Assembly: GCA_017963105.1 (NCBI GenBank)
Contig: JAGCTY010000074.1
Location: 1 to 32,861 of the forward strand
DNA length: 32,861 nucleotides
Origin: Lentisphaeria bacterium
Lineage (GTDB): Bacteria > Verrucomicrobiota > Lentisphaeria > Victivallales > UBA1829
Direction of reading: 5' to 3'
Shown: positions 1 to 32,861 of the stretch, piece after piece
How positions within the stretch are numbered: the stretch's first letter is position 1
Layout of the letters: every line of letters begins with the position of its first letter
Translations under genes and position numbers: made by a program
The notes under the pieces: generated by a model
The model's database searches: none
What the model was told of the DNA's origin: nothing
What the model saw: only the letters and a program-made list of their open reading frames with translations

Positions 1-3000
1 AAATCGGACGGCTCGACGCCCGGCACGCTGTCCTTCGCCGAGATCAACGCGATGCTGTCGGATTTCCAGCTGGATTCCGCCGAACACGCTGCCGCTCTGC
101 TCTATGCCATCGGTGTGGTCCTGGAATCGAAATATTCAGCCGCCTCCACTGGCACTTCATGGAACCGTGTGTTCTTCAAACGGGCCGGTTTCGAAGGCGA
201 AACCATGGGGGGGCCCTACTTCGGCGAGTATTACTGGGGAGACATGGACGATGAGATGCAATACACGATCACCGATGCCGGATTCGAGGTTCTGATCGAG
301 AATCTGGAAGCCGGGCTGCCGGTCGGCGCCACTTACCCCGGGCACGCTTTCGTGATCGACGGATACGACCGGGAGAGCGATACTTTCCACATCAATCTCG
401 GCTGGGGCGGCAACCAGGCCACCAGGTGGTACACCCGCGATGAAATGCAGGAAGAACTGAATTGCGAATACTTCGTCTATGACCTGAATCCCGAATACGT
501 GGAGACGTTCACGGTCACCGATGCCCGTGTGTACGGCACTGGGACGATGATCCGGGCATTCGAACAGGCTGCCGGCATGATCGGCGACAATACGGTCGCG
601 TTCGATCCATCCGTCGCCGGAAAGACCGTGGAATTGCTGAATCACATCACGTTTTTCGATGAAGTAATCTCGGTCAAAGATTTCAACATGAACGTGCTGG
701 TGACGGAGTCGCAAGGTGGAGAAAACAGTTACGGATTCTATGCCGACCACATCGACGTGTTTGAGTCCAGCGACCCCGTCACGGTCCTGACGTTCCATGC
801 TTCCGGGGGATCGCTGATCGTTTCCACGGAGGAGGAGTTCAACTACGCATTCCAAATGGAGGAAGCATTGTCCTGCACGGTCGACGCCGACGGTATGCTG
901 ATCTACGGCGGGAAAACCTCCGAGGGGACTGATGCCGCCGCCGTGCTGCAGGCTCTGCAGACCTGCCGAAGCGAACATACGGAAGTTTCCGGCGACCTGC
1001 TGGATCCCAACGGATGGAGTTATAACGGTTCCGCCGGGGAAGACGTGTTCAGGCTTTCCAACTCCTCCCTCTCAGTCGGAAACGTTTCGCTGGGCGGCGG
1101 CGACGATGTGCTATCCCTCACAAGCCATTCCAGACTGTACGGGAACATTGATGCAGGCAACGGCAATGATTCGATCACCGTCGACAGCACCAGTTCCATC
1201 ATCGGAGATATGTCCGGGACGTGCAAACTGAGTTTCGTCCTCGCCGAACGGGATGACCACGCGATGTTCACGATCCAGTCTTCCGCGTCCGGGCTCTGCG
1301 CCGACGCAACGGTTTCCGTGGATATGATGGATGCCGAGCTCGGGACCTATACGCTCATTTCCGCCGCTCCCGGCGCGACCGGCATCACGGACCTGCGGGA
1401 CCTGGCCGTCACCGTCACCGGCAGCGGAGAAGCGGATTTCACGTTGTCCGTGAACGGGACCTCGACCAGCGATTTCGCCGATCTGATCTTCGAGGACGAT
1501 TCCCTGAAACTGCAGGTGAAAAAGGAACCCATCAAAACGAAGTGGACGTACCTGGTCTACATGGCGTCCGACAACGACCTGTGCGATTCCGCCATCTTTG
1601 ACATCGTCTCCATGCAGCAGGCGAACGTTGATTCGCGGATCGACATCTATGTCCTGGCGGACAGGGTGCCGGCAGGGGCCAAAGGCTCCGGCGACCTGGA
1701 GACGATCAACGGGACATACCGGTGGGATTCCGACTGGGAAGACACCCGCGTCGGCAAGATCACCTACAGCCCTAGCCTGACCGTGACGGTCGACTGGACG
1801 TCCTGGGGCGAACTCGACACCGGGTCCATCAAAACCCTGGAACGGTTCGTGGACTGGGCGCAGGCGGAGTCGCCCGCCGAGAATTACGGCCTGATCGTGT
1901 GGGACCATGGCTCGGAGAATACCGACCTCTGCTGGGACGATACGGATGGGGGCGCCTGCTTCACGGTTTCGGAAGTGGCCGGCCTCCTGAAGGAAAAAGG
2001 CAACATCCCGCTCGTGATCTTCAATAACTGTTTGCTCGGTTCGGAACTCGTGGCGACGCAAATGGCAGGGAGCACGGACGTCATCGTGGTCTCGGAGCCA
2101 TCCTCCTATGCGTATTCGACTTTCGACTACAACATGTTCTTCCGTACGATCACGCCGGACATGAGCCCGCAGGAGATGGCGGCGATCATGGTCAGGAACG
2201 TGGGAACGCAGAACGTGCCCGCCGGAGAATCGACCATGCTTTCTTCCGTCGACGTCACGGATTCGCGGCTCGGCGATGCGCTGGAAGCGCTTGCCTTGGC
2301 GGTCGCCGCGGTAAACAACGAGGCAGACTTTTCAGTCCTCATCCGTGCGATGCTCAAAGCCCCGCAGAACGGCAGCAGCTATGACGGCAGCTATGTCCAG
2401 CAGTCCGACCTGGGCTTCCTGATCCGCGATGCCATGGCGGATCCCGACTACGGGAAAACGTCCGAAGGATTTCAAAAGGCTCTTGCCGACGTGAAGACGG
2501 CGCTGGAAGCGGTCGTGCTGGAATACCGGAGCGTGCCCGCCAAGCGTGGAAGCGGCATCGCGGTGTGCAATCCGGTCTATACGGCAAGGGTCTTCCTGAC
2601 CAGCGGTTCTTCTCCGGAATCAGTCGCTGCGCGCATCCAGTCCTATCTCTCTTCCTGTTACTACTATTCCAATCCGATGTGGGGCGCACTGCTGAACTAT
2701 CTGGGCGCGACGTATCTGGCGGAGGTCGAGGCCGCACGTATCCCGATGGCCGTATTCAGCGATTCCGAGGTCGACGGGCTCGTGGACGGCAGGACCGTTA
2801 CCGTGTCCGACATCGGCTCCTTCTCCGGCCGGGGAGAAATGTTCGATTGCATCAGACTGCGCGACGAGCGGTTCTTCGGATTCGTCATCACTGCACCTGA
2901 CAAGTCCACGGGAAGTTTCACCATTACCAACGACGTCGGCGCGGCGATCACGGCTTCCCTGCTCGCCGCCGACGGTACGGTTATCGCATCGGATACCGGC

Positions 3001-4551
3001 AGCGTTTCTTTCCAGGACCTCGCCGTCGGCACCTACTACCTCCGGCTTCAGAGCGAAACGAACTGCCATGTCACGATTACCTCCGATGCGGGTTGGTGGA
3101 CCGGCGTCGACCGGTTCGAGGGCAACGATACCTGCGAGACGGCGGCCGCGCTGAACGCGGGGTATCATAGCGGCCTCATCACCTGCAAGGACGACCCGGA
3201 CTATTACCTGATCGGGAACTACGATGCACGGGCAGTGCTGTACACGGTCGAGGTGTACGGAGAAGAGGGCTGGACCGTCGGCGAATACTTCGACGAAGAC
3301 GGGTTCTTCTATGAAGCGGATTACGCCGATGGCAAATACACCCTGATGATGGCCTTCATGGGCTGCCTCCTCGTGGAAGGGACCGCCGACTTGGCAAACG
3401 GGGTCGATGCGTATTCGGTGAACGTGATCCCGTATGAGAGCGAATGGCCCGATGCCGTTACGCTGGACGATCTGGTCGGAACGAAGGACGGGGTGTCCTG
3501 GGAACCGTCGATCCTCATGAACGACTACACCGTGGAATATTCCATGGACGGTTTCGAGCACACGATGCGTTCCTACACAAAGGGCACGGCGATCGACCTG
3601 CTGAATCTCCCCGCCGGGACGTACCAGTGGCGGGTGACGGCTGATTCGGGAAAGAATCCTGAATGGTTCATCGGAGAGGAGATCGTTTCCGACAACACGA
3701 CTGCCGCTCCGCACGTTTTCCGTTCCAACTCCGACGCCAACGACGACGTCTTCTTCGCCACGCCGGTCGGCACGTGGAGCAACTTGTATTATGCGAAGCA
3801 TGTCGGCTCCGTCGGCGACTGGTCGGGAACAAACGAGTTGGTCTCCGCCGCCGGAAAGGGCAGGATCCAGGACCTGTTCTTCGGTTCGGCTGATCCGGGC
3901 ACGCTGTTGCTGACCGATTCGGAAAATGGCGATGCGCTCTTCCTGGACGACATTTACACCGGCCTGCCGGAAGAGATCGAAGAGAATACGGCCAGGCTGT
4001 TCCGTCTTCGCGAGATCATCGCCGGCGCGGGCGACGACATCGTCGACATGACCAGCCAGCGGTTCGAGTACACAGGCGGCTACCTCTCCATCTCGGGCGG
4101 CGACGGAAACGACGTGATCTGGGCGAACAGGGGAGCCAGGAACACGCTCTATGGCGACGCCGGAAACGACCGTATCGTGGGGGCGTCCGGCGACGACGTG
4201 ATCGTCGGCGGCATCGGCAACGATTCCATGCACGGCGGCGGGGGCGACGACATCTTCACATTCTGCGATAACTGGGGGATCGACACGGTCGAACAGCTCG
4301 AAACCGGCTCGGTCACGCTGTGGTTCATCTCCGGCAGCATGGAGAACTGGGACTCCGAGACGCTGACCTATTCAGACGGCGCCGGGAACAGCGTCACGGT
4401 CTCCGGCGTTTCCGCGGACAACGTCACGCTTAAATTCGAATCCGCCGGATCGAGGCTTTTCGCTTTGCTCGTCAACGCGGGCGCTTTCTCGGAATCCTTG
4501 ACGAAAAAGATTTTCGACGACACGGACAAGGGCATCCTCGCCGAGGTGTAA
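1..4551 (+). CDS. Secreted C10/C11 double-protease RTX protein (5' end missing)
   Basis: The frame is open from base 1, so the N-terminus lies outside the window; 1516 codons are visible. Residues here count from the ATG at 52. A peptidase C10 (streptopain-like) C-terminal half is seen first: His98 in HAFVIDGYD, then NLGWGG; its catalytic Cys would lie upstream of the window. An RTX-like block (LGGGDDVL, AGNGNDSI) covers about 345-380. A peptidase C11 (clostripain-like) domain starts near 495 (WTYLVYMASDNDL), with the dyad His619 (VWDHG) and Cys660 (NNCLLG). Around 930-1070 are beta-rich segments like pre-peptidase C-terminal domains (NDTCETAAALN). Residues 1340-1405 hold calcium-binding nonapeptides (GGDGNDVI, YGDAGNDRI, GGIGNDSM, GGGGDDIF), followed by a tail like a type I secretion signal. 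The families are known; export by a type I system and a role in protein breakdown are inferred. A hairpin terminator follows the stop. Confidence 0.85.
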   Translation, partial: KSDGSTPGTLSFAEINAMLSDFQLDSAEHAAALLYAIGVVLESKYSAASTGTSWNRVFFKRAGFEGETMGGPYFGEYYWGDMDDEMQYTITDAGFEVLIENLEAGLPVGATYPGHAFVIDGYDRESDTFHINLGWGGNQATRWYTRDEMQEELNCEYFVYDLNPEYVETFTVTDARVYGTGTMIRAFEQAAGMIGDNTVAFDPSVAGKTVELLNHITFFDEVISVKDFNMNVLVTESQGGENSYGFYADHIDVFESSDPVTVLTFHASGGSLIVSTEEEFNYAFQMEEALSCTVDADGMLIYGGKTSEGTDAAAVLQALQTCRSEHTEVSGDLLDPNGWSYNGSAGEDVFRLSNSSLSVGNVSLGGGDDVLSLTSHSRLYGNIDAGNGNDSITVDSTSSIIGDMSGTCKLSFVLAERDDHAMFTIQSSASGLCADATVSVDMMDAELGTYTLISAAPGATGITDLRDLAVTVTGSGEADFTLSVNGTSTSDFADLIFEDDSLKLQVKKEPIKTKWTYLVYMASDNDLCDSAIFDIVSMQQANVDSRIDIYVLADRVPAGAKGSGDLETINGTYRWDSDWEDTRVGKITYSPSLTVTVDWTSWGELDTGSIKTLERFVDWAQAESPAENYGLIVWDHGSENTDLCWDDTDGGACFTVSEVAGLLKEKGNIPLVIFNNCLLGSELVATQMAGSTDVIVVSEPSSYAYSTFDYNMFFRTITPDMSPQEMAAIMVRNVGTQNVPAGESTMLSSVDVTDSRLGDALEALALAVAAVNNEADFSVLIRAMLKAPQNGSSYDGSYVQQSDLGFLIRDAMADPDYGKTSEGFQKALADVKTALEAVVLEYRSVPAKRGSGIAVCNPVYTARVFLTSGSSPESVAARIQSYLSSCYYYSNPMWGALLNYLGATYLAEVEAARIPMAVFSDSEVDGLVDGRTVTVSDIGSFSGRGEMFDCIRLRDERFFGFVITAPDKSTGSFTITNDVGAAITASLLAADGTVIASDTGSVSFQDLAVGTYYLRLQSETNCHVTITSDAGWWTGVDRFEGNDTCETAAALNAGYHSGLITCKDDPDYYLIGNYDARAVLYTVEVYGEEGWTVGEYFDEDGFFYEADYADGKYTLMMAFMGCLLVEGTADLANGVDAYSVNVIPYESEWPDAVTLDDLVGTKDGVSWEPSILMNDYTVEYSMDGFEHTMRSYTKGTAIDLLNLPAGTYQWRVTADSGKNPEWFIGEEIVSDNTTAAPHVFRSNSDANDDVFFATPVGTWSNLYYAKHVGSVGDWSGTNELVSAAGKGRIQDLFFGSADPGTLLLTDSENGDALFLDDIYTGLPEEIEENTARLFRLREIIAGAGDDIVDMTSQRFEYTGGYLSISGGDGNDVIWANRGARNTLYGDAGNDRIVGASGDDVIVGGIGNDSMHGGGGDDIFTFCDNWGIDTVEQLETGSVTLWFISGSMENWDSETLTYSDGAGNSVTVSGVSADNVTLKFESAGSRLFALLVNAGAFSESLTKKIFDDTDKGILAEV

Positions 4552-4608
4552 GCGGGACCACAAGCCCGTCCTGAAATACACGGCTGACTCATCCATAAAC
4601 GACGTTCC

Positions 4609-4651
4609 GACCCGTTCCCGATCTTTCCCACAGGGACGGGTCTTCCTTTTT
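4609..4651 (+). terminator. Rho-independent terminator after the RTX protease
   Basis: GACCCGTTCCC (4609-4619) pairs with GGGACGGGTC (4633-4642) with one bulged base, followed by the T-rich run TTCCTTTTT. It ends the RTX gene transcript and sits only 25 bp before the next start codon. Confidence 0.75.
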
Positions 4652-4676
4652 CGCGGCTGTTTCTTTTGATCGCATT

Positions 4677-5132
4677 ATGTTTTCGAAAAAACTCGAAAAA
4701 ATGATGAACATCGCTAAGATTTCCCGGTCTTCGCACGTCCAAGTCAAACACGCTAAGATCGAAGTCAACGCAAGAGTCGACAGGCAGGCCGGATTCCGGC
4801 TCGGGGGAACGCTCCTCAGCTACCAGAACTACGCCACGGACCCGGTGAAGCCGTCGGATGCGGCTCCGGTCCTGTTCGGCGGGAAGTATGCCTCCGGCGT
4901 CACCGTGAACGGCGAGGCGTGGAGCAACCTGAACCGGCCGTTCGGTCTGAACACGACTCCGAAGGAACATTCCGCGAAGAGCATCACGTTCAAGGGCGCA
5001 TCCTGCGAATTCAGTTACCGCAAGTACGGCGACGCCATCGCGATCTTCATCACGAACTACGACAAGAACGCGTTTCAGGACAAACCGTCCCCGTTCGAGA
5101 TCGTGCTGTACATCGCGGATCCCGCCGACTGA
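4677..5132 (+). CDS. Hypothetical protein, 151 aa
   Basis: I do not recognise this family. The product is a small soluble protein with no signal peptide or membrane segment. It has a lysine-rich start (MFSKKLEKMMNIAKI), then alternating hydrophobic and polar residues that suggest a mostly beta fold (KIEVNARVD, SITFKGASCEFSYRKYG, AIAIFITNYD, FEIVLYIADPAD). There is one cysteine. The start is uncertain: no good Shine-Dalgarno site lies before the ATG at 4677, and the ATG pair at 4701/4704 is equally possible. The frame is open without interruption, codon use matches the neighbours, and a hairpin terminator lies 40 bp past the stop, all of which favour a real gene. A terminator just upstream leaves little room for its own promoter, so it may depend on read-through. 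Confidence 0.6.
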   Translation: MFSKKLEKMMNIAKISRSSHVQVKHAKIEVNARVDRQAGFRLGGTLLSYQNYATDPVKPSDAAPVLFGGKYASGVTVNGEAWSNLNRPFGLNTTPKEHSAKSITFKGASCEFSYRKYGDAIAIFITNYDKNAFQDKPSPFEIVLYIADPAD

Positions 5133-5173
5133 GGCGACGGATCCAGCCCGCGACAAAACGAAAAACTGTTTGG

Positions 5174-5206
5174 CCTCCGGCTTTTCACAAAGTCGGAGGT
5201 TCTTTC
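5174..5206 (+). terminator. Rho-independent terminator after the 151-aa gene
   Basis: CCTCCG (5174-5179) pairs with CGGAGG (5194-5199), extended by CTT/AAG inside the loop, and is followed by TTCTTTC. Confidence 0.65.
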
Positions 5207-5223
5207 AAATTAATCGGCTTTCT

Positions 5224-5279
5224 GTGCGCCGGAGCGTAAGCCCGGCACTGCCGCAGTGCAGGCGATGCCTGCTTTTTTT
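5224..5279 (+). repeat. Two-hairpin interspersed element, copy A (ends as a terminator)
   Basis: Copy A of a five-member family. Hairpin 1 is GCCGG/CCGGC around AGCGTAAGC. The linker is CTGCCGCAGT, and hairpin 2 is GCAGGC-GAT-GCCTGC (5258-5272). Only in this copy is hairpin 2 followed by seven T residues (5273-5279), so it could also terminate transcription. Orientation is plus; it lies between the 151-aa gene's terminator and the metY promoter. Confidence 0.75.
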
Positions 5280-5311
5280 GGAGAAAAACGGGAGGAAACG
5301 GCGGAATTGAG

Positions 5312-5340
5312 TTGAAAAACGGGGGAAAGCATGGTATTGT
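5312..5340 (+). promoter_or_regulatory. Sigma70-type promoter of the metY gene run
   Basis: TTGAAA (5312-5317), a 17-bp spacer and TATTGT (5335-5340), ending 54 bp before the metY start. Four other gaps in this window carry the same layout. Confidence 0.6.
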
Positions 5341-5394
5341 ATGGGATGTTGTTTTTAGATTAACGTATATCCGATAACCCAAGGAGAGTACAAT

Positions 5395-6672
5395 ATGAAT
5401 TCCAGGAACTGGAAACCCGAAACACAGGCCGTCCATTGCGGCTGGACCCCGAAGAACGGCGAACCCTGTCAGCTTCCGATCTTCCACAGCACGGCCTATA
5501 AATACAGCGACGCGCAGAGCGTGGCGGACCTTTTCGACCTCAAAGCGGACGGATACTTCTATTCGCGCCTGGCCAACCCGACCGTGGCGGCGTTCGAGAC
5601 GAAGATCGCCGAGATGGAAGGCGGCGTGGCTGCCGTGGGCGTGACCGCGGGCCAGACCGCGAACATGCTCGCGATCATGAACGTCTGCCCCTGCGGCGGG
5701 CATGTCCTCGCCAGCGCGGCCCTCTACGGCGGCACCGTGACGCTCTTCACCATGACGCTGAAGCGCATGGGCGTGGAGGTCACCATGGTCCCGCACGACG
5801 CCACCGCGGACGAGATCGTGGCGGCGGCGCGCCCGAACACCCGCGCGCTCTTCGCCGAGACGCTGACGAACCCGAGCGTGTGCGTGCTGAATTTCGAGGC
5901 GTACTCCGAAGCGGCGAAGCGTCTCGGCGTGCCCCTGATCGTGGACAACACGTTCGCCACGCCGTACCTTTGCCGCCCGTTCGATTTCGGCGCGGACATC
6001 GTGACGCACTCCGCCACGAAATACCTCGACGGCCACCAGACGAGCATCGGCGGCGTGATCGTGGAGAAGGGCGACTTCAACTGGTCGAACGGCAACTTCC
6101 CCGAATTCACCGAGCCGGACGTGAGCTACCACGGCCTGGTCTACACCCGTGACTTCCCCGCCGCGCCGTTCTCCACCAAGCTCCGCGTGCAGTGGGTCCG
6201 CGACACCGGCGCGATCCTGCCGCCCATGAACGCCTTCCTCATCAGCCTCGGCATGCAGACGCTGGCGCTCCGCATGGACCGCCACAGCTCCAACGCGCTC
6301 GAAATGGCGAAGTTCCTGAAGGCGCATCCGAAGGTCGCGTGGGTGAACTACCCCGGCCTCGAGGACAGCCCCGAACACGAACGCTGCAAGAAGTATCTGC
6401 GCGCCGCCAGCGGCGTGCTCTGCTTCGGCGCGGTCGGCGGCAAGGAGGCCAGCGTGCGCGCGATCGACTCCCTCAAGCTCGCGTCCATCGTGGTCCACGT
6501 GGCGGACGTCCGCACCATGGTGCTGCATCCCGCCAGCATGACCCACCGCCAGCTCTCCGACGAACAGCTCGCGGCGGCGGGCGTGCCCCCGGACCTCATC
6601 CGCCTGTCCGTCGGCATCGAGAACATCGACGACATCAAGGCTGATTTCGAACAGGCCCTGGCGAAAATCTGA
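5395..6672 (+). CDS. metY: O-acetylhomoserine sulfhydrylase (PLP Cys/Met metabolism family)
   Basis: The 425-aa product belongs to the fold type I PLP enzymes of Cys/Met metabolism. The PLP lysine is Lys209 in SATKYLDGH. Other family marks are [17 protein letters not shown], the AETLTNPS stretch and [13 protein letters not shown]. Length and the insert around 225-260 ([14 protein letters not shown]) fit O-acetylhomoserine aminocarboxypropyltransferase better than the shorter cystathionine lyases. The expected reaction makes homocysteine from O-acetylhomoserine and sulfide in the cytoplasm. The start is supported by AAGGAGAG ten bases upstream and a promoter at 5312-5340. It is first in a same-strand run with dtd, dxr, rseP and ispG; the gap to dtd is 30 bp. 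Methionine gamma-lyase activity cannot be ruled out from sequence alone. Confidence 0.92.
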
Positions 6673-6702
6673 ATTTGAACTGAGCTGAACGGAAAAAGAC
6701 GC

Positions 6703-7191
6703 ATGAGAGTGCTGCTTCAGCGGGTCCGCAGGGCGTCCGTGACCGTGGCCGGCGAAACCGTCGGCGAGATCGGGCACGGCATCCTGCTGTTCATCGGCAT
6801 CACGGCGGGCGACGCGCGCGCCGATGCCGACTGGCTCGCGAAAAAGGCCGCCGGGCTCCGCATCTTCGAGGACGAGGCGGGCAAGATGAACAGGTCCCTG
6901 CTGGATATCGGCGGAGACGCGCTCGTCGTGTCGCAGTTCACGCTCTACGCCGACTGCCGCAAGGGACGCCGCCCGGGATTCGACGCGGCGGGCGATCCGG
7001 CGGCGGCAAACGATCTTTACGAATACTTCGTGGAACGCCTGAAGGCCGAGGGCGTCGGGCATGTGGCGACCGGACGGTTCGGCGCGGACATGCTCGTTTC
7101 GCTCGAAAACGACGGGCCGGCGACGTTCCTGCTCTCCCATCCGTGGGAATACGCCGTGACCACGAACCCGAACGCGGAGGCGGACGAATGA
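6703..7191 (+). CDS. dtd: D-aminoacyl-tRNA deacylase
   Basis: This 162-aa protein matches the DTD family, which frees tRNA from wrongly attached D-amino acids (and glycine from tRNA-Ala) in the cytoplasm. The start MRVLLQRVRRASVTV is typical. The two active-site motifs are visible: SQFTL at 77-81 and NDGPAT at 136-141, whose Gly-Pro pair forms the chiral filter; the usual Val after GP is Ala here. It is slightly longer than the usual 145 aa because of an acidic tail (NPNAEADE). Its TGA overlaps the dxr ATG as ATGA, indicating translational coupling. Confidence 0.95.
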   Translation: MRVLLQRVRRASVTVAGETVGEIGHGILLFIGITAGDARADADWLAKKAAGLRIFEDEAGKMNRSLLDIGGDALVVSQFTLYADCRKGRRPGFDAAGDPAAANDLYEYFVERLKAEGVGHVATGRFGADMLVSLENDGPATFLLSHPWEYAVTTNPNAEADE

Positions 7192-8351
7192 GCCTCTGCA
7201 ACCTTGCCCTGCTCGGGTCCACCGGGTCCATCGGCAAAAGCGCCCTCGCGGTCGCCCGCGCCCTGCCGGAACGCATCCGAGTCTCCCTGCTCGCCGCAGG
7301 GCGGAACTGGGAGCTGCTGGCGGAACAGGCGCGCGAGTTCCATCCTAGCTGCGTGTGCCTTGAGGACGCCGCCCACCTCGACGACCTCCGCGCGGCGGTC
7401 CCTGCCGGGTGCAAGGTCATTTCCGGGCGCGAAGCGCTCTGCGAAGCCGTCCGCGCGCCGGAGATCACGACCGTGCTGTGCGCCATCGTGGGCACGGGCG
7501 GGCTGTTCCCGACCCTGTCGGCCATCCGGGCGCGCAAGACGATCGCGCTCGCCAGCAAGGAAGTCATGGTCATGGCGGGCCGCCTGGTCACGGAAGCTGT
7601 GCGGCAGTGCGGCGCACGCATCCTGCCCGTCGACAGCGAACACAGCGCGCTCTTCCAGTGTCTGGAGGGACGTCGCCCGTCCGAGGTGGCGCGGCTGATC
7701 CTGACCGCCAGCGGCGGGCCGTTCCGCAACACCCCGCTTTCCGAGATGGACAAGATGACGTGGGAACAGGCTCTGGCGCATCCGACGTGGTCGATGGGCC
7801 CGAAAGTGACCGTGGATTCCGCGTCGCTCATGAACAAGGCGCTGGAGATGATCGAGGCGCGCTGGCTCTTCGACGTGGAATCGTCCCGGATCGAGGTGCT
7901 GGTCCATCCGCAGAGCATCGTGCATTCGCTCGTGCGGTTCCGCGACGGCGCGCTGATGGCGCAGATGAGCATCCCGGACATGCGGTTCCCCATCCAGTAC
8001 GCGCTGACCTGGCCGGAGCACACGGCTTCGAACCTGCCCCGGCTCGACCTGGCGGAGATCGGGACCCTCACGTTCGAACGGCCCGACGAATCGCGGTTCC
8101 CGTCGCTCGGATTCGCCCGCGCCGCGCTCGAAGCGGGAGGCGCGCTGCCCGCGGTCCTGAACGCGGCCAACGAGATCGCGTTCGAACGGTTCCGCGCGGG
8201 GGCCATCCGGTTTACGGACATCTGGCGGATCGTGGAGCGGACGATGGACGCGCTGGGACGGTGCGGCGACGAGACGATGGACGCGATCCTGGAGGCGGAC
8301 GCCCGGGCACGCGACTACGCCCGGAAACTTGTCCTGCCCGCCTCGAAATGA
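7188..8351 (+). CDS. dxr: 1-deoxy-D-xylulose 5-phosphate reductoisomerase
   Basis: The 387-aa enzyme makes 2-C-methyl-D-erythritol 4-phosphate from DXP with NADPH, the committed step of the MEP isoprenoid pathway. Visible motifs: NADPH-binding GSTGSIG (10-16), LASKEVMVMAG (121-131), the metal ligands Asp149 and Glu151 in PVDSEHSA, ASGGPFR (174-180), and SLMNKALEMIEA containing Glu220, the third metal ligand. A longer in-frame reading from 7143 exists, but the ATG at 7188 is preferred: it overlaps the dtd stop and places GSTGSIG at the usual distance from the N-terminus. It is followed after 63 bp by rseP and then ispG, a grouping common in bacteria. Confidence 0.97.
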   Translation: MSLCNLALLGSTGSIGKSALAVARALPERIRVSLLAAGRNWELLAEQAREFHPSCVCLEDAAHLDDLRAAVPAGCKVISGREALCEAVRAPEITTVLCAIVGTGGLFPTLSAIRARKTIALASKEVMVMAGRLVTEAVRQCGARILPVDSEHSALFQCLEGRRPSEVARLILTASGGPFRNTPLSEMDKMTWEQALAHPTWSMGPKVTVDSASLMNKALEMIEARWLFDVESSRIEVLVHPQSIVHSLVRFRDGALMAQMSIPDMRFPIQYALTWPEHTASNLPRLDLAEIGTLTFERPDESRFPSLGFARAALEAGGALPAVLNAANEIAFERFRAGAIRFTDIWRIVERTMDALGRCGDETMDAILEADARARDYARKLVLPASK

Positions 8352-8367
8352 ATTCGAATTGCATTTG

Positions 8368-8400
8368 AACTTGAATCGAACTTGAATCGAACTTGAAAAG
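8368..8400 (+). repeat. Three tandem 11-bp repeats before rseP
   Basis: AACTTGAATCG occurs twice (8368-8378, 8379-8389), followed by a variant AACTTGAAAAG (8390-8400) that runs into the rseP Shine-Dalgarno AAGGAG. The surrounding spacer is AT-rich compared with its neighbours. Confidence 0.7.
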
Positions 8401-8414
8401 GAGTTTTTGAGTAT

Positions 8415-10238
8415 ATGGAAACACTGATCCTGATCGCATCCGTCGTGCTGATGGTGATCTTCTTCGGCCTGTGCATTATCGTGCATGAATTCGGACATTT
8501 CATCGTCGCCCGGTTCTGCGGCCTCCACATCGAGGCGTTTTCGGTCGGCTTCAAGAAAATCTGGGGCAAGAAGATCAACGGCGTGGAGTACCGCATCGGC
8601 TGCATCCCGTGCGGCGGCTACGTGGACCTGCCGCAGATCGATTCCACCAGCGACGAGATCACCGACAGCGCGGGCAATCCGCTGCCGCACGCCGAACCGT
8701 GGAAACGCATCGTGACCGCGTTCGCCGGGCCGCTGTTCAACATCATCTTCGGGCTGGTCCTGGGCGTGGCGATCTGGATCGTCGGCTTGCCGCAGCCCGA
8801 CAGCGACCGCTACACGGAGTTCACCGTGCGCGAGGTCCCGGAGGACTGCCCCGAATACCGTGCCGGACTGCGCGCGGGCGATTGCATCGTGAAACTGAAC
8901 GGGAACGAGTTCGACCTGAGCTGGAACGAGTTCATGCAGAAGATCATGCTGAACGACGACAACGTGAAGCAGGTCACGCTGGAGGTCGTCCGCGACGGCA
9001 AAACGTCCGAAATCTCCTACACGCCCGCCGAAAACGACAAGCTCATGCCCGGCGAAAAAGTCGCCCTGCCGTTCTTCCAGCCGGAACTGCGCGTCTATGT
9101 CTATCCGATGCCCGGGTCCGCCGCGAAAAAGGCCGGGATCCAGCCGGAGGACCGCGTGATCACGGTCGACGGCGAACCGGTGTACGGCGCGGACGACCTG
9201 ATGAGCCGCATCAACTTCTCGGGCGGGAACACGCTCGCGTTCGTCGTGGAGCGCGGCGGGAAACAGCTTGAGATCCCCGTGACTCCGACGGAAATCCCCG
9301 GCGCAAAGGAACGTCTGCTGGTCGGCATCAATTTCTTCTACGGAAGCGGCCCCACGATCGACAATTACTGCATCGTTGCGGACACCATCCCCGGCCTGCC
9401 GGCTGCGAGCGTCCTGCGTCCCGGCGACGTGATCATGTCGTTCAACGGCACGTCCCTGAAGGACACTTCCAGGTCGTTCCCGGAGCTCCTCGAGGAAAAC
9501 GGCGAAAAGGAGATCACGCTGGGCGTGGAGCGCGGCGGCGAACAGATCGAAGTGAAACTCACGCCCCGCACCTTCGTGCCGTATGAGATCGGCGTGAGCT
9601 TCTACCGCATCGAACACCCGACCCCGTGGAAGCAGTTCGTCAACGTGCTGAAAATGACGCAGCGCACGCTGAAGAGCCTCGGCCACACGATCCAGAGCAA
9701 GGTCGGGCAGGAGACCGGCTACACCACCATCGGAATGCAGAACCTCTCCGGCCCGCTCGGCATCGGCCGCTACATGATCATGACGTTCCAGGGGTCCTTC
9801 ATGCGCGGGTTGTACCTGGTCGTGGTCATCAGCTTCTCGCTCGGCCTCTTCAACCTGCTGCCGATCCCCGTGCTGGACGGCGGCCACATCATGATCGCGC
9901 TGATCGAAATCGTCATCCGGCGCCGGATCCCGGTGAAGCTGGTTCAGCCGGTCACGTATTTCTTCATGTTCGTCCTGATCTCGTTCATGGCGGTCGTGTC
10001 GTTCTTCGACGTGAAGAAGATGCTGCCTCCGCGCTGGTCGAACGCACTGGAGTTCAAGGTCCACCGCGCGGCGAGCGAAACGGAGGAGCCGGGAGCCGAA
10101 GCGGAAGCGTCTCCGGTCATCCGGGCCAGTCTCGCGCAGCCGGAGGACGCGTCCGCCGACGCCGGAGCCGCGGAAAAGCCGGACAACGAGGAAACGCAGG
10201 CGCAGCCGGAGGCGGCGGATGAAGCGGCGGGTGAGTAA
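8415..10238 (+). CDS. rseP: RseP-type site-2 protease with three PDZ domains
   Basis: A 607-aa membrane zinc metalloprotease of the M50B family, which cuts membrane-anchored regulators such as anti-sigma factors within the membrane. The zinc-binding HEFGH is at 24-28 in the first transmembrane helix. The second metal motif, LLPIPVLDGGH with Asp488, lies in a C-terminal helix, and further helices run to about 540. Between them are three PDZ-like modules, at about 135-205 (AGLRAGDCIVKLNG), 225-295 (AGIQPEDRVITVDG) and 315-385 (ASVLRPGDVIMSFNG); the family usually has one or two. The last 50 residues are rich in Ala and Glu and probably disordered. AAGGAG precedes the ATG. The 3' end overlaps ispG by 20 bp in another frame. 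Confidence 0.93.
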   Translation: METLILIASVVLMVIFFGLCIIVHEFGHFIVARFCGLHIEAFSVGFKKIWGKKINGVEYRIGCIPCGGYVDLPQIDSTSDEITDSAGNPLPHAEPWKRIVTAFAGPLFNIIFGLVLGVAIWIVGLPQPDSDRYTEFTVREVPEDCPEYRAGLRAGDCIVKLNGNEFDLSWNEFMQKIMLNDDNVKQVTLEVVRDGKTSEISYTPAENDKLMPGEKVALPFFQPELRVYVYPMPGSAAKKAGIQPEDRVITVDGEPVYGADDLMSRINFSGGNTLAFVVERGGKQLEIPVTPTEIPGAKERLLVGINFFYGSGPTIDNYCIVADTIPGLPAASVLRPGDVIMSFNGTSLKDTSRSFPELLEENGEKEITLGVERGGEQIEVKLTPRTFVPYEIGVSFYRIEHPTPWKQFVNVLKMTQRTLKSLGHTIQSKVGQETGYTTIGMQNLSGPLGIGRYMIMTFQGSFMRGLYLVVVISFSLGLFNLLPIPVLDGGHIMIALIEIVIRRRIPVKLVQPVTYFFMFVLISFMAVVSFFDVKKMLPPRWSNALEFKVHRAASETEEPGAEAEASPVIRASLAQPEDASADAGAAEKPDNEETQAQPEAADEAAGE

Positions 10239-11331
10239 TCAGATGCACGTCGGACGCGTCGCCGTCGGAGGCGGCGCCCCGGTGTCCGTGCAGTCCATGA
10301 CGAACACGCGTACCTCCGACGCTGACGCCACGCTCGCGCAAATCCGCGAACTGGCGGCGCTCGGCTGCGACATCATCCGATGCGCCGTGCCGGACACCGC
10401 GTCCGCCAGGGCCATGCGCCGCATCGTGGAGGAATCCCCGATCCCGGTGATCGCCGACATTCATTTCGACTGGCGTCTGGCGCTGGAGTCCATCCGCGCG
10501 GGCGTCCACGGTGTGCGCATCAACCCGGGCAACATCGGCGGTGCGGACCGGGTCCGTGCCGTAGCGGAGGCCGCGGGCGAGGCCGGGATCCCGATCCGGG
10601 TCGGCGCGAACACGGGCAGCCTGCCGAAAGGACTGTTCGAATCGAAGCTCGCCGCCCGCGGAGACCACGACGAGGCGATGGCGGAGTCGCTCTGCGAGGC
10701 GGTTGAAGCTCAAATCTGCACACTGGAATCCTGCGGGTTCCACGACATCAAAGTTTCGTTGAAGGCCAGCTCCGTGCCGGTCATGGTGGCCGCCTACCGC
10801 AAGTTCGCCGCGAGGTCGCCGTTCCCGCTCCACCTCGGCGTGACCGAGGCCGGGACCACGTCGCGCGGCATCCTGAAGAGCGCCGCCGGGATCGGCGCGC
10901 TGCTGCTGGACGGCATCGGCGACACGATCCGCGTGAGCCTGACCGCGCCGCCCCGCGAGGAGGTGAAGGCCGGGATCGCCCTGCTGGAGGTCTGCGGCCT
11001 GCGGGACGCATATCCCGAGATCGTGTCGTGTCCCACCTGCGCCCGCACCGAGTACGACCTGATCGGCATGGCGCAGCGCGTGGAGGAGCTGGTTGCCTCG
11101 CTGAAGGCGTCGGGCCGCCGCATCGGATTGAAGAAGATCGCGGTGATGGGATGTGTGGTGAACGGGCCCGGCGAGGCGAAGGACGCGGAGTTCGGGCTGG
11201 CCGGATCGAAAAACGGCCATGTGGCGCTGTTCCGCAGGGGCGTACCGTTCGCGAACCTCCCGCAGGACGAGGCGTTCGAGGTGCTGAAACAGGAAATCCT
11301 GGCGTCCGTACCGGAAACGTCCGCGAAATGA
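10219..11331 (+). CDS. ispG: 4-hydroxy-3-methylbut-2-enyl diphosphate synthase (IspG/GcpE)
   Basis: The 370-aa iron-sulfur enzyme carries out the penultimate MEP step, forming HMBPP from MEcPP in the cytoplasm. The start MKRRVSNQMHVGRVAVGG...VQSMTNTRT is the family signature, with a GGAGGCGG ribosome site just upstream inside rseP. The TIM-barrel part includes IIRCAVPD, PVIADIHFD and INPGNIG. The cluster ligands are Cys271 and Cys274 (SCPTCARTEYDL) and Cys312 (GCVVNGPGEA), with Glu319 the likely fourth ligand. It is the last gene of the metY-ispG run. With dxr, it shows that the organism uses the MEP route. Confidence 0.97.
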   Translation: MKRRVSNQMHVGRVAVGGGAPVSVQSMTNTRTSDADATLAQIRELAALGCDIIRCAVPDTASARAMRRIVEESPIPVIADIHFDWRLALESIRAGVHGVRINPGNIGGADRVRAVAEAAGEAGIPIRVGANTGSLPKGLFESKLAARGDHDEAMAESLCEAVEAQICTLESCGFHDIKVSLKASSVPVMVAAYRKFAARSPFPLHLGVTEAGTTSRGILKSAAGIGALLLDGIGDTIRVSLTAPPREEVKAGIALLEVCGLRDAYPEIVSCPTCARTEYDLIGMAQRVEELVASLKASGRRIGLKKIAVMGCVVNGPGEAKDAEFGLAGSKNGHVALFRRGVPFANLPQDEAFEVLKQEILASVPETSAK

Positions 11332-11385
11332 ACAGGCAGGCTTTCGAACTTTTTATTTTTTTGGGAATATTTCACGAAAATCCGG

Positions 11386-11414
11386 TTGTATTCCGCCGGT
11401 TTGCATGATATAGT
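11386..11414 (+). promoter_or_regulatory. Promoter of the pseudopilin genes
   Basis: TTGTAT (11386-11391), a 17-bp spacer and TATAGT (11409-11414), 39 bp before the first pseudopilin ATG. The region just upstream is AT-rich (TTTTTATTTTTTT). No convincing terminator is visible after ispG. Confidence 0.6.
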
Positions 11415-11453
11415 ACGTATTGGATAATAATCAACCGTTACCGGGAGAACGCC

Positions 11454-11957
11454 ATGAAACGCTTCAAACACCCCTTTACGTTAGTCGAACTTCTCTGCGT
11501 GATCATCGTGATCGCCCTGCTCGCCGCGATCTCAATCAAGGTCACGCAGATCGCCTACCGCCGCGCGGACGAGACGAAGACGAAATCCGTCATGGAGATC
11601 ATCCGCGTCGCGAATGAGCAGTACAAGGCCAAAAACGGGTATTATTTCCCGAACGGCGGGTCCACCTACAGTGAAGGCGGAGCCGAGTTCCACTCCATCG
11701 ACCTGAACGCGGATTTCCTCGGCGACGCGTACGAGACCTGCCGGAGCATCGCCGAAGAAAGCGGCAACGCCGACAAGATCCGCGACGCGTGGGGGAACGC
11801 CATCCGCTACCGCAACCCCGGCATCTACAACACCGGCACGTACGACCTGTACTCCATCGGGCGCGACAAGGGCGTGGGCGACGCCGAGGACACCACGAAA
11901 AAGAAACCCGGCTTCGGCGACGACATCGCGAATTTCAAGTATCCGGACCTGAAATAA
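11454..11957 (+). CDS. GspG-like pseudopilin / type IV prepilin-like protein
   Basis: A 167-aa protein with a short basic leader (MKRFKHP), the prepilin N-terminal helix FTLVELLCVIIVIALLAAI, and the Glu at mature position 5. The leader ends in Pro rather than the usual Gly. The second half resembles the GspG C-terminus: a DAWGNAIRYRNPG stretch, then YDLYSIGRDKGVGDAED, the region that holds calcium in major pseudopilins. It is exported to the inner membrane and is presumably assembled by a type II secretion or type IV pilus machine; pilB, pilT and pilC homologues lie at 29476-32861. CGGGAG precedes the ATG. A second pseudopilin follows after 33 bp, so the two are probably cotranscribed. Confidence 0.85.
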   Translation: MKRFKHPFTLVELLCVIIVIALLAAISIKVTQIAYRRADETKTKSVMEIIRVANEQYKAKNGYYFPNGGSTYSEGGAEFHSIDLNADFLGDAYETCRSIAEESGNADKIRDAWGNAIRYRNPGIYNTGTYDLYSIGRDKGVGDAEDTTKKKPGFGDDIANFKYPDLK

Positions 11958-11990
11958 CCGAACCAACCCCTTCATAAAGGAATCCATACC

Positions 11991-12548
11991 ATGAAAACTT
12001 CCTCCAAAAGATTTACATTGATCGAACTGCTCGTCGTGATCGCCATCATCGCCATCCTCGCCGGGCTTGTCTTCCCCGCCCTCGGCGTCGTCCGCAACAA
12101 CGCCAAAAAGTCCAAGGCGAACAGCGAATGCCAGTCCATGAAGACCGCCATCATCATGTATGAATCGGAATTCTCCTGCTGGCCCGCGAACGTGAGCGGA
12201 TCGACCGACGCCCTCGTCAGCAGCAGCGAGTACATCCAGATGTGCAAGCGCCTCACGGGCGAGAACTCCAAGAAGACGGTGTTCTACGAAGTCGGCGTGG
12301 GCTACGACGAAAACAAGGGCATCCTGGATCCGTGGGGCCGTCCTTACCAGGTGATCCTCGACGTCGATTTCGACGGCAAGATCAAGGCCGTCGACGCTGT
12401 GGAAGCCGTCAACAAGGTCAACAACCGTACCGGACAGGACCTCCGCACGAAGGTCGCCGTGTATGCGTACGGCGTGGTCGAGAAGGACAAGGACGCCAAG
12501 GACCTGGACAAGCTGGCCTCGACCAAGAAGCTCGTCATCAGCTGGTGA
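11991..12548 (+). CDS. GspG-like pseudopilin (second copy)
   Basis: A 185-aa paralogue of the preceding gene. Its leader MKTSSKR ends in Arg before FTLIELLVVIAIIAILAGL, the typical PVC-group prepilin helix with Glu at position 5. Here too the -1 residue is not glycine. Lys/Asn-rich helix continuation (VVRNNAKKSKANSE) is followed by a globular part with DPWGRPYQVILDVDFDGKI, the GspG-like calcium-binding style loop. AAAGGA lies 10 bases before the ATG. Function is inferred to be that of a structural or minor pseudopilin; two such genes in tandem suggest a two-component filament or specialised substrates. Confidence 0.83.
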   Translation: MKTSSKRFTLIELLVVIAIIAILAGLVFPALGVVRNNAKKSKANSECQSMKTAIIMYESEFSCWPANVSGSTDALVSSSEYIQMCKRLTGENSKKTVFYEVGVGYDENKGILDPWGRPYQVILDVDFDGKIKAVDAVEAVNKVNNRTGQDLRTKVAVYAYGVVEKDKDAKDLDKLASTKKLVISW

Positions 12549-12653
12549 CGGACGCCGCGTTTTGAGCATGGCCTGAGCTTGCTTGTGCGGGCAGCCGCCT
12601 CCGCGGACGCCCGGCCGGGAATCCATGGCCTGAAAAAAGAGATCGGAAACCGT

Positions 12654-13955
12654 ATGGATATTGTTTACGGGATACTGCTGGACAACGGCTCCGGGTACAA
12701 CGCCCGGTGCGATTCCTCGCTCGGCCTGCATGTCGGCGACTTCTGCGTGATCCGCAAGGATTTCTACCTGGATTACGGACAGATCGTGAAGCAGTTCGAC
12801 GCGCCGCCGCCGGAATCCGTCCCCGCCGCGCCCGTCGAGGAGGAGCGCGAATCGGGCGGGACCGTGTTTTCCGCGCGGAAGAATGAAATCTACGCGATCC
12901 AGCGGAAGGCGACCGTGGTGGACCAGGGCAAGGCGCACGAGAACCAGATGCGCGCGAAATCGGCCCTGCGGATCACCGGGCAGTACGTGGACCGCCTCGG
13001 GCTGCCCATGAAACTGATCAACGCGCATTATTCGTACGACGGCAAACTCATCACGGTGCAGTTCAGCGCCGAGGGGCGCGTGGATTTCCGCGAACTCGTG
13101 AAGTTGCTGTCGCAGGAATTCAACACGCACATCGAGCTGCGCCAGATCGGCGTGCGCGACGAGACCGCCATCCTCGGCGGCATCGCGAACTGCGGACGCC
13201 CGCTCTGCTGCTGCCAGTTCCTGAAGGATTTCGCGTCCATCAACGTGAAGATGGCCAAGGAGCAGGACCTTTCGCTCACGCCGTCCACGATCTCCGGCAT
13301 CTGCGGCAGGCTGAAATGCTGCCTCAAATACGAGCATGAAGGCTACCTGGAGCTCGAAAAGACCATGCCGAGGCGCGGCGAACTCTGCGAATGCAAGGAC
13401 GGACGCGGCCGTGTGGTCGACCGCAACCTCCTGACGCAGAAAGTCACGATCCAGCTGGAAAACTCCACGCATACCGTGGTCTGTCCCGCCTCCGAAGTCA
13501 CGGTCGTGTACCTCGATAAATACAAGGTGCGCGGCACGGGGCAGGGGGAGAACGCCCCGCGGAAACAATCCGGTTCCGGCGATGCGGACCAGCCCGACGA
13601 TACGAACGGAAATGCCGTGCCCCAGCCGAAGAAGCCCGCACGGCAGGGCGCTCCTGACGGACAGAACCCGAACCGTCCGCACGGACAGCAGCGGAAACAG
13701 CAGGGCGAACGTCCCCAGCGGCCCGCGGGCGATCAGCGTCCGCAGAATCGTCCTCAGCAGACCAATCCGCGTCCTCAGCAGACCAATCCGCGTCCTCAGC
13801 AGAACAATCCGCGTCCTCAGCAGAACAACCCGAACCGACCGCCGCGACCGCCGCGTCCGGAGGGCGGCAGGCAGGAGGGCGGCAGGCAGGACGACGGCAA
13901 GCAGGACGGCGGCAAGTCCGAGAACAACCGTCCGAACCGTCCTCCGCAGGGCTGA
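12654..13955 (+). CDS. ricT: PSP1-domain protein, RicT (YaaT) family, with repetitive tail
   Basis: A 433-aa protein whose first 270 residues are the PSP1/RicT domain. The diagnostic cysteines are present: CGRPLCCC at 180-187 and CGRLKCC at 217-223, between AILGGIAN and YEHEGYLEL. In Bacillus, RicT joins RicA and RicF in an iron-sulfur complex that guides RNase Y; that role here is an inference from family. Residues from about 290 onward form a low-complexity Pro/Gln/Asn/Arg/Gly tail, with four repeats of RPQQ(T/N)NP encoded by a 21-bp tandem repeat, then GGRQ-type repeats. An upstream TTG start (12579) is possible, but the ATG at 12654 begins exactly with the family start MDIVYGILLD. Confidence 0.9.
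   Translation: MDIVYGILLDNGSGYNARCDSSLGLHVGDFCVIRKDFYLDYGQIVKQFDAPPPESVPAAPVEEERESGGTVFSARKNEIYAIQRKATVVDQGKAHENQMRAKSALRITGQYVDRLGLPMKLINAHYSYDGKLITVQFSAEGRVDFRELVKLLSQEFNTHIELRQIGVRDETAILGGIANCGRPLCCCQFLKDFASINVKMAKEQDLSLTPSTISGICGRLKCCLKYEHEGYLELEKTMPRRGELCECKDGRGRVVDRNLLTQKVTIQLENSTHTVVCPASEVTVVYLDKYKVRGTGQGENAPRKQSGSGDADQPDDTNGNAVPQPKKPARQGAPDGQNPNRPHGQQRKQQGERPQRPAGDQRPQNRPQQTNPRPQQTNPRPQQNNPRPQQNNPNRPPRPPRPEGGRQEGGRQDDGKQDGGKSENNRPNRPPQG
13749..13832 (+). repeat. Four tandem 21-bp coding repeats
   Basis: The unit CGTCCTCAGCAGA(C/A)CAA(T/C)CCG occurs at 13749, 13770, 13791 and 13812. It encodes RPQQ(T/N)NP in frame within the RicT tail. Units 1 and 2 are identical, so the number of copies may vary by slippage. 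Confidence 0.9.
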
Positions 13956-14208
13956 CGGAACATGGCGACCTGAAATGCCGGTTCCGGCGTTTCGGCGGAG
14001 GCCGGATTTGCTTCCGCAGAGCAATCGGCAATTCAACCGAATCATTCCGAATCTCATGAAAGCGGAGTGAATCGGGAGGCACAGGTGCGTCGATGAAAGA
14101 AAACGGATAGAAAATGCCTCCGTCATAATAATTTCGACTTGTATTTTCTTCTTTGCGGTATACATTAGTAAATATTTTGTTGTCGAAATCTGGTTGCATT
14201 CCCATCTT
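13956..14208. other. Gene-free AT-rich gap with inverted repeat and possible promoter
   Basis: This 253-bp gap separates ricT from the DUF4105 gene. Its first part holds a weak GC-rich hairpin (CCGG/CCGG near 13980-14003). The second part is AT-rich: ATTTCGAC (14131-14138) and GTCGAAAT (14182-14189) form a perfect 8-bp inverted repeat around TTGTAT-16-TACATT (14139-14166), a possible promoter of the downstream gene. No RNA gene or coding frame was seen. Confidence 0.45.
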
Positions 14209-15282
14209 ATGTTCAGAATCGGTCGAAGTCAAGCATCTGTGAAAAAATGGCTGATACGAATTCTGCGCGCCCTGGGCATCCGGTCTCTGAAGACGCTCTT
14301 CTGGGTGGCATTTGCGGTGCTGGCGCTCGGTGTGCCGTGGTGTGCCGGAGCATTTTTCCATGCTTTCGACATCCCCGTTTTCGTCTCCTGGTGCGGCGTC
14401 GTCCTGCTGCTGGCTTCGTTGATCGCCAGCCTGTTTTTCCGCCCGGCGCTGCTGGGGACGGCCTTGATCGAAGTCCTGCTTACCGCGGTGTTCTGCCTCA
14501 TCAGCCCGGAAGAGCGTTTCCGCCATACGATCTGGCAGAAACCATGGTGGTATACGCTGGAAGTGAACAGGCTCGACAACGGCAGCTTTGAACTTCTCAA
14601 TGTGCGGGATTTCGTCTACCGGTCCGAGACGGATTTCGATGTCCGGTACCGCACCCTGACCGTCGACCCGGAGCAGATCTCCTCCATTGACGCGGTGTTC
14701 TCGCATTGGGACAACATGGAGGAGATCGCGCACTCCATGCTGGGGTTGAACTTCGCGGACGGCACAACGGTCGTGATCTCGCTGGAGACACGGCTGCCCG
14801 AGGGCGCAAAACAGAACGGCATTGACGGGCTCTATCGTCGCTACGGACTGGCCATGCTCGCCGGGACCCCGGAAGACCTCTACGGACTGCGCGTCGATCA
14901 CCGCGGAGAAACGCTCTATGTCTACCGTCTGGACATGGACCGCCGGAACTTGCGCGAAACGGTCCTTTCGCTTTTCGAACGGGCGGCGGAACTCCAGCTG
15001 AAACCGCAATTCTACAACAGCCTCTACCGCAACTGCACGACGGGATTGCTGCCGATGCTGCCCGCCGTGGACCAGCATCTGGACAGCGACGACATCCGCG
15101 TAATGCTGAACGGAATGGCGGCCAAGATGCTTTTCGAAAAAGACCTGATCGTCCACCGTGAAGACGAAAGCTTCGGCTCGCTCCGGGCGCGTTCGCTCGT
15201 GCCGGGGCTTTGCCTGGGCAAAGACGCGCCGCCCGCCCGTTACGGAGGCGAATCGGAGGCCCGCTGGCTCCATGAACACTGA
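14209..15282 (+). CDS. DUF4105 (Lnb N-terminal domain) membrane protein
   Basis: A 357-aa protein with three hydrophobic helices at the N-terminus (about 22-45, 52-70 and 72-92), followed by a DUF4105-type periplasmic domain. Domain marks are VFSHWDNMEEIAHSMLGLNFADG, VVISLETRLPEG, and the conserved Asn-Cys-Thr-Thr in LYRNCTTGLL, where the cysteine is a likely catalytic residue. The biochemical role of this family is not established. The start is uncertain: no clear ribosome site precedes the ATG at 14209, and a TTG at 14194 is in frame. It is followed after 47 bp by a lipase-like lipoprotein on the same strand, suggesting a shared envelope function. Confidence 0.8.
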   Translation: MFRIGRSQASVKKWLIRILRALGIRSLKTLFWVAFAVLALGVPWCAGAFFHAFDIPVFVSWCGVVLLLASLIASLFFRPALLGTALIEVLLTAVFCLISPEERFRHTIWQKPWWYTLEVNRLDNGSFELLNVRDFVYRSETDFDVRYRTLTVDPEQISSIDAVFSHWDNMEEIAHSMLGLNFADGTTVVISLETRLPEGAKQNGIDGLYRRYGLAMLAGTPEDLYGLRVDHRGETLYVYRLDMDRRNLRETVLSLFERAAELQLKPQFYNSLYRNCTTGLLPMLPAVDQHLDSDDIRVMLNGMAAKMLFEKDLIVHREDESFGSLRARSLVPGLCLGKDAPPARYGGESEARWLHEH

Positions 15283-15329
15283 ATCTGTCTGATACGAATC
15301 AAATAAACAAAACCTGAGGAGATGAATTC

Positions 15330-17297
15330 ATGAAACAAAGCTTCGGACAGAGTCGTTTCGCTTTCTGGTCCAGTATGGGTCTGATCGTGCAACTGGGAAT
15401 CATGGCAGCGGCATGGCTGCTGTTGACCTCATGTTCTTTCGTCCAGAGCCGCGAAGTGACGATCTCGCCCGCGTCGGCATCGGAAATGGAAAAATACTAC
15501 CAGGATGAATCCTTCTCCCGCGAAGGGCTTTCCTTCGAGTCCGAGAACTTCCTGCGGGGCAATATGGAGCAGATCGACTATGAAAGCGACCCTGTGTCGG
15601 CCCTGCACAAGCTCAACGAGTATTATGCGATCTCAGACGATCCGAAATTCCTGCGCATCGCCGCCGACCTCTGCCACTGGGCCGCTCTGGATTCGGGCGA
15701 CATGGATTTCGCCATCTGCGGCCATCTTTCGGCGCTTTACTACACGAAAGCGGCGTTTGCCGCCATGCCGGAGACCGATATCCCGTTCAGTAACTTCGCC
15801 TCCTTCCGCATGATGCAGATCTACAACGACTCCTGCCGCGGGATATTCAGTTATCTGAAAGAGCACAAGCTGCTGGCGAACAATTCCTTCAGCCTGCTTG
15901 ACCTGGAGGACCGGCGTTATTTCTTCGAGAAGCCGTTCTATCATCTTTCCGTCCCCGACGACACGGTCGAGGATTTCACCCTCTGCTCCGATTATTCCGT
16001 CAAGGCATTGATGCAGAAAAACCGGCAGCCGGGCGTCGGAATCCCGCTGGTCGGGTTCCTCGCGCCGCAGGAGACGCACAAGACATTAAAATGCCCGAGG
16101 GGACTGACGATCCCGGTGACGCTGATCGTGGAACTCAAGGAAAACGACTCGAACGAAATGGAAGTGCGGCTGGACTACCTGGACACTTCCCTGGAGGAAA
16201 CGGCCCCCAAGGAGCTCGAGTTCCTGGCGGAGGACAATGTCCCGCTCGCGCTGGATTTCTCCACCCCGCTCGCCTGCTTCCTGAACAGCCTGCCCGACCG
16301 CAACCTGATCTCCGTCATGCTGGAGTCCGACCAGCAGGAGGACCACTCCGGGCTGTTCCTGATCGAACCGTACCAGCCGGACAAGATCCCGGTGCTCTTC
16401 ATCCACGGGCTGATGTCCAGTCCCGACACCTGGGTGCAGATGATCAATGCGCTGAAAAACGACCCGGTCATCCGGAAACGCTACCAGTTCTGGTTCTACT
16501 CTTTCTCCAGCGGCATGCCGATCCTGGCGACCGCAGGCAATCTGCGCCAGATCCTGCTGGCTGCGCGGGAGGAACTCGGCACCACGCCGGAAGCACGCGA
16601 GAATTTCGACAAAATGGTCCTGATCGGGCACAGCATGGGCGGCCTGGTCTCCCGCACGCTCCTGCAGGGCGATCCTCACTACATGGTCGAAACGGTGACG
16701 CAGCGGACATGGGACGAGATCACGGCTTCGCTCTCGGAAGACGAATTGGAAGTGGTCGAGACTTTCGCCGTCCTCCCGCCGCTGCCGTTCGTCAACCGTG
16801 TGGTTTTCATGGCCGTGCCGCACCGGGGGTCCGAGATGGCGAAGTGGTCGGTCGCGCGCTTCGGCTCGCGGCTCGTCAATCTCCCGAAAACCCTGCGGGA
16901 AAAACTCCCGATCTTCGCCCGTGTATTCGAAAAGATCAACAGGGAAAAGTATAAGGAGCTCGAACAGTTGCACCGTGAAAGAGGAGATAAAGAAGGTCAA
17001 AATACCGTTTCCGGACTTTATGACCTTGACCCGGATTCCATCTTCATCCAGGCCCTCGCGGACTCCCCCATGAAACAGGGACTCGTCTTTCATTCGATCA
17101 TCGGCGACACTGACCGCGCCGACCATCCGGGCGGAACAGACGGCGTGGTACCGTATTCCAGCAGTCATCTCGACAACGCCGCGAGCGAAGTGATCGTCCA
17201 CTCCGGACACAGCATCCACCGCAGTCCCGCCGCCATGCAGGAACTGCTCCGCATCCTGCGGCTGCATCTGCGCGAAGAGCGGGCAGACGGGATCTGA
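15330..17297 (+). CDS. Lipase-like alpha/beta-hydrolase lipoprotein
   Basis: A 655-aa protein with a lipoprotein signal peptide: a hydrophobic stretch 16-33 and the lipobox LTSC with Cys35. A helical N-terminal region of about 300 residues, not recognised, comes before an alpha/beta-hydrolase domain. This starts at [14 protein letters not shown] and has the nucleophile elbow GHSMGG (Ser435), followed by MAVPHRGS. The proposed triad is Ser435, Asp604 ([11 protein letters not shown]) and His627 (HSGHSIHR), as in lipases and PGAP1-like esterases. It probably sits on the outer membrane or periplasmic side and cleaves an ester; the substrate is unknown. GAGGAG precedes the ATG. A terminator follows the stop. 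Confidence 0.87.
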
Positions 17298-17324
17298 ATT
17301 CCCTGAGATGCCCGAAGGCGTTCC

Positions 17325-17361
17325 GGGGTCGGGGAGATTGATTCCCCGGTCCCCTCATTTT
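17325..17361 (+). terminator. Terminator after the lipase-like lipoprotein
   Basis: GGGGTCGGGGA (17325-17335) pairs with TCCCCGGTCCCC (17343-17354) around a short loop, followed by TCATTTT. Confidence 0.6.
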
Positions 17362-17452
17362 CTGTGTGCCGTCTCCATGTCCGTGCGGATATGCCGGGCA
17401 GGACGGCGGACGGCAGGATCGGACGTGTCGCCCCTCATGCGCGCGCGAAAAC

Positions 17453-17514
17453 GCGGAAAACCGCCTGAAACCGCCTGATTTTTTCTTGAAAACAGGCGCA
17501 TTTTCATGTATATT
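17453..17514 (+). promoter_or_regulatory. hisF promoter with upstream 10-bp direct repeat
   Basis: TTGAAA (17486-17491), 17 bp, TATATT (17509-17514). Just upstream are a small hairpin GCGG-AAAA-CCGC (17453-17464) and the direct repeat ACCGCCTGAA/ACCGCCTGAT (17460-17479), which could bind a regulator. The -35 surroundings, CTTGAAAACAGGCG, recur exactly at the promoter at 22926. Confidence 0.6.
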
Positions 17515-17590
17515 AACAGGATAGATTTTTTTCGGGCATACCGATGATTCATTCCGCCGTTTCGAAATCAAGGAAAGGAGCCGCACGAAG

Positions 17591-18352
17591 ATGCTTGCCA
17601 AACGTATTATCCCCTGTCTGGACGTGAACAACGGACGCGTCGTGAAGGGAGTGCATTTCGTGGGGCTCGTGGACGCGGGCGATCCCGTGGCGGCCGCCGT
17701 GGAATACAACCGGCAGGGCGCCGACGAGCTCGTTTTCCTGGACATCACGGCCAGCAGCGACGCCCGCGCCAGCGTGGTCGACGTGATCGCGAAGACCGCC
17801 GACCAGGTGTTCATCCCGCTGACCGTGGGCGGCGGCATCCGCACCGCCGAGGACATCCGCCTGATGCTGAAATCCGGCGCGGACAAGGTCTCCCTGAACA
17901 CCGCCGCAGTTCTGAACCCCGATCTCATCAAAGCGGGTTCCGACCGGTTCGGCGCGCAGTGCATCGTGCTGGCGATCGACGCCCGGCGCGTCCCCGGCGA
18001 GAACCGCTGGGAAGTCTACACGCACGGCGGACGCCGTCCGACCGGGATCGACGCGCTGGAATGGGCCGTGCGCGGCGTGGGGCTGGGAGCGGGCGAGATC
18101 CTGCTCACGAGCATGGATACTGACGGCACGAAGGCCGGGTACGACTGCGAGCTTACCGCCGCGGTCGCCGACTCCGTGCCGGTGCCCGTTATCGCGTCCG
18201 GCGGTGCGGGCGACCTGGACGACCTTGCCGAGGTCATCGAAAAAGGCCGTGCGGATGCCGTACTCGCCGCCAGCATCTTCCATTTCGGGACATACACCGT
18301 GGGCGACGCGAAACGCTTCCTCGCCGGGCGTGGCATCCCGGTCCGAACCTGA
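17591..18352 (+). CDS. hisF: Imidazole glycerol phosphate synthase, cyclase subunit
   Basis: The 253-aa TIM-barrel HisF uses ammonia delivered by HisH to turn PRFAR into imidazole glycerol phosphate and AICAR, in histidine synthesis. The start [20 protein letters not shown] is diagnostic, and the catalytic pair Asp11 and Asp130 (VLAIDARRV) is intact. Phosphate-binding loops TVGGGIR and ASGGAGD are present. AAAGGAG precedes the ATG. No other his gene is nearby, so the histidine genes are scattered. It leads a same-strand run with malic enzyme (33-bp gap), panC and a transporter. Confidence 0.97.
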
Positions 18353-18385
18353 ACAAATTCAACACAACTTTTGGAGAATAAAACC

Positions 18386-19726
<1,341 letters not shown>

Positions 19727-19741
19727 AAACCGAGGTGTATT

Positions 19742-20593
19742 ATGGCACAGGTCATTCATTCCATTCCCGAACTTCAGCAGTGGTCCCGCGACGCGCATAA
19801 GGCCGGCAAGATCGTCGGTCTCGTGCCGACCATGGGATTCCTGCACGACGGACATCTCTCGCTCATCGACGCGGCCCGCGCGAACGGCGCGGACGCTGTC
19901 GTCATCTCCATTTTCGTGAACCCGATCCAGTTCGGCCCGAACGAGGATTTCGCGAAATATCCGCGCGACTTCGAGCGTGACCGCGCACTCTGCGAAGCCC
20001 GGAACGTCGACGTGATCTTCGCGCCCGGCGTGGAGGACATGTACCCCGAACCGCTGACCTGCCACGTCTACGAAAACACCATTTCGAAGAACCTCTGCGG
20101 CAAGTCGCGCCCGATCCACTTCGAGGGCGTGACCACGGTCGTCTCGAAGCTCTTCAATGCCGCGCTGCCCGACCTGGCGGTGTTCGGCCAGAAGGACGCC
20201 CAGCAGGCGGCGATCATCCGCCGCATGGTCCGCGACCTGAATTTCCCGATCAGGATCATCACCGCGCCCATCGTGCGCGAGGCGGACGGCCTCGCCATGA
20301 GTTCGCGCAACAAATACCTCTCCGAGGACGAACACCGCCGCGCGCTGGCGATTTCCAGCAGCCTGTTCCGCGCGCAGAAGACGTTCGCCGCGCAGCCCGG
20401 CATTTCGGCGGCGAAGCTGATCGCCGACATCCGCGCGGAGATCACGGCGGCGGGCGGTCTGGTGGAATACGTCGAGCTGACCGATTCGGACACGATGCTG
20501 CCGGCGGCCTCGCTCGAACCCGGCAAATCCTTCACGATCGCGGTGGCCGCGAAGTTCGGCAGCACCCGGCTGATCGACAACATCCAGCTCTGA
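19742..20593 (+). CDS. panC: Pantothenate synthetase
   Basis: The 283-aa protein joins pantoate and beta-alanine using ATP to make pantothenate. The nucleotidyl-transferase signature PTMGFLHDGH (29-38) carries the HxGH motif. IFVNPIQFGPNEDFAKYPR, FEGVTTVVSKLFN, FGQKDAQQ and the KMSKS-like MSSRNKYLS are all typical, and the length is standard. It starts 15 bp after the malic enzyme stop, with GAGGTG upstream. Together with coaX at 28526-29224 it covers two steps of coenzyme A synthesis in this window. No panB or panD is nearby. Confidence 0.97.
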   Translation: MAQVIHSIPELQQWSRDAHKAGKIVGLVPTMGFLHDGHLSLIDAARANGADAVVISIFVNPIQFGPNEDFAKYPRDFERDRALCEARNVDVIFAPGVEDMYPEPLTCHVYENTISKNLCGKSRPIHFEGVTTVVSKLFNAALPDLAVFGQKDAQQAAIIRRMVRDLNFPIRIITAPIVREADGLAMSSRNKYLSEDEHRRALAISSSLFRAQKTFAAQPGISAAKLIADIRAEITAAGGLVEYVELTDSDTMLPAASLEPGKSFTIAVAAKFGSTRLIDNIQL

Positions 20594-20633
20594 GAGGCTG
20601 ACTAACCCGCATCGGAAAAGGGCACAGACATCT

Positions 20634-22799
20634 ATGGCAGACGGCGTAAAACACGAGCATTGGGGCAGTTCATTCGGATTCGTCATGGCGGCGGTCGGTT
20701 CCGCCATCGGACTCGGCAACGTGTGGCGGTTCCCCTTCATCACGGGGGAGAACGGAGGCGGCGCGTTCGTCCTGATCTATCTCCTCTGCATCGCGCTGGT
20801 CGGCCTGCCGGTGATGCTGGCGGAACTTGCCATCGGGCGCGCTTCGCAGGGCGATCCGATCAAGGCGTTCCAGCACTTCGCGATCCGGTCGCCGCGCCTG
20901 CCGAAGGTCGCATGCGGATTCGGGCTGGGGCTGGCCGCCGCGCTGGCGTCCTCCGGCAACTACGGCATGTCGGTCCTGCTGATCATTCTGAGCATCCTGA
21001 TCTACCACTACGGGTGGTCCACGGTCGGATTCTCCTGTACGCTGGTGGCGGGCCTGATCCTGTCCTACTATGCGATCATCGGCGGCTGGATCTTCCTGTA
21101 CGCGTGGAAATCGTTCGCGCATGAGCTCGTTTTCGCCTCGCCGGAAGAGGCCGGGGCGTACCTCGGCAAGGTGTCGTCCAGCGGCTGGCTGTCGTCCGGC
21201 ATGACGCTCGCCTTCATGCTCGCGTCGGCGGCGATCTGCTGGTTCGGCGTGAAGAAGGGCATCGAAACGGTTTCGAAGATCATGATGCCGCTGCTCTTCG
21301 TGCTCGTGGTCGTGCTGGTGATCCGCAGCGTGACGCTGCCCGGCGCGTCGAAAGGCGTGGAGTTCTTCCTGAAGCCGGACTTCAGCAAAATCAACGGTTC
21401 GAGCGTGCTGGACGCCCTCGGACATGCGTTCTACTCGCTGAGCCTGGGCATGGCGATCCTCATCACCTACGGCAGCTACCTGAGCAAGAAACGCAACATC
21501 CTGAAATCCTCGCTCTGGATCGTCTTCTTCGACACGCTCATCGCCATGCTCGCCGGACTCGCCATCTTCCCGGCGCTCTTCGCGCAGGGAGGCAACCCGG
21601 GGCAGGGGCCCGCGCTCGTGTTCAACACCCTTCCGATCACGTTCGAATCCATCCCGGGCGGCCTCGGCTGGCTCTGGAACGGCCTGTTCTTCCTGCTCCT
21701 GGCGATCGCCGCGCTGACCAGCGGCCTGAGCCTGCAGGAGGCGGTCGTGTCCAGCTTCATGCAGAACCTGAAATTGTCGCGCCGCGCCTCCGTGCTGCTT
21801 TCCACCGTGCTGATCACCGGGCTCGGATGCGTGATCTCGTTCAGCGTGAACGACTGGACGCATCTTCCCTCGCTTCACCGTCTGCTCACTGGCCTCTTCG
21901 GCGGCGTGAAGGGCAGCCTGTTCAACCTGATCGACTATGTGGCGAGCAACTGGATCCTGCTCCTGAACGGCCTGGCGGCGGCGTTCTACGCCGGCTGGGT
22001 CTGGGGCACCAACGGCGCGGCCCGCGAACTCTACCGCACCGGAGCCGACCTGAAAGACCTTTCCAAACTCCAGAAATTCAACCGCACGCGCCTCCCGGTC
22101 ATCTCCTGGTCCGTGTTCATCCGCTTCATCTCCCCCGTGCTGATCTTCGTGACGTTCCTGTCCGCGGCCGGTTTCTTCCAGAAGGCCCCGAATCCTCCGC
22201 AGCCCGCCGCCGAAGAACAGCCCGCCGTGCAGGAAACCGCACAGCCGCAGCCCGCGGCGCAGCCGTCCGAGAGAATCGAAGTCGAGGCCACACCTGCCAT
22301 CGAGCCCGCGCCGTTCCACCGTCTGAAGGGCGCCGCGTGGCGTCCGGAACAGTGGTGGAATCCGACCGATGGAGCTGGATTCGCGTTCTCCGCGAACATC
22401 CGTTTTTCTTCGGAACCGGAGGGCGTCGTCCCAGTGCTCTCCGTTTGGGACGAGTTCGACCTCATCACGACTCCGGAGCAGCCTGTGGTCTTCACGGTCG
22501 ACGGTGTGTCGTATGTCGTGCTGCCAGCGCTCGATGAGACGTTTTTCCCCGTGAACCAGTGGGTGAAGCTCGGCATTTCGTGGGATCCCGCGGCGAAACG
22601 TCTGCTGGTCAGTCGCAACGGCAAGCTGTATCCGGTGAATAAGCTTTCATCCCTGCGGGGGCCGGCCGCGTCTCGCCTGAGGGACAACGGATTCAAGGCG
22701 GAGGCCTCCGAAACGGTCTTCGACATCTTCTGCGACCGTCTGTATCCGCATTCTCTTGACCGCGAACAGGCGGCACGAATCTCCGCGCAGGGCATGTGA
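20634..22799 (+). CDS. Sodium-dependent symporter (SNF/NSS family) with LamG-like C-terminal extension
   Basis: A 721-aa protein. Residues 1-520 are a neurotransmitter:sodium symporter with about 12 transmembrane helices. The first helix carries AVGSAIGLGNVWRFPF, the unwound segment that binds sodium and substrate. Substrate is probably an amino acid, but cannot be read from sequence. After the last helix comes a Pro/Ala/Gln-rich linker (about 525-570). It leads to a beta-rich domain of about 150 residues (FAFSANIRF, VVPVLSVWDEFDL, WVKLGISWD, LLVSRNGKLYPVN) that resembles LamG/concanavalin-like domains. Bacterial NSS proteins usually end after the helices (about 450-520 aa), so this extension is unusual. 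The ribosome site is weak (AAAAGGG). The stop codon is part of repeat copy B. Confidence 0.87.
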   Translation: MADGVKHEHWGSSFGFVMAAVGSAIGLGNVWRFPFITGENGGGAFVLIYLLCIALVGLPVMLAELAIGRASQGDPIKAFQHFAIRSPRLPKVACGFGLGLAAALASSGNYGMSVLLIILSILIYHYGWSTVGFSCTLVAGLILSYYAIIGGWIFLYAWKSFAHELVFASPEEAGAYLGKVSSSGWLSSGMTLAFMLASAAICWFGVKKGIETVSKIMMPLLFVLVVVLVIRSVTLPGASKGVEFFLKPDFSKINGSSVLDALGHAFYSLSLGMAILITYGSYLSKKRNILKSSLWIVFFDTLIAMLAGLAIFPALFAQGGNPGQGPALVFNTLPITFESIPGGLGWLWNGLFFLLLAIAALTSGLSLQEAVVSSFMQNLKLSRRASVLLSTVLITGLGCVISFSVNDWTHLPSLHRLLTGLFGGVKGSLFNLIDYVASNWILLLNGLAAAFYAGWVWGTNGAARELYRTGADLKDLSKLQKFNRTRLPVISWSVFIRFISPVLIFVTFLSAAGFFQKAPNPPQPAAEEQPAVQETAQPQPAAQPSERIEVEATPAIEPAPFHRLKGAAWRPEQWWNPTDGAGFAFSANIRFSSEPEGVVPVLSVWDEFDLITTPEQPVVFTVDGVSYVVLPALDETFFPVNQWVKLGISWDPAAKRLLVSRNGKLYPVNKLSSLRGPAASRLRDNGFKAEASETVFDIFCDRLYPHSLDREQAARISAQGM

Positions 22800-22842
22800 G
22801 GCAAAGCCTCAACCTCGGCAGTGCCCGGCTCCGCTCGGACAC
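22797..22842 (-). repeat. Two-hairpin interspersed element, copy B
   Basis: Minus orientation. Read on that strand, hairpin 1 is GTGTCCG/CGGGCAC (one G-U pair) around A-GCGGAGC. Next comes CTGCCGAGGT, then the palindrome TGAGGC-TTT-GCCTCA, which includes the stop codon of the transporter gene. Confidence 0.72.
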
Positions 22843-22925
22843 GAAGGAAAACCGCGTCTCAACCGTGTCCGTGCCGGGGGGATCATGGAATCGTGCCTTA
22901 TTTCGATTTTTTTAACGTTACGGAC

Positions 22926-22954
22926 TTGAAAACAGGCGGAACCGGTGGTATAGT
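22926..22954 (+). promoter_or_regulatory. Promoter of the lipoprotein flavodoxin gene
   Basis: TTGAAA (22926-22931), 17 bp, TATAGT (22949-22954), 44 bp before the ATG. CTTGAAAACAGGCG is shared with the hisF promoter. Confidence 0.62.
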
Positions 22955-22998
22955 TTCGTACTGCAATATAACAAATCCAAACTCAAGGAGCTGAACTC

Positions 22999-23616
22999 AT
23001 GAAACTGAAACGTCTTTTTGTTCTTGCCGCATCCGCCGTCCTGTCCGCCGCCGCATTCTTCGGCTGCAGCAGCGACAATTCCAGTGCCTCCGCCGACGCG
23101 CCCGCGGCGGCCGAAGCCGCAAAGGTGAAACCGCTGGTGGTATACTGGACCTGGTCCGAGACGCACAATACCAAGGTCGTCGCCGAAATGCTCAAGGCGA
23201 AGACCGGCGCGGACATCGCCCTGATCGAAATGGTCACGCCGTATCCGACCGACTTCGGCAGCGTCATGCAGCTCGGCCAGCGCGACCTCCAGCAGCCGAA
23301 AGCCCCGGCCATCAAGGAAATGAACCTCGACCTCTCCAAGTACGACCCGATCTACGTCGGCACCCCGATCTGGTTCTCCACGTTCGCGCCGCCGGTCCGC
23401 ACGTTCCTCCAGTCCTACGACCTGAAGGGCAAGACCGTCGCGCTCTTCTGCACGCACGGCCAGGGCAATCCGGCCACGTTCAAGTATCTCGCCGACGCGA
23501 AGGCCGCGGTCCCGGCAATCAACTACTTCCCCGAAGTTTTCGCGTACAAGGGCACGGAAGCCGCGAACGCCGGTTCCGCCCTCGACGCCTGGATCCAGAA
23601 AGTTTCCGCGAAGTAA
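22999..23616 (+). CDS. Flavodoxin-fold lipoprotein
   Basis: A 205-aa protein with a lipoprotein signal (MKLKRLFVLAASAVLSAAAFFGC, acylated Cys23) and a short Ala/Ser-rich linker. A flavodoxin-like domain follows: KPLVVYWTWSETHNTKVVAEML replaces the classic FMN phosphate loop; YDPIYVGTPIWFSTFAPPVRTFL and KTVALFCTHGQGN are the other FMN-contacting loops. Similar proteins are annotated flavodoxin or flavodoxin-like NAD(P)H oxidoreductase. Exported flavodoxins are uncommon, so it may carry electrons outside the cytoplasmic membrane; that is inferred. AAGGAG lies 11 bases before the ATG. A strong terminator follows. Confidence 0.87.
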   Translation: MKLKRLFVLAASAVLSAAAFFGCSSDNSSASADAPAAAEAAKVKPLVVYWTWSETHNTKVVAEMLKAKTGADIALIEMVTPYPTDFGSVMQLGQRDLQQPKAPAIKEMNLDLSKYDPIYVGTPIWFSTFAPPVRTFLQSYDLKGKTVALFCTHGQGNPATFKYLADAKAAVPAINYFPEVFAYKGTEAANAGSALDAWIQKVSAK

Positions 23617-23647
23617 GCTGAATCTTTTCCCGAATCCGAATCTCTGC

Positions 23648-23690
23648 AGGCGGACCGGAGCGTTTTCCGGCCCGCCTCTTTTCTTCCTTC
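23648..23690 (+). terminator. Terminator after the lipoprotein flavodoxin gene
   Basis: AGGCGG (23648-23653) pairs with CCGCCT (23672-23677), and CCGGA with TCCGG inside it, followed by CTTTTCTTCCTTC. Confidence 0.8.
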
Positions 23691-23720
23691 AACCTGCACC
23701 ATCTGAAAGGAATCCGAACC

Positions 23721-24338
23721 ATGCACGTGCTCCTGCTCAACGGCAGCCCGAACGCCGACGGCTGCACCTTCACCGCGCTCAGCGAAATCGCCGCCACGCT
23801 CAAGACGGAAAACATTACGTCCGAGATCTTCCAGCTCGGGAAAAAGCCCGTGCGCGGCTGCATCGCCTGCGGCGCGTGCCGGGAACGCGGCGAATGCGCG
23901 TTCCAGGATGACGCTCTGCCCGCGCTCGTCGAAGCCGTGAAGCGCTCCGACGGCATCGTGATCGGATCGCCCGTGTATTACGCCGGGCCGAACGGCGCAC
24001 TGTGCGCGCTGCTGGACCGGCTGTTCTTCTCCGCCGGGGAGCTCCTGAAATTCAAGCCCGGCGCGGCCGTGGTCAGCTGCCGGCGCGGCGGCGCGAGCGC
24101 ATCGTTCGACCGCCTGAACAAGTATTTCACGATCAACCAGATGCCGGTCGTGTCCTCGCAATACTGGAACTCCGTGCACGGGTTCACGGCGGACGACGTC
24201 CGCAAGGACGCCGAAGGCCTCCAGACCATGCGCACGCTGGCGCACAACCTGGCGCGGATGCTCCGCATGGAGGACGTCACGCCGAAGCGCACGGACGAGG
24301 AGGAACACCTCTGGACGAGCTTCCACGACGGGAAATGA
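23721..24338 (+). CDS. Flavodoxin-family FMN reductase with iron-sulfur-type cysteine motif
   Basis: A 205-aa cytoplasmic protein of the NADPH-dependent FMN reductase/iron-sulfur flavoprotein group. The FMN phosphate loop is NGSPNADGCTFTAL (7-20), and GSPVYYAGPNGALCALLDRLFF is the second flavin contact. Between them lies C47-x2-C50-x2-C53-x5-C59, the compact motif that binds a 4Fe-4S cluster in iron-sulfur flavoproteins; whether a cluster is bound here is an inference. It starts after the terminator of the preceding lipoprotein flavodoxin gene. AAAGGA precedes the ATG. The downstream membrane protein gene begins after 40 bp. Confidence 0.87.
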   Translation: MHVLLLNGSPNADGCTFTALSEIAATLKTENITSEIFQLGKKPVRGCIACGACRERGECAFQDDALPALVEAVKRSDGIVIGSPVYYAGPNGALCALLDRLFFSAGELLKFKPGAAVVSCRRGGASASFDRLNKYFTINQMPVVSSQYWNSVHGFTADDVRKDAEGLQTMRTLAHNLARMLRMEDVTPKRTDEEEHLWTSFHDGK

Positions 24339-24378
24339 TCCTTCCCCCGGATATTATGGACCGGACGGGCATTCCTGC

Positions 24379-25119
24379 ATGAATTCTTCGGGCGATCTGA
24401 CATACGGCGCGAAGTGCGCCCTCCGCGGAATCCGCGTTTTCTTCTCGCGCCCGCGCCTGTGGCCGTATGCCCTGCCGCCCCTGCTGCTCGTGCTGGTCAT
24501 GTACGCCGGCATCCTGTTCGCGCTCTTTTTCTGGGCCGTTCCGTGGCTTCGCGGATGGGCCGCGGGGCTCTCCTTTCCCGAATGGCTGTCATGGCTTCAT
24601 GCGGCGCTGGACTGGTGCCTGTCGCTGTTCTTCTGGATCATCGTCCCCGTCGTCCTGGTCTGTTTTATCGGGACCTTCTACGAGATGTTCGGCAACATGC
24701 TGTTCGACATCCTGGTCGACGCGTTCGAGAAGGAAGCCTATCCGGAGCATCCCGGCGCGGATCAGACGTACGGCCGGGTCCTCCGCCTTACCGCGGGGTA
24801 TATCCTGCTGACGGTTGCCTCCTACCTGGTCTATTTCCTGCTGTTCTGGATTCCATACGTCGGATTCCTGTTCCGCAGCGCGATCTGCGGACGCTCGTAT
24901 CTTCACGACTGCGCCATGCGCCAGGGATACCATGTGTCCGTGCTGCGAAAACAGGTCGCGAAGAACCGCCTGTCCGTGCTGGGGTTCGGCATCGTGGCCC
25001 GGTTCGCGGAGGCGATCCCATTCCTGATCCCGGGACTGGTGATCGGCGGCTCGATCCTGTACCACACCAGAATCCTGAACAAATCCGAACTGCCGGACCG
25101 GAACAATCCCTCCGTCTGA
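24379..25119 (+). CDS. EI24/CysZ-like membrane protein
   Basis: A 246-aa integral membrane protein with about four hydrophobic segments: LWPYALPPLLLVLVMYAGIL, the stretch around WCLSLFFWIIVPVVLVCFIG, YILLTVASYLVYFLLFWIPYVGF, and a last one near AEAIPFLIPGLVIGGSILY. The order of helices and the internal loop with NMLFDILVDAFEKEA fit the EI24 (CysZ-like) family. CysZ takes up sulfate, but many members have no known role, so function is open. No strong ribosome site is seen before the ATG. It shares a convergent gap with the minus-strand lipoprotein at 25186-25848. Confidence 0.8.
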   Translation: MNSSGDLTYGAKCALRGIRVFFSRPRLWPYALPPLLLVLVMYAGILFALFFWAVPWLRGWAAGLSFPEWLSWLHAALDWCLSLFFWIIVPVVLVCFIGTFYEMFGNMLFDILVDAFEKEAYPEHPGADQTYGRVLRLTAGYILLTVASYLVYFLLFWIPYVGFLFRSAICGRSYLHDCAMRQGYHVSVLRKQVAKNRLSVLGFGIVARFAEAIPFLIPGLVIGGSILYHTRILNKSELPDRNNPSV

Positions 25120-25120
25120 A

Positions 25121-25158
25121 TAAAAAATGCGCCGGATGAGATTCAATCCATCCGACGC
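25121..25158 (-). terminator. Terminator of the minus-strand rubredoxin-like lipoprotein
   Basis: On the minus strand GCGTCGGATG (25158-25149) pairs with CATCCGGCGC (25138-25129), followed by ATTTTTTATTC. The plus-strand side lacks a T run, so it mainly serves the minus-strand gene. Confidence 0.72.
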
Positions 25159-25185
25159 GGGGAAAAACAGGAGCGGAGGACCATC

Positions 25186-25848
25186 CTACTCCGAAACCGT
25201 GACGAAAGTGTTTTTTTCACGGGGCGGGAGTTCGCCGTTTTTCAATCCGATCTGTCTTTCCCTGTCGGAATGGCAGACCGGGCAGTTTTCCTCAGGCTCC
25301 CCCAGGGTGAGGTGCCCGCAGACGGGACAGAGATAGAACCCGATCCCGGGGGCCTCTTCCGCATCGGGGTTGATCATCATTGAGACGGCCTGATCGGATT
25401 CCAGGACTTTGTTGGTGATCTCAAGCGCGATCAGTATTTCGCGCAGGGTGTTCTGCGGATCGCCGTTGGCCAGGATATCGCGGTATTCGTCCAGCGGAGG
25501 GAGGACAATCGTCCGCGGGTCCATTTCGATGGGAAAGGCAATCGTGGAGACTCTTTCCCATTTGAACTTTTTCAGCAGGATGTTGATGATGGTCTCGTGA
25601 CGGTCGACGAGGACCTGCTGGGAATTGGCGAGGGCGAGGTATATCTCCTTGTTTTCGGAATCCTGCTCGGCGGCGGACCGACAGCGGTCGACGCACGCGG
25701 TGAGCTCAGACTGCGTTTTCTGCATAAGGCGCAGCGTTTCCGGATTGACCCGTTTCTGTTTCTGGTCTTTTTTTCCGCAGGCACAGAGGAAAAGAACCGA
25801 ACAGCAGATGCCGAGCAGGATTGCCGCGAAAGACAAATATTTTTTCAT
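25186..25848 (-). CDS. Lipoprotein with rubredoxin-like zinc-ribbon C-terminus
   Basis: A 220-aa protein of unrecognised family. It has a lipoprotein signal (MKKYLSFAAILLGICCSVLFLCAC, likely acylated Cys24), a lysine-rich linker and a helical middle (about 38-160) with two more cysteines at 52 and 56. The C-terminus holds two knuckles, CPVC (174-177) and CPVC (189-192), as in the rubredoxin-like domain of rubrerythrins; they should bind iron or zinc. The longer in-frame reading upstream is rejected: the ATG at 25848 has CGGAG before it and begins a normal signal peptide. Its own promoter and terminator are visible, so it is a single-gene unit. A role in redox or metal sensing at the envelope is a guess. 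Confidence 0.8.
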   Translation of the reverse strand: MKKYLSFAAILLGICCSVLFLCACGKKDQKQKRVNPETLRLMQKTQSELTACVDRCRSAAEQDSENKEIYLALANSQQVLVDRHETIINILLKKFKWERVSTIAFPIEMDPRTIVLPPLDEYRDILANGDPQNTLREILIALEITNKVLESDQAVSMMINPDAEEAPGIGFYLCPVCGHLTLGEPEENCPVCHSDRERQIGLKNGELPPREKNTFVTVSE

Positions 25849-25923
25849 AAGGCAGAACTCCGGAAAGAAAGATGAATCGGCGGAACAAGGTGGATATGGC
25901 CTCGTTTTGAACCGGTAATATAA

Positions 25924-25952
25924 AAGATACATCGTTTTCCCGAAAAAGTCAA
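25924..25952 (-). promoter_or_regulatory. Promoter of the rubredoxin-like lipoprotein
   Basis: On the minus strand TTGACT (25952-25947), a 17-bp spacer and TATCTT (25929-25924), about 75 bp upstream of the start codon. Confidence 0.62.
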
Positions 25953-26025
25953 CTGAAAACAACCGTTTTTCCTGACATTTCTCCCTTTTTTACCGTTGCC
26001 GGAAAGATTTGTCCGCGCTTTTCGT

Positions 26026-26053
26026 TTGAAAATGCGGCGGGACATGCTATATT
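26026..26053 (+). promoter_or_regulatory. Promoter of the GH5 gene
   Basis: TTGAAA (26026-26031), 16 bp, TATATT (26048-26053), 79 bp before the GH5 ATG. It is divergent from the promoter at 25924-25952. Confidence 0.58.
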
Positions 26054-26132
26054 AGCCTCATTGTTTTTGCAAGCAAAATCGTCTTGCCCTCAGCATGACA
26101 TAACCTGACAAACCCGGAAAGGCGGTTCCCAA

Positions 26133-27230
26133 ATGCCCGGAAACATTTTCCCCTCCGTGAAAAACATCGTCCTGTTCCTTTGCGCCGTCTGCGTGTCCGC
26201 ATGGCTCCTGTGCTGCGTTTCCTCCGGCGGGAAAAAGGAGTCGGAAGGCCTCGCGTTCGTGTCCGGCATGGGGCTGGGCTGGAACCTCGGCAATACGTTC
26301 GACGCCTGGCCGAACGTCGGCGGGCGGCGCGGCGGCCTGGAGCTGGAGACCTCCTGGGGCAATCCGCGCACCACGCGCAAACTGATCATGTACATCAGGG
26401 AGCAGGGATTCGACACGATCCGCATCCCGGTGACCTGGGGGCCGCACATGGGCGACGGGCCGGAATACACGGTCGATCCGGCGTGGATGTCGCGCGTGGA
26501 GGAGGTCGTGGACTGGGCGCTGGCGGAAAAGATGTATGTGATCATCAATCTGCACCACGAGAAATCCTGGCTGGAAAAGGCGTCGAAGGATTATGAGGGG
26601 ACCATGACGCAGTTCCGCGCCGCCTGGCGGCAGATCGCCGCGCGCTTCCGCGATCGCACCGACCACCTGATCTTCGAGTCGATGAACGAGATCGATTTCA
26701 CAGACCTGCCGATCGGGGAGAACGGCGCGCTGGTGAACCGCGTGAACGACGAATTCGTGAAGCTGATCCGCGCGTCCGGCGGTGGGAACAGAAAACGCTG
26801 GCTCCTGCTGCCCGGGATCGGCGCCGACCTCGACAAGGCATGCGACTATCTGACCCTCCCGGACGATCCGCGCTGCATCGTGTCCGTGCATTACTACCTG
26901 CCGCCGCAGTTCGCCATCGCTACGCCCGGCACGAGCTGGGGATACCAGTACAGCTGGGGGACCGACGAAGACCACAGGGCGATGGACGCCAACTTCGCGA
27001 AGCTGAAGGAACTTTACCTGGACAAGGGCATCCCGGTCATCATCGGCGAGTACGGCTGCCTGCTGCGGGGCAAGGACCGCGCCAGCCGCATCGACTATTT
27101 CCGCTCCATCGTGCGCCACGCGAAGAACAACGGCATCTGCCCGGTCTTCTGGGACAACGGCGAGGAACTCGACCGCCGGGCGTACGTCTGGCGACAGGAG
27201 GGCGTCCTGCCCGCCCTGACCGGGAAATGA
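26133..27230 (+). CDS. Glycoside hydrolase family 5 (cellulase-type) lipoprotein
   Basis: A 365-aa (beta/alpha)8 glycosidase of GH5. GMGLGWNLGNTFDAW, FDTIRIPVTWGPHM and VIINLHHEKSW are classic family stretches. The acid/base is Glu186 (SMNEIDF) and the nucleophile Glu306 (IIGEYGC). An N-terminal hydrophobic segment ends in LLCC (Cys27/28), pointing to a lipid-anchored surface or periplasmic enzyme. It would cut beta-1,4-glucans or related polysaccharides; exact substrate is not readable. The ribosome site GGAAAGGCGG lies before the ATG. Its TGA overlaps the next gene's ATG (ATGA). It stands alone here: no other polysaccharide-degrading gene is in the window. Confidence 0.92.
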   Translation: MPGNIFPSVKNIVLFLCAVCVSAWLLCCVSSGGKKESEGLAFVSGMGLGWNLGNTFDAWPNVGGRRGGLELETSWGNPRTTRKLIMYIREQGFDTIRIPVTWGPHMGDGPEYTVDPAWMSRVEEVVDWALAEKMYVIINLHHEKSWLEKASKDYEGTMTQFRAAWRQIAARFRDRTDHLIFESMNEIDFTDLPIGENGALVNRVNDEFVKLIRASGGGNRKRWLLLPGIGADLDKACDYLTLPDDPRCIVSVHYYLPPQFAIATPGTSWGYQYSWGTDEDHRAMDANFAKLKELYLDKGIPVIIGEYGCLLRGKDRASRIDYFRSIVRHAKNNGICPVFWDNGEELDRRAYVWRQEGVLPALTGK

Positions 27231-27736
27231 GCGGCGCGCACATGAAGATCGTCCCCGCCGATTTCGAACGCCACGCCCCGCATATCCTGGCGCTTCTGAA
27301 CGATGCCGTCGTGCATACGACTTGGGTGTACGACTGCGATCCGCACCCGGAATCGTACATGCGGGCGTATTTCGACGAGCACGCGGCGGGAAACTACCCC
27401 GTGCTGGCGGCGGAGTCCGACGACGGCGCATTCCTGGGGTTCGCCTCCTGCGGGCCGTACCGGCATTACCAGGGGTATCTGCACGCGGCGGAACTGTCTG
27501 TCTATGTCGAGCCGTCGGCGCGCCGGGCGGGCGTCGGGACGGCGCTGCTGGCGCGTCTGGAGGAGGAATGCCGCAAAATCGGCATCCACACGCTCATCGG
27601 CGTGATCGACTCGGAAAACCTGCCGAGCATCGAACTGCACCGGAAATGCGGCTACGAGTATGCAGGGACCGTGCGGGAAGCCGGCCGGAAATTCGGCCGC
27701 TGGCTCACCATCGTGTATTATCAGAAGATACTCTAA
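27227..27736 (+). CDS. GNAT N-acetyltransferase, phosphinothricin-acetyltransferase-like
   Basis: A 169-aa GNAT-fold enzyme that moves an acetyl group from acetyl-CoA to an amine. The CoA-binding signature is RRAGVGTALLARLEEE (motif A). The order ELSVYVEPSARRAGVG, IGVIDSENLPSIELHRKCGYEYAGTVREAG and FGRWLTIVYYQKIL is that of the Pat/Bar subgroup, whose members acetylate phosphinothricin, methionine sulfoximine or similar compounds. The ATG at 27227 overlaps the GH5 stop; a second ATG at 27242 is also possible. Coupling with a glucanase has no obvious functional reason. The natural substrate is unknown. Confidence 0.88.
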   Translation: MSGAHMKIVPADFERHAPHILALLNDAVVHTTWVYDCDPHPESYMRAYFDEHAAGNYPVLAAESDDGAFLGFASCGPYRHYQGYLHAAELSVYVEPSARRAGVGTALLARLEEECRKIGIHTLIGVIDSENLPSIELHRKCGYEYAGTVREAGRKFGRWLTIVYYQKIL

Positions 27737-27783
27737 TCCGAGCCGGAATTCGAATCCACCTCAGAGGTCCGTCATACGCGCGG

Positions 27784-27830
27784 GGAGGATAATTACTCCA
27801 CTGCAGTAGTGCCGGGCTGCGCTCCGGCAC
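27784..27830 (-). repeat. Two-hairpin interspersed element, copy C
   Basis: Minus orientation, between the convergent GNAT and trpF genes. Hairpin 1 on that strand is a perfect GTGCCGG/CCGGCAC around A-GCGCAGC. The linker is CTACTGCAGT, and the second hairpin is degenerate (GGAG/CTCC with an AATT core). Confidence 0.72.
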
Positions 27831-27851
27831 GGGGATGATTTGAACCTATCT

Positions 27852-28511
27852 CTAAAAATCTGCCAAACGGGCCGCCTTCACAAACGCGCGGCAGAGCGCA
27901 ACGCTTTCCGTACGGTCCGCGGGCGTTTTGACGCCGGTATTCACATCCACGGCATAGGGGCGAACGCGTTCGATAGCGCGTGCGACGTTGGCGGGCGTGA
28001 GGCCGCCGGCAAGGATGACCGGGACCGGGGATTCCTCCACGAACCGCGCGGCGCGGAGCCAGTTTCCGGTGAGCCCGGTGCCGCCGACCTGTCCGGTCTT
28101 CCGGTTGAGCGTGTCGATCAGGAACGCGTCGATGAACGGCACGTAGTCGGCGTACTCGAAAAAGGCGTCCTGCGGTTCGGGATGGACCGCGCGCACGAGC
28201 TTGGCGCATGGCGGGAGGGCGCTGCGGATCGCGGCGATTTCCTCCGGCGTGGACTCCCCGTGGAGCTGAATGTTGCAGACCGCCGCCGCGTCGGCGAGGT
28301 CGAGAATTTCATTTGGCGCAGACAAATGCGTGACCAGCCACGGCTGGACGAACGGCGGCAGGGACCGGGCGAGACGCCGTGCGGTACACGCAAGGATGAA
28401 ATCGGGCGAAGGATGGACCTGTCCGACGAGGAATCCGACGGCGTCCGGCGAGGCGGAGAGCGCCGCCGCCAAATCCGATTCGTTCCTGATGCCGCAGATT
28501 TTGATCCTCAT
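27852..28511 (-). CDS. trpF: Phosphoribosylanthranilate isomerase
   Basis: A 219-aa TIM barrel that rearranges phosphoribosylanthranilate in tryptophan synthesis. The start MRIKICGI contains the catalytic base Cys6, and the general acid is Asp133 in FLIDTLNRKTGQVGGTG. IQLHG, VILAGGLTPANV and the C-terminal phosphate loop VDVNTGV are present; the last is usually VDVSSGVE, so the Ser-Ser pair is Asn-Thr and the Glu is Lys here. It follows coaX by 14 bp on the minus strand and is likely translated from the same mRNA. No other trp gene is in the window. Confidence 0.9.
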   Translation of the reverse strand: MRIKICGIRNESDLAAALSASPDAVGFLVGQVHPSPDFILACTARRLARSLPPFVQPWLVTHLSAPNEILDLADAAAVCNIQLHGESTPEEIAAIRSALPPCAKLVRAVHPEPQDAFFEYADYVPFIDAFLIDTLNRKTGQVGGTGLTGNWLRAARFVEESPVPVILAGGLTPANVARAIERVRPYAVDVNTGVKTPADRTESVALCRAFVKAARLADF

Positions 28512-28525
28512 GACACTGACAAATC

Positions 28526-29224
28526 TCAGCTGAAAAGCAGTTCGACCCCGCGAAGTGTGAAGTCGTCCCCGCCGTCCTTCATGCCGGCGAGTTCCGGCGC
28601 ACGGAGGAAAAACGCGCGGTCGCCGCCGCAGGCGCAGACCGTGGGGCGACGTCCCAGCATCTTTTCGACGCGGGCGAGGAATCCCGCCACGGCGTCGATG
28701 GCGGCGGCGTCGGTGCCCAGGCGGATGGCGTCGGCGGTGTTCGCGCCGGGGGAGGGGGGCAGTTCGTCCGCGAGTTCGATGAACGGGAGTTTCGACGTGT
28801 AGAGATTGAGGGCGCGGCGTGTGAGCGTGCGTCCGGGGAAGATCGCACCGCCGAGGAAGCGCTTCTGCGCGTCGACGACCTCCGCGGTGATGCAGGTGCC
28901 GAAATCAAGCGAAACCGCCGGGAGAATGGCTTTTTTTGTCAAGCAAACGGCATTCGCGACGCGGTCCTGTCCGAGCGTCGATGCATCGACAAGGGAGAAG
29001 TCCACGAAGTGCGATGCGGCCTCCGGGGTAGCGAACCTGACGCCTCGAGCCCGCAGCGCATCCATCTTTTCCGCTACGACGCATGCCGCGGCGATCTCCG
29101 CGCCGTCCGGGAGCGATGCCGGATCGAAGACTGCCGTCGGGACAGTGCGAAGCATACAGTCCCCGCCTGGAGCGACCTCGAGAATCTGCGTGTGTGTGTT
29201 TCCGATGTTCAGAAAGCAGCGCAT
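28526..29224 (-). CDS. coaX: Type III pantothenate kinase
   Basis: A 232-aa ASKHA-fold kinase for the first step of coenzyme A synthesis. Family marks: LNIGNTHTQI at 5-14, GQDR with the expected catalytic Asp, DFGTCITAEVVDAQ, and LGGAIFPGRTL. The phosphate-1 motif is normally DxGNT, but its Asp is Asn6 here. The longer reading frame that continues upstream is not the gene: it runs through a repeat element and a duplicated gene fragment. The ATG at 29224 has CGGGAGG eight bases upstream and starts where the family does. It is followed by trpF. A duplicate of its first 12 codons lies 134 bp upstream. Confidence 0.88.
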   Translation of the reverse strand: MRCFLNIGNTHTQILEVAPGGDCMLRTVPTAVFDPASLPDGAEIAAACVVAEKMDALRARGVRFATPEAASHFVDFSLVDASTLGQDRVANAVCLTKKAILPAVSLDFGTCITAEVVDAQKRFLGGAIFPGRTLTRRALNLYTSKLPFIELADELPPSPGANTADAIRLGTDAAAIDAVAGFLARVEKMLGRRPTVCACGGDRAFFLRAPELAGMKDGGDDFTLRGVELLFS

Positions 29225-29233
29225 GGATGCGCA

Positions 29234-29263
29234 CCTCCCGAAAAAGAAAAAAGGTCCCGCCTG
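29234..29263 (-). repeat. Second, half copy of the pilC terminator, before coaX
   Basis: On the minus strand CCAGGCGGGACC followed by TTTTTTC and TTTTTCGGGAGG repeats the right arm and T run of the terminator at 29431-29461. The left arm is missing, replaced by repeat copy D. The coaX ribosome site GGGAGG lies inside this piece. Confidence 0.7.
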
Positions 29264-29310
29264 GCAGGCGAACGCCTGCACGGCAGCAGTGCGCGGCTCC
29301 GCTCGCGCAC
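29264..29310 (-). repeat. Two-hairpin interspersed element, copy D
   Basis: Minus orientation. Hairpin 1 is a perfect GTGCGCG/CGCGCAC around A-GCGGAGC; both arms differ from copies C and E in a matching way. The linker is CTGCTGCCGT and hairpin 2 is GCAGGCG-TT-CGCCTGC (29264-29279). Confidence 0.75.
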
Positions 29311-29321
29311 GAGGAAGATAG

Positions 29322-29358
29322 CTGTATGTGTGTTTCCGATGTTCAAAAAGCAGCGCAT
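29322..29358 (-). pseudogene. Duplicated 5' fragment of coaX
   Basis: The ATG at 29358 (minus strand) begins MRCFLNIGNTHT, identical in protein to the first 12 residues of coaX at 29224. The three base differences in these codons (CTG/TTG, CAC/CAT, ACG/ACA) are all silent. Similarity stops after this (AIFLV instead of QILEV), the frame runs into repeat copy D, and it ends at a TGA overlapping the real coaX start region. No good ribosome site precedes it; repeat copy E lies where one would be. Confidence 0.75.
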
Positions 29359-29378
29359 GGCCTTTTTTTCCGTATCCT

Positions 29379-29426
29379 GTGCCGGAAGCGAAGCCCGGCA
29401 CTGCCGAAGTGGAGGACTTGTCCTCC
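29379..29426 (+). repeat. Two-hairpin interspersed element, copy E
   Basis: Plus orientation, opposite to copy D 68 bp away. Hairpin 1 is a perfect GTGCCGG/CCGGCAC around AA-GCGAAGC. The linker is CTGCCGAAGT and hairpin 2 is GGAGGA-CTTG-TCCTCC (29411-29426). Confidence 0.75.
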
Positions 29427-29430
29427 CCGG

Positions 29431-29461
29431 AAAAGAAAAAAGGTCCCGCCTGGGCGGGACC
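29431..29461 (-). terminator. Terminator after pilC
   Basis: On the minus strand GGTCCCGCC (29461-29453) pairs with GGCGGGACC (29450-29442), followed by TTTTTTCTTTT. It is a strong rho-independent terminator 14 bp past the pilC stop. Confidence 0.88.
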
Positions 29462-29475
29462 GTGTTCGAGGCGGA

Positions 29476-30738
29476 TCAGCCGCCGCCGAGGGTCTGGATG
29501 ATGGTGATCAGCGGGCTGAACAGAGCGATAACGATACCGCCGACGATGACGGCCAGGAAGACGATCATCAACGGTTCGATCATGGATGTCAGGGCGCTGA
29601 CGGCGTTGTCGACTTCCTCGTCGTAGGTGTCTGCGATCTTTTCGAGCATGTCGGGGAGCTTGCCTGTTTCCTCGCCGACCTCGATCATACTGATGACCAT
29701 GTCGGGGAAGATCTTGGTGGACTGAAGCGGCGGGGCCATCGGTTCGCCTTCCTTCACTGCGTCGTGGACCTGCTGGACGGCCTTGGAGACCAGTTCGTTG
29801 CCGGCGGTGTCGCGGACGATCTGGAGGGCGTTCAGGACGGGGACGCCGGAGCCCATGAGGGTGCCGAGGGTACGGGAGAATTTGGAGATGGCGTTGCGGG
29901 AGATGAGCAGTCCGATGATGGGCGCGTTGTAGATGCCCTTGTCGAAATAGAACCTGCCCTTCTCCGTCTTGAGAATGAATTTCGTGGCGATCACGAGGAC
30001 CACGATAATGATGATGGCGATGATGATGTTGTTCTGGAGCCAGCGGCTGACGCCCATGACGAAACGGGTGATGGCCGGCAGCTGTGCGCCGTCGAGCATT
30101 TCCGTGAACATCTGCTCGAATTTCGGGACGATGAAGATCATGAGGAAGATGGTGATGCCGATGGCGATGGAGAGCACGATGGCCGGGTAGACCATGGCGG
30201 ACTTGACCTTGCCGGCGATCTTGGCGGCCTTTTCGCGGAAGCCAGCCAGACGGGTGAGGATCAGTTCGAGCTTACCGGCGGCCTCGCCGGCGCGGATCAT
30301 GTTCAGATAGAGTTTATCGAACGATTTCGGATGCTGCGCGAGCGCTTCGGAGAAGGTGGAGCCGCCTTCGACGGAGTAGGCGACCTTTCCGAGAATGGTC
30401 TTCACGGACGGGTTTTTGGCCTGGCGTTCGAGCGTCTTGAGCGAGCGGATCAGCGGGAGGCCGGCGTCGAGCAGGATGGCGAGCTGACGGGTGAAGACGG
30501 TCAGGTCCTTGCCCTTCATGACCACGGGGCCGAGGTTGAGGTTCAGGCCTTTCGAGGCGGACGGGCCCTTGGCCTTTTCCTTTTTGGCCTTGGCCGCCTT
30601 GGCGAGCGGCTTGATGGAGGTGGGGAACATCCCCTGTTCTTTCAGGAACGATGCGACGGCTTCTTCGCTTGCGGCTTCGTGCTGTCCCTTCTGTTCCTTA
30701 CCGGATGCATCCATCGCGGTGTATTGGAAGATCGGCAT
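29476..30738 (-). CDS. pilC: Type IV pilus / type II secretion inner-membrane platform protein
   Basis: A 420-aa PilC/GspF-family protein that anchors the assembly ATPases in the inner membrane. It starts with MPIFQYTAMDASGKEQKG, typical of the family, and has a charged linker (AKAAKAKKEKAKG). Two homologous T2SSF domains follow, at about 75-200 (FTRQLAILLDAGLPL) and 285-405 (FSRTLGTLMGSGVPVLNAL). Three hydrophobic helices are visible: about 185-205, 235-255 (IIIAIIIIVVLVIA) and near the C-terminus (MIVFLAVIVGGIVIALFSPL). It is the last gene of a minus-strand run pilB-pilT-pilC, 44 bp after pilT. A strong terminator follows. Confidence 0.95.
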   Translation of the reverse strand: MPIFQYTAMDASGKEQKGQHEAASEEAVASFLKEQGMFPTSIKPLAKAAKAKKEKAKGPSASKGLNLNLGPVVMKGKDLTVFTRQLAILLDAGLPLIRSLKTLERQAKNPSVKTILGKVAYSVEGGSTFSEALAQHPKSFDKLYLNMIRAGEAAGKLELILTRLAGFREKAAKIAGKVKSAMVYPAIVLSIAIGITIFLMIFIVPKFEQMFTEMLDGAQLPAITRFVMGVSRWLQNNIIIAIIIIVVLVIATKFILKTEKGRFYFDKGIYNAPIIGLLISRNAISKFSRTLGTLMGSGVPVLNALQIVRDTAGNELVSKAVQQVHDAVKEGEPMAPPLQSTKIFPDMVISMIEVGEETGKLPDMLEKIADTYDEEVDNAVSALTSMIEPLMIVFLAVIVGGIVIALFSPLITIIQTLGGG

Positions 30739-30782
30739 TTTGAGAACTCCAAATTATGTGAATGATGAATCGGAAACGAGAA

Positions 30783-31850
30783 TCAGATGTTGGTTCCGGC
30801 GAGTGTCTGGACGATGCCTTCGGGGTCCTGGGCCTTCGTGATGACTTCACCGTAGGAGACCATGCCCTTCTTGTAAAGCTCGACGAGGTGGGAGTCGAGG
30901 GTGTTCATGCCGTACTTCGCGCCGGTCTGGATGTCCGACGTGATACGGAAGGTCTTGCCGTCGCGGATCAGCGCCTGGATGGAGGGCGTGGTGATCATGA
31001 TCTCGAATGCTGCGACGCGTCCGGGCTTGTCGATACGCGGCAGGAGCACCTGGGAGATGACGCCGACGAGACCGGCGGCGAGCTGGGTGCGGATCTGCGG
31101 CTGCTGGTTGGTCGGGAAGGCGTCGACGATACGGTCGACGGTGGGGGCCGCGCCGGTGGTGTGCAGGGTGCCGAAGACCAGGTGTCCGGTTTCGGCGGCG
31201 GTGACGGCGGCTTCGATGGTGACCAGGTCGCGCAATTCGCCGACGAGGATGATGTCGGGGTCCTGACGGAGGGCGCGGCGGAGGGCTTCTGAGAAGCTCG
31301 GGACGTCCGCGCCGACTTCACGCTGGATCACCACGCTCTTCTTGTGGTGGTGGTAGAATTCGATGGGGTCCTCGACCGTGATGATGTGCACGGCGCGCTC
31401 CTCGTTGATGACGTTGATCATCGAGGCGAGCGTGGTGGACTTGCCGGAACCGGTCGGGCCGGTCACGAGGATCATGCCGCGGGGACGGTAGAGCAGGTCC
31501 TTGATGCTCGGCGGGAGGCCGATCTTGTCGAGCGGCATCATCTCGTTCGGGATCTGGCGCAGGACCGCGCCGACGCAGCCTTTCTGCTTGAAGGCGCTGA
31601 CACGGAAACGCGCGCGGTCGCCGAACGCGAAACCGAAGTCGGAACCGCCGTCCTCGGCGAGCTGCTGGAGGTGGCGCGGGGAGGCGATCGATTTGACCAG
31701 CGCTTCCGTATCCTCCGGCGTAAGCACCGGGAGGTCGAGCTGGGTCATTTCACCGTGGAGGCGGATCACGGGCGCGACGCCGACTTCGAGGTGCAGGTCG
31801 CTGCATCCTTCGGTAACGACGAGATCCAGTAATTCATCCATTTCAACCAT
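30783..31850 (-). CDS. pilT: PilT-type twitching/retraction ATPase
   Basis: A 355-aa hexameric secretion ATPase. The N-terminal PAS-like part ([19 protein letters not shown]) is typical for PilT. Walker A is GPTGSGKST (131-139), the Asp box ITVEDPIEF (157-165), Walker [11 protein letters not shown], and the His box [15 protein letters not shown]. The length and the [11 protein letters not shown] region fit PilT rather than PilB/GspE. In type IV pili, PilT drives pilus disassembly. Its presence suggests that the machine here can retract and is not only a type II secretion system. It lies 21 bp after pilB. Confidence 0.94.
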
Positions 31851-31871
31851 GTTGAGGGCCCTTTATGCTTA

Positions 31872-32861
31872 TTAGGTGTATTTGAGAACTTCTTCCATCG
31901 TGGTTTCGCCGTTCAGGATGGCGCGGATGCCGTCCTCGCGCATGGTGGTCATGCCGAGTTCGCGCGCCTTGTCGCGGATGACGACGGCGGGCGCGGAGTC
32001 CAGGATCAGCGAGGAGATCTTGCTGCTCATGCACAGCAGTTCGGTAATGGCTTTTCGCCCCTTGTACCCGGTGTTGTTGCAGGTCGGACAGCCTTTTCCG
32101 TAGTAGAACTTGTTGTCGCCGATATCCTTCCTCTGAAGGCCGAGGAGCTTCAGGTCGTCCTCGGTGGGGACGAACGCCGTGCGGCAATGCGGGCAGATGC
32201 GGCGGAGACGTCGCTGGCCGAGGATGGCGATCAGCGAGGCGGTGATGAGGAAGGGCTGGACGCCCATATCGATCAGACGGGTCACGGCGCCGGCGGCGTC
32301 GTTGGTGTGCAGCGTGGTGAAGACCAGGTGTCCCGTGAGGGATGCCTGAACTGCCATTTCCGCGGTCTCGATATCGCGTGTTTCACCGAGCATGATGATG
32401 TCGGGGTCCTGACGGAGGAAGGCACGGAGCGCACGTGCGAACGTCATGCCGATCGCGTCGTTGATCGGGAGCTGGACAATGCCTTCGAGGTCGTATTCCA
32501 CAGGGTCTTCCGCGGTGAGGATCTTGTCTTCGACCTTGTTGATCTCCTTCAGGGCGGAGTAAAGCGTGGTCGTCTTGCCGGCGCCGGTCGGTCCGGTGAT
32601 GATGAAGAGGCCGTTCGGCATGGCGATGATCTCGCGGATCCTCTTCAGAGTGTCTTCGTTGATGCCGAGGACGTCGAGGTCGAGGTTGACGACGGAGCGG
32701 TCGAGCACACGGAGCACCACGGATTCGCCGTGGGAGGTCGGGAGCGTGGACACACGGAGGTCAATGGGGCGTCCGGCGATCTTGAGCTGGATACGGCCGT
32801 CCTGAGGCTTGCGGCGCTCGGAAATGTTCAGGCCGGAGAGGATCTTCACGCGGCTGATGAC
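31872..32861 (-). CDS. pilB: PilB/GspE-type assembly ATPase (N-terminus beyond the window)
   Basis: The C-terminal 329 residues of a GspE/PilB ATPase; the frame is open to the right edge, so the start lies outside. Seen from the edge: the [16 protein letters not shown] stretch and QDGRI typical of the family, Walker [10 protein letters not shown], Asp box [13 protein letters not shown], Walker [11 protein letters not shown], His box [15 protein letters not shown]. The four-cysteine zinc motif is also present (CPHC and [12 protein letters not shown]). This zinc motif separates assembly ATPases from PilT. It powers addition of pilin or pseudopilin subunits. It is first of the visible minus-strand run with pilT and pilC; the two pseudopilins at 11454-12548 are possible substrates. 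Confidence 0.94.

Follow-up and report, generated by a model that had tools for sequence, protein, structure and literature searches.

The gap between pilC and coaX in a Lentisphaeria genome carries two oppositely oriented copies, D and E, of one two-hairpin repeat, together with a second copy of a terminator arm and of the coaX start, whereas ten related genomes hold the same gap in a short single-copy form without either element. The account that we favor, at somewhat better than even confidence, is that D and E represent two separate insertions, the insertion of D having made the duplication and E having entered the redundant copy later. The window, the whole 32,861-nt stretch analyzed, corresponds to contig C180 of a draft genome that totals 3.03 Mb in 187 contigs, with 87.4% completeness and 6.6% contamination. 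The best named matches to its pilC come from uncultured Lentisphaeria/Victivallales genomes, several of them from rumen samples.

Architecture of the pilC-coaX gap

Read along the minus strand, the 251-nt gap opens with a complete terminator hairpin and its T-run; E comes next, then 37 nt copied from the coaX start, then D, and finally another terminator right arm, again with a T-run, before the ribosome site of coaX and coaX itself. Direct repeats and covariance model (CM) matches bear out both the order and the positions of these parts given in the first-pass annotation. The features are as follows.

29476-30738, minus strand: pilC, a type II secretion F domain protein (Pfam T2SSF, E 5e-64), upstream of the gap
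29431-29461, minus strand: complete pilC terminator, with hairpin 29442-29461 and T-run (A on the plus strand) 29431-29441; like the terminators in ten congeners
29379-29426, minus strand: repeat E, with HP1 at 29411-29426 and HP2 at 29379-29401; CM match 29378-29427, 60.0 bits
29361-29378, minus strand: HP2-side tail of E, with an A-run, from sequence; joins E to the coaX-start copy and is missing in single-copy gaps
29324-29360, minus strand: unit 1 copy of the coaX start, ~12 codons long, with its ATG at 29358; from direct repeat and resampling
29311-29323, plus strand: HP2-side tail of D, from sequence
29264-29310, plus strand: repeat D, with HP1 at 29264-29279 and HP2 at 29289-29310; CM match 29263-29311, 63.4 bits
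29237-29264, minus strand: second terminator right arm and T-run (unit 2), from direct repeat; left arm missing
29234-29239, minus strand: intact coaX ribosome-binding site, GGGAGG, from sequence; a GGAGG-type site stands in the same place in ten congeners
28526-29224, minus strand: coaX, type III pantothenate kinase (Pfam Pan_kinase, E 2.4e-23)

Two direct repeats define the duplication. The coaX start at 29190-29226 recurs at 29324-29360 (37 nt, 35/37 identical, 95%) with a spacing of 134 nt, and the terminator arm with T-run at 29237-29264 recurs at 29426-29453 (28 nt, 27/28, 96%) with a spacing of 189 nt; the difference between the two spacings, 55 nt, is approximately the length of one E. 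In 300 first-order resamples of the gap the corresponding maxima were 25 and 20, the observed values never being reached. The duplication of terminator arm plus coaX start that the first-pass annotation saw in the gap is supported.

Unit 1 begins with the right arm and T-run of the complete pilC terminator, carries E in place of its ribosome-binding site, as the same annotation had also held, and includes the coaX-start copy, which has no ribosome-binding site of its own. Unit 2, from the second terminator arm to coaX, is free of E and has kept its ribosome site. The copied ATG lies out of frame with coaX because 134 nt is not a multiple of three; this, the missing ribosome site and the absence of the copy in ten relatives led to rejection of a functional second coaX start. 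The A-run in the tail of E (29361-29378) is framed like an inverted terminator tail and, in the predicted minimum-energy fold, pairs around E with the upstream T-run.

The same gap in related genomes

Comparison was extended to 41 genomes, 13 of them of this genus. Ten of the 12 other genus genomes show a readable single-copy gap of 61-73 nt without D or E (loci L011-L019, and L039 of genome G001), the empty, unduplicated form for which the first-pass annotation had proposed that close relatives be searched. The pilC-coaX gap of the divergent congener G007 (L048) is unrelated, and a coaX match was not found in G009. Among the matches listed in a DNA search of the 13 genus genomes, only the window itself matched the full query. 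The single-copy gaps in ten congeners identify the arrangement in the window, therefore, as the derived state.

In those ten congeners (L011-L019, L039), the terminator T-run almost abuts the coaX ribosome site, leaving little promoter room, and coaX in these relatives may depend on read-through or on an attenuator-like arrangement.

A two-hairpin repeat family restricted to one genus

D and E are copies of the same two-hairpin repeat, and the family occupies five places in the window, the other three being the following.

27783-27831, plus strand: repeat C (CM, 62.6 bits), in the gap that follows trpF; its HP1 side bears a degenerate trpF 3' end copy
22795-22843, plus strand: repeat B (CM), at a site that is empty in six relatives
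5225-5274, minus strand: repeat A (CM), with its HP1 end flush with flank common to G005 and G002

The covariance model, R1, was built on 44 copies, with D and E in its training set. It describes two hairpins: the stem of HP1 varies greatly, and HP2 starts with GTG and ends with CAC. The stems show compensatory changes: in alignment A1, 66 cells are changed on two sides versus 25.7 in shuffles, and 85.8% of cells are paired, a value that falls to 36.6% and 40.5% after a one-column shift of the partner. Of five measures on A1, two do not rise above the shuffles, namely pairs changed on both sides (9 versus 8.3; 221/500) and further pair types (25 versus 22.7; 86/500). The lower pairing of HP1 on A1 (68.6%) results from 15- and 16-nt forms being out of register in that alignment. 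A2, with 82 copies, gives 121 two-sided changes versus 36.2 in shuffles, its pair counts leaning toward the model to which it was fitted. The tag before HP2 reads GTAG in 18/79 copies, GYAG in 55/79 and NNAG in 74/79, a complete tag being missing from three of the 82 aligned copies.

At E<=0.01, the CM finds at least 80-154 matches per genome in 12 of the 13 genus genomes, values that are lower bounds because approximately 150 candidates were scored per genome. Counts exceed 100 in ten genomes and are at least 80 in G009 and at least 84 in G006; the divergent congener G007 has none at this threshold. In the window's own genome, 46 sequences match E, E itself counted. Searches of 23 further genomes of the same taxonomic family gave no match to the repeat at E<=0.001, and in a 90-genome sample of the order, searched at E<=1e-5 with stricter filters, only the same 12 genus genomes match and none of the 77 non-genus genomes does.

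Crude, purpose-made gene calls place the 94 loci found in 1.57 Mb in 26 convergent, 38 tandem and three divergent gaps and, in 27 cases, inside ORFs; the intergenic bases available amount to 40,640 (convergent), 101,418 (tandem) and 32,246 (divergent), and some of the stretches had been picked for earlier matches, making element density there unrepresentative. Measured to a gene 3' end, the repeat has a median distance of 19 nt (n=64). A stop triplet, in any frame, directly precedes HP1 in seven of 54 listed single copies, and at site B the repeats of G005 and G012 overlap with the upstream gene's stop codon.

A known RNA family was rejected, with no match above the Rfam gathering thresholds in the window, L221, L283 or L287; the pilC-coaX gap has two sub-threshold matches (E 0.37 and 4). 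A phage- or plasmid-borne repeat was likewise rejected, as E has no match at E<=0.01 in phage and plasmid collections, and a search of viral contigs with one exact pattern of the repeat found nothing. In G010, an element at L284 6652-6901 is flanked by two copies of another, A/T-rich hairpin repeat, which may represent a second repeat family.

Junctions compared with empty sites

Filled and empty sites can be compared directly in this genus, and the HP1 end is often the precise one. In the pilC-coaX gap, the flank match ends at HP1 of D (-6 to +3 nt) and at HP1 of E (-1 nt) in 10/10 comparisons; D, inverted relative to E, directly adjoins the second terminator arm at its HP1 end. At the trpF end, the HP1 side falls within 5 nt in 5/9 comparisons for G003, 6/7 for G004 and 2/6 for G000, the window's own genome. 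The corresponding values at site B are 6/6 for G012, 6/6 for G005 and 4/6 for G000, and the same closeness is found for copy A (2/2) and L286 (1/1). At trpF, site B, copy A and L286, the HP2 side is unmatched by at least 26 nt in the HP1-flush comparisons.

The polarity is not uniform. The HP2 side is instead the closer one for C against G005, G001 and G012, for B against G011 and G008, for L217 against G011 and G002, for L203 against G011, and for L287. L228, L239 and L287 are not flush, and their empty sites align poorly; L209 gives a mixed picture (5 and -17), and both ends of L211 are close. The insertion at site B has a flank overlap of only ~2-3 nt. By eye, the HP1 joints inspected have 2-3 nt of C/G in common with the target, and the HP2-side tails display no common terminal motif.

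A single precise end suggests a primed-synthesis or template-switch reaction. The combination of a precise end at 2-3 nt of C/G, a ragged end, and variable duplication or deletion looks most like nick-primed or replication template-switch copying of the hairpin repeat.

Duplicated flanks at other loci

An element lying between two copies of its flank is found at a few other places. In G003 and G004, the trpF 3' end stands on both sides of the element, with an overlap of 28-35 nt relative to empty sites, and the site is empty in G005, G010, G008, G002, G001 and G012; G003 has three elements here in an array of 113-nt period. The tails of the trpF carriers look alike, and repeated insertion, loss or exchange are therefore all possible. 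A FastTree analysis of five loci does not group the carriers, some of its nodes being weakly supported, and the carriers may not be independent cases. In the window (27715-27935), the sequence behind copy C is by eye closer to the relatives' trpF ending than the present gene end is, and the 3' end of trpF here appears to have been displaced.

Gene-end copies also enclose an element at L281 11664-11826 in G011 and at L235 10109-10457 in the window's own genome (G000), the latter as a 112-nt array; the two look like one orthologous gene end. The element at L269 in G011 has its duplicated flank in a terminator right arm, a situation also seen in the coaX gap.

A survey of 1.57 Mb, which used 80 of 82 and 62 of 69 CM matches with the weakest omitted, yielded 84 tandem-repeat regions, of which, by purpose-made gene calls again, 46 are coding, 15 noncoding without an element, 14 element-only (periods of 42-51 nt) and nine with flank, defined as at least 50 repeated non-element bases. 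Two of these nine were discounted, L221:9832 as an element-only array and L284 as the other hairpin repeat, leaving seven, compared with 94 element loci. With seven flank regions among 94 loci and 15 element-free duplications, any enrichment is therefore modest, and a strong enrichment of duplications at elements was rejected, the 14/38 regions of a smaller count being largely element-only arrays. Universal long target duplication was also rejected: when the left flank was compared with the right in 92 distinct arrays out of 161, values of at least 23 were obtained in nine rows at six places and at most 15 in the rest. Long flank duplication is the exception among element loci.

Tandem repeats of other kinds were seen as well. 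The window contains 21-nt repeats at 13728-13853, probably in coding sequence, and L231 11394-11588 of the same genome has an 89-nt tandem duplication, with a period of 106 nt, that resembles a tRNA gene.

Proposed order of events in the gap

In the favored account, the ancestral gap would have consisted of the pilC stop, the terminator, the ribosome site and coaX. D would have entered the terminator loop, placing its HP1 end against the right arm, and the same event would have duplicated a target of ~75 nt, from the terminator right arm to coaX codon 12, on the other side of D, leaving a short tail between HP2 of D and the duplicate. Of the two neighboring genes, pilC retains a full terminator and coaX its own ribosome site and start. 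E would then have been inserted into the redundant unit 1, replacing its ribosome-binding site and ~11 nt of target. That D preceded E is suggested by unit 2, which is clean of E. The position of D at the junction, its flush HP1 end and the occurrence of an element between flank copies at a few other loci fit a duplication made by D better than the entry of D into an existing copy.

The latter sequence of events, close to the view of the first-pass annotation, is the most serious competitor, although we consider it improbable. Replication slippage would first have made a plain tandem duplication, with D later striking the junction and E the redundant copy. The 15 element-free noncoding duplications in 1.57 Mb show that duplications of this kind occur, E does lie within the redundant copy, and most element loci have no long duplication; this order of events nevertheless requires D to have struck the junction itself, with HP1 flush with unit 2, and the element-at-junction layout recurs at trpF, L281/L235 and L269. 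The annotation's proposal that both elements inserted into a redundant copy is accordingly sustained for E, inside unit 1, and not for D as stated, which sits where the copies meet.

A single composite arrival is less probable still. D, the coaX-start copy and E would have come as one REPIN-like inverted pair with HP1 at the outer ends, generating a target duplication of 21-30 bp (terminator arm and T-run). Both outer HP1 ends are indeed flush, the flanks overlap by 21-30 nt relative to ten relatives, and for REPINs the proposed mobile unit is likewise an inverted REP doublet (PMC3116915). The putative cargo, however, is a coaX start that natively lies 11 nt from the repeated arm, making a separate target duplication abutting it a coincidence, and the other duplicated-flank loci inspected carry single or same-orientation elements.

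Recombination with element copies elsewhere is very improbable as the source of the rearranged gap: element-only arrays suggest that copies slip or recombine, but both flanks are syntenic with ten relatives and the gap holds only local sequence, elements and short tails. Two other arrays (L235, L221) reach contig ends. An assembly artefact, conceivable in a draft metagenome-type genome of 187 contigs with 6.6% contamination, has equally little to recommend it, because the copies differ at 3/65 aligned bases and similar layouts occur in the assemblies of other genomes.

The reading of two insertions, the first of which made the duplication, can be placed in a broader and doubtful scheme of polarized spread. 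Copying would be primed at a 2-3 nt match, start exactly at HP1, proceed through HP1, HP2 and a variable tail, and end by rejoining at a variable distance, such that from a few to ~75 nt would be duplicated or deleted with no dedicated RAYT. Long duplications would then act as a safe-insertion device that spares both neighboring genes and allows later precise loss.

Search for a mobilizing enzyme

No RAYT was detected in the 13 draft genomes of the genus, and PF01797 was not found in the window's own incomplete draft. A PF01797/Y1 transposase match occurs in four of these 13 incomplete drafts, full-length only in G012 (L241 1423-1953), with partial IS200/IS605-type matches in G005, G001 and G002. 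The G012 enzyme is IS200-type, scoring 32 bits against REP_Tyr_transpos, below the cut-off of 80, and R1 has no match at E<=1 in L241-L244 (9,805 bases), arguing against ends common to the IS copy and the repeat. Reverse transcriptase (RVT_1) is present in seven of the 13 genus genomes and was not found in the repeat-bearing G012, G009, G002, G008 and G011. Neither RAYT nor reverse transcriptase is co-distributed with the repeat, and both were rejected as genus-wide mobilizers.

Relation to known systems and implications

The repeat is best read, from its sequence and distribution, as a genus-restricted, REP-like, two-hairpin element with neither a strict GTAG tag nor a detected RAYT. REPs of the GTAG super-family are described by Di Nocera et al. 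2013 (PMC3733652) and Nunvar et al. 2010 (PMC2817692) as small, high-copy intergenic hairpins near gene 3' ends that are rare between divergent genes. They usually exceed 100 short palindromic repeats per genome, as do the matches in ten of the 13 genus genomes here, and the family similarly lies near gene 3' ends and avoids divergent gaps (three of 67 placed loci). In most REP families, more than 90% of members keep the terminal GTAG tag, with degenerate forms such as GYAG in some; in the present family GYAG stands before HP2 in 55/79 copies. Large REP clusters are reiterated in tandem with flanking DNA segments (PMC3733652). The present family differs in its strict GTAG frequency of 18/79, in having an additional hairpin of different sequence, HP1, whose stem varies greatly, and in the RAYT result for the genus.

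REPINs of Pseudomonas fluorescens SBW25, according to Bertels and Rainey 2011 (PMC3116915), are also hairpin-forming miniature elements with compensatory changes, and tandem clusters with flanks have already been published for them. A REPIN, however, pairs two inverted copies of a single REP and is linked to RAYT genes, whereas the unit here is HP1 followed by an unlike HP2; D and E are inverted relative to one another, but with the coaX copy between them. Hairpin-based single-strand mobility of the kind used by IS200/IS605 elements and their non-autonomous derivatives would suit the repeat, although according to PMC2817692 IS200/IS605 elements make no larger target duplications. The sole full-length match in the genus (G012, L241), moreover, has no repeat in its locus, and the loci of the partial matches likewise carry no member of the family.

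Target-primed and template-switch insertions (LINE/SINE, FoSTeS/MMBIR) combine a precise with a ragged end, variable target duplication or deletion, and short microhomology, all of which have counterparts here. In this case, no reverse transcriptase is common to all element-bearing genomes, and an RNA or replication intermediate would have to be supposed. In a partial literature collection, searches on Lentisphaerae/Lentisphaeria palindromic or rumen repeats returned no such family among the titles listed, and searches on bacterial miniature inverted repeats with long target duplications and on small-palindrome insertion sites found none. Dissemination of REP-like repeats in general is called poorly understood in the abstract of PMC8266576.

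In this genus, occupied sites can be set beside empty ones; several show a junction that is precise on one side, and the duplicated gene ends may be a record of how insertion proceeds. Should the polarity persist across a larger sample, the mechanism would be constrained without experiment. For annotation, the gap carries a warning: a surplus gene start or half terminator can be the scar of an insertion rather than a regulatory part.
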